From: Incurvaria masculella
Lineage: Eukaryota; Arthropoda; Insecta; Lepidoptera; Incurvariidae
Direction: 5' to 3'
Length of the DNA: 64,000 nucleotides
NCBI GenBank assembly: GCA_946894095.1
Contig: OX335650.1
Location: 248,001-312,000, forward strand
The notes beneath the pieces are model-generated. The model saw nothing but the letters and a program-made list of their open reading frames with translations, made no database searches and was not told the origin of the DNA. The translations under genes and the position numbers were made by a program. Positions 1 to 64,000 of the stretch are shown here, piece by piece (the stretch's first letter is position 1; every line of letters starts with the position of its first letter).

Positions 1-37
1 AGGCATCCACTTTTCGCAAGCGTTCTACGGTGCGAGC

Positions 38-3000
38 ATGTGGAATTTTATCGAGATCGTGTTCCTGCTGCTAGCGGGCAGCGCGTGGCTCGGCGGCGAG
101 GCGGTAACTCGCTGGCGCCATTCCCTACCTCCAATAATCATCCAGAGCTACTTGTACGGTTCCTTCGCGCATCGCGGCAAGGAGTCCGCTCTGGCGCGGA
201 GATTCGAACTTCCGAAGTCAGCATTTCGTCACTTCTACGTGTTTGCGGCGCTGCTCGGATCGACTGCGCTGGGACTTATGTTGGCTGCGTACGGAGGAGC
301 AATTGAGCCTCCTTACCTGATCCGCTCAATGCTAATTGGACTACTGCAACGTGACAAACCTGCCGGTAAGTGTTTACAAAAACGTCAAGAAAATATTAGT
401 TAAAGCTCCATGACGCTAACCTCCAATATTTTGGGGTTATTTTTATTTTATGTCATAGTCGGTTATGAATAAACACCCGTAGAAAAATTAAAATATCAAA
501 ATTTAGACTTATCTAGTATTAATAAATAAAGTAGTTGTTTATTAAAACGGTATTAATGCTTTATCTTTAAATAAAATATGTTTGTAAACACATATTTACT
601 AGGTTTTTACCAGGTTTTCAAACCGGCGCTTGGAAACTATATAAATAATTTAGACTTTTTTTGTGTGGTATAAGATAACATATTTATCTACTGAATTAGG
701 ATGAAAAATATATTAATTCACTTTAAAAAGTAGACTTTACAGACCAAAAACATAAATTTCGCTCCCCTAACATAACTCCTAACCCTAACATAAACTCACT
801 GCTTCCGGAGGTCGCCATTAACATTTGTTTGATGAACGCTGGACTCAGTTCGAGGCTTAAATATTCATTGTCATATTGGTGGGCTCTTGATCTCCTATTG
901 TGTCTAAAGTTTTGTCCAGTTTTTATGGAACTTTCTCAAACAGATGTGACAGTGTCCTTGGCTGCAGATATTTTTTGTCGAGTATTAAAGTATTGTAATA
1001 GAGGCGTTAGTGGTTTGTGGCCCTACATCGTCACTCTAATTTTTGTTGATTATTGAGCATAAAAAAACTTGCCGGCTTTGTATTTTTTATAACATATAGA
1101 AAAGAAAGCAATTAACTTCGTCACAAATTCATTTCATCAAATTTGTTTGTTGTAAACATAAACTTTTATTATATATCCAATACAGGTAGGTACCTTCCTA
1201 CCTGCTGCAAGATAGCTTTTAGGTTCAATGTTTGTTTTTGACCTCAAGAATTGGCCTCAGTGGTGCAGTGGTGCCGACACCTTGTAGTTCGATAAACTTG
1301 GTGATGCAACTGTGAGCATGGTTGGGTTCTAGATTGGGAGATGAGATTCAACCGTTCATGCTGGCCATGGTTCGGATTCCACGTAAAACTGTAGGTTCCC
1401 TTACTTTAATAGGTGGTAGAGTTAATTCTGAGTTTGGTACCATCGCATTGAATGAACGATGGTCTAAGCTGTCATGAAAATTGTCCGTGTTTTCCGTCCA
1501 GTTAAATTTAGCCGAGCAATATAAGGAAGGTCCTGGCATGGCACCTAGTTCCTATGTGGTGTTTAAGGCTAATATGACATGGTGTTAGTTATCCATGTAG
1601 TTACATAAAAAAAATCTCGAAGTTATGGCAATACCGAATTACTGTTTAAAACTGTATATGCTTCTTTACACAAAAATAATTGTCATATTTCGATTTTGCG
1701 ATCTAAAATTTATAATCTGAATCGCTTTTGTACCGTAAAACACATGTTAAACCATGCACGCAAACTCTGCTTAAGACTGTAACTGACAAATTGTGATGTG
1801 TGTCAGTGTGCGCGGCGGCTGCGATGGCGGCCACCCTGCTGCTGATGCTGCAGGTGTACCGGCGCACGTACGAGACTCAGCGCCTGCAGGTCTTCTCCGC
1901 ACACAGCCGCATCAACCTGTCGCATTATGCCGCTGGCTTTGCACACTACCTTGGCTGCATTGTGACCCTGCTCGGTCACGCTCCTCTCTTCTCCACTTCC
2001 AGTGAGTTTTCTTATTCTACTGGCCAACCATTTATTACCTGTAGCGTAGGGGTAACTCCTGTCATCTCTTGAATAAAGCCCCGGCTTCGAACTAGACAAT
2101 GTGGACCTCTTATATTCTTATTTTAGATATTCTTCATACACATAATCACAGAAAATGTTCTAAAAATGTACTGTGTCATGATTTATTTATATAGAATCTT
2201 ATTGCTTGTTCCTTCCTGTACATTTTGAATACGATTAAGGAGGTAGGTACTACATTTATAAATCGAGAAAACAATTTCTAAACGCATTAAGATATTTGTT
2301 TCAATGAATATTATTGCAGAAATCTAATAAAAATTCGATACTTTGAAAACATATGTACAAACAAAGCCATGCGTCCGTGTATTCATGTGAGTTTACAGCC
2401 ATGAGAGTTTACTACGCATGCATAGGGCTCAATGTCGTGGGTACTCATGATGATAGGTTGCTCCAAAAAGTGAAATTTATTATTTAAAACAGGAAAATAG
2501 GCGCAAGCAAAAATATATACCTCATCAGAATCTACTTTGATTGCTAGACTTCCGTCCAACCTTCAATCCATCCTCTTTCGAACAAGGGTTTGGCTATTGT
2601 GTTTCCGGCCCCTACCTTCAAAACAACGGTAGGTCTGTCTGCCCAAACTCCGTCCATTAAACCAATTCGAGGCCAATTTAAATCAGGTGTTCATAATGTT
2701 CAGCCCAACATTCAGTAGTAAGCAAGCAATATTGATTTCTTTACATAAAGTAAAACAATGGTATTGGTGTAAGTAATGTGCAAGAACTTAAATTAGGATC
2801 CGCGCTTCGTTTTTTATTATTTTCTCGGCTTAACTGACAAACCGAACTTAGGTTGTTAACAATGTTGTTCAACATAATATAAACTATTTCACTATAAACC
2901 ATATTTAGCTTAATTTGGTGGATGAAACATTAGTCTAAGATGCAAACCATGAACGGTGACCCAATTGTCAACCCCGCAGATGGTGCTGGAATAAAATGGC

Positions 3001-4098
3001 TCGATTCATACACAGCCACCTGGGTGGTGCCGTGCTGCTTAATCTTCCTGGGCGCCTGGTACGAGCAGTACCGCACCAATGTGATATTTGCCAAGCTGCG
3101 GCGGGACGAGCGCTCGGGCGCGGTGGTGACGCAGCGGCACGCCGTCCCGCATGGACGCGGCTTCCGCCTCGTAACCAGCCCGCACCGCCTGGCCGAGATC
3201 CTCATGTACACCGCTCTGTTGCTGCTCATTCCCACCAGAACATTCCTTTGCATATATCTATGGGTGCTGGCAAATCAGGTAAGATGGCTTTTGGCTTGGA
3301 ACATGTTTATTCTTTTTTTTAGGGTCCCAAATGGTGCCAACGGCACCCTATTACTAAGCCTCCGCTGTCCGTCCGTCTGTCACAGGGCTGTATCTCATGA
3401 ACCGTAATGGGTAGGCAGCTGAAATTTTCACAGAGTGTGTATTTATTTTGCCGCTATAACATCAAATAGGTAAAATAAAAAACATATCAAAATTTAAGGG
3501 CCCCATACAGAAAACGTTATTTCTTGTTTTAAATCTTGTACAATGGTACAGAACCCTTGGTGTGGGAGACCGACTCGCACTTGGCCGGTTTTTTCTCTTT
3601 TCTATTTTGTTGATTGTTGATGTGCAATTTGGCAACCGTCATTTGTAATTGGCTTAAATCTGTCGAGTTCCGAGAGTGATTTTGTATGCTTTTTATTACA
3701 AATTTTCAAGTAAGAATCTATAAAGCTTGAAGAGTAGAACGGGGGGAAACTGAGAATGTATGCAAAATGTATGCTTTTATGTAATATAATTTCAGTCTCA
3801 TGACAATTTAAAAGAAGACATTCAAACACAAGCAATTTCAAAGTGTAGATTTTGATTAGAAACTGTCGATAAACAGTAATACTTTACTGAGGCAAATCAA
3901 ATCATATAAAAGTACCTTTTAGTTGTCTGGATTCGGGCGAGCGCTGGCCATGATTAAAATATTTCATCGTTGATGCTTTAACTAAACCGAGTTCCCTTAT
4001 TGCAGGTTGAAACCTCTCTGCAGGCACATCAGTGGTATCAAACCAACTTCAAAAACTATCCCAAGGAAAGAATGGCCGTGTTTCCTTACATTCTCTAG
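38..4098 (+). CDS. SRD5A3: Polyprenol reductase (SRD5A3-like), 4 exons: 38-365, 1807-2001, 2980-3278, 4006-4098
   Basis: The four exons join in phase (1, 1, 0) to give 304 residues, close to the roughly 318 of the human protein. All introns are GT-AG. The family reduces polyprenol to dolichol in the ER membrane, the lipid carrier for N-glycosylation. Exon 1 carries a hydrophobic N-terminus and the motif PKSAFRHFYVFA, which matches the family's PK-x-F-x-HFY block. Exon 2 holds membrane segments. Exon 3 carries YEQYRTNVIFAKLR and the SPHRLAEILMY block typical of the steroid 5-alpha-reductase C-terminal domain. Exon 4 ends with YPKERMAVFPYIL and a TAG stop. I chose ATG 38 because the family N-terminus begins near there, but the frame is open to the window edge, so the true start could lie upstream. 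Exon 3 could have begun at 2940 by open frame, but only 2980 keeps phase with exon 2. The gene faces MAGT1 tail-to-tail. Confidence 0.92.
366..1806 (+). other. SRD5A3 intron 1
   Basis: AT-rich intron between a GTAAGT donor and a CAG acceptor. It holds one nearly full-length 5S-headed SINE (1253-1614). I see no coding signal in the rest. Confidence 0.8.
1253..1614 (+). mobile_element. 5S-rRNA-headed SINE, nearly full length
   Basis: It starts with a degenerate 5S-like head (GGCCTCAGTGGTGCAGTGG, then GGTTCTAGATTGGGAGATGA, matching the 5S 'GGATGGGTGACC' box). The family body follows (GGTTCGGATTCCACGT, TAGGTGGTAG, GGTACCATCGCATTGAATGA, GAAGGTCCTGGCATGGCACC). It ends in CATAAAAAAAA. At least fifteen related copies or fragments occur in this window. 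Confidence 0.8.
2002..2979 (+). other. SRD5A3 intron 2
   Basis: Plain AT-rich intron from a GTGAGT donor to a pyrimidine-rich CAG acceptor at 2977-2979. I recognise no repeat or gene in it. Confidence 0.7.
3313..3595 (+). repeat. 'GGTTCCGTA/GGCCAAGTGCG' interspersed repeat, copy 1
   Basis: This copy lies in SRD5A3 intron 3. It begins TTTTTTTTAGGGTCCC and ends ACTTGGCCGGTTTTTT. Inside are the family landmarks: AAGCCTCCGCTGTCCGTCCG, CACAGGGCTGTATCTCAT, GAAATTTTCACAGAGTGTGT and TATTTTGCCGCTATAAC. There is no coding capacity. It is one of six copies in the window. Confidence 0.85.
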
Positions 4099-4140
4099 AT
4101 TTTAAAATTGTATCATCGAAAAGACTGATATATATTGTTA

Positions 4141-4146
4141 TTTATT
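4141..4146 (-). terminator. Likely MAGT1 poly(A) signal
   Basis: AATAAA on the - strand, 168 bases past the MAGT1 stop. It lies inside the SRD5A3 3' region, so the two mature 3' ends probably overlap. Confidence 0.5.
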
Positions 4147-4205
4147 GATAAACATTTATGCTTCACTTGTATTATGTATCTTAATATAAATCACGTGTTT
4201 AGTTT

Positions 4206-4211
4206 AATAAA
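4206..4211 (+). terminator. Likely SRD5A3 poly(A) signal
   Basis: AATAAA on the + strand, 108 bases past the SRD5A3 stop and about 100 bases before the MAGT1 stop on the other strand. Confidence 0.5.
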
Positions 4212-4313
4212 AAACAAGGTTACACCAGACAGTAATATATTATTCAATAACCTCGGCAATTACGCTAACTTAAAACATTATTGCACACTCACAGCTCAAC
4301 CTGAAGGTTGTTG

Positions 4314-4329
4314 TTATTTGAACAGGAAA
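4314..4329 (-). CDS. MAGT1: MAGT1 terminal coding micro-exon
   Basis: Only 16 coding bases. The acceptor TTTCAG precedes T-TTC-CTG-TTC-AAA-TAA. Joined to the 'AG' left at the end of exon 6, it gives YPYS-FLFK-stop, matching the family C-terminus YPYS-FL. The phase (2+1) is exact. Without it the protein would run into intron sequence at a GTGAGT donor. Confidence 0.82.
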
Positions 4330-7300
4330 CTGAAACAATAAAATGTAAAAAATAATTTATGGTTTAAAAAATAAATTACGGGAAATGTATGCACATGTGA
4401 GTTGATCTCACCACCTGCTCGGGTAGCCCTGCGTCTTGGTACAGAACATGGACTGTTTTTTTCGAATTGATGGCTAATAAAGTGATTAAACTCAGACAAG
4501 ACTCACTCGCCAAAAAAATATGCTGGTGTATTCAGCTGGCGGCCCGCCTTTGGAAAACTTAAAAAATCCTTCCATTCCTAGATGGCCCAGTCTCTCAAGA
4601 CCCAACTGTTTGCGTTCTGCGTGTTGCCAGTTTTGACCTACGCCTGGGGGGCATGAACGCTTACAGTTGATACTGCACGCAAGCTGAAAGTAACCCAAAG
4701 TGCAATGGAAAGATACATGCTCGGCTTCTCACTGCGTGACCGAATGCCAAATTCGTTTGTACACCAAAGCATCAAGGCCACTGACACTGCATAGGGTGTA
4801 GGTCATAATGTTGCTACACATGCTAAACTCAAGTGGCAGTGGGCAGGCCACGTTTGTCGCAGATATGTCCACAGATGGAGCATTGAGGTTTTGATGTGGA
4901 GACCCTACCTACACAGGGAAAAGAAGCGTCGCCAGCATGTTGGTCAGACGATATACGTCAGACGATATACGTCAGACAGCAGGTGACAATTGGCTAAGAA
5001 AAACAGGAGACCGCCCGTCCAGCAGTGGACAGCAAAAGGCTGCAGAATATCATACACTCTCATTGGTGTCATGACAGGTATAATAGTTCAACAACCTGCT
5101 TTTCGAATGATTAGGTGCCATGCCAGGTGAGCATGGCGACAATAAACTGAATGGATAACATACAATGTTTTATTGCTGATTTGAGCTTTAATCCTATCAT
5201 CGGGAGGAACCCTACCACCTAAGATAGTTTTACTTAGGTTTTAAACCATGGAGTAACTTGGATAGTCAATGAAATTGCACATTATTAATATAGGACAACA
5301 CTAGGTTTTGTATTGTTTTTATAAAAATAGACATTGATGGCGAATACCTCACCTAATGTCATGAGATTAGCTCGATATGCGGCAGTCCCGAAAGTATGAG
5401 GCGCCATGTCAGAACCTTCCATTTATATGAGCACGGCTACATAGACAATTTTCATTGTCGTGCCTGGAATTCGAACCTGCTGTCTGCACCGGGAGCATAG
5501 GCGCTAACCACTATGCTGGGAGCACAGGCGAAGGCACGCACTCACCTGTAGGGGTAGCCCTGCGTCTTGGCGCGGAACACGGAGAGCAGCAGCGAGAAGA
5601 ACACGCACACCAGCACCAGCCCCACCACCGACTGGAAGCGGCGGCGCTTGCTCTCGGCGGGGGTGGGGGTGGGGGTGCTGGTGGGGGGCGAGCCCGGCGC
5701 GCGCACGCCGCCGCCCGCCTCCACCATCAGGATCATGCCCACCACGACGGCGCCATCTGTCGCTCGGTTAAGGGAACTATTCATTAATTACAAGACAATA
5801 TAGCGTTTCTAGATTGGTTATTAGACTGAATAGCCCATCCTCGCTAGCTATGTGGCAGAGATTTGTACTCGAGACATGACACTAGATTAGTTAATAATAA
5901 AAGAATAACAGATTGGTTATCGAACCTGCAGAAAATTGTAAAGGGTGTTGCCACAAGTAACATGGATTCAAAAATAACTTTACATCTCAAATTACGTAGA
6001 GACATGGAGGGCTAACACCACACCTCCTGTTATATTATCAAAACACATACAATGGGAATTAGGTACCATACCAGGAAAACATCATTCAACATTTTCATTG
6101 CCTTCTCGACCGTGGTTAATTTAATGCAACGGTACCAGCCCAGGAATTTAAGCTACTACCTATTAAATGAGGAAGGGCATCAAGAGTTTTATGTCGAATC
6201 CAAACCACGAACAACGAGCCTGTCATCAATCAATCCACTGCATATACTAGAGTGACCTTTATATCAGTTCTAATATATTTGTAATGTTTGGACTGGTATT
6301 GCTGGTGAAGATCTTGACTTTTAATCGATTAACCAGATGACAAATTTTGTCAACAACAATTTGAGTTTTTTTTAAGAGGCCCCAACTTTCTCGTTTCCAA
6401 AGGATACTGAGCACCATGACGATGTAGCTCTCCAGCACGAACTGTCCGTGCGAGCTGCCATTGATGTAGACGGGCCCGCTCTTGCCGCGGTGGAAGAAGG
6501 GCGGCCCGCGGATCTGGTTCCACATCTGGCCGGAGACCATGGCGAAGCAGAAGAAGACCGCGCCGACGGCCCACATCTGCTTGTTGCGCAGGAATTGCAG
6601 GTTGTTGCGGCGCACGTACAGGAAGCCGCCGCCGAGTGCACACAGCAGCAGCACGGCCATCGCGCCCGAGTAGTTCGGCGGGCGGAAGATGCGGATCTGA
6701 ACCCACAATACAACTGGATAATTCTGTGCCTAATGAACGACACCAATTTATGTTTATGTACATTGTCTATGATCGTATAATCTGTGCTCTCTTCCAGTTT
6801 CCGTCGTCGGAGCCATTAAACCAATAATGAGAGCTTCGTCGTTTCATTTGGTTAAAACCATTTTTATCCCTCGCTGAGGGTGTTCCGGTGGCTGTGACGG
6901 CTGTTGTGGCGCTGCAGCCATGGTAGCGTGATTGACCCGCATCTACAGGAGGCGGCATCGCCGAGAGCTGAACGTAAGCGAACCACCATGTCTACATAGC
7001 CTCGTGTCGAGGCCGACGATCCTCTCTCCATTGGAAACATCCTTAACATTGACATTATTGTTCAATGTCATTTGGGACGTTCCCCACTAGGTTAGCAAAC
7101 GATTTCTTCTTGCCGTATAGTTACTAGGCCGATTGCAACTAAGCAGACTGATCCTCCAAAGGTTATCAGCTTCGGGGGTAAATTTTCAAAGCCAAAGGTA
7201 ACAGAAATTGTTGCAAGGCTTGCGAAATGAAAAAAAAAAACATACGAACCTCAGCCGGGTGAAAAAGCTGGGGTGAAAATCTCAAACAATTAATAAACAA

Positions 7301-10300
7301 ACCCTTACACCACAACAGTGATTGGGAAATGTGGGAGGTTAAAATTTTAAATATGAATGTAAACATCAATTTAGATGAGTGGCGTTCAATAAGGGGCGTC
7401 TAGTTGGGACTCACCTGAATGTCGGTGCGATCCTGAATGAATTTGGCGATGGCCTCGGCGTGTATGCCGGCCCGCTCGAAGTCCATCGAGTCGGCCGGCT
7501 TGGGCTTGCCCTTGGCCGGGAAGTGCATGACCACCGGTGCCGTGTTGAGCCGCAGCTGCAGTACGAACATTTGTGCACATATTTTAGAGGAATGGTGGAT
7601 TTTTAATGTATTGATAACAGTATACATGCCATACAAGTTTTTGCAAGGAAGTGCCTACCACTTCCTTGCAAAAACTTGTCCTTCTTTTTGACTACTTATT
7701 CCGTCGTTTTACTTCTTCATTCTGTCAAAATAAAACTCGAACAATTAATTTATATGAGAACGAGGAGTAAGCGTAAACGGCAAAGTCAACGTATTTACGT
7801 AGACGATATGTAAGCTGTCGAATCAAACTCAGACTCACAAATCTTAGTTTGCTTAACACCCACTCTCCAATTAAATTTACTTTGTAACTCTCCTTTATGT
7901 TACAGCTGTATAGCTAGTTTAGGGGAGAGAGATCGCATAATTTGTGTATAAATGTTGCATCTAATTCTTCATACTAAGTCCAAATATTAGTCGATCAATT
8001 TGGCATAAACGCCAATTTAGGTGAGAACTCCAACATGAGGCTCTGAGCCCAATTAAAAGTATTTGCAGTAGTAAGTTAATACCTCAATCCAAAGCACAAA
8101 AAAAATCTTACCAATTGGAAGATGTCCGAGCCATCATCAAAATCAACAATTCCAAAGAAGAGTTTGTCATTATGATGCGGCGAGAAACGGAATGAGTCCG
8201 CAACAACTGTGTACTCCTCAGCCACGTGCTGGCAGACGGCGCAGCGGCGGGCCGGGGCCAGAGCAGTAAACATCACCACGAAGGAGTAGTCTCGTGGTGC
8301 GGATCGCACCAGCTGTCGTTTACAATACAAGGTTTCAAAATAGCTGGTAATACAAGGTCGCAGAGCAGACATTTGTTATTCCGTATCTCTCCATTCGCTT
8401 GCTCAACACTCATAAGGCAGGGAATTCACCCATTCTGCCTTCTACTCAGAATCTATTCTTTGTTAGGCAGCAGTCTTACTGTATTAAAAATAAATGTTTC
8501 GAAGATATGTCATTTTTAGATTTAAACAAGTATGTACTTTTTTCTCGCATAGTATGTAATCTAGAGATTTTTAAAGGTTGAAAAGCACATGAGCATTGGC
8601 GGTCTTTACACAAAAAAATACCAAGAACCAATGTATATCTCTGTACCTCAAGTGCTTCGGGCCCAGAGCAGGGGTGACATTCATTCCTGCAAGAGCTAGA
8701 GCGATACATGGTTGTGTGCGGAACATAGATAACATGGCAATTACCTGCCAACTTTTCTTCTCCGCAACCACACTTTAGACAGCAACTGTTGCAATTTGTT
8801 GATATCGCAGCAACCTGAAGGTGCTTTTAATTATAAAGACTTCAGGTCGAATCAGCTTACAATGGTAACCGTAACAAGAATCAAATCTTAGGTTACTTTT
8901 CTTTTTGTTGCTACCTGTATATTTTGTCCCATTATCGGGTTGATTGGAAGATATTGACTTTAGGCAATAAGTGCGCCCTTGCATGTACCATTGTGTATGG
9001 AAGCAATAAAGAATATTATTATTATTATTATTATTATCACAAATTGGGCTGACAGATAAAGCAATTGTGCTGGTAAAATATAGGTGTAGGCCAAAGCGCC
9101 TTTCATTACCTCCTTGAAGCGACTCATGTTGAGACGAATCAGCGACTTCTTGGCCGTGAGCTCCGTCAGTTGCGCCACTTTATCTTCCACCTGCAATTAA
9201 TTAGATATACAACTGATGATTTAGTGGCCTATATTTAAATACAACTGTGCAGGTATTTTATTTTTATTTTGTTGCTGGACATGGATGGCTAAAACCAAAC
9301 TGAACGTCAGATATGTTATAGTTTCTATTTTTAAAGCCATTTGTTAAAGTGTAAGTGGCTGAAACTGGCTAGTTCCATGCGTCGTCAATATTGTCAAAGT
9401 ATGTTTAATAGAAGTCGCCTTGAATGAAGGGTTTCCATGTTACATCTTCGGGTTCCATCCGATTCTCAATTATTAAGTTGACCGGGTCGTATTTTGGCAG
9501 TCTATTGAAATGAAATCAGGCCGTATAGCTAACTTCCAATTCACGAAAACGTGTAGATTTCTTGCTAATTTAAACTTATTTATCAAACGCTTCTCAGTCA
9601 TAGACACGTTTATAATTGTTTATACGTTTGTGTGTCACGTTGTGTGATTGTTCCATTCACAAAAATCAAACCAGAATGAAATCTCATAGTAGTTTTGTGT
9701 TACTATGATGTAAATCGGACCATATAACCACAAATAACTCCATTTATTTGCACGTCTCTGTAAATTCATAGCGTCTCGCCACTTCCCATACATTCCAGAG
9801 CGAGACGACACTATACCAACACACAGCTAGGCGCGCGTTACAAGATTAGAGCCAATGACAGACTGAATCGTCACTGCATTTCCTACCTTTGAGGAGCAAT
9901 GGCGTGAGTAATTATAACCTCCATGGCAGTGCTCACCTCGCGCAGAAGTGCGCTGAAATAAATACTTAAAACAACATTAACCTAGGTAAGCACTTCATAC
10001 TTCAATTTTCACTCCACATCGTAAATTCATGACATTATCATTTTTGTCGATCGAACTTAATCGATCGACCACGCGGCAATCTGTCGAAATATCTGCCTTC
10101 AGCACCCATCATTAACCTTTTTTAACTACTTGCCTAGATCTCCCATACGTATTTCCACAAAATAGACACATTGTTTGACACAACATGCCGGCCATGTCCT
10201 AACCCATTCGTTCACCCAGCAGGAGAACAATGCTTACAAGCATATAAAGGATCATCGGCCCGGCTGAAACTCCAATAATCATCGAGAGGCGCTAGACAAG

Positions 10301-11396
10301 TAAGTAAACCACATTTTATAAAATATCTCGTCCCAAGATCGTCCATCAACCATGGTATACATTCCCTCGTCTGCTCGCCGATTAAGTATGGACTTTTCCC
10401 TTTTCAGCTTCAGGCACCGCGCCGGAGCACCATCACGGCAGCGACGAGCGCTTCTCATTCTTACCTCTTGCTCTTACTTCTCATTCTTACCTCTTGTTCT
10501 CATTCTCACTCTTACCTTTTATCTCTTTTTCTCCTCATCTCATATTCCCTTTATTGAGTGAAGAGATCATTTTATACAAAAACACACGATGTGACTGTTA
10601 GTCATTTTCACCCTCACCTACGGTGAGTCACCTTCACCATCGACTCACGTGTGAGAACAACACAGTCAGCAGCACACCTCTCAGCCAGCAGACTGGAGGA
10701 CACCCATCACATCCTACAAGCTAAGTACCCAGATTACACGTAGTAGGGAACGGCTCGAGTAGGTAGATGTGTGCCCAGAACCTCCAGAAAGCTGGCAGTC
10801 AATAAGTGTTGATTTTATAAGTCTAAGATAATGTAATTCTATTTTCTTTATTTTGTACATCGTACATACTATATTACAATAAACTTAATATCACTATATC
10901 AGCATATCACTTCTTTAATTTCCAACCTTCATTTTGTCAATGCATACCACCAGCACGTGTAACCCTAAACTAACCCTGAACTTATCAAACCCTAAACTAA
11001 CTCACTCACACCAAAACATAACCCGCGACATGTGGTAACATTAATCCCATTCATTTTACGACATAGCTCGTCTTTGCAAACGAATATAACCTAATTTTAG
11101 TAGGAAAATTGAACATGCATTTTCTGTGCAAGATTTCTCAGTGGAGTGTATTGCAATATTTGCAAGCGTGAAGGTAACAGGAGACAACGACAAGTGTGTC
11201 AGTCATGAACTCCCGCCCGTACAAATTCGAATGACAAGTCGCGGTCTCTGATTGCGGTCGTGGCGCGAACCATGAAAGGCATGGGGTGAGGTCTAGTGTT
11301 TATTGTACTGACCCCGCGCGCTCGCTGCTGCTGTCCGCCCGCTGTTGTAAGCAACAAGAGCGCCGCCAAGGCGCCGAGCGCGCTAGCACACCGCAT
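4314..11396 (-). CDS. MAGT1: MAGT1/TUSC3 (OST3/OST6) oligosaccharyltransferase subunit; 7 exons: 11396-11313, 9190-9110, 8312-8112, 7555-7415, 6696-6408, 5756-5546, 4329-4314
   Basis: The seven exons join in phase to give 340 residues (human MAGT1 335, TUSC3 348). This ER-membrane oxidoreductase subunit of the STT3B-type oligosaccharyltransferase holds substrate proteins by mixed disulfides during N-glycosylation. Exon 1 is a signal peptide ending near GGQQQRARG. Exon 2 has the family opening [12 protein letters not shown]. Exon 3 carries the thioredoxin-like CAVC motif (about C79 and C82) after FVVMFTAL. Exon 4 has HFPAKGKPK. Exon 5 has RPPNYSG, two membrane helices and [12 protein letters not shown]. 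Exon 6 has two more helices and ends KTQGYPY. The last exon supplies only FLFK plus stop. All introns are GT-AG. A Pro/Thr-rich linker with basic KRRR between helices 3 and 4 (near 5700-5640) looks insect-specific. Confidence 0.94.
4405..4458 (-). pseudogene. Partial intronic copy of the end of MAGT1 exon 6
   Basis: On the - strand this reads [11 protein letters not shown], then S-R-W-stop. It matches the exon-6 end [12 protein letters not shown]. The core CCAAGACGCAGGGCTACCC is identical over 19 bases to the exon near 5552-5570. It lies in the last intron, between the true exon 6 and the terminal micro-exon. It is too short and too altered to replace the exon. Confidence 0.65.
4565..5045 (+). 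mobile_element. Degenerate 3' fragment of an RTE-like LINE (reverse transcriptase C-terminal region)
   Basis: With stops and shifts, the + strand reads [18 protein letters not shown], then [19 protein letters not shown], then [12 protein letters not shown] and finally [11 protein letters not shown]. These match the conserved tail of insect endonuclease/reverse-transcriptase elements (AMER-x-MLG-x-SLRDR, KWQWAGH-x-R). It is dead and 5'-truncated, and sits in the last MAGT1 intron. Confidence 0.75.
5066..5157 (-). repeat. SINE tail fragment
   Basis: On the + strand GATTAGGTGCCATGCCAGG and ACTGAATGG match the reverse complement of the SINE tail. It is short and decayed. Confidence 0.45.
5395..5531 (-). 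mobile_element. tRNA-headed SINE with internal deletion, next to MAGT1 exon 6
   Basis: On the - strand a tRNA-like head (A box TAGTGGTTAGCGC, B box GGTTCGAATTCC) runs straight into the family's 3' body (TGAAAATTGTC, TAGCCGTGCTCATA, then a GACATGGCGCC-like segment). The middle of the body is missing. The head starts about 14 bases beyond the exon-6 donor site. Confidence 0.65.
6045..6255 (-). mobile_element. SINE copy (body and tail)
   Basis: On the + strand TTAGGTACCATACCAGGA, TTTTCATTGCCTTCTCGACC, AACGGTACCAGCCCAGG and CGAATCCAAACCACGAAC are the family body in reverse. It lies in MAGT1 intron 5. Confidence 0.65.
7633..7679. repeat. Perfect hairpin, 21-bp arms with 5-base loop
   Basis: ACAAGTTTTTGCAAGGAAGTG is mirrored exactly after a CCTAC loop. 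It lies in MAGT1 intron 3. Confidence 0.8.
7690..8035. repeat. 'GAGAACTC/TTTAGGTG' MITE-like repeat, copy 1
   Basis: It contains TTTACTTCTTCATTCTGTCA, AAACTCGAAC and AAACGCCAATTTAGGTGAGA. These recur near 23890-24225 and 40058-40160 in changing orientation. It is AT-rich and non-coding, in MAGT1 intron 3. Confidence 0.5.
8830..9038 (+). mobile_element. Probable LINE 3'-end fragment with (ATT)n tail
   Basis: The sequence ends AGCAATAAAGAAT followed by about nine ATT units. A 3' end of this kind (AATAAAG then ATT repeats) also closes the LINE at 17.8-20.1 kb. No coding part remains. Confidence 0.45.
9191..11312 (-). other. MAGT1 intron 1
   Basis: 2.1-kb intron with no coding signal. Around 10150-10900 it holds a stretch that differs in composition from its flanks: a TATA-like CATATAAAGG at about 10240, tandem TTCTCATTCTTACCTCTTG variants at 10455-10530, and AATAAA at about 10878. 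That pattern would fit a solo LTR or a cryptic promoter-containing repeat, but I could not find clean ends. Confidence 0.5.
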
Positions 11397-12035
11397 TTCT
11401 TGGCAGCTACTGCTAAGGCAGAGAGAAGAGACCGTTCGCCTTGCACAGTTTTCTTGCTTAGTTCAACATAAGTTTAGCTTTCTTTCTCTATAAACGATAA
11501 GGAAAGGAATGTATAACGAAAACTTGGGAAATGGGAAACGATTTGATTGATCTGTTTGACTTGACACTTGGCATTTGGTGTTGCCTAAAATATTCAAATA
11601 AAGTTGCTTATTCTGAAGAATAATGACGTCATTAGCAACTCCCTGATGCCATCCCGCTGAGGTATCTCCATAAAATACGAAGAACCTTCGATGGTTTTTG
11701 AGTGTGAGCAATGAGAAATCAGATAGCAGGTTTTTTCAAGGACACAATCAAGCTTCACAACGGCGATTCATAATGCTAAGGAAATTGCGCTGAATCATCT
11801 CAATGTCTTGTGCATATTTATCGTAGAAATACATTGGGATAGGGGCCACTTTACCTACCTCTACATATATATATTTTTTCCAAATCGGTTCAGACATCTT
11901 AGAGTAATCGGTGAACATACATATAAAAAGATTTTCGACGAATTGAGAACCTTTTTTTTGAAGTTGGTTATAAATACAATTATGATAAGAAGTTATGGCT
12001 CATTATTATTTCGCAAAACTGAACAATGAAGAATT
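11397..12035. other. Upstream region of MAGT1
   Basis: AT-rich, with no recognised repeat or gene. The MAGT1 promoter should lie at its left edge. I see no clear TATA box. Confidence 0.4.
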
Positions 12036-12039
12036 GTCG

Positions 12040-12755
12040 GCATGGATATTTGCCGGTCCCCTCGACTCTGCGTAGAACGGCATAATGTAGCAAGTACTGT
12101 AACACCTGGCAGCACTAACATTTACACTTCTGATTGGCCGGTGAAAATGACACGACACCGGTTCAGTTCGGTAGTCCATATGTCCATCGCCAATATCTGC
12201 ATCGCCACCATCAACCTCACCAATATCTGCATCGCCAACATATGCATCGCCAATATCTCCATCGCCAGCGACGGAGCTGCGACCTGACCGCAAATCCGTC
12301 GCCAACGACCGGAGACGCATATGCGTCGCCAAAAACTGGAGGCGCCGATGCGTCGCCAAAGTGGGTATGGTGATATGTTAATTAGGTTGGGTTAAGTTAG
12401 TTTAGGTTTGGTTATTTTGGTTAGGTTCGGTTAAGTTACGAAAATAACACGACACCGGTTCCGTTCGGTAGTCCATATGTCCATCGCCAATATCTGCATC
12501 GCCAACATATGCATCGCCAATATCTCCATCGCCAGCGACGGAGCTGCGGCCGGACCGCCGATCCGTCGCCAACGACCGGAGACGCATATGCGTCGCCAAA
12601 AACTGGAGGCGCAGATGCGTCGCCAAAGTGGGTATGGTGATATGTTAATTAGGTTGGGTTAAGTAAGGCTAGGTTTGGTTAGGTTAGGTTGTGTTAGGTT
12701 AGGTTAGGTTACGTTAGGTTGGATTAGGTTAGGTTTTGTTGGGTTAGGTTCTTTA
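12040..12755. repeat. Two ~300-bp tandem units of CATCGCCAA-type minirepeats ending in a TTAGG-like tract
   Basis: The unit starting CATATGTCCATCGCCAATAT at about 12177 recurs at about 12474. Each contains several 15-18-bp 'CATCGCCAAYAT' minirepeats, then GACCGGAGACGCATATGCGT and GTGATATGTTAATTAGGTTG. The second unit runs into about 90 bases of irregular (TTAGG)-like sequence, GTTAGGTTAGGTTAGGTTAC and variants. TTAGG is the insect telomere motif, but the copies here are irregular and internal. Confidence 0.75.
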
Positions 12756-12759
12756 ACAA

Positions 12760-13100
12760 AAACGACACGTTCTTATTCTTACGTTTTCTCTTAATTATAT
12801 ACTGATTTTAAGAAAATGACTTCTTCGGACTAGTTTTTATTAATGAATATTTTCTTAAACCAAATGGTTTTTCCCGTATCGATTATAAAATATACTGTCA
12901 AGATCTATGTTTGCATGTTTTATTGTTTTTAATATACCTGTTAGAGGAAAATATTGCCTAATATACATTGAAAAAAAGTTGTCTCTTTTACCTTCAGTTC
13001 AGCTTTTTTTTAATGAAAAATACAGATATTTACATAAAAAATCCAAAGTTACCTTTCGGTTAGACCATATTAATAAACCATATAACCGAAAGTTACAAAC
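12760..13100. other. AT-rich spacer
   Basis: I recognise no gene or repeat family here. Confidence 0.5.
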
Positions 13101-13465
13101 CAAAGCCTCGGTAGCCCAGTTAAGTGAAACAACTCTGAGCGCGGTAGGGTTCTAGATGGGTGACCGTTTTCAATCGCTTTGGCCGTGGTTCGTATTCCAC
13201 GTCAAACTGTAGGTAGTTAGGTACTTACTTAACTAGGTGGTAGGGTTGATGCCGCAATGGTTGGTACCATCGCATTGAATGAACGACGGTCGAAGCGGCA
13301 ATGAAAATGGTTCGTATTTTCCATCCAGTTTAATCTAGCCGAGCCATTGATTTATATATTACTTAGCCGAGCAATACAAGGAAGGTCCCGGCATGGTACC
13401 TAGTTCCCACTTGGTGTTTTATGCTAATATCATGACATGGTACTAGTTATCCGTTTCCAGATACA
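13101..13465 (+). mobile_element. 5S-rRNA-headed SINE
   Basis: The head CCTCGGTAGCCCAGT leads into GGTTCTAGATGGGTGACC, a clear match to the 5S rRNA 'TTGGATGGGTGACC' control region. The body follows (GGCCGTGGTTCGTATTCCAC, TAGGTGGTAGGGTT, GTACCATCGCATTGAATGA, GGAAGGTCCCGGCATGG). Confidence 0.8.
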
Positions 13466-13727
13466 TAATCAACAAGCTGATGTTATGTAACCATGCTATA
13501 TAAGAAACTGCAAGTAAAGTTGGTGAATGTAATTTAAGTAAATAAGTTGCAATGTGTACGTTTAGGTCGGTGTGTATGAAATATAAAGGTGTAAGGGTGC
13601 GTAAGAGGGTGTATTTGCGGGTAAGGGTATGCACTCTGGGTATGCATGATATCTGTGTTGTTAGTCATGGAGAGGGTAGGAGTGAAATCAGCGTTTATAT
13701 ATTTCGCATTCCCGAATGCATAAGTTT

Positions 13728-14013
13728 TTTAGGGTTCCGTACCCAAAGGGTGAAAACGGAACCATATTACTAAGCCTCCGCTGTCTGTCCGTCCGTCCGT
13801 CCGTCCGTCCGTCTGTCACAGGGCTGTATCTCATCAACTGCTGCTGAAATTTTCACAGAGTATGTATTTATTTTGCCGCTATAACAACATATAGGTAAAA
13901 TAAAAAAATAACAAAAATTAAAGGGGGGGGCCCATACAAAAAACGTGATTTTTTGGTGTTGATGGTACGGAACCCGTCGTGTACGAATCCGACTCGCATT
14001 TGGCCGGTTTTTT
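13728..14013 (+). repeat. 'GGTTCCGTA/GGCCAAGTGCG' interspersed repeat, copy 2
   Basis: It starts TTTTTTAGGGTTCCGTACCC, has six or more TCCG units after AAGCCTCCGCTGTC, and ends CATTTGGCCGGTTTTTTT. Confidence 0.85.
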
Positions 14014-14390
14014 TACTGTACTGTACGATGTTTTTTTTATCAAATTTACTTTAGCCCTGTACCTTGACCTAAATTAAATACAATTTGCTTACACACAATA
14101 TGTATGGGGAGGACGAATATTTTTAAGTCGTACATCAAAATGTTTTCGAGCTCCATATATGCTGTGATTAACGTTTCGACCATACGTCCGTTAACCCCCT
14201 GTATGTACTTGTTGGTTGTAATTGATTGTTCCTCCTAAGTTAAGTTAAGATCTCCATTATAATATGTGTGTTCGTCTAAAATTATATATTTTTTTAAATT
14301 AAACTCTAACCCTTAAAAACGCTAATGAACTTATTTTGTGACGCTGAGGTCTATTTTTAGGAAATAAATCAGCGAAAAAAGTGTTCTTAA

Positions 14391-14932
14391 GGTGGCCTAA
14401 CCCGCTCATCTCCCCATACAAAAGGTGAAAGAAGATCACGCCCATATTTCTTGTCAAAGATCCAAAATTTTGCTCAAAATACCTTAATTTGATCGAACTA
14501 GATGTCTGATGACCATTGGCATTGTAAAATTGTGTTTGGTTTATAAGTTATAAGGTCCGAAAGTTCGAATTTTTCGCGCGTTTTATACAATAACTTTGGA
14601 GGTAGATTACGCAATGATAAAGTAAGAACATCGTAAAAATATTAGTCATCAGACATACCCTATTTAATCAAGATTTATGATCTATTTGGTTTTTCTTAGA
14701 TTTTTGACTACAGCGGTCGTAATTTAGTTTTAGCTATAAGTCGTTTTGAAATTAATATTTTCGTAAATCTTACCAAATCATACACTATGCACATTGTCTT
14801 TTATGTGGACATGTTGCATCTTCCTCATCACGGAGCCTGACTTATTATTTGAAACAGAGAAGGTCCCAGAGCGCAACAGCACGGTTTTGTACCGTGCCCG
14901 CGATTGAGTCAGTGCCGCCGGGAAGGGACACC
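14391..14932. mobile_element. Non-autonomous TTAA-flanked element (piggyBac-type MITE candidate), copy 1
   Basis: It is flanked by TTAA at 14387-14390 and 14933-14936. The ends are GGTGGCCTAACCCG and the inverse of CGGGAAGGGACACC. The body shares long blocks with 54393-54919 (TCCCCATACAAAAGG, AAGAAGATCACGCCCATATT, GAGCGCAACAGCACGG). There is no ORF. Confidence 0.75.
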
Positions 14933-14936
14933 TTAA

Positions 14937-16863
14937 AAGGCAGGCCCGAAATGGTTTTCGATCAATTAAAAATGTAATATATGTATATTGTCACGTAGTT
15001 GAAACGAGACCTACTGGTGGTTGTAATGATCCATGAACTTGGCAGGAAACAATAATTTAGGCTCTTTTAAGTAAAATTTCGACAGGAGTCCTGGTTTTTC
15101 GGAAAAAGTATAAAACGATTACGTAAAAAAAATGTAATTACTCCTTTTGCATTTAAATTGAGCCCCAGGACGCAAACATTTTCTGCCCACAAGTTTTGTA
15201 AATAGAATCACTGGAAGGTATTTATAATTCATCACCTTTTATTATTAGTTTTATTTGTGATAACTTCACCAACTGACCCTGCACCCTCTCGGAAACGAAG
15301 GGGTCCAGCATCAGAGGGTGGAGGTCCCACCGAGTGACCTGCACAGGGGATCCTGGGTGGACTTACAACTTGGAAGACAACATCGCCAATTGGGCCGTGA
15401 GACGAACACATAGTCCAGCGGGTCCTCCATCGGTTGGAGTGAAGCGATCTCTTCAGGCTGTACCGATATCAAAATTGGAAGAAGAAAAATAAATCCTACA
15501 TGAAATTCACATTTTATTCGTGACAGTATGTGATTTACGACCAATACGACCAATATAATGGCTTTCGAAAATAATGAAAATGTAGTTTTTTATCAACTAT
15601 TTTTTTCCTTTTTGTTGCTAATACCTTTTAGCTTACCGTTAAACAAGAGCTATAGTTACAGAATAAGTAATAATTACTATAGTGACTGGAAGGTGGACTG
15701 ATGTACATTTAAGCTAGACTTAAATGAGGTTATCTGGTTAGACCCGCCGAAACGTCAAAAGCCACTAGAATACACATTCTAGGGATTCAATTAAAATATG
15801 TAACAACATTTTCCTGCATTAATTTTTTTAATAATGTTTTCAAAGACTTATCATAGAGTCATAATGGAGATTTCTGTATCCTCTCATCTCTCAAACGGGC
15901 CTAGTTTGAAGAAAGAGACGTCGAAGTTAAACAATTTCACATTAAACCGCATTGAGGCCACTCAATCCTTCCTTATTCTTAACTTCCCAGGCTAGACCCA
16001 ACAACCAGCACCCGTTCACGAGCATCGAGCTAAAACAAGAAACATGTGTGAACCATTTGCACGTTTAGTTACTATCAGTTCTGTAATGAAGTACTACAGT
16101 GACCTGATCGCATAGTTACGTAACGAAAAGCAACATTTGTTGTAAGTTTGGTGATCTTTTAACTATAGTAGTTCGACGAAATAAACTAATAATCAAAGAT
16201 AATCTAGCCTATACTGTTCATAAGAAGCGATATGTTGATTCATCCGTTGACTTTGCTTTTGCGTTGATCTCTCTTTGTGCAACCGTGATTTAAGTATAGA
16301 ACCATGCAGAAAACTCTCTATAACACGATTTACACCATGTTGAATGCAGCGATATAAAGTCCGGGTAAAATATGATCAGCTGTTTCGGAGGGATATTTGT
16401 AACTGGGAAAATTCAGGAAACCCTATAACGTGCTATATCGTTACGCTATAACGTAACTATCCCCTAATAACACCTAATTAAAAAATGTCACCACCGAACA
16501 GTCGATGTTTGTCTTCTACATACATATGTTTACTGTTTTATGTACCGGTTGATCAAATAGTAAATTATGAGCATTAAAAAAAATCCCACCAGGATTTCAG
16601 GTTTTCCAAATTCGGAGAAACTTATCAAAAAGATCCAACAATAATAATGGTTGCTCCTAGATTTTCGTACCGTAAGGCACGTTTTTATCTACACAATTTA
16701 CTGCAAGTATCTTTGATACCATTCCAATAAAAATAATCTTCAGTTCACTGCCTGCGACTTTAGGAAAAATGTACGCTTCCGTGGACTTGTCACTCGGCCG
16801 CAGGCTGCAGCGGTCATCGATCTCTGCGGGTCACCCATCGAACGTTCCTTCGCCGCACCGAGT
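14937..16863. other. Intergenic AT-rich region
   Basis: No gene is recognised. A short block near 15990-16030 (CACCCGTTCACGAGCATCGA) recurs inverted near 46885-46915, so part of it belongs to a dispersed repeat. Confidence 0.5.
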
Positions 16864-17544
16864 CTATTCCGTGGGCACACACTTCCCCCTCACCCGCGAG
16901 TCCCCGCCCTTGCACGAGCCGACTGCGTTGAACGCGTCTCGGTTGTCCAAGCTATCGATGGTGACGCCGCGGTCGCTCAACGCCGCCTCCGCTGTGCCGT
17001 TGGACCTCTCCGTCTTCACGATGTTCCCATCGCCGGGAGGGGTGGTCATTTCCTCTACTCCCTTCGTCGAGTTCTTCTTCGGCAGCATCGGTTCGAAATA
17101 TATTTTACCGTCATCGCTCGACGGAGGCTTCGCGACGGTCGAGCCCCCCCCGGCACCCTTCTCGTCGTCGCTCGCGAAGTATATCCTGGAGTCCCCGCCG
17201 GGTGCCGGGGTCGCGTCCGGCGCGCGAGATCGTCGCTCCGCAGTGACGTTTCCCCGCCGAGCTCGCGGCGGCGTGTCGAGCGACGCGGGTGCGTGCGGCT
17301 CGCCCGGGTACCGGATGCGCTGCACGCTCCCGCTCGCTTCTGGTCCATCCTTCACGCCTCGCCGCTCGCCGCTGAGGTTATCTCGAGCCGCAGTTTCGTA
17401 ATCCACTTCGATGACACGTTTCGCCTCTTGCGAAGTGATAAACGTGACCTCCGACAGCGGGCCGTCCAGTAAGTTTTCCGAATATTCAACTACACCGGCG
17501 TCAGCGATGAAAAATAACGCCATTAAATACGTGATTGGCAACAT
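16864..17544 (-). CDS. Secreted proprotein with C-terminal two-cysteine module (226 residues)
   Basis: Uninterrupted ORF, GC-rich against AT-rich flanks. It opens with a signal peptide (MLPITYLMALFFIADAG). The middle is low-complexity, rich in Arg, Pro, Gly and Asp. It holds two short repeats (GGDSRIYF and SDDGKIYF), possible N-glycosylation sites (NVT, NST, NGT) and several basic clusters. The only two cysteines are near the end, C211 and C222, in CKGGDSRVRGKCVPTE. This 16-residue tail and the DNR eleven residues before its first cysteine align without gaps to the 82-residue protein at 25870-26118. The spacing C-x2-G-x5-G-[KR]-C resembles the insect ENF/growth-blocking-peptide cytokine pattern, whose active peptide is cut from the precursor's C-terminus. 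That assignment is inference. No other family is recognised. Confidence 0.75.
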   Translation of the reverse strand: MLPITYLMALFFIADAGVVEYSENLLDGPLSEVTFITSQEAKRVIEVDYETAARDNLSGERRGVKDGPEASGSVQRIRYPGEPHAPASLDTPPRARRGNVTAERRSRAPDATPAPGGDSRIYFASDDEKGAGGGSTVAKPPSSDDGKIYFEPMLPKKNSTKGVEEMTTPPGDGNIVKTERSNGTAEAALSDRGVTIDSLDNRDAFNAVGSCKGGDSRVRGKCVPTE

Positions 17545-17845
17545 TTTAGTGAAATAGTTTTAACTTTATGTAGTGACTTGCGCGTGCCTCAACTGAGTAA
17601 ACAACAATGAGAAGCGGCAAACCATTCTACTTCCCAGAGTAATTCGATCAGAAAGGGAGAAGGCGTAAATAATACTTACATTACAATCTAGCCAATATGA
17701 ACATTTCGAACCACTCAATTCGAGCACTATGAATAATCATTAAAAGTAAGCAAAACTTTGTTGAAAAGCATACCTTCCTCGATCATCGTCACTACATATT
17801 CCGAGCAAAGAAAAGCAAGTTGAATTATTCTCAACTATAGAACAC
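17545..17845. other. Upstream region of the 16.9-kb secreted-protein gene
   Basis: AT-rich, with nothing recognised before the truncated LINE begins. Confidence 0.4.
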
Positions 17846-20117
17846 AAGTAACCAAACTACTACATTGCTTCTCCCCTGGCACATATTTTCAATATCAGCC
17901 TTGAAACTGGTACAGTCCCTCAAATATACAAAATTAGTAATCTAGTACCGATCTATAAAAGTGGCCCATCAAATGAAGTGTCTAAGTATCGTCCAATTTC
18001 CTTGTTGTGCATTTTCGCGAAGCTACTTGAAAAAATCGTTAATGCCAGATGATATAACTTTTTAGAAAGCAACAATATCATATCAAATAGACAGTTTGGT
18101 TTCCGAACCAAGAAATCCACGGAGGATGCAGTAAAACTTCTTTCTGACACCATAACTCAACACCTAGACAGGGGAGAAAGGTGCATTGGTATATTTTTAG
18201 ATCTTGCAAAAGCCTTCGATACTGTATCAATCCCACTCTTACTCAGGAAGATGGAGCTAATGGGTATCCGAGGAATAGCACTTGAATGGTTTAGAAGTTA
18301 CTTAAACTTGAGGCAGCAAGCAGTTAAAATAGGCGATCAGATCAGTGCCTTAGCTTATACTAAATTTGGAGTGCCACAAGGTAGTGTACTGGGGCCAACG
18401 CTTTTCCTCGTTTACATTAATGGTCTCTGCAAAATCAATATAATTAAAGGTTCGGTGATAACATTTGCAGACGACACTGTAGTACTGTTTCATGCAAAGA
18501 CTTGGGAGAGTGTTGCGGATCTTGCACAAAATGGCATAAATACCATTACAAAATGGCTCAGGACTAATCTCCTAACCCTAAACGTGTCAAAAACGAAATA
18601 CCTTTGCTTTCATATTACCGAAGCTACCCGTCCACCGGAATTCGTCATTAAAATACACCATTGTACACTAATGTCATCTCCCACATGCACATGTGAAGCT
18701 ATTATTCGAACAAATCAGACTAAATATTTGGGGGTTATTATTGATGAACGCTTATCCTGGGCACCACACATTGATACCTTAGCCGGTCGAGTCAGAAAAT
18801 TAATGCGCATCTTCAGATCTATACGACAAATTGCCAATTCTAGACTACTAAAAATAGTTTACATTGCATTGTGCCAATCAGTAATCTGCTATTCTATCAG
18901 CGTCTGGGGTGGAGCGATCAAGACCGCAATGCTTAAAGTTGAAAGGGCTCAAAGAGCTGTTATAAAAGTTATGCATCGCAAACACTTTCGATATCCTACG
19001 GAATTACTTTACAATGAATGCAATTTACTGCCTGTAAGAAAATTATACGTTAAATGTATCACGCTTAATTTTCACAAAGAAGCTTCCTTACACATCAACA
19101 CTTCAAACTCTCGATCAAAACGATTAGATACCTGGGTAGTACCTCAAACTAAAACAGTTTTTGCACAAAGATCTCACTCGTTCCTCGGCCCATACATCTA
19201 TAATTATGTCCATAAAATTTGTAATATAAAGGACCTATCAAGCTACCAATGCAAAAAAACTATTACAAATTGGCTAACAGATCTAGATTACAACAGTACC
19301 GAGAATATATTAACAATAACAAAGTAATGTACAAATAGTCACTTCAACAGTTGAGTTCTAATACACACACATATTAATAGATCAAAACTATCAATACTAC
19401 AATGACAAATTCCTCTCGAAAAAAAAAAAAATATAATCTAAAAATTACAAAATTATACTATTTATTATATATATTTATTGCTAGGTTGTGTTTTATAGGA
19501 TGTATATGGAAAAACATTCTACTATGTTACATTTATTGTTATGCAATGCTACATTCTCGCTCATTAAATAGATACCTCAACAAACACACTGAAATAATTC
19601 CTAAAATTAATCAAATTTAAAACGACGTCAATGTCCTAAATGTCTTATGTAACGCAAGTTATAACTTCTACAGATTTGTTTGTACTTACCCTCAACTGTG
19701 ATTCATTTATCTTGCAGCTGGTAAATACCAGGAGCCAAGTAACACTAACATTTTTAATGAAATACAGTGTATTGAACATTAATTGCTTGGATATGCGAAC
19801 AATGTATTTATACACTTTATAATATATGTTAATATTATCTGGAAAAAAAACACCTACACTACTCTCAACTATAACCTACCATCTTCCGACGAAAGACCCT
19901 CTCTCCCATAGCACAGGGAATCCTATTTTGGGAGACAGGGATCCTACAAAATTTAACTACTACATGTTAAAGTATAAAGTAAAAATACATTCAATGAACA
20001 CGATACATACTTACATTACTACACTATCTGAAACCTGTTGATTTGTTTATTATTCTTGTACTTGTACTGAACTTGCTTAATCAGTGAAATAAAGATTATT
20101 ATTATTATTATTATATT
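17845..20117 (+). mobile_element. 5'-truncated non-LTR retrotransposon (LINE), reverse transcriptase nearly intact, (ATT)n tail
   Basis: The readable frame begins near IASPLAHIFN at about 17860, passes YRPISLL and FLDLAKAFD, and continues in the open frame 18251-19327 with GVPQGSVLGP and the catalytic FADDT. One TGA at about 18050 breaks the reverse transcriptase between the motifs KIVNAR and YNFLES. The endonuclease and ORF1 are missing. After the stop come about 790 bases of 3' region ending AATAAAG and ATT repeats. The motifs place it in the Jockey/CR1/I group; I cannot fix the clade. The break and truncation make it immobile. Confidence 0.85.
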
Positions 20118-21094
20118 ACTACTCCAAAAATTTGGATTTAGTCGGAAGTGAATTTACCAACGAAGGTCACTATGAAAGTAGATTAAATTGCGTGCGTCGA
20201 AATTACTTACATAATCTGTGGCCTGCCGGTCCAAATGTAAACCAGGTACTTATTCTTTGACTTATCTATATTTCAAATCACGGATAATCTTTTATTGTGT
20301 GACTACTTTTTTCCAAACTAAAATGATAAAAACAATTCCAATTAAAAATCTCTCACAAATTGCAACGTTTAAAAAAAACCACAGGCGGCCGATGCGATGC
20401 TGGATTCTGGGCATTGCAGAAGTTTCATGCTTATTTAGCACGTTTCTGGGCAAGCAGTTCATCCTGCGTATTTTTCGGTCAAATAGACCGAGGACCGATG
20501 TTTAGCACTTGAACAATCTCCATCAAACTTCATTAAAACCCTGTATAGTTACTTATTTGCCTATTGAAGTGACGTAAACATTTGGATACCTGCTCCTGCG
20601 ATGAAGTGACGCACGCAAGGTGCAAGAGTTATGATGGGCATTCATATTGGGCAAAAAACTGACTTCTCGCTCCTGCTTCTTGTGTTGCAGACATAATGAC
20701 CGTTACCTGGCAATTAGGACTCAATGTGAACAACAAACGTATTGTTTAGTAAGTATGTAATCAATAATAGCAGAAATTCCACAAGGACACTATGATTCAC
20801 ACGATTCACAGCGTTGATGAGTATGTACAGTCGTTACTTATCAAATGTATACACTGGAAAGAGAAGGAATTTCTAAGTCCCTTTTGCTCTATGTTTGACG
20901 TCAGCATGTCAGAAAGAGATCTCAAATTTGTCTCTATTTCCGGTGTATAGATTTCAGACGAAACGACTGTACGATCCTATTCAGGTAGTAATTCTGGTAC
21001 CTACCTACTCGCCTACCTATGACCCGATCGATTGCACTATTAACGAGTTGATTATGCTTCCCGTGCATGTAACTAGAGCGGAGAAAGGGATTCG
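20118..21094. other. Intergenic AT-rich region
   Basis: I recognise no gene or repeat family. Confidence 0.4.
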
Positions 21095-21235
21095 TCGTGT
21101 GTGGTTGGTATTCCACGTAAATCTAGGTTATATGGGTTGACCTAATTAAATTGGTTGATTGGGTTAATCCCGCCCAGGTTAGTACCATCGCAGCGATGGT
21201 CGAAGCGGGAATAAAAAAGGTACCTGCTAAGTTGT
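21095..21235 (+). repeat. SINE body fragment
   Basis: GGTTGGTATTCCACGTAAAT, GGTTAATCCCGCCCAGGTTA and GATGGTCGAAGCGGGAAT are the family body. Head and tail are missing. Confidence 0.6.
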
Positions 21236-21557
21236 TTAAAATTAAGCTGGATGCATCGACATACCAAAGCAATAGACCGACAATCAGACTCGTCTCCATA
21301 CAAACGCCCGTGCCACCGATAAGAAAGGCTTCAGTGTTGCTGTTATTCCTATTTTAATTTGCCCGCTTATTGAATACAATTTGGTTTTCTATATTATCAA
21401 CACGATTGCTTAAATACGTGAAATTCGTTATAATTAATTTAGTAAAATAGTGTTAGATCAAATTCAATATATAAAAGATAACAAACACCGGACTTCTTAC
21501 AAAGAAACGATCCCGGAAAAGAACAAATTACTTTATTTTGCATCCTGGTATCCCATA

Positions 21558-22227
21558 CAGGCCAAGCAACGGGGGTGTCTAACTTGACGCTCAGACCGTC
21601 AACATTTCATTTTACTTACTTTTAATATCCAATCGTTTAGTACTCATTTTGCTCAACGCGCTAAGCAACGTGTACCACACAGCGCGAGCGATACAGCGCC
21701 ATCGCATAGCTTTATATATTTTTTTCTGGCACAACTAACGATGTAAAAAAATATTTATCTGCTGTACAATTGAGAACACATATATGTGACCTCATAATAC
21801 ATGTTTGTATTGTGAGTAGAGCTAGGTATTTACTGAGCGCCACCAATTTACCTTAGCAAACTGGTCTATCAGTGGGAAATATTCAACGTCCTGTAGTTAT
21901 AGATGCGAACGCGTACTAAACTTACTTTTGGGTGTACTGAACGTTTCAAAACATGGCCTTATAGAATATCATTTTCAAAAATTAAAAATGTCCAAATGGA
22001 AAAACGTCAAGTTTTTTTTTGTCTAGATGTTTATTTGGGGCTTAAGCCGTCACCGACTATGCCAGCCCCATAGTGACTTTAAGAATATAGTTTTCTACTA
22101 CTACTATTACTACTACTACTACTACTATTCAGTACAAAATGAGTACTAAACGATGGGATATAAAAGTAGGTAAAATGAAATGTTGGCAGTCTGAGCGTTA
22201 AGTTAGAAACCCCCGTTGCTTGGCCTG
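21558..22227. mobile_element. MITE with ~94-bp terminal inverted repeats and TA target site
   Basis: The left end CAGGCCAAGCAACGGGGGTG and the following 75 bases are mirrored at 22135-22227 (GTTAAGTTAGAAACCCCCGT, then TGCTTGGCCTG). Both ends abut TA, as for Tc1/mariner-type elements. The interior is AT-rich with a TAC/ACT microsatellite (about 22095-22130) and no ORF. Confidence 0.75.
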
Positions 22228-22269
22228 TATTTACTCAATCTTAACCGTACAAAATAAACAATGAAGTGT

Positions 22270-22345
22270 ACAAATCTGTACAGAATGACTACTAAACGAC
22301 TGCATTTAAAAAATAAAATTTTTCTTTAGGGCGTTTCTAACTTGA
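22270..22345. repeat. Fragment of the same MITE's end
   Basis: GACTACTAAACGACTGCA and GGGCGTTTCTAACTTGACG resemble the inner and outer parts of the 21558-22227 repeat arm. This gives a second, broken right end next to the full element. Confidence 0.5.
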
Positions 22346-22659
22346 CGGAGCCCGCGGTCGTTACCGTATTATTATTCCGGACGAAATGTTTTCTTGATTT
22401 TTATCTAGTGTATCTTAGTATGTTTGCCTATGATAAGTTATAATACGGATCTTTGTATTCCATTCACTCCGATTTTTATACCTTTTGACCGCGTATTTCG
22501 GCACTTTGTCGCAATTCAAAGCCCGTAGATGGCACGTACGCTCGGATGTCAAGTCGACCACGGACTGACATGCAGTAGGGCATCAACGAGCGGATAGGGC
22601 GCATCTTACGTGGTACGCGGGGAAAAGCTGATGGTGCGTCTATTGCTTTGGTATGTCGA

Positions 22660-22800
22660 TGGCTGGATGGAAAACGCATTTTGATGTAGCCATGCAAAAA
22701 TATGGTCCTGGCATGGCACCTGGTTCCCATGTGGTGTGTTGGGCTCATATCATGACAGCAGGTGTGCTGGTAGCCACTTAGGTCTAATCACGTAAAAAAA
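22660..22800 (+). repeat. SINE tail fragment
   Basis: GGTCCTGGCATGGCACCTGG, TTGGGCTCATATCATGAC and an A-rich CGTAAAAAAA end match the family tail. Confidence 0.65.
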
Positions 22801-23184
22801 TAGGAAAAAATGATAAAATCACTGAATAATATGCACTGTAACTGACTCACAGTCAAGCCATGAGTTTTCTATTCATAGATGCCTAGGAAATGGAGACTGC
22901 CGCAATAACCGTAATTACGTCCATTCGGTTCAGTCAGAAATTACCAATCTGAATCAAAGCAGTCGGCAGACTATTCATGCTCCGTGTTTACACCATAGAC
23001 CTAGCGCTATTTCTATGGTTTACACACTCGTACTACATATAGGTACAGACGAAAGGTCTTATTTCTCACAATTGTGGACTTTCACCTTATAGGTACCAGG
23101 TGAACCAAGAAGCCGGAAGGAATGAGATGATGATTTTTCTTCAATCGTACTTTTTTGCATAGATCCCTTGTGATGTTGCCTTGC

Positions 23185-23310
23185 TTATAAAAGGGAAGGT
23201 CCTGGCATGGCACCTAATTCCTTCGGGAATGTGGTTTATTGGGCTAATATCATAACGGTAGTTGTGTGGTATTAGCTATCCATGTCAGGTCGCATAAAAA
23301 AAATGTGGGG
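23185..23310 (+). repeat. SINE tail fragment
   Basis: GGAAGGTCCTGGCATGGCAC, CCTTCGGGAATGTGG, GGGCTAATATCATAACGG and CGCATAAAAAAAA match the family tail. Confidence 0.65.
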
Positions 23311-23629
23311 CACTGTGTGTGTAACATTCTCATTGTACCATTTTGACGTTTCTATCTTAGATGAGAAATGTTCCTTTTTCATCTAAGGTCTCTATAGGAT
23401 TGTCCGTAGCTGAAAATTCATGTTTAGCTTAGAGGAATTGATGCTCAACTAATGTGATTTGTTTTTTTTTGTTTTTTGTTTCCGTAAGCGCGCGCATGAA
23501 TTTTCCGAGTTGTTTGCGACGCCACATTTTTTTTAATGTAAAGCGCGGTTCCCGATGACACCCATGAGCGTTCGAACTTTTAAGGAGGCTGCGAAAACCG
23601 CAGCGAAGCATAGAAACTGTACTTCCATA

Positions 23630-23765
23630 CAAATCCATACTAATATTATAAATACAAAAGCAACTCTGTCTGTCTGTTACGTTTTCACACCTAAACCGCA
23701 GAACTAATTTTGATGTTTGTTAAGCGAGAGTCTGGTCCTTGGACATAGGCTACCTATTGTGGCGA
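23630..23765 (+). repeat. Lepidopteran 'TACTAATATTATAAAT' repeat fragment
   Basis: TACTAATATTATAAATACAA, TCTGTCTGTTACGTTTTCAC, CCTAAACCGCAGAACTAATT and GGACATAGGCTAC make up a repeat very common in Lepidoptera, often linked to Helitron-like elements. No further part is visible. Confidence 0.6.
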
Positions 23766-23889
23766 ATATTGTTCGCCGATTGTATGCGATGTTGCAACAA
23801 GACCATAAAGCACACGTTAAGCATACATAATAACAACATGACTTTTCTCCAGAGGGGTGGGCAGAGAAAAGAGCGCATGCAGAGCCCGC

Positions 23890-24225
23890 AGTCCCAGTTG
23901 TCAACTAAATTGGCGTTAACGCCAAACCGATCGACTGGCGTTTTCAAATGTGTGGAGAAATTGAGGAGCGCGCGTGGGCGTTAAGCGAACTAACATTTGC
24001 GAGTCCGAGTTTGATTTGACAGCTTACTCATCGTCGGCGTAAACACGTCGACGTTGCCGTTTACGCTAACTCCGCGTTTTCATACAAATCGGAAGTCCGA
24101 GTTTGACTTTGACAGCTTGAAGAAGTAAAACCACAGAATAAGTAGTAAACATTTGTATGGGGTTTGACGTTTTTACGTAACTTCGAAGTTCCGTAAAGGC
24201 CAATTTAGGTGAGAACTCAGACTGA
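23890..24225. repeat. 'GAGAACTC/TTTAGGTG' MITE-like repeat, copy 2
   Basis: AAGAAGTAAAACCACAGAAT, AACTTCGAAGTTC and GCCAATTTAGGTGAGAACTC match the reverse of 40058-40160 and parts of 7690-8035. It contains two direct AGTCCGAGTTTGA motifs. Confidence 0.55.
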
Positions 24226-25869
24226 CCACTCAGTACGTTCCACACGACAGCGTAGGTAGCTATCTCGCTTTCAATCTCATTGATAAACTCTACAATTATG
24301 TTGAAGGATTTTGTTCCCAGAGTTAATCGATATCTGATTAATGATCATTGAAATGGGTCGGAGGAATCTCATACTGCTTCTGCCTAATGTAATCATCTCT
24401 TGGAAGCAGTAATGATTTATTAAAAACAATGTAAGGGCGAAAGAATAGGGGAATACATATTTACCGACAAGAAGAGGTAATGGTCATACAAGTGAGGAAA
24501 ACCCGAGAATCATTGTTTCACATGATTATAGAATATAACACAGTATTGTTAGTATCCGACATAATGACGATCAAGCAAACTACTTAGTCATTTACCTCAG
24601 CACCTGACATACACATACACACGTCAGCATAAAAAGAGAGAGTAAATAGGTATTATTTCGTTTGATTTTAACAAGTAGGTATTTTAGGGATTATTTTTAT
24701 TTTGATACATTTGGTGATGTAGATAGTCTAACTTATGATCTTCTATGGCTATAGACCTACCGTCAAAAAGGTTATTGAATTGAATACACACATAGTATCC
24801 ATAAAAATGATGTACTTTGCTTTGTATTGGAAGCATCTGTAAATATTGTTTACCAGAAAGTAACATTTTTAAAGTTGTTGATAGTTTGGCACTACCCAGG
24901 AAACACGTGTGACATTACGAATTGCATATTACGCAAACAACTCCATCCTACATAAGGTTTATGCATGGAGGTGAGGAAATTTCCTCACCCCCATGGGTTT
25001 ATGTAGTTTTCGCTCCAAAACTAAAGTGTCACCAGTGGCCCGCGGGTTTTTGAAGGGTAAAATTTATGAAATATGTAAATCTTAAATAGATACTTAGTTG
25101 ATGCATGCAAACCATTTGATTGTAATGTTGCAAACAAACTTGCAATATTGCAAACTTGCAGATGACGGCAGCCGCCCCTGCCGTTGTGTAATGACACGAT
25201 GACTTTTTAAAATGTTGTTTTCAGTTTTAGTGTCGATCTAATTCAATGTATGTGATCCATAGAAAGTAAGCGCGCTGCGCGCGCATGCTAGGTCTATGAT
25301 GTGATCATGGTCTACGGATACGCCATCTAATCTTCTAAGTGGGATTAGAAGTAGGAAACCTGAAAAACTTAAATATACAACGCAGTACCTACTCCATTGG
25401 TGTCGAGCCCGCCTTGCCCCGGCTTTCGGAGCAGGCGTTGGGGGAATTTTGGGTTTTTGTGCTGTTTTTAGCGTCCCCACTCGTTTTGGAGAGGAGGGCA
25501 TCACGAGCAAGCGGAAAGCTTCGTTTCGAGTCCGACTTCTATGCTCTTTACACATAGTACACACCGCACACAAACCTCGACCGCCGCCTTCGAGAGCGCA
25601 ACCATATGCGCGATTGATCAGTGGGCGCGTCAGTACACACCTCGGGTGGCTATATTTCGAAAGTATGGCTTTTGGATCGGTTCAATTAGCGCTTAGAAGA
25701 CTTTCCTCCAGAATCTCCTCCTCGAATAATTATTCCACACAAACCTTTTCTTATTTTCATCAAGTTTCTGGGCATTCACTTTATGTTTGAGCAATTTATC
25801 TAAATAAATAACAATAACTTGGTATTGTTGTAAAATGTTTAATTTTCTAATATCAAATTAAGTTCATGA
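24226..25869. other. Intergenic region
   Basis: Mostly AT-rich. A GC-richer part near 25380-25640 has open frames on both strands, but I see no signal peptide, splice structure or family motif in them. Confidence 0.4.
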
Positions 25870-26118
25870 TCACCACAGCTGCACACATCTGCCGTACGCG
25901 ATCTTCTGTCCGTAGGGGCAGCCCGAGCGCGCGCCGATGAAGAACCGGTTGTCTATGGTGGGCTCTCCCTCCGCCCCCTCCGCCCTCCCCGCCGCGTACC
26001 CAGCCGTCTCCTCCTCGTATCGACTCCGGAATATCCCTCTGAAGAAGTCCGAGGGCTGCCAGCACTGGCACGATGCACACAAAACGCCCAGCACCAGAAT
26101 CAGGAGTTTCAATAACAT
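25870..26118 (-). CDS. Small secreted protein with C-terminal two-cysteine module (82 residues)
   Basis: Single-exon ORF with a strong signal peptide (MLLKLLILVLGVLCASCQ), a short acidic, Gly/Ala-rich middle, and the C-terminal module CPYGQKIAYGRCVQLW (C67 and C78). From DNR (residues 56-58) to the C-terminus it has exactly the same length as the 226-residue protein at 16864-17544. Fixed positions are D-N-R, the two Cys eleven apart, G three after the first Cys, and G-[KR]-C-V. A similar C-P-x-G...G-x-C ending occurs in short insect secreted peptides, and the spacing is near the ENF/growth-blocking-peptide pattern. Function is not known. It lies about 8.3 kb from its partner, on the same strand. 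Confidence 0.75.
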   Translation of the reverse strand: MLLKLLILVLGVLCASCQCWQPSDFFRGIFRSRYEEETAGYAAGRAEGAEGEPTIDNRFFIGARSGCPYGQKIAYGRCVQLW

Positions 26119-27018
26119 TGTTGCTGATCACCAACGGTCGATGTGACGGATGACTTCAACGGATGAATGTGTACTGCACCAAGCGGGTGATATTATTACA
26201 GCATACTGTCAACAAATACATTGTTTGGAGAATCATTAAAAGTTGATAGATATCGTTAATTGCTCCGGACATTAGGTACTTGGAAAATACCGGAACAAAT
26301 GTTTGCACTATCATTGAATTTGAAAACCACGCAACTTATTTACCGACTTCAACGTCTGTACCTCATGAGCGAATAACTATGTGTCTTTTCTTCATATGTA
26401 GACTAATCGTGGTAGGTAGGTAGGAAAATATCGATTTTATTCCGGATAAAGCTCATTTCTATGCAAAAAATTACGTCGATCCTTTCCCGACTGAAATAAG
26501 AACAAACAGTGTACAGTCAACCAAAGGTTAAAGGATACACTTCCGGTTAAACGTGAAAATGAATGGTGTTTAAATACAACCCCTGATTCAATTTTGTTAG
26601 GGTTTTGTTTACTCAGTAGCTAGTAGACATCCTTAACTACGTTTGAATCTATACTCAACACTATAATTGAAAGTATTTCGACTGTTCATCTTTTCATTCA
26701 ATAGGATGTGTATCCTAAACTCTTTGTTCGACTGTACTGATTTTTTGGTTTAGGATATTGATTGGTCATGGTGTTTATCGAAAAATTGGAAATAGTTTTA
26801 TCTGAATTCAGTGGTGTAGTCACTAAGCTAACACGAAAAGCATCAACTGCGTTAAAACAATAAAGTGTATAGGAATATAATCGAATCTAACAACAATGCA
26901 AATACACAAAAGAATAAAAATAAGATTACCGTTTATTTTGCTGATGCATGTTGTGTTTATCTACAAATGAAAGTGCACTCAAACTAATTTATATTTTTTT
27001 CTTCTTAAGATGATAAGG

Positions 27019-27135
27019 AAAGTCGTATTCAGAGAGCACCTGTCAAAACTTAGTACGAGATTAGCATCGGACTTACCATACAAAAACCGGTTTAGTCCGG
27101 CGGATTAAAGTTAGTCTGTCCCTGCCCACTCTGAA
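27019..27135. repeat. Small MITE-like repeat with TATTCAGAG ends
   Basis: It begins GTATTCAGAG and ends CACTCTGAATAC. The inner block AGTCCGGCGGATTAAA is close to the inverse of TTTAATCCGCCGAACTAAA at about 63888, where a second, partial copy starts with GTATTCAGAGTGGGCGGACT. Confidence 0.5.
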
Positions 27136-27631
27136 TACAATAGTTAGTTATTGCCATGTCTCCTATGTATGCATAGAGGTCGATTGAAACATGTTGTTTC
27201 CTCTGGTAAAACATGCTCCAGCACGAATCCCCGGAGTGGTTGGTAGAAATGATGAACTAGAGTAAAGTATAGGCTGTATACTGCCTTCGTTTCGTCCAAA
27301 TCATACATGCCCTATACAAGGACTTTATTACATTTAGTACACTCAGTCAATTTGCATTTCCGACTCGATTAAAAACGTTAATAAATACTGTCCAGGGGCT
27401 GTCGAGGCGAGTTTCAGCGATTAAAAAAAATCCTCCATGGGCACCGACTGTGGAAAGGTCCCCATAACGCTTGCTACGTTCCCCTCTGCACGGCCAGGCT
27501 GATGCGCTGGAGGAGGAACGACCCGGCTCGACTGTCTCCGGACGCTTCGCGCAGCCTGTTACTCGTTCGCTAAACAATTGTCTTCCGGCAGCTTGAATAG
27601 CTGTTTGACTTTGGAAATTTGTGAGATTTGC

Positions 27632-27678
27632 TTATTTTAATCTACATTTAAAGGCCCTTTAAATGTAGATTAAAATAA
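27632..27678. repeat. 47-bp perfect palindrome
   Basis: Two 23-bp arms (TTATTTTAATCTACATTT, then AAAGG) mirror around a single C. Confidence 0.8.
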
Positions 27679-28621
27679 ATCAGCACTTGTTGAAAACCAG
27701 TCTAAACCGGTTTACAAATGATAAGAAATGTTGCTTGTTCAAGTAGATCTTCGATGAAATGAAACTGTTGTAATATTCTACTGGTTTGGATCAATGAACT
27801 AGTTAGACTAGTCGTTACCCTATCGATTCTTCATGCTACGGGTGATAAATGTTTACATGCTCGAAATGTTTTACTAGGTTTCTGAAATTTTGGATTTACA
27901 AATATCGGTCAAAAACCTACGTCTGTGTGTTTTAATTTTTTCATTTACCTTTTATATTGGAAAATATTGGCTAATACAAATTGCAAAAGTTGTATTTTTA
28001 TTACCGTCATTATCGTACAAACTTTAACTAAAAAGTGGAAAAATCTTTTTTAATAAAATTGATCTGCGACCACCCCTCAAGTATGACCTACCAAAAAAAT
28101 AAGAATCATCAAAATCACTTTATAATTGGCGGAGTAATCGCGTAACAAACATACAAAAAAACACAGTTGAATTGAGAACCTCCTTTTTAAAGTCGGTTAA
28201 ATTTAAAAACATACGGTCATAGAATCGGGTTTCCTCAAGTGATTAAAAAAATATGACAACTTTTAGGGGTAGGGAACCGCTAGGGCCCGAAACGCGATTT
28301 CGCTAGTTTAATTCGCAGTCGGTGTGCTTTGTGCCATGACCAATGGACAAAGATAGCATATCTTAAAATTTTAAAATCTCAGAGCGCCTATGACTTCACG
28401 TCAGTGTAGGACCTCGGCCGCCCGAGGCATTCGGAAGGTCGCCGCCCCGTTATTTCAATGAACATTTCTAATAAGCAAAACAAGTTCTTGGTTGTCATCA
28501 AGAAAATAAATATTTTGGAATGGACATAAAAAACAATCGTGCGGCCGCATTTGAGTCAGATGGACTTCAGAAAAAAAATCGAAGGATTACAATGCTCGGA
28601 AATTTAGAAGACGCGACTGCT

Positions 28622-28893
28622 AAAAAAACGGCCAAGTGCGAGTCGGACTCGGACACGAATGGTTCCGTACCATCGTAAAAGATTTAACTAAAAATATCAC
28701 GTTTATTGTATGGGGCCATGTTACCTATTTGTTGTTGTAGGTGCACAATAAATACACATTCTGTGAAAATTTCAGCTCCCTACCAATTACGGTTCATGAG
28801 ATACAGCCCTGTGACAGACGGACGGACGGACGGACAGCGGAGGCTTAGTAGTAGGGTTCCGTTTTTACCCTTTGGGTACGGAACCCTAAAAAA
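28622..28893 (-). repeat. 'GGTTCCGTA/GGCCAAGTGCG' interspersed repeat, copy 3
   Basis: It runs from ACGGCCAAGTGCGAGTCGGA to GGGTACGGAACCCTAAAAA, with GGAC units before AGCGGAGGCTTAGTAGT. Confidence 0.85.
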
Positions 28894-29533
28894 GGTTTTT
28901 GGCTCCCTAGGCCAGAGCCTGCACGACATATAGGAAAATGAACCGTTACGCCCAGCCGCTGCTGCCGCCTCTAGGTCGCGGCCTATACGGCCTATTGACT
29001 AGTCCAAAACTGAGACTACCAAACTATTTTTTTTTTACTACCTCATACATTATTCGTAATCAGGCTTTCTAGTTTTTATACACCGCATTTTTATTATTTT
29101 TAATACTTAAAGTGCGGACGTTTACTCTGAAACATATACACCGGAAATAGAGACAAAAATCGAGATCTCATTCTGTGATATTAACGTTAACCATAGAGTA
29201 AAAGGGTTCTTCCTATGTCCAATAATAAAATAGTGAATAAATGATTATTCACAATCCAGGTAATTTTTAGGTTTATTTGTTTTTCACTGAAATTACTTTT
29301 TTAAATGCTAACTACCTAATTTATAGATAGAATAGAGTAAGTAAGGGTGGAGTGCACAGTTCCTGGTTAGAAATAAATTTTAAAATAAAAAAATAATATC
29401 TGTCCTTATTTTTCGCCTGAAGAAGAAAGTTAATAGATCTATAATAACCATAACTATACAATACTAACCAGATATGGTGCACTCCAGCCTAAGTATACAT
29501 ATAGATATTTGATAAGTATCACTGCTACGATTT
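28894..29533. other. Intergenic region downstream of the 29.5-kb gene
   Basis: AT-rich. It contains the likely 3' end of the - strand gene. Nothing else is recognised. Confidence 0.4.
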
Positions 29534-30505
29534 TCAGTGTTTGTTTTCTTTAGCCTTGTCCTCGTCGAACGAAGTGCGAATATCGATAGCGAAGTCCTCG
29601 TCATCTCCGCCGCTTGCAGCCGGTTCCTTCACCTTGATCCCGTCAGCACCGTACGTGTAGCCATCGGGGGGCAAGGCCACGAGTGTTGGTTTATTTTCCT
29701 TGTCTACCTGTTTGGGTGTCTCTGTTGGAGGGTGAGAAACTTGCATGACTGGTGGTCGTTGGCCTTTGTTTCCTTGTTGGTCGCCTTTGACGCTTTCTCC
29801 AGTTTGTTGTTCATTATTTTCTTGAGAAGGTTGAGGCTTGTGGGCCCCCTGATTGGTTCCGTAATCAACACCGCCGTCGTGACCATTGTGGTTATTTTGT
29901 TGAGAATGCTGGTAATTGTGTTGAGGATTGCCACCCCCTTGGTTGTTATTGTAATTCCCCCCAGCTTGGTAACCATATTGGTTATTTTCTTGAGAATGCT
30001 GGTGATTATGTTGCGGGTTGCGGCCCCCTTGGTTATTACCGTAAGTTCCGCCACCTTGGTAACCGTTATGGTAATTATCTTGAGAATGCTGGTAATTGTG
30101 TTGAGGGTTGCGTCCCCCCTGGTTGTTTCCGTGATCCCCCCCATATTGAAATTCATTATGGTTGTTCAAACCGAAGGAGCCACCTCCGCCATAGTGAAAG
30201 CCCGGTGACTCGTGGGTACCTGGCGGCGGGGGCGGTGCACGGTCTTGATGGCGATGCTGATGCAGCAGGCTCGAGAGCCCGAACAGCCCCGGACGTCTCG
30301 GCGGCTCCCGCTCCCCCGACCCGTCCCCCTGCGAGGACACCGACGCCTGCGCACTGAGGCCGAAATTGATGCCTCCGAACAGTCTGTCGGTCACCACCCT
30401 CGAGATTCCTTTGATGGTTTTGTCCGTTTCTTGGATGACATGTTTCACGAGTTGAGATTTACACAACGCTAACGCACAAGCGAAAATGATTATCGATTCT
30501 AACAA
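29534..30505 (-). CDS. Secreted Gly/Asn/Gln/His-rich repeat protein with acidic C-terminal motif (323 residues)
   Basis: Uninterrupted ORF. It opens with a signal peptide (MLESIIIFACALALCKSQ), then a conserved-looking globular or helical part (about residues 19-60), then a Pro/His-rich stretch. Residues 121-226 hold four tandem units of exactly 30 residues built on NNQGGRNPQHNYQHSQ, starting at 127, 157, 187 and 217. A Lys/Pro/Gln linker leads to PPDGYTYGADGIKV. The tail has GDDEDFAIDIRTSF, which matches GDDEAFDIDVRSNF at the end of the 36-kb protein. The repeats resemble extracellular-matrix, cuticle or silk-type low-complexity sequence, but no chitin-binding or other domain is visible. I infer a secreted or structural role only. 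Confidence 0.75.
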   Translation of the reverse strand: MLESIIIFACALALCKSQLVKHVIQETDKTIKGISRVVTDRLFGGINFGLSAQASVSSQGDGSGEREPPRRPGLFGLSSLLHQHRHQDRAPPPPPGTHESPGFHYGGGGSFGLNNHNEFQYGGDHGNNQGGRNPQHNYQHSQDNYHNGYQGGGTYGNNQGGRNPQHNHQHSQENNQYGYQAGGNYNNNQGGGNPQHNYQHSQQNNHNGHDGGVDYGTNQGAHKPQPSQENNEQQTGESVKGDQQGNKGQRPPVMQVSHPPTETPKQVDKENKPTLVALPPDGYTYGADGIKVKEPAASGGDDEDFAIDIRTSFDEDKAKENKH

Positions 30506-30894
30506 TTTTATTGTAGATAAATCGTCTATGGCAAGAAATTGAGTGGGTCGCCGACCATGTAAATTATACGTGGTCTCGGCCTTGTTCGCTCGGGACGACT
30601 GCTTGACCGACGGCTGGGTTTATTTCGAGGCGCATCCGCTTACCGGTTCATCGAGAGTTACTGATTCACATACCTGTTTGCAATCTGTGTAGGTAAACTA
30701 CTTTAGTCGTGGTTCTATGATTGCCCATAACAAGATAAAATTGTATTCATCTATTTATTATTATCAGCCTTCTAGACCAATGATATTCAGCTAGGAGATT
30801 ACATAATCAAATAAATATTAGGTAGCATGTGTTTTTTATTGTTTATATAGTTTATTAGACATCGCTAGACACTTTTTAATGTTTTCGGACCCAG
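30506..30894. other. Upstream region of the 29.5-kb gene
   Basis: About 130 moderately GC-rich bases next to the start may include the promoter and 5' leader. The rest is AT-rich with nothing recognised. Confidence 0.4.
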
Positions 30895-31000
30895 TTTTAT
30901 TGGCTAGCTGTGATTCAGATTCCACGTAAAACTGGAGTTCCCCTTCCTTAATTACTTAGTGGTAAGGTTAATCCCGTCTGGGTCGGTACTAGGGCTGAAG
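30895..31000 (+). repeat. Left half of a SINE split by later insertions
   Basis: GATTCAGATTCCACGTAAAA, TAGTGGTAAGGTTAATCCCG and TGGGTCGGTACT are the family body and stop abruptly at about 31000. The missing continuation (AATGAAGGATGGTCGAAG...) resumes at about 33112. Confidence 0.65.
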
Positions 31001-31187
31001 GACTCCATTCGAAGGGGCTCGCAGCCCGAACTACAAGTCGGACTGTTTGGATCAGAGTACTGCGGGAGTTGGGGGTAAGCCTATCGACGGCTACGGTCAC
31101 GGAGGAGGAAGGTAGACTACCTCTCTCCTCCGTGGCTTACGAGAACGGACTCGCAGGGGCAGTGGTTAGCTGCAACGTTTGTTGTCA
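31001..31187. repeat. Unclassified 190-bp segment between SINE half and pentamer array
   Basis: GC-richer than its flanks, with a hairpin (GGAGGAGGAAGGTAGACTAC against CTCTCTCCTCC). It could be the 3' end of a separate + strand element whose tail is the ATGAA array, or part of the LINE insertion. I cannot decide which. Confidence 0.4.
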
Positions 31188-31319
31188 ATGAAATGAAATG
31201 AAATGAAATGAAATGAAATGAAATGAAATGAAATGAAATGAAATGAAATGAAATGAAATGAAATGAAATGAAATGAAATGAAATGAAATGAAATGAAATG
31301 AAATGAAATGAAATGAAAT
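31188..31319. repeat. (ATGAA)n array, about 26 units
   Basis: About 132 bases of nearly perfect pentamer (ATTTC on the - strand). It abuts the 3' end of the - strand LINE. Confidence 0.95.
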
Positions 31320-33060
31320 AATTTATTGGTCTCAATTATGGGTTGTACATGATACGAAGAATCAATGCTCCCAAAATTCGATCATGTCCATGACTGTGTC
31401 TTCCATAATTTGCGTTTGACCGCGTACAAATATACATATAAACAATAAAAAAAACTGAAAATAATGTTGTTTTATAGATAATTCCCTTATAAACCTATAA
31501 CTATTTATTTTTACTAGGAAATTAATATAACTTATCTAACGAAGAATTCTTCTAAATTATAGAAACATTTTTCTGCTAACCAATTTAAAAGTTTTTTTCT
31601 GAATTTAGTTAAAGGTAATACATTTCTTATCGATTCTGGAATATTGTTATATATTTTTATAGACATGAAGTAAACACTTTTTTTATATAATGCAAGTTTT
31701 GGACTTGGTAAGCATAAGTTATTTTTTGTCCGAGTATTATATCTGTGGGTTGTGCTCACTACCTTAAAATATTGTGGATTTTTCTTCACAAAGATACATA
31801 CATCATAGATGTATTGACATATAAATGGTAACAAATGTAGGTCTTTAAAAAGTGGACGACAACTGTCTCAATTACTTGCGCCAGAAATTGAGCGAATAAT
31901 TTTTTTCTGCATCTTGAAAGCTTTTTCAGCATTTACTGAGTTACCCCACAATGGTAGACCGTATTTTAGAAGTGAGCTGATGTAACCGTGATAGGCTGTC
32001 AAGGCAGTACTTTGATTTGAAACGCGTCTTAAACGCTTCATGGCATATACAAACCTATTCATTTTGGAACAAACAGATTCTACGTGATCCTTCCAACTGC
32101 AATGACAGTCGAGATGCAGTCCAAGAAATTGCATTGTCTTAACTTCCTCTATTTTTTCACCATTATATACAATGTTAAGATCATGTCGACGTCCTTTGTA
32201 GGTGTAAAACTGCATTATTTTTGTCTTATCTATATTTACTCTTAGTGCATTATCATTTAACCATAGTATGATATCAGATAGAGTATTATTTATATCAATT
32301 TGATATGTATCTGGTTGAGTGCATTTAAAAATGATAGAAGTATCATCTGCGAAAAGGACAAACTGATGTTTAGAAATATCGGGCAAATCATTAATATATA
32401 ACAAAAACAATAACGGGCCTAATATACTACCCTGTGGTACCCCAGATGCATTCTTCCTATACTCAGATCGATATATCTCTATACATTTAGTCTCGCATTT
32501 AGTAGAACTGTCATATTTAGACATTTCCGTATGACTTGGTAGGTATGACTTGAGCCAATTATGCGCTGGACCTCTAATTCCATAACAGTATAACTTAGCT
32601 AAAAGTTTTTCATGTGAGACAAAATCAAAAGCTTTGCTCATATCCATGAAAAGAACGGACACTGGCATTTTGTTATTTATACTCTCTGTGATACTCTTTA
32701 ACAAGTCAAATATGGCTATTGTAGTAGATTTATTTTTCCGAAACCCATTTTGTTCGTTCTTTATGACATTGTATTTATTTATAAACGAAGTTATTCTAAT
32801 AAAAACAACTCTTTCAAACACTTTAGATATTACCGGTATCAGAGTAATTGATCTATAAATATTTAAATCTCCTTGTGTACCTTTTTTAAATAGAGGTTTT
32901 ACAATCGATTTTTTTAGATTTTTTGGAAATATTCCTTCCTTTAATGACAAATTTACAATGTGTGTTAAGGGTTTTGACAATTCTTCAACATTCAATTTTA
33001 AAATATTCGTAGGGATTTCATCATAGCCAATAGGCAGCAAATGTCCTGCAGTCACGTCGC
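31320..33060 (-). mobile_element. 5'-truncated LINE, reverse transcriptase broken by one stop
   Basis: The - strand frame 33055-31868 reads GYDEIPTNILK, FRKNKSTTIAI, FMDMSKAFD, GVPQGSILGP and the catalytic FADDT. A TGA at 31868-31870 (after SGASN) is followed in the same frame by the C-terminal region down to about 31532 (RPLFKDLHLLPFICQYIYD, ending in FFVR). A 3' region of about 210 bases and the pentamer array follow. The endonuclease and ORF1 are absent. The protein motifs fit the Jockey/CR1 group. It differs clearly in sequence from the LINE at 17.8 kb. Confidence 0.85.
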
Positions 33061-33111
33061 GTTCGGGCTGTTAGGGCGCAGCAAACCTCGTTCCCAATTC
33101 CGAATTCGTCT

Positions 33112-33240
33112 ATCTCAATGAATGAAGGATGGTCGAAGGGGTGATGAAGGGATGTCCGTGTTTTCCGTCCGACATGATACCTAGTAGCATCCGGTGTGTT
33201 GGGCTAATATCATGACGTATCCTTGGACTTAATGCGAGAA
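33112..33240 (+). repeat. Right half of the split SINE
   Basis: AATGAAGGATGGTCGAAGGG, TGTCCGTGTTTTCCGTCC, CCGGTGTGTTGGGCTAATAT and CATGACG are the second half of the family body. Confidence 0.6.
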
Positions 33241-34577
33241 CAGAACAATAAATTAGGTACAGGTATCATGAACTTTCAAAATAAAATGGGCCCACCCAAT
33301 ATCTACTTAAGATGGAGCATTGTTCAACCCGGACGAAGTCGGGGCGGGCCACTGCCCGTGACGGATGTTGTTCTACCTCTTCCAAACGCCAGCGACTGCG
33401 TAGAAACAAAATCTCATAAATTTCGTTTTAGTTCTGCGCAGCCGTTGGCGAGTGAAGGGGACCGTCCAACAACCATCCTGACAAGCGAGGGCTGCGATGA
33501 TCTCGTGCACGAGTGTTTTGGTCAAATGTTGGAGAAATCTAATTGAAGCGTATTCAATTAATGAAAATGTTTGCTAGGTATGTTATATCTTCTTTTGTTT
33601 TAGATATATTAACCTACATGTCGTACTGTGTGTCCAACAGAGAGGAAGGTCATGTTGTTCTAGAAGTATGCGGGATGGATTTAAATATTGCTCTATGAGA
33701 GTTGATAAAATATCATCACGTATACTTAGAAGGCGAAAACTTGCTAGTGTGCGGGTCACTAACATGTGGTAGAGATGCAGTAGACTCAACTTAAGTTAAG
33801 GTATTTCAGTGATGTATGTAATCAACGACAAAAAGAAAATTTTCTCGTTGCTTGTAACTGAAAATAGATTTAATGGAATAATTTATTTTAACGAACTTCG
33901 CAAATTCTAGAAGACTTCTTCGGGCACTGTAAAAGAAAGTTTTTTTAGATGGTAAATAAGTAAGCGCTATGTGGTAAATGAGTGGAAGGGTGATGTCTCG
34001 CGTGCACATCCTGTGGTCGCCCTACTATTGGTGCCTGTTTCCCACCAATACATGTAATTTGACGTTACAGGTTTTATCTTTCTGATAATTTTGTTAGGCC
34101 GATTACTGGTAATATTACAGCCAGAAGTCGACCAAAGATTGTGATTTAGTTTTCAAACAACTAGTATTTTGGGTGGTCGAAAAATCCATTTTTGACCATT
34201 ATGCGAAAAGAGCGAAATACGACGGATTTATTTATGAATTCAAACCGTTCTTCATACTCCATTTTTAACGTTAATACTAAGCTGTTAACTGTCGCGAACT
34301 GAGTAAAATTGGTCGCGAAGACTGTTGTGTGTGTGTTCGACTACCTGGTATATATGAGGTCGACGAGGTCGTTAAAATTGGTCGACAACTTGCAAACTGC
34401 ATCTTTTCCAAAAAACTATCTTTTTATTATTTGAGACTTCTTAATAAATTAAATATAATTTTGTTGCGTTTTCTTATGCATCCGTAACTTCCTTTTTTCG
34501 TTTGCGTGTTTGCCTCTGCCATAATAAAGCGTTAAACTGTGCTGTCTCGGCATTCCTAAAAAGTTGTTTGCACACAT
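33241..34577. other. Intergenic region
   Basis: AT-rich. An open frame at 33223-33546 (+) lacks an ATG start, signal peptide or family match, so I do not call it a gene. Confidence 0.4.
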
Positions 34578-34622
34578 TACGCAAAAAGTATTGCACTTTT
34601 AGCTACGAATTAATAATAAAAG

Positions 34623-34821
34623 TTTAATATAGTCATATTACTTGCAGCGAAAACAATTTTACAATTTCAGGATTATTGGTTTTGTTACAATTTATTTCAA
34701 TACGATTTTTATTTAACAGCGCCATCTAACGGTGTACAACTTCTAATCGGCAATTACAACGAAACCATTTAACCTGAAATTTTGAATATGTTTTCGCTGC
34801 AACTACTATGGCTATATTAAA
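34623..34821. mobile_element. MITE with ~60-bp imperfect terminal inverted repeats
   Basis: The left arm TTTAATATAGTCATATTACT...TTGCAGCGAAAACA...AATTTCAGG is mirrored at 34765-34821 (CCTGAAATTTTG...TGTTTTCGCTGCAA...GGCTATATTAAA). The short centre contains CAGCGCCATCTAACGG. Confidence 0.65.
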
Positions 34822-34928
34822 TATTTTTGACGAAGTCGTCTTTATAACTAACTCAACTCGAACTAATTTGTCCTGTTATAGCCTTAAGGATGTTCCGACC
34901 CATACAATGTTTTTTTTACACAGAACGC

Positions 34929-34982
34929 AAAAAGTATTGCACTTTAAGGCACGAATTCGTGCCTTAAAGTGCAATACTTTTT
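34929..34982. repeat. 54-bp perfect palindrome
   Basis: Arms of 27 bases (AAAAAGTATTGCACTTTAAG, then GCACGAA) meet at GAATTC. A third copy of the arm, ACGCAAAAAGTATTGCACTT, lies at about 34580, left of the neighbouring MITE. Confidence 0.9.
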
Positions 34983-35559
34983 ATTGTAGCTTTTTAAATA
35001 TTTCATGTCTAGCATTTGCGTAGGCAACGAGCACAAAAATACATTATTACAAATAAAGGCTGGCAGACTAGACCAAGTACATATTTTTATATTCTTAAGA
35101 TTGATACATTGTCTGTAAGGTATTTTGCATACATTTAAATATACTTGGTCGGCTAAAGACATACAAATTTTGAAAGGAATGGTTTTAGACTAATCGTAGA
35201 ACAACAAAATATTACGTTTCTTTAATAATTTTGCTATACCTTTTTTTTCATGAAAATATAAAAAAAATCGGTACCCAACTTGACCAAGGGTCCCCCTCAA
35301 TAGGTATGTCTCGCTTGTGGCTACCGAGCTAGTAACTTATATGCTTGCTTTAATTAGATTTTGTAAGATTCATTATGATACAATTCACGACCTCCAGTTA
35401 CCTGAATTCCGATAAGTAACTTTCTGTTACGTTGCATGGTTACATGGTGTAAACGAAATATTACTTTGGGATGTTCAATATTATGTGAAGAGTGTTTGGC
35501 ACTGACATTGCAAGCTAACACTCGGACGTACCTTTTTTATGCACTGGGCCACATTTTTT
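34983..35559. other. AT-rich spacer
   Basis: Nothing recognised. Confidence 0.4.
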
Positions 35560-35785
35560 TTATGTCAACTGACATGGGAGTTTACCACACAACTACCTTA
35601 ATGATATTAGCCTAATGCACTACATTGACGAGGTAATTAGGTTCACTTCATGAGCACGGCTACGCTGAACTGGATGGCTCGCATTTGTACGCAAAGAAAG
35701 TGGTGCATGACCGGCGGGTCTACTCGTGATATTCTCGCCTGTGAGTCACCGGTGAGTCACAGAACTTTCTTCGTGTCAATTATTT
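35560..35785 (-). mobile_element. SINE copy with tRNA-type flank
   Basis: On the + strand TTTTTTTTATGTCAACTGAC, CACACAACTACCTTAATGAT, GAGCACGGCTACGCTGAACT and GGATGG are the family in reverse. They are followed by the linker GCATTTGTACGCAAAGAAAG seen next to tRNA heads. The middle of the body is deleted. Confidence 0.6.
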
Positions 35786-36058
35786 TATGAGTACGAAAAG
35801 CGGGGCGAGGATTCGAGCCCGTAAATCTCACATGAAAGGCAAGTCACATAATCTATGTGTATAGCGTTTGGTTCAACCCAGGACTCCGGCGTACCCACAC
35901 CTTCTTTATTCTTATGCACTAACAAAAATAAAGTTCCTTAAAAAAATAACTACAATATATACAATACAAACATAAAAGATAAGGTACAATCGAGGAAAGA
36001 TAAAACTCGGAAAGGAACTAACTAACAGGTAGTAAACTCAAAAAAATAATCAAACAGT

Positions 36059-36739
36059 TTATTTAAAATTACTCCTAACGTCGATGTCGAATGCTTCATC
36101 ATCCCCAGCAAGCTCCACGTCAGGCCCGCGGTGTAACTCCTTATCCGTGGACACATCGGGCTTCACTGTCGTGGGGTGCAGTGTGGGGCGTCGCTCCGGA
36201 ACTCCGGCAGGGACCTCGACCGCGTGTGGGCACGTGTCGCACGGTACACCCTCCTCGACCGCCGGGGGCCCCCGGTGATGATGGTGGTGGGGGGGGGGTC
36301 GTCCCTCAGGGCTGTAGTGATCGAAACCTTCCGGTTGTCTTGACGGGTGCCACGGTCGCGGATACTCAGGTATCCCTGCTGGGTGAAACTCCAGGCGATG
36401 ATCGTAACCGCCGAAACCGTACTGACCCGGATAGAGATTATCTGGCACAAACATTTGCCAAATGTTCGCGTAATTGTAAGGGCTCGCGCCGTAGTTCTGA
36501 GGGATGAACCGATCGCCGCTGTGTTGGTAACCTTGGTATCTTTGCATGTTGTAGAATTGTTCACCGGTAAAGTACAAATTCCTTCCGTCTCCTTCGCGCG
36601 AGGTTTCCAAACGCAACGGTCCTTGCGTTGTCGCGTGCCGCTTCACGCGTTCCGTTGGTTGCGTCGCCGATTCTTTAAGTAGCACTAGCACCCACAACAT
36701 TTTAACCGTTAGCTTCATCTTGCACTGCGTTGTGTCCAT
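36059..36739 (-). CDS. Secreted Tyr/Pro/His-rich proprotein with acidic C-terminal motif (up to 226 residues)
   Basis: Uninterrupted ORF. The signal peptide lies in MKLTVKMLWVLVLLKESATQ, so the start may be the Met at 36721 rather than 36739. An R-V-K-R furin-type site follows about 33 residues from the first Met. The middle is rich in Tyr, Gly, Asn and Pro (QGYQHSGDRFIPQNYG, PYNYANIWQMF) and has a PPPHHHHH run and a single CDTC pair. The tail GDDEAFDIDVRSNFK matches GDDEDFAIDIRTSF of the 29.5-kb gene. Composition suggests an extracellular or cuticle-type product, but I recognise no domain. It has the same strand and single-exon form as the other three secreted genes. Confidence 0.75.
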   Translation of the reverse strand: MDTTQCKMKLTVKMLWVLVLLKESATQPTERVKRHATTQGPLRLETSREGDGRNLYFTGEQFYNMQRYQGYQHSGDRFIPQNYGASPYNYANIWQMFVPDNLYPGQYGFGGYDHRLEFHPAGIPEYPRPWHPSRQPEGFDHYSPEGRPPPHHHHHRGPPAVEEGVPCDTCPHAVEVPAGVPERRPTLHPTTVKPDVSTDKELHRGPDVELAGDDEAFDIDVRSNFK

Positions 36740-37239
36740 TTTGTGTCTGACTCACAATGAGTCAACCAAGAAATGATCTCCAAACCAGTCCCTTATCTAC
36801 TCTTTTTGAAGAAATTATATCAAATTGATTTAAAGCTCGTCTGCTCCGCACCAGTCTCGCGTCATTACTGAAGAAACATCGAGCGGGTTCCGGCTTGATG
36901 TCTGAGGTCATTAACATACAAGTGTTATTGAACAAAGTTCTCAGGATGACCCATCATTACTGAACAAGTATCTGCAACCAACTTATTCGATTGCCTTTTA
37001 ATGATGTTTGCTTTGAGTGACAGCAAAAACGAGAATCGGTGTTCGCAGCGAACGTAATAGTAGGTATGGTGTCTATTATTACTTACAACACAATTTACAA
37101 ATGCCTTCGTCATTTATAAGCCACATCGTGATCTTTTACTTAATCGTTTACTTTTGGACTTATTACCAGTAGACATCAATAGGTATTTTACTACCTACAC
37201 AATCATTCAATAGAGTTTACTGGGTGCAACAGATATTTG
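36740..37239. other. Upstream region of the 36-kb gene
   Basis: AT-rich, with no repeat or gene recognised. The promoter should lie near 36750-36850. Confidence 0.4.
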
Positions 37240-37712
37240 AAGAGCGACTCGTGTTCAAAGTCGCGGGGACCTGCTTTCCATGCCAGAGATCATGGGTTCG
37301 ACTCCCTTTTCGTTCATGCACCACATTTGTCAGCCTCAGTGGCCCAGTGGCGCGACACTTCGGCGATCGCTCTCCGAAGTTAAGCAACGCTGGGTCCGGT
37401 CTGGTCTTGGATGGGTGACCATTCGACCGTTGAGAGAGGCTGGCCGTGGTTCGGATTCCACGTTAAGCAGTAGGTCCCCTTCCTAACTTACTAGGTGGTA
37501 GGGTTTATCCCGCCCGGGTTGGTACCATCGCATTGGATGAACGATGGTCGAAGCGGCAATGAAAATTGTCCGTGTATTCCATCCAGTTCAATGTAGCCGT
37601 GCAATATAAGGAAGGTCCTGGCATGGCACCTAGTTCCCATGTGGTATGTTGGGCTAATACCATGACAGAACTTGTGGTATTAGCCATCCATGTCCAGTCA
37701 CATAAAAAAAAA
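37240..37712 (+). mobile_element. Chimeric SINE: partial tRNA head followed by a 5S head and the shared body
   Basis: First comes a tRNA-type segment with B box GGGTTCGACTCCC (about 37291). At about 37330 a clear 5S rRNA-like head starts: CAGTGGCCCAGTGGCGCGAC, CCGAAGTTAAGCAACGCTGG and TCTTGGATGGGTGACC. Then come the body (GGTTCGGATTCCACGT, GGTACCATCGCATTGGATGA, GAAGGTCCTGGCATGGCACC) and CACATAAAAAAAA. It is the clearest 5S match in the window. Confidence 0.85.
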
Positions 37713-37834
37713 CATTTTTTCTCTCTCTTAGGCGCATTTCGTGACGAATGCGAGTGGTTGTATGGTTCGGAATCAATTTTTTAACAAAAACATAGGTAAA
37801 GCCCTAAATTAAGATGATTATCGTGCTATCAGCA

Positions 37835-38228
37835 AACTTTATGCAACCTGATATGGATGGCTATGTACAAGTACCGTTATGATATTAGCCCAATACACCA
37901 CATTTCCGAGGAATTAGATGCCATGCCAGGACCTTAATTTTTTATGAGCTCGGCTACACGGAACTGGATGGAAAACACGGTCAATTCAAAAACGAAATCC
38001 GCTTCAACCATAGTTTCGTTCAATGCGGTGGTACCGACCTGGGGCGGGCTGAACTCTACTACCTAGTAGGAGAAGGGGACCAGCTTTAGATGAGCTCGGA
38101 ACCATGGTACAGCTCGCATTCGTAACAAAATGCACCTAACCAACTCACATATAAAACGAAAGTGGTACATGAGCGGGACGAGGATTTGAACCCATCACTT
38201 CTCACATAAAAGGCTAGTCCACTAGCCC
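37835..38228 (-). mobile_element. tRNA-headed SINE, full length
   Basis: Read on the - strand: a tRNA-like head with B box GGGTTCAAATCC, the linker GTACCACTTTCG, the body (GGTACCACCGCATTGAACGA in variant form, GGTCCTGGCATGGCATC) and a tail at ATATCAGGTTGCATA. It points toward the 37240-37712 copy. Confidence 0.8.
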
Positions 38229-39076
38229 GATTGAAAACTGGAAGTGGCCTCTGAAAGGCAGATTTTATATGGGCCTAAGAATGAAAGCGTGTGTACATTG
38301 GTGCATACATATTTCGTTTAATAAATACATTATGAAATTTTATATTACCTATATGTTTTACTTTATCAATGCTATGAGATCTTGCTTCTTGCCAAATTTC
38401 ATGATTCTAGGTCAAGAGCAATTACCTTACTTGTTTTGATTAGTGAGTTTGCGAGCATCAAAGTATGTTAGATAAATGAATATATAAATTAGTATAAATG
38501 AATACTAGTGATTGCGTTGATTTAGGTGGTAGAATTTTTTACACCTCCAATATACCGTATTTGATTTAAATTTCAACTTAATTGATGATCCTGAGCAACA
38601 AAGTGATCCTAGAAGGATTCAGTTTTCCTTGTGAGGTATGGAACCGCAAAAGCAAATGAGGGTTAAAAAAATAGGTATTTAATAATGTAATAAAAGTTTA
38701 ATGCATTCAACATTAATTTAAAAAATAAAACATACTTTATATAACATGTGAGAATGGTGCCCTCAATTTGGTAATTAAGTTAAATTACAGTTAAACTAGA
38801 GACTTATAAAATGTTTTTGGTTAAAATTGTACATTGTCTTATGACAAAAATTTAAAAGATCATAGGTTAGAAAATAAATCAAATAAGCTTTACATCAGTG
38901 TGCAAGGCGTTTCATAAAAAGTTACGATAATCTTAGAAACAGGAAAGTAATTTGAGATAAAAATAAAATCTGATCAAACAAATATAAATATCGGCGAAAT
39001 TTTTCAATATTTACATTTTTTCGGAAAAGGTTTCTAAGTAACTACAATTGCAGAAGAAGTTAAACGTCTCCAAAGA
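38229..39076. other. AT-rich intergenic region
   Basis: I recognise no gene or known repeat. Confidence 0.4.
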
Positions 39077-39416
39077 CAAGGAATGTGACATGTATGTATC
39101 GACCGTGAAGCAAGGACACATTAATTGAAGAAAGAGACCAGTAAAAAGAACTACTTTACGAATATACTGCAAGGTTGGACCCGAACCAGCAAAACATACC
39201 ATTCGCGGGTATTGCGTCTACCAATTTCGCCACCGGCTTTATACCCATAATTTGGAATTCTCCTGTAGACGCAATACCCGCGAATGGTATGTTTTGCTGG
39301 TTCGGGTCCAACCTTGCAGTATATTCGTAAAGTAGTTCTTTTTACTGGGCTCTTTCTTCAATTAATGTGTCCTTGCTTCACGGTCGATTATACATACATA
39401 CATGTCACATTCCTTG
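39077..39416. repeat. Large palindrome (arms ~145 and ~152 bp, 43-base loop) with tRNA-Leu-like core
   Basis: The left arm 39077-39221 and right arm 39265-39416 are nearly perfect inverse copies. They differ by one 8-base insertion (TATACATA-type) and a few substitutions. Reading left from about 39240 on the - strand gives GCCGGTGGCGAAATTGGTAG, then ACGC, later GGTTCGGGTCC. These are an A-box-like and a B-box-like segment in tRNA-Leu-like order. The right arm keeps the B box but not the A box. Confidence 0.85.
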
Positions 39417-39539
39417 GAATAAGCGGCGTACCTGCTTAGTACGAAAAAGTATATTTACTTAAGTCTCCAAAGACGTCGATTTTTCATTTTTACTGAATCG
39501 GACGCCAAAATTACATCGCAAAAACTGGTGAACCAATAT

Positions 39540-39780
39540 CATTGCAGAAGGTTCTTTTCACCGTTGCAACTATTTCTTTACAAACTAGACATAAAGCCCC
39601 AGAACCTGTTGACGTCCTCGGACTCAATATAGCGTAGAGTCGTCTATCTTGTTGGAGACCTGAAACTCAACGTTGGCTTGTAGTATCTTAGCCACAGACG
39701 GTTAGTAGGATCGCTTCTTCTGCAGGTAATACCCTGTTCCTTTCCATCGAACCTATATCCAGAGAGTACTATTACTTATT
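39540..39780 (+). mobile_element. Possible LINE relic
   Basis: Broken frames give phrases such as PVDVLGLNIA and HKAPEP that resemble the post-catalytic part of Jockey-type reverse transcriptases. Very decayed and tentative. Confidence 0.3.
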
Positions 39781-40057
39781 CTCTATCCGGAGCAATCGCC
39801 GCAGAGAATCAGAGAATCAGACCATCCTTTTGAGGTTGACATTATTTTGAGGTTGGCTTTTGACAACGAATCGTTTCTTTCATTTATTTCTCTGCCGCAC
39901 CACCAGTGTTTGTCGACGAGTGTCTGTCTAAAGCCACCCACAAAAAATTCTCTTCACACTACATTGTCTTTGATCATTATTAGTAATTTTTTTCGAAGCA
40001 TATTTTTTTGCAAATTATCAACTTTGCTATTTGTTATGTAATATGTGATCTGTATGG

Positions 40058-40160
40058 TCAGTCCGAGTTCTCACCTAAATCGGCGTTTACGAACTTCGAA
40101 GTTTTACTACCTTATTCTGTGGTTTTACTTCTTCGACCTGTCAAAATTAAACTCGAACTA
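40058..40160. repeat. 'GAGAACTC/TTTAGGTG' MITE-like repeat, copy 3
   Basis: CAGTCCGAGTTCTCACCTAA, AACTTCGAAGTTTTACTA and TTCTGTGGTTTTACTTCTTC are the inverse of the block at about 24095-24225. Confidence 0.6.
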
Positions 40161-40627
40161 ATGCAGATGCAGAACATTTTTCAAAATTTAAATTTTTTTT
40201 CGAAATCTGGCTCGACGAAAATGTTCTATATAATTATCGAACCATAATACATAGTATTTTGGATGGCATATCGTTCGGCAATAGGGCTCCTAAGGTAGCA
40301 CTTCATTGAGTACATATTTGAAATTCATGCGGTTTTAGCAGGGTTTCTCAAAATATCAGGGTAAGTACATTCCTATTTAATTGAACATACAGGGTTTAAA
40401 CGATAGTCCGATCCGTTTTTTTAAACTACGTAATGGATATTCGATATTGAACACATTTGTCATGTTTTTTTAAAATTATTTTTGAATAGGTGAAAATTCC
40501 TTAAATTTGAAATGTATGGAAAACGTACTGTTTCGACGGTTTTCAAACGCGAATATCTCGTAAATAAGTGGTCAGATTTTAATGAGATTTTAACCATTTA
40601 AGAAAACACGTCGAAAACTCCATCAGC

Positions 40628-40925
40628 CTAAAAAACCGGCCAAGTGCGAGTTTGACTCGCAGAAGAAGGGTTCCGTACTATCGTACAAGTTTTAACACAA
40701 AAAAATATTTTTTTTGTATGGGACACCCCTTTAATTTTTATAAATTTTTTATTCAACCTATTTGTTGTTATAGCGGCAAAATAAATACACACTCTGTGAA
40801 AATTTCAGTTGCATATCTATTACGGTTCCTGAGATACGGCCCTGTGAAAGACGGACGGACGGACGGACAGCGGAGGCTTAGTAATAGGGTTCCGTTTTCA
40901 CCCTTCGGGTACGGAACCCTAAAAA
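40628..40925 (-). repeat. 'GGTTCCGTA/GGCCAAGTGCG' interspersed repeat, copy 4
   Basis: It runs from ACCGGCCAAGTGCGAGTTTG to GGTACGGAACCCTAAAAA, with GGAC units before AGCGGAGGCTTAGTAATAGG. Confidence 0.85.
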
Positions 40926-42059
40926 TGGATCGGACTGTGGTGTACACCCTGCATAATTTCTTCTCCTTAGTTTGCATAATAAACTGATGCTTAAATTTCT
41001 GAGATCGAAATTATGAAGTCGTTTTTTAAACAAAAATACGTTAATTTACATTAGCATCATATAGGTACATGCATTATTAATATGTGACGAATTATATTAT
41101 ATACAAGTAATTAGGCTTCATTGTATGTCTATAACATTAAGGCACCTGATTTAAATATAAGTATACAAGTAAACAACAACATAATATCATCCATTACATA
41201 TAAAGTTATGTACTTACACGTTAATCGATTTTCGAAAGATGGATTATGTCCCGGCAGTCACTGTGTACTTTCCAGTGGGATTTTTTATATTTTTGTTTTT
41301 ATTGCGGCATATGCTGCATGCCAGGACCTCACAAAAGAGGCGTCCAATGACGCCCATGGACTCTCGAACAACTTTCAGATGTAACGTATTATATCTAATA
41401 AGCAAACAACTTAAAAAAAAACACCCGTGTTCTAAATAAATTAATAGCAAACAAGATTAACATTTTTAATTGCATTACTTATAAATAAATTATTTACGAT
41501 AAACCTAATCTGTAAACCTGTCATTAATCGTACATATTTATTGTTTCCGGTAGGGCTGCCGCAATATATGTAAGTACATAGCACATTCTTCAAAGCATCA
41601 CACACCGAAATTGCGTCCAGCTGCGGCTGATTACATGAACCGGGCACGACGAGATGGTGGCTCCGCCCTGGACCGCAAATCGACTGACGATTGGCGATAT
41701 TTCTTAGTGCTCATAGTGCCAGTTTATTTTGTGGTGTTAATCCTCGCATCGCAAGACCGGCCGCTGGACAGGAATGAAATTAGGTCCTCTGGCTCGTCGC
41801 GTATTCGTTCCATGAAGCCTCACACACTGACGTTATCGCACACGGTCGCGATGGCAGCCGGCTGCGGCTTCTTGCCCGGGTGCACCGGGCACGGCGCCCT
41901 CTTCACCCTGTACGGCAGACTGGCCGACAAGTTGCGAGACTTCCGCACGCGGCCCGCGGAGTTGCCGGACCGCTCCGTGGACCGAGTCGCGGAGCGGTCG
42001 GTCGACCTGTCCGCCGACTTGTCCGCGACCCGGGCGCGACTCGCCTTGGCGGGCGGGGG
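40926..42059. other. 3' flank of the tetraspanin gene
   Basis: The part next to the stop (41600-42059) is GC-rich and probably 3' UTR of the - strand tetraspanin. An AATAAA on that strand lies at 41723-41728. The rest is AT-rich with nothing recognised. Confidence 0.45.
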
Positions 42060-45000
42060 TCAGTCGGCCACGTGCTTTATCTTGACGTAGAGGCAACAGG
42101 AGAAGAGGAAGCCGAAGATGGGGATCACGGACATGCCGACCCCGACCGCTGCCACCACGACCAGGTGCTCCCGGATGTGGTTCGTGAACTGGCGGATGCA
42201 GCCCTGCAACGTACATCATTCATCAATATTTTACAAAGTCTAGAATCAAAAGGACATAGAAAGGTCTGGAAATGGTTCGTGTACATATTGCACAGTGCGC
42301 GCGCGGTCGAATTTCTGTAAACCTGGCCGTCGAGCTTTTTAGGGTTCCGTACCCAAAGGGTGAAAACGGAACCCTATTACTAAGCCTCCGCTGTCCGTCC
42401 GTCCGTCCGTCCGTCCGTCCGTCTGTCCGTCTGTCACAGGGCTGTATCTCAGTAACCGTAACAGATAGACAGCTGAAATTTTCACAGATTGTGTATTTAT
42501 TTTGCCGCTATAACAACAAATAGGTAAGATTATAAAATAATTTAAATTAAAGGGGGTCCCCCATACAAAAGACGTGATTTTTTGTATTATTTTTTTGTTC
42601 GATGGTACGGAACCATTCGTGTGCGAGTCCGACTCGCACTTGGCCGGTTTTTTTTCTCGTTGCCTGCCACACTCTGTGTGGTAAGTGTGTAACACTCAAG
42701 CGTAGGCAACACTCCAGTGACGTGGATCGGAGTGAAGTTGCACCGGAAGAAGGAGGCGGCGGAAGGGGGTTGACCGCCATGTTGTTCAGAGTGAAGACGG
42801 AAAGAAAGAGCTCTCCACGTGGAATTGAGTCTCATCTGTTTTAGGCTTATTAGAGTATATCCTGATATTGCAATCATCTGCAATATTAACCTTCGGTTTA
42901 ATAAGCTAACATAAGATAATACTAAATATAAATAATGATAATAATAATAATAAAAAATATTAATGATAATAAAAAGATAATACTAAAAGAAGAAAATAAA
43001 AAACAAAAATGCCGTATGCATATACATATGTACTTTGTGGCAACAGTTGTTGGATTAAGATTTAAAATATTATTCAGTTTGTTGATTTCTTTATTGTTAT
43101 ATTGTCTGTAATCTGTTATGTTGTCCGAAAATAAATAAAATAAAAAATAAAATAAAATAAAAAAAGATAGAAGAAAGAAATAAATCCTTTAATTGGTTCA
43201 TAAATACACCAAACAATTAAATCTGAGAACTGCACAAAGGCGGATACGTGATAATTTACAGTCAACAGTTGGGGTGACGAAGATAAGAAATGAAAATTAG
43301 TTAAGCCATTAAATAATTCACAATCTTCTGAAATGGGATGGGGTCATAGGTAACATTCTGTATCTATTCTTGATCTGAGTCTTACGTTTAAGTCTCCAAC
43401 TAGCGTTTCTTTTCATCTAACATGGAGGCAAGCAAGTGTGATTCCTATCCCGGAAAATGGTCTTTCCAAATATTACCTCTTTGGTCAAATAATTAGAGGG
43501 TTGTTATAATTTCATAATAATAACTAAACATTTTTTTTTAAATCTCAAACAACATGGTTTCCGTAGCAAGGTATCAACCTCGTCTAACCTTTAAATTATG
43601 CTATTTCAACCATATAGCTGAGAGCATATCTGTCAGGTGTACGACAAAGAAGATGTTTTTCGTTGACGTTTTATTTACTTGAACCCCCTGATACTAAAAC
43701 CTAGCTACCTACGCCCGTGGGCAAATCGCTTGATTGATTATATTCATATCTTCATAAAAGGTGCCAGAAAGTGAAGGCATGTGGATATGAGTCAAACCCC
43801 TTTGAAATAAGCTTTGGTATGTCTCAGGGGTCCCACTTGGGCCTTTTTCATTTATTGTGTTCATTAATCATCTGTAATACTAATAATAGTCATACCAAAA
43901 TGTAAATTCCTGATGTCCGACAATTATATGAAAATGTAAACTGTACTGTTTCTTACAAGAACATTTATGATTACAGAAAGCTCCAGAACGACATGATACG
44001 ATTTTGAGATTCGTGGTCTGAGACATATTGTAATTCAATTGAAGTAAATATAAACATTTCAATATAAACACGCTGGTATTGGCTGTGTCGCAAGGTAAGA
44101 AATCTACGTTCTTGAATTTATTTCTTGCCAATAAGCATTCCGTGCAGGAAGGTATTGTTTGGAGGCGACACTTACGTCGTAGTGTATGTTGGAGGGGTGG
44201 TCGCGCTTGCCGCAGCGCGGTGTTATGCTCTTGCAGCACGAGTCCGGCACGAGGCGCGCGTCCGGCGCCGCCAGCAGCCACGTGCTGCGTCGCCAGTCCT
44301 CGAAGCGCACCGCGCCGCAGCACCGGAACTGCAAATCACAAGTGTATATTGGAGAGGTGGTCGCGCTTCCCGCAGCGTGGTGTGATGCTCTTGCAGCCAC
44401 GCGCTGTGCCGGTCGACGTTTTGGAGCCTAACATTGTCTCCATCATCAGGAGAACGTGCATCTCAACGAAAGTGGGCACTTTAGAGACTACCCGCCGCTC
44501 TAGGGGTCTACTTATGAAACCGAACACGAGAAGTTCTCGTGTTCGCTTTCCTAGATATACTGGTCTACTTATCAGCGCCGATGGCAACTATCGTATATCA
44601 ACTTGAGGATTGGCTGCATTCCGAATTTTATCTAAAGTGCAAAACACCCTGACTGTATTTTTCTCGACGGGTTTTTTCTATGCACTTCTTTGAAATTCAG
44701 TCTTCCGCTTTTCCAGCACAATTCTCATATGGTTGAAATACGGCAGGAATCTCACCGATTGAAGTTCTTGTTTCGCTGATTTCGATAGACTCCCAAATTA
44801 TACGTTCTTGGTGGGATGTTTCGTTGTCCAGGTACTAGAACTTTCACCTGATCAAACTTCGACCAGTGCCGGGTTCCAATTTCGTATACTCACTCAATCA
44901 GATGCAAAAGCGTTTGTGTGAGGCGCTTATTGAGGGGTGGGATGACCTCTCTGGCCTGCCTGCAATCTACCAGGTGTTTCCTTCCGGTATTGTGAAGTAT

Positions 45001-48000
45001 CGTGGCTTTATCCTGTAGCCAGTTTTTAAATTGACTAAGTGATATAGGCCTTATCGGTTCTGGACCCGTTAGTGCTGTACTGGATCCTCTTTTGGCCAGT
45101 TCATCTACAGCGTCATTTCCCACAGAGCCACTGTGTCCTCTTATCCACTGCAGAGTTACATGATTGTTTCTCGCTACTTCTTCTAGGGCGCAATGATATC
45201 CAGAAATACATTTTGTAAGCTTTTAATAAGGATATTTAAAGAGGTCGATACAGCTTATATTATCTAAGTTTTGACTTATTAATGCCTGTCATTGCAATGT
45301 TTGTCAAAATACATAACATACTCTTGATCTTAGCTCTTGATCCATTCATATATCTGTGAACGACCCGATATTATAACGCTTTGCCCGTCACCGATGCGGC
45401 TTAGTAAGTGACCACCGTGAGCCCGAGAAAACTTTTCGATTACGGAGAATGCGGGTAAGCACAAATGAGATTGTTTATAGGCGGGCGGTAAGATTAGGGT
45501 TCCGCGGCAGATATGAGATGGAGGAGTTATTTGGGTCTGAACATAATGCGAAGGCGCTCCCGAGACACTCGGCCGCGCCGCCAGGCGCTGAGCACGCCTT
45601 TCATATATCTCTTGGGAGCATGCGGGTTAGGGATTTGTTTGCTTGAGAAGCCACCAATTTAATTTAACTTGGATTTCGGCGTTTTTCTTGCCCTGTGGCT
45701 TTTGCGATGATACCAGTAAAAATAATGCTGTTCAGTTTGGTATGCTTACATTTTCAATACAAGCTTTGTACATATTACATTGTCAGGTTAGACTACAGAA
45801 TAAGTACTTGGTTGGACTAGACATTGTACACACGATTATTTTTTTATGGAATGAAGAGAAGAGTTAAAATACAATCTCAATTTAGACAGTGCAAACACAT
45901 TATAAATAAATCTTAATCATTATTTGTATCCCCTGATTCCTACTTTATTTTCATAGATAGACTACCTGAATTACGTCGTATACATCGGTATAGGTACATA
46001 TTGTCACGGACAAAGACTGTCAGCCTGAAATACCCAGCATTGCGGATAAAATAAAAAACCGGTCAAGTGCGAGTTGGACTCGCAGACGAAGGGTTCCGTA
46101 CCATCGTACATGATTTAACAATAAAAAATCTCGTTTTTTGTATGTTTTTTTGTATGTATTTTACGTATTTGTTGTTATAGCGGCAAAATAAATACATACC
46201 TTGTGAACATTTCATCTGCCTATCTCTTACGGTTCATGAGATGCAGCCCTGTGACAGACGGACGGACGGACGGATGGACGGACGGACAGCGGACCATAGT
46301 AATAGGGTTCCGTTGGCACCCTTTGGGTACGGAACCCTAAAAACCACGGTCTATTTTAGTTTCTCAGTAAGGTAAGTAAATTGGTTTCCTTCGCGACGCC
46401 TCAACTTCTCACATTTTCAATGAGTATTTTACTTTCTTCTAATACTATGCGATTCTGTTTGCAAGGCTAGTGTGCACGTGCAACACATCTAACGTCTCTG
46501 AAAGCCATATTGACGCCCAACGTAAGGCATAAGAATTGTTGGTCAGAATCTCTTACAGGAATCTTATTCGTATATTATTATACAGGTTGCTCTCAAACCA
46601 TTGTACTCTTAATTTTCTGTAGGTGGTAGCATTTAAAGGATGTTTAAAGGATGAATATAATATTTTTTTTAGCTGTAAGAATAATAATGTGTTATGTATT
46701 TTGACACTCTTTGTTTAGAGGTCACTTTAGTAGTTCATGACAGAAATAATTGAATTAAAACGAAATCGTACAAAGTTTTCACAACTTTTTCATGTTGCAA
46801 CTGTAGTAGTGCCTCGCTGCGGCGACACGCTAGGTTCGGGTCTCCTCTTTCCCTAAAATATGGTTGACAGAGGCGATGGCTGAGCCCGGCCTGATGCTCG
46901 TGAACGGGTGCTGTTTGTGGGGACTGACTTGCTCCAATTGGCAACATGTTAAATGTCGGGCATGGTCTATACAAATAAACTGATATTTGTCATGAACTGT
47001 TGCATATGATATTAATTGTGTGTACTTTATACTTTTGTAAACTTAGACTAAGTGGACGTTGAAAAAAAAACCAGCGGAGTTTCTTGCCAGTTCTTCTTCG
47101 CTGGGATTGCCGAACTGGCTAATGATAAAATGATAAAATATGACAAATCCGAGTGCAGTGAACTGTCTATGGATGATGAATAAACAATAAAACAATAAAT
47201 AAGCCGGCCAACATCCGGCCAATTATTGAAAATAATACACCGTGCAAGACTGCGTACAAGCAAGCTACACTCAGATAATTATTTTTTTCTTATTTGAAAG
47301 CATTATATTATGACTTCAAACAGAACAACAGTTACAGATACAGATTACAATTTCTGGTATATACCTTCACGGCCTCCCTATAAGAAGAATTATCTACGTC
47401 AGTAGGTACTCTAGGAAATCCTGTTCCCACCCCACAGTTCTTTCCCTAGGCCTCCCCGCAGTGAGTAATAGTTTGTACTGCATCAAGTCCACTGCGCGCG
47501 TGACAGGAGGCTCCACGGCGTACTGCTGCAGGAAGGTCGCGTTGAGAATCTCCCGCAGCTCCGTCTCCACAGCCACCTCGTAGTAGTATGTACGATTTCA
47601 CCCACCTCAGCCTGCATCAAGTCCACTGCGCGCGTGACAGGAGGCTCCACGGCGTACTGCTGCAGGAAGGTCGCGTTGAGAATCTCCCGCAGCTCTGTCT
47701 CCACAGCCACCTCGTAGTAGTATGTACGATTTCACCCACCTCAGCCTGCATCAAGTCCACTGCGCGCGTGACAGGAGGCTCCACGGCGTACTGCTGCAGG
47801 AAGGTCGCGTTGAGAGTCTCCCGCAGCTCCGTCTCCACAGCCACCTCGTAGTAGTATGTACGATTTCACCCACCTCAGCCTGCAGCAAGTCCACTGCGCG
47901 CGTGACAGGAGGCTCCACGGCGTACTGCTGCAGGAAGGTCGCGTTGAGAATCTCCCGCAGCTCCGTCTCTACAGCCACCTCGTAGTAGTATGTACGATTT

Positions 48001-51000
48001 CACCCACCTCAGCCTGCATCAAGTCCACTGCGCGCGTGACAGGAGGCTCCACGGCGTACTGCTGCAGGAAGGTCGCGTTGAGAATCTCCCGCAGCTCCGT
48101 CTCCACAGCCACCTCGTAGTAGTATGTACAATTTCACCCACCTCAGCCTGCATCAAGTCCACTGCGCGCGTGACAGGAGGCTCCACGGCGTACTGCTGCA
48201 GGAAGGTCGCGTTGAGAATCTCCCGCAGCTCCGTCTCCACAGCCACCTCGTAGTAGTATGTACGATTTCACCCACCTCAGCCTGCATCAAGTCCACTGCG
48301 CGCGTGACAGGAGGCTCCACGGCGTACTGCTGCAGGAAGGTCGCGTTGAGAATCTCCCGCAGCTCTGTCTCCACAGCCACCTCGTAGTAGTATGTACGAT
48401 TTCACCCACCTCAGCCTGCATCAAGTCCACTGCGCGCGTGACAGGAGGCTCCACGGCGTACTGCTTCAGGAAGGTCGCGTTGAGAGTCTCCCGCAGCTCC
48501 GTCTCCGCAGCCACCTCGTAGTAGTATGTACGATTTCACCTACCTCAGCCTGCATCAAGTCCACTGCGCGCGTGACAGGAGGCTCCACGGCGTACTGCTG
48601 CAGGAAGGTCGCGTTGAGAGTCTCCCGCAGCTCCGTCTCCACAGCCACCTCGTAGTAGTATGTACGATTTCACCCACCTCAGCCTGCATCAAGTCCACTG
48701 CGCGCGTGACAGGAGGCTCCACGGCGTACTGCTGCAGGAAGGTCGCGTTGAGAGTCTCCCGCAGCTCGGTCTCCACAGCCACCTCGTAGTAGTATGTACG
48801 ATTTCACCCACCTCAGCCTGCATCAAGTCCACTGCGCGCGTGACAGGAGGCTCCACGGCGTACTGCTGCAGGGAGTCTCCCGCAGCTCCGTCTCCACAGC
48901 CACCTCGTAGTAGTATGTACGATTTCACCCACCTCAGCCTGCATCAAGTCCACTGCGCGCGTGACAGGAGGCTCCACGGCGTACTGCTGCAGGAAGGTCG
49001 CGTTGAGAGTCTCCCGCAGCTCGGTCTCCACAGCCACCTCGTAGTAGTATGTACGATTTCACCCACCTCAGCCTGCATCAAGTCCACTGCGCGCGTGACA
49101 GGAGGCTCCACGGCGTACTGCTGCAGGAAGGTCGCGTTGAGAGTCTCCCGCAGCTCCGTCTCCACAGCCACCTCGTAGTAGTATGTACGATTTCACCCAC
49201 CTCAGCCTGCATCAAGTCCACTGCGCGCGTGACAGGAGGCTCCACGGCGTACTGCTGCAGGAAGGTCGCGTTAAGAGTCTCCCGCAGCTCCGTCTCCACA
49301 GCCACCTCGTAGTAGTATGTACGATTTCACCCACCTCAGCCTGCATCAAGTCCACTGCGCGCGTGACAGGAGGCTCCACGGCGTACTGCTGCAGGAAGGT
49401 CGCGTTGAGAGTCTCCCGCAGCTCCGTCTCCGCAGCCACCTCGTAGTAGTATGTACGATTTCACCCACCTCAGCCTGCATCAAGTCCACTGCGCGCGTGA
49501 CAGGAGGCTCCACGGCGTACTGCTGCAGGAAGGTCGCGTTGAGAGTCTCCCGCAGCTCCGTCTCCACAGCCACCTCGTAGTAGTATGTACGATTTCACCC
49601 ACCTCAGCCTGCATCAAGTCCACTGCGCGCGTGACAGGAGGCTCCACGGCGTACTGCTGCAGGAAGGTCGCGTTGAGAGTCTCCCGCAGCTCCGTCTCCG
49701 CAGCCACCTCGTAGTAGTATGTACGATTTCACCCACCTCAGCCTGCATCAAGTCCACTGCGCGCGTGACAGGAGGCTCCACGGCGTACTGCTGCAGGAAG
49801 GTCGCGTTGAGAGTCTCCCGCAGCTCCGTCTCCACAGCCACCTCGTAGTAGTATGTACGATTTCACCCACCTCAGCCTGCATCAAGTCCACTGCGCGCGT
49901 GACAGGAGGCTCCACGGCGTACTGCTGCAGGAAGGTCGCGTTGAGAGTCTCCCGCAGCTCCGTCTCCGCAGCCACCTCGTAGTAGTATGTACGATTTCAC
50001 CCACCTCAGCCTGCATCAAGTCCACTGCGCGCGTGACAGGAGGCTCCACGGCGTACTGCTGCAGGAAGGTCGCGTTGAGAGTCTCCCGCAGCTCCGTCTC
50101 CACAGCCACCTCGTAGTAGTATGCCAACGAACCGGCACCCGCCTCCATTAAAAATGTGATGAGCAGGAAGTACGTGTACTGAAAGAACAAAATTGTATTG
50201 ATCAATTTAGTAAAGGATATAATGAACAACATATTGATTTGTCTACGGAAACACAAAGTGGAACATTGTTGATATTTTTATCTATTTAAGGTGGGCCTTT
50301 CCGCTTAACTCCCCATACAAACGTGGAAAGAAGATCATGCCCATAATTCTTATCGGCGATCCATATTTTTTTAAAAAAGCTTAATTTGATCGAAATTGAT
50401 GTCTGATGACTGTTGGCATTGTAAAATTATATCTGTTTTCGAAGTTACAAGGTCCTAAAGTTCGAAATTTTCGCGCACTTTTTATAAATAAGTTTGGACC
50501 TGGATTACTTAACGATAAAATTGAAAAATTAAAAATAGGTTAGTCATCAAACCTAGCTTGTTTCAAGAAGATTTGTGGTTTTTGTTTGATTGTTGACTAA
50601 AGCGTTCGTAATTTACTTGAAAAAGTTAATAAAAGTGCCCGCGAATGAGTTAGTCCCGTCGAGAATGGCCACCGTTGTCTTAATAATTTGAGGTTCAACA
50701 ACGCTACATTGAAGCTTTTTAATCATATTTTGTAAATAATCAGAAAAGGCTTTTGGTATAGACATTTGCCTTCAGTCGAGACCATTTTTTTTTCTGATTA
50801 CCTATTTTCAATATCAGATTAAAATTATTGGATGTAGATGTCGGCGAACCTCACATTATTGGAACTCGATTAGTTCATAATGCAATTGTGCTTACTAAAA
50901 AAATATTAAAACGGGTTTATTTGGATTTTGAGCAAAGCAGTTCCAATAACTAACTTGTTAAAAAAGAGATCCGACGGATAAACGACATCCAATTTAATGA

Positions 51001-52256
51001 CTTTAGTCGACAGTACATGATATATGAAAATAGAACAGCACTTACACATAGCAGGCTAGTTCTGTTCTCCTTCCTTAGGCCACAGCAGCCAAGTAAGCAC
51101 AATGGAATGCCCAGAGCACCCGCCGCAACTAGCAGATACGTGACGGCGACGTAGGTCGGTGTCGACAGAAGCGCCACGTATCGGTGCCGAGTCAACACTG
51201 TCCATACGCCCACCGCAAGCACGCCGCATCCTGCGAACTGAGATGAGATGCAGATTCAGGTTACCAGCATACGTGATGGCTACGTAGGTATGCGTCGACG
51301 CAGACCAGTGTAGGTGTGAGGGGTCGGCTCCCTAGCAGTAGAAAGCCGTATCCTGTGAACGGTTATGCAGAAAGGAGCCGAGTGACCAGCTGATACGCGA
51401 CGGCGATGTAGGTCATCGTCGACAGCAGCGCTAGAGCAACGGTTCCTCGCCAGCACGCCACATCCTACGAACTGCAATAAGAAACATAGCAAGGCTACCA
51501 GCGTGCATGCGTGATGGCGAGCGTGATGGCGCAGATGGTCAGCGTCGACAACAGCGCCAATGTTGTCGTGCCGGCTTAGGGCCATTCACACGCCCACTCC
51601 AAGCATCCTAAGAACTGTTATGCAAGGCATAGTCGAGACATGCGACTCATAGAGTTACATACCAGCAGATATGTAACGGCGCAGTTGGTCAGCGTCGGCA
51701 TCGCGCTGTTGATCCGCCCGCCCACTGCCAGTATGGCGGATACGATTGAGACATAGTCGCACCGCCAGAGGGTATTCGACGGCACAGTTGGTCATCGTCA
51801 ACATCAGCGCCACCACCGTTCAGAGTCAGCACTATCCAAAAGCTCACCACTAGTACGCCTCCGCATAATGTAAGGCATATAGCCGAGAGCTCCGACGTAG
51901 CCACACATTAGACGTAGCGGTGTCCTGACAGTGAGCCATGACCACAAAGATCAAAATAAGTCAGCCATTAGGAACTACGTGATTATTGTGTTCTCGGTAG
52001 CCACAAATGGTACCAGTGAAAATTCTTAATCTCAATAGTATAATATTGCATAGTGACTGTTAAGAACGTTACAACATCCACTAACAATAATATAATTTGC
52101 GCAGTTACACGAACTTACCATATACACTACGTTGAATATGTGCAAAACGCACTTCAAGAAGTTGACGCTGCAGCAGTCTTCGTCCCGCGACTTTTTCACT
52201 TTCGTCTTTTTGGTTGCTTCCAGCAGCGCCCCCGTGTCCTTCTTCACCCCACTCAT
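42060..52256 (-). CDS. CD151-like tetraspanin, 5 exons: 52256-52119, 51237-51046, 50178-50005, 44328-44176, 42203-42060
   Basis: All exon junctions are phase 0 with GT-AG introns, giving 266 residues. Exon 1 holds a basic cytosolic N-terminus (MSGVKKDTGALLEATKK) and the start of helix 1. Exon 2 completes helix 1 and carries helix 2 (AVGVWTVLTRHRYVALLS, LLGCCG). Exon 3 holds helix 3 and the start of the large loop (EAGAGSLAYYYE), with an N-glycosylation site NAT. Exon 4 carries the diagnostic CCG (about 171-173), PDSCC (about 196-200) and CGKRD. Exon 5 carries GCI and helix 4 (FLFSCCLYVKIKH). The CCG, PDSCC, CG-x-RD and GCI pattern and C-terminus are like vertebrate CD151, a partner of laminin-binding integrins. 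Three of its exons have copies in neighbouring introns. The start is the first ATG in frame; upstream codons are open but lack an ATG. Confidence 0.92.
42334..42656 (+). repeat. 'GGTTCCGTA/GGCCAAGTGCG' interspersed repeat, copy 5
   Basis: The best preserved copy: TTTTTAGGGTTCCGTACCCA at one end and GACTCGCACTTGGCCGGTTT at the other, with about seven TCCG units. It lies in tetraspanin intron 4. Confidence 0.9.
42890..43170. repeat. AT-only low-complexity, (AAT)n and (AATAA)n tracts
   Basis: Two simple-repeat blocks (about 42930-43000 and 43130-43165) bracket ordinary AT-rich sequence. Such tracts often mark LINE 3' ends. Here no coding part adjoins them. Confidence 0.5.
43400..43930 (+). mobile_element. 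Decayed LINE reverse-transcriptase relic
   Basis: Broken + strand frames give QHGFRSKVSTSSNL (QHGFR block), then SNPFEISFGMSQGSHLGPF (the GVPQGSHLGP block). The catalytic region between or after is lost. It lies in tetraspanin intron 4. Confidence 0.65.
44336..44400 (-). pseudogene. Partial copy of tetraspanin exon 4 in intron 3
   Basis: On the - strand it reads GCKSITPRCGKRDHLSNIHL and stops. This is the same as CKSITPRCGKRDHPSNIH of exon 4, with P to L. It ends only 8 bases before the true exon 4 begins, so the true acceptor lies immediately after the copy. Confidence 0.8.
44890..45205 (-). mobile_element. LINE RNase H domain fragment
   Basis: The - strand frame reads NNHVTLQWIRGHSGSVGNDA, then DELAKRGSS, then LTGPEPI. 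This is the W-x-x-GH-x-G-x-x-GN-x-x-A-D-x-LA block of retrotransposon RNase H domains (R1/Jockey/I type). The frame ends at a stop soon after. It lies in tetraspanin intron 3. Confidence 0.75.
46053..46344 (-). repeat. 'GGTTCCGTA/GGCCAAGTGCG' interspersed repeat, copy 6
   Basis: It runs from ACCGGTCAAGTGCGAGTTGG to GGTACGGAACCCTAAAAA. The GGAC tract contains a GGAT variant. Confidence 0.85.
46880..47205 (+). mobile_element. Probable LINE 3'-end fragment
   Basis: CCAGCGGAGTTTCTTGCCAG, TTCTTCTTCGCTGGG and the tail GAATAAACAATAAAACAATA look like LINE 3' ends common in Lepidoptera. The left part shares GATGCTCGTGAACGGGTGCT with an inverted block near 16000. Confidence 0.45.
47478..50004 (-). repeat. 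134-bp minisatellite derived from tetraspanin exon 3: 18 whole units and one truncated distal unit
   Basis: Read on the - strand, each unit has 105 bases identical or nearly so to the end of exon 3 (VAVETELRETLNATFLQQYA to AVDLMQAE). It then carries the splice donor GAG|GTGGGTG and about 29 bases of intron ending CATACTACTACGAG. Starts on the + strand fall at 47588, 47722 and so on every 134 bases to 49987. One short unit of 121 bases (48794-48914) has a 13-base deletion. With the real exon this makes 20 copies. Units differ at few sites (GAGAATCTC or GAGAGTCTC, CTCCACAG or CTCCGCAG). The leftmost unit lacks the donor. Confidence 0.95.
50005..50178 (-). CDS. Tetraspanin exon 3, source copy of the minisatellite
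   Basis: 174 bases, phase 0 at both ends. The acceptor is TTCTTTCAG|TAC and the donor GAG|GTGGGTG. Only this copy has the 5' part coding helix 3 (YTYFLLITFLMEAGAGSLAY). The repeated unit starts at CATACTACTACGAG inside this exon. Confidence 0.9.
50290..50689. mobile_element. Decayed TTAA-flanked MITE, copy 3
   Basis: It starts after TTAA at 50286-50289 with GGTGGGCCTTTCCGC and shares CTCCCCATACAAACGTGGAA, AGAAGATCATGCCCATAATT and GATGTCTGATGACTGTTGGC with copy 1. The right end is eroded. It lies in tetraspanin intron 2. Confidence 0.6.
51260..51885 (-). pseudogene. Array of about five decayed copies of tetraspanin exon 2
   Basis: On the + strand the exon block ATACGTGACGGCGACGTAGG, TCGGTGTCGAC recurs as ATACGTGATGGCTACGTAGG (about 51269), ATACGCGACGGCGATGTAGG (51393), a GCGCAGATGGTCAGCGTCGA version (51530), GTAACGGCGCAGTTGGTCAG (51673) and GACGGCACAGTTGGTCATCG (51778). 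Several copies also keep the exon's other end (GTATCCTGTGAAC, CATCCTACGAACTG, CATCCTAAGAACTG). Spacing is about 105-155 bases. Frames are broken. The array fills most of intron 1. Confidence 0.75.
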
Positions 52257-54388
52257 CTTTGGATATTTCTTCTCTTTCACCTCATATGGTTGCTTGTAGA
52301 GCTTTCTTTGGTTCCGTTCCAGGTAATGTCTGATGGGTTAGGCTTGAGTCTTCCTCAGGTCTCCTGGAAAGAAGTAAAGAAAGCTATGAGCATTAAAAAA
52401 ACCAAAAAAGTAAAGGCGATAACTAGGTACTAGCTAATTAGCTAAGTAAACAGAATATTTTTTTTATTTTAAAATACCAATCAATCAACAATATGGTTTT
52501 CCGATAAATACAGCATTATAAAAGTACTTATTTTGTAGAAATAATATTTTTGCACATATTGATCAATTGATCGCAGAAAAAAGAGATCCTGAAAGAGGAT
52601 CCCAAGAAAATTATGAAAGTCCACATTTTTTTCGGATGTTCATCCTTTCGCCGTATCATCATAACTGTACCTAATTACTAGATTGCTTTAGCATGGTTGG
52701 GAAATGATTTAAAAAAAAAACCAAATCCTGCAGACACAGATATTGATAGACTGATAGACCAGTGTCACATGTATAAAACAGTAAGTAAATTGGCATAGTA
52801 TTTTTTTTTCCAAAGCTAGTGGGGATAAGCCTTTGGACCGTTAGGACAACTCACTTGCTCCACTCCCCTTTCTCTAATCAGCCCAAGGCCAGCTACGAGG
52901 TACCGTCATTGCTCGCAGGAGGATGCTTGCCAGGTAACAATCCCCTGCAGTGCAGTTAACCAAATGATACTACGAGTCCGCCCTCAATGCAGCGGCCCAA
53001 AGGCCAAGCCGACGGAGGCTTCACCTGGCGCTGAAGTATCTGTAGTACCGCGACCCAGTCAGACACGTAGTTCTAACTCTCCGTTCCACAGAAGTCATAC
53101 AATAAATTTCGCTGCCATCAGCTTTTAGCGCGGACTGTAGTCCGCTGTTACCGGGCCAACTATTTCCCATTTAAAGAACTTGTCGGGCCCCGTATCTGCT
53201 TAAAACCGTTGTATTCTAATAGACCAGAGCTAGGTCGCCTTAACTGTTCTAAAACCTGGCCTGGAAGGTCAAATTTAAATTAAATTTCTTGGTATGTGTT
53301 CAGAACTTCACCTGGACAGGAGCGGTCACAGAACTTCACGCGTTCGAAGCGCATCACCTTCAACGGCACACTATAGGCATTGGCATTTGAAAGGAAAACG
53401 CACGTGGGTCAAAGTCCAAAGTCTGGCGTCTATATTGATGCCATTTGTACATACCTACGCAATCTGAGAGATTGGATTTACTTCGTAAGGAGTACCTGCA
53501 AGTGAATTTGTTCCGAATTTTCGTACATACGATTATAATTCACGTCGTGGTAGGTCACGTCAACCTTCAAGTCACTTTCCCGGGGGGTAGGCAGAGATGC
53601 TAGAGCGTAAGACGGTTCGATCACAGCAAGGTTTGCCATCTCTAAAATTTGGCAACCAGGACAAGACGTGAAAATACGCGTGAAAACCCCGGATTTTAGA
53701 GCCCAGAACCCGGACATGTCAACAGGTTTTTTAAACAGTCAGTCAATTTGTAAACCCGGACTACAATTGGAGCCCCGCCCGGACGCTCCCCGGATGCCCT
53801 CTAACTAAACTAAAACAAATCCGGGGAAACCCGGATGGATGGGAACCCTAATCACAGCACACGACACTTCCGCTCACTTTTGGTCTTTAATGTTCCATAT
53901 GGGAACCCAAGTCACGCTTCCATACGTCCCGTTTAGGCATCAGTTATTAATCGCCATTTTCATACCGGAATTCATTGCGTCGTTTACTCTATTTTCAGCA
54001 CTCACTCTTATGTTCGATCGCGGGAAAACATTCTTCCTAGGTATACAAACTCATTCACCTGTTCTAATCTTTAATTATTGAATCACCTTGAAAACCTATT
54101 ATATTGCTTCAATTAGGTTTTCTTGCACCAAATCTAATGTCAATTTGAAACTGTGATAATGCCTGCGTTCATTGGCAATGTAAGTACTTTGTTCTTCGGT
54201 TAAGTATGCATAAAGTTACATACTTAACTTGCTAGAGTCTAATAAGTATAGGTGAATGTGTTAATATTCGCCAGCAACTGAATACGCCAGTCGGCATCCT
54301 CTGTATAAGTACGTATATCAATATTCTTAAATGTACTTATATTAAATACAGATAAATGTATGTAAGGTATGATTTTGTTGTTATTGTC
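52257..54388. other. Region upstream of the tetraspanin
   Basis: AT-rich near the gene. Around 52800-53170 lies a GC-richer stretch of unclassified repeat-like sequence. Around 53560-53850 lies a repeat made of CCCGGATTTTAGAGCCCAG and CCGGGGAAACCCGGATGGAT blocks. I support no gene here. Confidence 0.4.
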
Positions 54389-54392
54389 TTAA

Positions 54393-54919
54393 GGTGGCCC
54401 AACCCGCTCATCTCCCCATACAAAAGGGGAAAGAAGATCACGCCCATATTTCTTGTCAGAGATGCAAAATTTTGCTCAAAATAGCTTTATTTGATCGAAC
54501 TATTGGCATTGTAAAATAATGTTTGGTTTCTAAGTTATAAGGTCCGAAAGTACGAATTTTTTGCGCGTTTTATACAATAACTTTGGAGGTGGATTACGCA
54601 ATGATAAAGTAAGAACATCTTAAAAAGATTAGTCATCAGACATAGGTTTTTTAATCAAGATTTATAAACTATTTGGTTTTTGTTAGATTTTTAACTACAG
54701 CGATCGTGGTTTACTTTTAGCTATAAGTCGTTTTGTAATTAAAATTTTCGTAAATCTTACCAAATCATACACTATGCACATTTTCTTTTTTGTGGACATG
54801 TTGCATCTTCCTCATCACGGAGACTGTCTTATTCTTTGAAACAGAGAAGGTCCCAGAGCGCAACAGCACGGTTTTGTACCGTGCCCGCGATTGAGTTCGT
54901 CCCGCCGGGTTGGGCCGCC
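54393..54919. mobile_element. TTAA-flanked MITE, copy 2 (best ends)
   Basis: Target duplications TTAA lie at 54389-54392 and 54920-54923. The ends are GGTGGCCCAACCCG and, inverted, GGCGGCCCAACCCG (13 of 14 match). The body is about 85-90% like copy 1 by eye. No ORF. Confidence 0.8.
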
Positions 54920-54923
54920 TTAA

Positions 54924-55517
54924 CAGGTTCTTTAGGAGATCGATGAGTAAAATTAAAAAAATTGCTTTCATGTAACGCGTCGTTTTGCACGATCCATCCG
55001 ATTAGACATTTCAAAGTCTGTGCCGCACCCGGACGCGTTCTTATTATTTTTTATTTTTTTTTCTTTAGTTAGAGCATCTTAACATGTAATGACACAAAAA
55101 CAAGCATAGTAACACAATAAAATACACAACAAGTCATTACACAACACCAGATGCCACAAAGTTCAAAAATATGGCATTTAAATAGCTGACAAAGTACCTA
55201 GGTGTCTATGTATTTTTTTTCCTTGTGCACTGAATAAAATACCTGCGATAACATGCAGAAAACATTAAGACTGCGATGTATTTGTATATGTAACCACTAA
55301 ACATATAAGTATTCATATAAAGATTATATAGTATATTTATACATATTGTTATTATATTATTATTGATATATTTAAACAAAAAAAAATGTCAATATAAAGA
55401 TAATAATATGATAATATGTACGCCTTCATAAATAAACAAACAATAAAGAGGACTGTCATTCCAAAATGTTTTTAATATATTTTTTAAACTTGGATAGTAA
55501 ACAATCTTCCTAATAGG
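54924..55517. other. AT-rich spacer
   Basis: Low-complexity A/T runs. I recognise no gene or repeat family. Confidence 0.4.
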
Positions 55518-55985
55518 AGCGGCTCGTAGCTCAAGAGCGCGGCGACTTGCCCTGGCATGCCAGAGGTCTTTTTTTTTTTTTTATGCGACCTGACATGGAT
55601 GGCTAATACCACACAACTACCGTTATGATATTAGCCCAATACACCACATTCCCGAAGGAATTAGGTGCCATGCCAGGACCTTCCCTTTATGAGCACGGCT
55701 ACATTGAACTGGATGGAAAACACGGAAAATTTTTCATTGCCGCTTCGACCATCTTTTCATCCAATGCGATGGTACCAACCCGGGCGGGCTTAAACCCTAC
55801 CACCTAGTAGGGGAAGGGGACCTACAGTTTTACATGGATTCCGAACCATGGAGCAGCTCTTATTCGTGACGAAATGCACTTATCGAACTCTGAAAGAGAA
55901 AGACAGTGGTGCAAGTTGGTATTGAACCCGGGCCTCTGGTACGCTAGGCCGGTCCCCGCGCCACTAGGCTACGAGCCGCTCGTAG
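55518..55985 (-). mobile_element. tRNA-headed SINE, full length, with a + strand head fragment at its tail
   Basis: On the - strand: a tRNA-like head (CTAGTGGCGCGG A box, GGTTCAATACC B box near 55930), body and tail ending in a T run at 55568-55580. At 55518-55567 a + strand tRNA head (GCGGCTCGTAGCTCAAGAGC, GCGGCGAC) is cut off by it. Confidence 0.8.
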
Positions 55986-56325
55986 CCTAGTGGGTCGTGG
56001 GTACTACTTTCTTTCTCTAGCCTAGTTTTAGAAGAGCATTCGTTTCGTCGAGCTGTTTCATGGTTCGGAATCCATCTAAAACTATAGGTCCCCTTCCCCT
56101 AATAGTTGGCAGGGTCAAGCCCGCCCGGGTTAGCACCATCGCTTTGGATGAAAAGGTCGAAACGGCAATGAACAATTTTCCGTGTTTTCCATTCAGTTAA
56201 ATGTAGTCCTGTCCGAAAGAGAAAGTCCTGGCATGGCACCCGACTCCTTCGGGAATTTGGAAACGTGTATTGTTGGGCCAATAATATGACGGTGGATGTG
56301 GTAATAACCATACATGTACTAACTG
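55983..56325 (+). mobile_element. SINE copy, head-to-head with the previous one
   Basis: It shares the start GCTCGTAGCCTAGTGG with its neighbour's head, and lacks most of the tRNA region. The body is GGTTCGGAATCCATCTAAAA, GGTTAGCACCATCGCTTTGG and GTCCTGGCATGGCACCC. Confidence 0.75.
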
Positions 56326-56406
56326 TACAGACTTCTGATGTAGACTGAATATCAGACTTTTTTTAAATATGATTAAATATTTGCCCATTTTTAGTACAGC
56401 AATTAA

Positions 56407-56545
56407 TCATTTTCTGTATTTTCTATCCAGTTCAGTGTAGCCGTGCTCATAAAGGGACGGTCCTGGCATGGCACCTAATTCCTTCGGGGCTAATGTCATT
56501 ATTGTAGTTGTGTGGTATTCGCCATCCATGTCAGCAGTCATCCTC
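56407..56545 (+). repeat. SINE tail fragment
   Basis: TTCTATCCAGTTCAGTGTAG, GGTCCTGGCATGGCACCTAA and GTGTGGTATTCGCCATCCAT match the family tail. Confidence 0.65.
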
Positions 56546-56609
56546 GCAGCCCCTGTGAAAGTTCGAAAGCCCATGGGCGCCATCAGACACCTCTTTGAGG
56601 GCTTGGCGT

Positions 56610-57301
56610 TAGGGAATGCAATCCCGACTCGAGATTGCAAATTCGAGATCCCGCGGGATTAGAAATATCAATCCCGCGGGATCCCGTCTAGTTTAAAAAA
56701 AAAAAATTCGGATGACTGAAAAGCTAATAACTGCTTGTTTGTGATAGTGAGGTTAACTAAAATAACGTATTACCCGAAAGAAAATAAAAACCTTTATTCT
56801 TTAATCTTACCAACTAAATAATTATCAGGTTTTAAGGAAATTAACATAGGTAATCAAAACAATAAGCTTATTTCAAGGGAATTAGGAAGTAGTTACCTAC
56901 GAGTGATTTTGAAAATGAAAAAATAATCATTACAACTGCACAACTAAAACAATGACGAACGTAAACAAACAAATGACTGCCTCTCCGCGCGCATATACTT
57001 CTTTCTCAATTACTCGACACAGTTCTATATTAACTGTCCCACTCGTCACTTGTCGCTAATATTCGGAAATAGTCGGAATAGTTTTCTAACGCTGTTTGGC
57101 GTTCCTGCCGCTCGCGGCCGTCAGTCAGCGCGCCGCGCCGCTTGCGCCCCGAGTGGACGTGTGTAGCGTCGCTGACCACTGCCGCCCAATCCCGTCAATC
57201 TCGAACGGGATCTCGTCATATGATGCGTCGGGATTGATCCCGAAAAATTACACGAGATCTCGCGAGATCGGGATCCCGCGGGATCGGGATTGCATTCCCT
57301 A
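56610..57301. mobile_element. Non-autonomous hAT element (692 bp) with intact ends
   Basis: Perfect 17-bp terminal inverted repeats, TAGGGAATGCAATCCCG at both ends. The 8-bp target duplication CTTGGCGT lies at 56602-56609 and 57302-57309. Both features are typical of hAT elements. Subterminal regions repeat GATCCCGCGGGAT-type palindromes. The centre has no transposase. Confidence 0.9.
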
Positions 57302-60300
57302 CTTGGCGTACAGCATACTTGTATATCATAATAAAAAAAAGTTTCGTGGCGACAGGCAAAACAAACCACATTTACCAGAATATATATGACAATTTTATTG
57401 CAGGTAAACCTAACAACACGTTTACAAAACCTTATATAACAATGATCTTATCATTACATTTGATTTCACAATGCCGAGCAGGTGTAAAGTTCTACATAAT
57501 AAAGTTCCTAATACTTACAGAGCACACAAAGAAGTATCTTTTCTAATTTTTTTTAAAGTAGCTTTCTAAAGCCTCTTTGGTAAAGACACTTAAAAACCCA
57601 AAAATATTTCTTACATATTGATTTAAAACATTTTTTTATATCATCTCCGCCCTTGTTTTAAATTACTCTCACATGTTAAATTAATGGTTTGTTACAATTG
57701 AATGTATTTTAACTGAAAAATGATATACATAGAAAAGCATTGAAATAGACAACGTGTGAAATTGTTTGTGGTGTACAAACAGGAATTGTATCAAAAAAGT
57801 GTACTAGATGATTACAAAATTATGTACAAAATACAGCAAAACATATTTTATCGCATTCACACCCTGCACGAATCATGCACCAAATACAACTTACAAATTA
57901 ATGTCTTACATTACAAAGCTGCCAGTCCACAATCCCAGTATTTGCATAAACGTTTATGCATACCATGAAATGGAATAACTCAAAACAAATAAGATGTAGT
58001 GGAGCGGCAACATAGTTAGGCATAGCTGAAATTACAGCTAAGGTATCCGCTGCAGGGCTGTTAGCATGACACCTTCAATAGATACAGTCACTGTCATAGT
58101 TTTAATCATGCAGAATCCAATTGGTTTTTACAAACAATTCATCTGGATAAGTAAATATAAACTAGTTTTAAAGATATATTTCCTCAATTGATTCAGCAAA
58201 AGCTATATAACTAAACAAACAAACATCACCAACGAATAATCTGACTGACTAATATCAACCTGCATACAAATTCCCATAAACAATATTCATCACAATATGC
58301 AAAGTATTTAAATGTAGTAAATAAACAGAAAACTTGCATAGAGATTCCATATTGGAACACCATATTGTGACAAAACGAGTGAATTTTTTTAAACTGATTT
58401 TAAATTACAATTGATCGATAGCAAAATTATTTGAAATTACAAAGCACTCAATCTTATTATGAATTAATTTCATCAATTAACGCGCAAACCTTCATATGTT
58501 GAAGATACACAATTCATCAAAAGGAAAGCTTACCGGGCATTTCCCTTGAATTAATTTACAACATTTTCCATTATTTTGGGGTTCTTAATTAAATATGCTG
58601 CAGAAATAGTTGCCTTTGGTGGTTTGCAGTAACTTTCTGATCATGGTGTAAACATTAAATTTAAAGCATAATAGTCTTAAAGTCCATCCAAAAGTATGTG
58701 GCAGGAAGTTATCGCAACAAATATCTCAAACAAAATATATTAGCCATGCCAAAGTTCATGTCAACCGCCGAGTTACAAATATGAAGTCACATAGATATTT
58801 TCATATCTTTACAGTGGTAAAGAAAAAAATCCTAAGTACCTTTCACTTCATCAAGACAAAGGGATCTCGAATTTGTTTCTATTTCTGGTGTAAAGCCGTG
58901 ACAATACGTGACTCCACCTAAATAAATAGTTCTGATGCTAACATGAGGTAGTAATAAATACCTCATGTTAGTTTACACAAAAAAATACAAACAATAGAAT
59001 TATGCTTCTGGTGCAGGTGCAGGTGGAATGTTAGTCCAACCGTCCAATTACGTAATTCAAAATAAGAAAATTTAAATAAAGAATACAAATAGGTTCATAA
59101 TCTTTAGGTGCAATGTTTATAAATTGGTAGTAGTGATGTTAAACTGTTAACCGGCAAAAAGAGATTAATTTGAAAATATACAATGCAAATATTTTTTACG
59201 GATATTTAACCCTTTCCCCGCCAGGAACGTATATATCCGTCAGAGCAAGGCATTCTGCAGGCGCCATCGTCGGATATATCCGACAGAAAACGACTCCACT
59301 TCAAACATTAATAAAACTTTACTGATTACGAAATAATGTGTTTTATTTACATAATTGCACAGTACATACTAGCATTCATTAGATTTCTACTGTTTTAACA
59401 GTGGAAACACACTATTTGCAAGAAAACAAACAACAATTCAAGACTGCATATTATCGAAATAATTGTAGTGTGCGTATTGAGAAGGATTATGCCAAAAAAC
59501 CTTGGCGGTGAAAGCTCTCCAAAGGCACAAATATTGATTGAGAGATGTTCGATAAGAAAAAGCCTAGTAAAAGAGCACAGCAGTTTTCAATTTATTTTCA
59601 AAAATGGGGAAAAACTGTAGGACAAGTTTATCAAACATGGTTCCAAAATGCATACTTCTAGCCTCTTTACGACTCATGTGTTTAGGAAATATTTCTACGC
59701 TTCGTTAGAGTGGTACGCTGGGAAACTATTTTGAAATGGAACTGATGCCTCCAACTCTTTTCTTTCCGTTGATTTCATAAACCATGAGTCAGAAAGCTGA
59801 AACTGAGTCATAAGTATTTACTAAAATGATAGGGAAACCGGGAACAAGTTTTTTTTATAATGACTCGCGATATGTTTATTAAAGCATATGTAAAAGTGGA
59901 TATGGAATACAATTTAATTTATGAACTATTGGGAATACTTTGTGGACACCAAATTTTGACGAGAGAATTCATCGTTGCATTACTGATAGATAGATATATT
60001 AGAATAGTAAAAATGTAAACACTTAGAGGATGAGCCAGTGTGAGAAATAACATGTGCCGGTCAGCGCAGAAAGGATTATTTTTTTGAGTGCGTTTTGGAA
60101 ATGACAAGTGCAAACAATTCAGGCACTCTACCGTACCGTGGAAGGTTTCTACCAAGAAGTCCAGCAATATGGTACCTGACATCGTAGCTACCGTTCAGTA
60201 GAAGGATTGCATAGATTCAGCATTTATGTGCTGATGCACAACAGAAATAGTTTAACATGTTCTATGTTCAGTAGGTGTACTTGCATCTTGTCGCGAGGTT

Positions 60301-60686
60301 TTGTAAGAAATCAGTAAGTTTCAAAAATGTCAAGTCTATAGCTTAGAAATGATCATGAATTACTTAGCCTCGGTTGACAACTGTAAATGTATAGTTTCCA
60401 ATATGCTGGATAATTTAGTACAGAATATGTGAGTCGAGAAAATTATTGTACAATATATAAAATATATGATAAGTTAAAAAACACCTAATCTAGCCGTCCA
60501 AATTCGTTCTGCAGTTCCATGATGTTTTATATTTATATAAACACGCTTACACTTACGATAAAATAGCATGTCAGTGATTACAAAAGCTACATACCTACCT
60601 ACACGTTATTAAAATTTACATCAGTCCCTTGCAATTCTTCCCACTGAAGTCCGTTTCCTTATCACCATGACCAATCCTAAACATGA
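57302..60686. other. AT-rich region, probably including the sorting nexin 3' UTR
   Basis: 3.4 kb with no repeat family recognised apart from a hairpin at about 58944-58975 (TAACATGAGGTA arms). The low repeat density next to the sorting nexin stop suggests that part is its 3' UTR. Confidence 0.45.
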
Positions 60687-62360
60687 TCAATCATCGAAAT
60701 TGTGCAAAGTGTTCTCCAATTTCTCCACAACCTTCTTGTAAAAGTGTATTTGCTGCCGGAGGAACTTCTGCATGGCAGACTTGAGGTCGATCGTCCTCTC
60801 CGCCTTGAAGTGGTTGATCTCAGCGAGCAGAGCGTAGGAGATGACGTCCGTCCGGCGGAGCACCTCGTTCAGCTGCGCCACTTCCATCTTGTGGTCGGCC
60901 GTCAGCCGCTCGCACTCCCGTTTCTTCTGTATGGCACCTCGGTGGTTGGCCAGCACGTCCGGATACGCGGCCACGATGCCCTTGTACAGGTGGAACTTGT
61001 CCCCGAGCGGCTCCCAATCGTACTTGGGCTGCTCCTCGTACATTCTCCCGATCTCGATGTACGCGCCGCCCGTCAGCTTTATCGCCGATGTAAGTTTGGA
61101 TGTTGATATCACTGACCCCTCGTCCAAACCGAGAGCGTTGCCTAAATTGTAAAACGCCTCGCCGACCTTTTGACTGTCCATCTTGTAAGGGCCCTGAAAT
61201 CTTTTCGTCTGCGCCATGCACATATTCATCAGCATCTTTATGCTGCCATCCATGCTGGATATGAACACGGCATTGTGATCAGTTATCTGGTCCACTTGGG
61301 ACTGAAGCAGAGCCTTTTCAGGAGGGACTAGCGATATGCAATAATTTAGGCCGAGGAGGTTGTCTTTTTCAGCTTGCCGTTTCCCGGCCTTCCATCTCTT
61401 CTCATCGGTGCAGGTGAGAAAGTGCTGCCAGACCTCACTCCGGGACAGCACGGGATGCTTGCAGACCCAATCCACAAACTCTTGGAGTTGCACCCGTCTC
61501 CGCTCTATGACCTGCTCATCGTACCTCCCAGATATCTGCTTGTCGGGCAGAGGAGGGATCGGTATCAAACAAAACTTTTCCACTAACCTTTCATGCAGCC
61601 AATCAAAGTGTTTATATCGCCGCGACACTTGTATGTTATTAAACGATGGAGTCAGTTGATATGCGATAAAACTCTTCATGCCCTTGAACTTGGATTCTTT
61701 CTTAGGGGAGGCGACCGATACTCCATAGGGCTGTGCGTTCGGGGCCCAAACAAAACCTTCCTCATCCTGCACAATAAAGACTTTCTCCGGGTCTGAAACT
61801 TCAACATTGAGTGTGCCGAGGAGGTAGCTCTCTCCGCTGAACTTGGTGGAGGGTGAGAACTTGCTTTTCCTGGCAACCGTACCCATTTGGGAGCCTCCAT
61901 AATTGGAAGTGACATCGTCTCGATTGTAGTCATCGATGGGAAGCCCGGGGATGGTAGCGGGTGGGTTGTGTGTGGAGCCGTGCGTGCGTTGCTGAGCCTG
62001 CCCGGGACCGATCTCCGAGTAGGTGTCGTCGTCGTCCCAGTCGTCGTCCCAGCCCTCTGTGGGTTTGTAATTCTGGTCTCCCGCGCTGTAGTGCTGGTCG
62101 CCCCATTCATCGGCGGCCCGGTCGTAGCGCGCGGGTGCAGGTGCGGAGGCGGGAGCGGGCGGGGCGGGGGCAGGTGCCGCCGCCAGCTTCTGCACGTAGG
62201 TGGCGGGAAAGAGACCGCACTGTCCCTGTGAGTTTCTCCCCTCCCACCACCCGTCCCCGATGTCGGTACTGATGAGTGTAAGGATCTCGCCGGACGATAT
62301 GGAGAGCTCGGTAGTGCCCGGCTCCCCAGTGAAGTCGTACAGCGCCTGCACTTGCGACAT
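60687..62360 (-). CDS. SH3PX1: SH3-PX-BAR sorting nexin (SNX9/18/33 type, SH3PX1)
   Basis: Complete 557-residue ORF without introns. The family bends membranes and works with dynamin, actin nucleators and clathrin adaptors in endocytosis. The SH3 domain spans about residues 3-58 ([21 protein letters not shown]). A Pro/Ala linker and an acidic WDDDWDD motif (about 104-110) follow; the latter matches the AP-2/clathrin-binding region of SNX9. The PX domain spans about 213-318, with RRYKHFDWL and PPLPDK for phosphoinositide binding. The BAR region runs from about 340 to the end ([19 protein letters not shown]). Start: ATG in CACCATG. An acceptor-like TTTTAG|GTTGG lies 19 bases upstream, so a non-coding first exon probably lies further right. 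Confidence 0.95.
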
Positions 62361-62711
62361 GGTGTCGTCGCCAACCTAAAACAATGAGTAACTTTCAGGT
62401 GACACATCCACATTGGGCTGCGGGCAGTGAGTAGCTGAGTCGGCTATCTTATCAGTGGGCTTGCCGTTCTTGCATAGATAAGTTATTAGATAACATTTTG
62501 TAAAGTAGAACGCAAAATCAAAAACAAAGAGGTGTATATTCACATGCAAGCCATGGTTGAGTTATCACATTATTATATGAATAGAGAAAAACTATGAGCA
62601 TACAATCAAAAAACTTCTCTATGTATTAATCTCATCTAAATAAGTCAGAAATTTTACAGCTCTTTGATACTAGCATGCCGCTTCTTCCAGAAGTGTTATG
62701 CTGGTATTGTT

Positions 62712-63100
62712 ATTTGAGCAGCTCGTGGCTCAGGGGCGGGTGGACTTGTCTTCCATCACAGAGGTCTGGGTTCAAATTTCTGCCCTGTTCATGCACAACT
62801 TTTTTTCTCTTTCTCGGTTTGATAAGCGCACTTCATTACTAATGCGAGCTGTAGGTCCCTTTAGGTGGTAGTGTAAAGCCCGCCCGGGTTGGTATCATCG
62901 CACTGGATGAAAAGATGGTCGAAGCGATAGTGAAAAATTGTCCGTGTTTTCCATCCAGTTCATTGTAGCCGTGCTCATAAAGTGAATGTCCTGGCATGGC
63001 ACCTAATTCCTTCGGGAATGCGGTGTGTTGGGGTAAGTAATATCATGACGGCGGGTGCGGTATTAGCCAGTCCCATAAAAAGAAAAAAAAAACATTAAAT
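62712..63100 (+). mobile_element. tRNA-headed SINE, full length
   Basis: The head GCAGCTCGTGGCTCAGGGGC has an A-box-like GTGGCTCAGGGG. The B box is GGGTTCAAATTTC. The body is GCCCGCCCGGGTTGGTATCA, GGATGAAAAGATGGTCGAAG and GTCCTGGCATGGCACC, with an A-rich end at about 63075-63100. Confidence 0.85.
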
Positions 63101-63861
63101 TCCGGCAAAACCCTAAAATCTAAGTTGCAATAACTGGAAAATTTAAGTGGGCTCATTGGTGACCATGAAAGTGTTCAATGTATTAGGAGAGATAACTGTA
63201 ATAATTTATGCAGATATAACAAATCAACACAGCAGCAAGTAGCTAATTGGCAGCTATTATTAACACAGTGTGTAAAGAGTACCTCGGTAGAGAACTCTTT
63301 ATGTCTAAGAAAGTGACCCATTATTAGTAATGGACTTAATTAGGGGCGTACAGAGCACGGCGCGGGATCAAATGAGACATCTGACCCATGCCAGAAGAAT
63401 ATGGGGTAAGAGAAACCATCAAAAGTATTGAGACATCAGAACGGTTTAAATGACCAGTGAACACTGTTTTTTTGCATGTGGAAACGCATAAAGCGAACAG
63501 GCGTTAACGGAGGCCTGTCGTGTTCTACAACTTCATGGAAATGACTGCCTATGACGTCAATTTAAGCGAACGCCTCAAAGATGCGAGGCGTGCGAGCATG
63601 ACACTAATGGAAGAATTTTAACAGGAAGGATTATTATCGGAAATAGACATGAGGATAAAACTTACGAACAAAACACAAAGCTTGATAAACAAATACACTA
63701 GATCAGGGCGGATGTTGCCACCAGCGTCCAGTCATCTGATTCGTTTGACTGACATTTGACAGCTCTCGCGTCACTGCCGTAGTTTGTAGCGCGACCGCGT
63801 AGCGCTGCGGTCTACGTGGAGCGGAACGGGCGCGTTCAAGAGAATGAAATTCTTAACAGCT

Positions 63862-64000
63862 GTATTCAGAGTGGGCGGACTAAATTTAATCCGCCGAACT
63901 AAACGTTTTGCGATTTCACTTGATTGTAACAAACAAGTAGGTTAACGATTATTCATTGGAATTACTTTGATCAATCCGCATGATTACAGTAATTTGATCA
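63862..64000. repeat. Start of a TATTCAGAG-ended repeat, cut by the window edge
   Basis: GTATTCAGAGTGGGCGGACT, then TTTAATCCGCCGAACTAAA, match the 27019-27135 element in inverse order. The right side is outside the window. Confidence 0.4.

Follow-up and report, generated by a model that had tools for sequence, protein, structure and literature searches.

Tandem exon duplication with alternative exons is a known class of gene architecture in which exon sequence is repeated within one gene; at the locus described here, in contrast, exon ends rather than whole exons are repeated, and the copies carry neither a native acceptor nor the start of the exon. The closest precedent for this arrangement is the minisatellite of human 6-16/IFI6 (G1P3), whose repeat unit is reportedly short, at about 12 bp. 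Both cases involve a tandem repeat in which an exon's splice donor recurs, the unit described here holding the exon's own donor in 19 of 20 copies; in place of the short unit of 6-16/IFI6, however, this unit comprises 134 bp with 118 coding bases, the functional exon forms one end of the array, and the distal donors are predicted from sequence. The 6-16/IFI6 minisatellite is stated in the title of its report to provide "multiple splice donor sites" (Turri, Cuin and Porter 1995, NAR 23:1854). According to the available text of a study of human duplicated genes, variable internal tandem repeats located where exons meet introns can change splicing (PMC2812944); these are likewise minisatellites, some of which span such boundaries, but in these segmental-duplication genes the units average 30 bp in 4 copies, as opposed to 134 bp in 20 copies here. 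Tandem duplication of AGGT-bearing exon segments is furthermore presented as a source of introns, with a 24-bp AGGT exon segment occurring in multiple copies in fission yeast genes, in the available portions of three papers (PMC3443670, PMC2891723, and PMC4974935). In agreement with that (Rogers) model of intron gain, the duplicated segment described here contains AGGT (the word GAGGTGG is present twice per unit, 105 bp apart) and its copies give AG/GT pairs, whereas, in contrast to the model, a real donor has been duplicated inside an existing intron, and both unit and array are much longer.

The window analyzed, a 64,000-nucleotide stretch of the Incurvaria masculella genome, harbors a minus-strand CD151-like tetraspanin gene consisting of five phase-0 exons with an intact frame of 266 amino acids (aa). 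This identity, proposed in the first-pass annotation, was supported by a match of the predicted protein to the tetraspanin domain (Pfam PF00335, E 2.1e-43), by 21 of 23 protein hits, which shared 65 to 77% identity with it in the aligned region (50% and 38% for the other two), and by the presence in exon 4 of FRCCG, the CCG motif of the large extracellular loop, as expected of a CD151-like tetraspanin. The exons are as follows (a slash marks the splice site).

52119..52256, minus strand: exon 1 (from the ATG), donor ATG/GTAAGT, splice-scored
51046..51237, minus strand: exon 2, 192 nt
50005..50178, minus strand: exon 3, 174 nt, acceptor TTCTTTCAG/T, donor GAG/GTGGGT; its last 118 nt are copy 1 of the array
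44176..44328, minus strand: exon 4, with the CCG motif of the large extracellular loop
42060..42203, minus strand: exon 5, stop codon included

Running straight on from exon 3, whose functional end serves as its first copy, is a tandem array with the following components.

47478..50122, minus strand (C10:295478-298122 of the assembly): 20-copy array with a 134-bp unit that joins the exon 3 end to its donor and 16 intron bases, from TRF and splitting
48796..48916, minus strand: copy 10, with a 13-bp deletion (unit positions 45 to 57), frame closed, NAT lost, donor kept
48528..48661, minus strand: copy 12, donor GAG/GTAGGT, scoring slightly above the real donor
47478..47589, minus strand: copy 20, which stops after GATGCAG and is devoid of a donor

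A single array was reported by TRF (47478 to 50123, period 134, 19.8 copies, 97% matches, score 5061), and cutting at ATACTACTACGAGG yielded 20 copies, 18 of them 134 bp in length, with copy 10 at 121 bp and copy 20 ending after GATGCAG. The 20-copy, 134-bp array recognized at first pass was thus recovered, and the splitting also bore out the notion that each unit joins an exon part to a donor. The proposed division of the unit into 105 exon and 29 intron bases required correction to 118 and 16, the latter being the start of intron 3, as the ATACTACTACGAG segment taken as intron encodes YYYE in the real exon. Donors, formerly attributed to every copy, are present in 19 of 20 (18 GAG/GTGGGT and the GAG/GTAGGT of copy 12), copy 20 having none; similarly, the claim that all exon parts are open and retain NAT stands for 19 copies but fails for copy 10, in which the deletion shifts the frame and removes NAT. 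The copies begin within the exon and, as originally read, the native acceptor is found solely before copy 1. Since all 18 minus-strand occurrences of the 9-mer GAGGTGGGT in the window lie in the array region and the plus strand contains none, the array cannot be a product of chance. A 151-base unit probe searched against the 552-Mb, 31-contig assembly produced 20 matches, all inside the array, at the sensitivity of that search.

Individual copies differ from copy 1 by 0 to 3 substitutions (copy 10 additionally by its deletion) and from one another by a mean of 1.7 differences per pair, a level which fits the earlier description of the array as young or kept uniform. Such likeness (about 96 to 100%) would also be compatible with an assembly artefact that inflated a true number of one or a few copies; this is, however, considered very improbable, given that nine variable columns occur in structured order, the 13-bp deletion is confined to one copy, the array flanks are unlike, the assembly consists of 31 contigs, and separately annotated moths likewise carry additional copies of this exon. 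It is instead proposed, with reasonable confidence, that the end of exon 3, together with its donor and 16 intron bases, has come to be repeated 20 times through tandem duplication and unequal exchange, and that the resulting array is mostly removed as intron. A tandem duplication across the exon 3-intron 3 boundary would have founded the array, which unequal exchange would then have enlarged. Divergence from copy 1 rises with distance from the exon (Spearman 0.51, p 0.02, with copy 1 counted in), and at a lag of two copies similarity exceeds that in permutations (P 0.014), both of which are expected of growth by multi-unit exchange; at a lag of one copy it does not (P 0.31). Selection on the copies was not supported, 4 of 8 distinct coding changes (hand-sorted) being synonymous against an expected 24% (p 0.10).

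The donor adjacent to the sole native acceptor is presumed to be the one normally used, in which case the whole array would leave with intron 3 and the 266-aa protein would be produced. By score, the distal donors are on a par with the real donor (8.63; copy 12, 9.19), and therefore only position favors the first. As the first-pass annotation had anticipated, use of a distal donor is predicted to shift the frame and encounter a stop: all 18 computed isoforms terminate at a shared stop in copy 2 and are 208 aa long as opposed to 266. Occasional use of any of these donors would consequently lead to one truncated product or to decayed mRNA, irrespective of copy number. A share of transcripts could conceivably take distal donors as a matter of course, as in human 6-16/IFI6, where two downstream repeat units are stated in the available part of a paper to act as donors, such that the array would dampen the gene or yield a truncated, three-helix tetraspanin of 208 aa. 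In line with this reading, the 18 intact distal donors equal or exceed the real donor in score and U1 pairing, and a predicted Leguminivora isoform (X3, 216 aa) closely resembles the product predicted here; the restriction of the native acceptor to copy 1, and the size of the internal exons that would result (308 to 2573 nt), nevertheless render it unlikely.

An alternative use of the units, as in-frame cassettes, is regarded as improbable. An acceptor-like site within each unit, CTTCCTGCAG/CAG, combined with the unit donor, would delimit a phase-0 exon of 54 nt following an 80-nt intron, adding 18 codons per unit to the large extracellular loop. Its score of 5.19 is close to those for the acceptors of exons 2, 4, and 5 (5.88, 5.37, and 5.65, respectively); the cassette is open in copies 1 to 19, the chaining of all 18 distal cassettes leaves an open frame of 590 aa, and in-frame extra copies occur in the predicted proteins Ostrinia P0024 and Plutella P0026. 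The acceptor is nonetheless unremarkable, because its score falls between the 90th (4.12) and 95th (5.69) percentiles of a background set of 192 AGs from that intron; moreover, part of the pyrimidine tract is lost in copy 10, copy 13 has AAG, and the 35-codon units of the Ostrinia protein (one of 41) start elsewhere than the unit of the window, which implies that the Ostrinia model does not use the CTTCCTGCAG acceptor. Two further splicing routes were rejected: recursive splicing, there being no pyrimidine tract before GAG/GTGGGT (acceptor score, -2.51), and, for this species, the joining of a donor to the ACGAG/GTGG that follows it, for which the intron would be 29 nt (acceptor score, -1.91).

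The locus represents a natural experiment on splice site choice, in which a single native acceptor is followed by 19 intact donors, 18 of which share an identical 9-mer; copy number could be read across individuals, and the rule of preference for the nearest donor would thereby become testable.

Extra copies of the exon 3 end were also detected among predicted proteins of other moths; like the acceptor-like site of the unit and the relics of exons 2 and 4, they had escaped the first-pass annotation. Ostrinia P0024 contains four in frame, Plutella P0026 contains two in frame plus copies of exon 4, and Leguminivora P0016 contains one out of frame (26.5, with none of 300 shuffles exceeding 8; the window's own read-through, as positive control, scored 35 versus 9.5), its isoform X3 reading beyond the exon 3 donor into the shifted second copy. 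Of the 21 lepidopteran species named among the predicted proteins compared, 18 showed no extra copy in those proteins, and none was found in a second Plutella protein, P0018. The available text of the Leguminivora genome paper mentions tetraspanins, while neither "CD151" nor "tandem repeat" was found in it (PMC11005160). The tail of Spodoptera exigua P0020 was rejected as an exon 3 copy, as it represents frameshifted exon 4 (80.5 versus a shuffle maximum of 11; against an exon 3, 9.0 versus 8.5, barely above shuffles); that of S. frugiperda P0003 gave no exon-copy signal (3 versus 7), and a goby protein (P0103) with repeats at the same exon junction, unlike the exon by eye, was set aside. When the exon 3 end was compared with that of seven reference moths and butterflies, identity was low for the species of the window (60.8%) and for Plutella (58.8%), 72.7% for Leguminivora, and 83.3% for Ostrinia; in view of the Ostrinia value, and of the divergence of the window's other exons, faster protein change caused by the array was not supported.

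The occurrence of such copies in predicted proteins from three other moths makes it likely that this gene repeatedly duplicates its own exon edges. A bolder and rather doubtful extension would regard the moth CD151 gene as a standing factory for exon edges, with several families continuing to amplify the end of exon 3 (and those of exons 2 and 4) together with the splice sites, and with copies spliced in frame in some species, such that the number of loop repeats would differ between neighboring species or individuals. If confirmed by the genomes of other moths, a single gene would exhibit the repeated birth and decay of exon-edge arrays in an age series of old (exon 2), middle (exon 4), and fresh (exon 3) copies, and the growth of introns and exons by tandem duplication would be directly observable.

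The exon 2 and exon 4 relics of the window are located as follows.

51269..51859, minus strand: decayed copies of the acceptor and 5' part of exon 2, in tandem within intron 1, from local alignment and blastn
44341..44397, minus strand: relic of the end of exon 4 (nt 92 to 148 of the exon, 91% identical) in intron 3, just upstream of exon 4

The exon 2 relics (51859-51778, 51700-51661, 51559-51522, 51501-51448, 51431-51385, and 51299-51269) attained local alignment scores of 31 to 54, compared with a maximum of 27 in 100 mononucleotide shuffles, and five of the six were recovered by blastn, which missed 51859-51778. The best scored 54 against a maximum of 31 in 60 dinucleotide shuffles; the weakest, 51559-51522, is doubtful because its score of 31 equals that maximum. 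Only two of 20 exon-intron pairs stood out, namely, exon 2 with intron 1 and exon 4 with intron 3 (the latter intron compared minus the array). Both sets of relics lie in the intron immediately upstream of their own exon.

The gene carrying the array is a CD151-like tetraspanin, as the first-pass annotation had proposed, its product matching the Pfam family Tetraspanin (E 2.1e-43) and its named relatives in a protein database search being lepidopteran proteins, several of which are annotated as CD151 antigen. Identity over the aligned part was 65 to 77% in 21 of 23 matches, and 50% and 38% in the remaining two. Every exon join falls between codons, and the joined frame encodes 266 aa, inside the range of 265 to 267 aa found for the ordinary full-length moth and butterfly homologues examined. 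The assembly containing the window comprises 552 Mb in 31 contigs, and the window occupies C10:248001-312000, approximately 0.25 to 0.31 Mb from the start of its contig.

Exons of the tetraspanin gene
52256-52119, minus strand, exon 1
51237-51046, minus strand, exon 2
50178-50005, minus strand, exon 3
44328-44176, minus strand, exon 4
42203-42060, minus strand, exon 5

The donor of exon 3 reads GAG/GTGGGT (a slash marks the splice junction) and is directly adjoined by further copies of this exon's own end, forming an array of 20 copies, the real exon included, from 50122 to 47478. Doubt over the assembly aside, this observation is real, and a 151-base probe yielded at least 20 matches in the genome, all of them inside the array. 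While the copy number was confirmed, the division of the unit into 105 exon and 29 intron bases was incorrect, as ATACTACTACGAG, which codes for YYYE within exon 3, had been mistaken for intron; the true unit consists of 118 exon and 16 intron bases. Eighteen copies measure 134 bp, copy 10 measures 121 bp, and copy 20 is shortened. The claims that each copy retains a donor and an open frame each hold for 19 of the 20 copies: one copy lacks a donor (GTGGGT occurs 18 times and GTAGGT in copy 12), and the exon frame is closed in copy 10. The units are indeed very alike, with nine variable columns and a pairwise difference of 1.7 on average and 5 at most. Copies closer to the exon resemble it most (Spearman 0.51, p 0.02, copy 1 counted). 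Likeness between copies two apart exceeded that in 2000 permutations (P 0.014), as is seen in the alternation of T and C at position 21 across copies 1 to 6; likeness between adjacent copies was not above permutations (P 0.31).

The unit junction, GAAATCGTACATACTACTACG, is present in 19 instances, one of them bearing a C>T substitution; the corresponding exon sequence is TTGGCATACTACTACG, and the final GATGCAG in copy 20 is followed by TACAAACTATTACTC. On the simplest reading, the original intron would have been GTGGGTGAAATCGTACAAACTATT, the duplication would have joined this intron to the exon at a CA common to both, and copy 20 would subsequently have lost 19 bp, donor included.

Splice sites were scored with a matrix that does not come from a database. 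The native acceptor (score 9.74) was found only at exon 3, in agreement with its proposed confinement to the first copy. The real exon 3 donor (score 8.63; U1 pairing, -9.5 kcal/mol) is identical in 17 distal copies and slightly bettered by that of copy 12. It surpasses the exon 2 and exon 4 donors in both measures; the exon 1 donor scores higher (10.63), yet its U1 pairing is -8.6. Use of any of the 18 intact distal donors is computed to lengthen exon 3 to 308 to 2573 nt, and every such product is predicted to be 208 aa long, terminated by one common stop within copy 2. The anticipated stop after donor slippage is thereby upheld, and the outcome of such slippage would be independent of copy number. 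By virtue of its adjacency to the acceptor, the first donor is expected to win, upon which the array would leave within the 5.7-kb intron. The units might instead be read as cassettes, since each contains an acceptor-like site, CTTCCTGCAG/CAG (score 5.19), which would define an 80-nt intron and an in-frame cassette of 54 nt, and chaining the 18 distal cassettes is predicted to keep the frame open for 590 aa. Such a score is ordinary against the intron background (192 AGs; 90th percentile, 4.1; 95th, 5.7), and the cassette reading is accordingly given little weight.

When 20 exon-intron pairs were compared, with 60 dinucleotide shuffles each and intron 3 taken without the array, two stood out, namely, exon 2 with intron 1 (54 versus 31) and exon 4 with intron 3 (89 versus 24).

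Exon-edge relics outside the array
51859-51269, minus strand, up to six decayed stretches of the acceptor side of exon 2, in intron 1
44341-44397, minus strand, relic of the exon 4 end immediately upstream of exon 4 (57 bp, 91% identity)

Where the same part of exon 2 survives, spacing is 124 to 150 bp, as calculated by hand from the coordinates. A direct-repeat scan of the window outside the array (at least 30 bp, within 2.5 kb, E 1e-4) returned nine rows representing eight places, the exon 4 pair among them; the decayed exon 2 copies fell under its cutoff. Judged from sequence, the tetraspanin gene is one which duplicated exon edges earlier too, with three sets in total.

The nearest known counterpart of the array is the minisatellite of human 6-16 (IFI6), the repeat units of which are reported to serve as donors. 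Some human internal tandem repeats are described as lying at exon-intron boundaries and being able to alter splicing, with an average unit of 30 bp compared to 134 bp here (PMC2812944). Tandem duplication of AGGT segments is an established model of intron gain that is backed by in vivo evidence (PMC3443670, PMC2891723, and PMC4974935); one of these papers reports several repeats of a 24-bp AGGT segment in fission yeast genes. No description of the array or of moth tetraspanin exon-edge arrays was recognized among the titles, abstract starts, and passages of the literature matches listed.

Internal repeats, in frame and frame-shifted, were sought in 123 database proteins, each representing one 90%-identity cluster (one listing being the best 120 of 178). 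In-frame repeats were listed for three of the 123. The predicted 377-aa protein of Ostrinia nubilalis (P0024) has the exon end four times ahead of FKCCG, and that of Plutella xylostella (P0026; 428 aa) has the exon 3 end twice, with the exon 4 end recurring further along; a second Plutella protein (P0018) is without extra copies. The third, a predicted CD151-like protein of the goby Knipowitschia caucasica (P0103), bears several copies of a 31-residue repeat at the same exon 3/exon 4 junction, unlike the exon in sequence. In the shifted-frame scan, P0103, P0026 (exon 4 copy, 45.5), and the predicted Leguminivora glycinivorella protein P0016 (exon 3 copy, 26.5, versus a maximum of 8 in 300 shuffles) stood out, the following score being only 11; the window's own read-through, as positive control, scored 35 versus 9.5 in shuffles. 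Two Ostrinia units start precisely between E and V, the site of GAGGTGG in the window's exon, where this word lies 105 bp from an identical one at the donor and may seed such slips. By our count, extra copies occur in 3 of the 21 named lepidopteran species among the matches listed and were not seen in 18, as read from annotated proteins, which cannot show purely intronic arrays. The three moths, which represent Crambidae, Plutellidae, and Tortricidae, respectively, likely hold parallels to the window gene, as suggested by predicted proteins. These likely parallels, together with the three duplication sets, extend the finding beyond the first-pass annotation.

Elsewhere in the window, a 323-aa open frame (29534-30505, minus strand) matched no Pfam family and contains 2.9 copies of a 90-bp coding repeat in which G, N, Q, and H abound. 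An uninterrupted 557-aa frame (60687-62360, minus strand), presumably of the sorting nexin 9 kind, contains SH3, PX, and WASP-binding BAR domains and, being free of introns over this length, could represent either a retrocopy or a large exon. Reverse transcriptase (PF00078) is encoded by two frames (18251-19327, plus strand, and 31868-33055, minus strand), which probably derive from retrotransposons. A perfect AATGA repeat of 26.6 copies occupies 31187-31319, and a tandem duplication of approximately 300 bp (84% identity), with several short repeats inside, spans 12143-12713.
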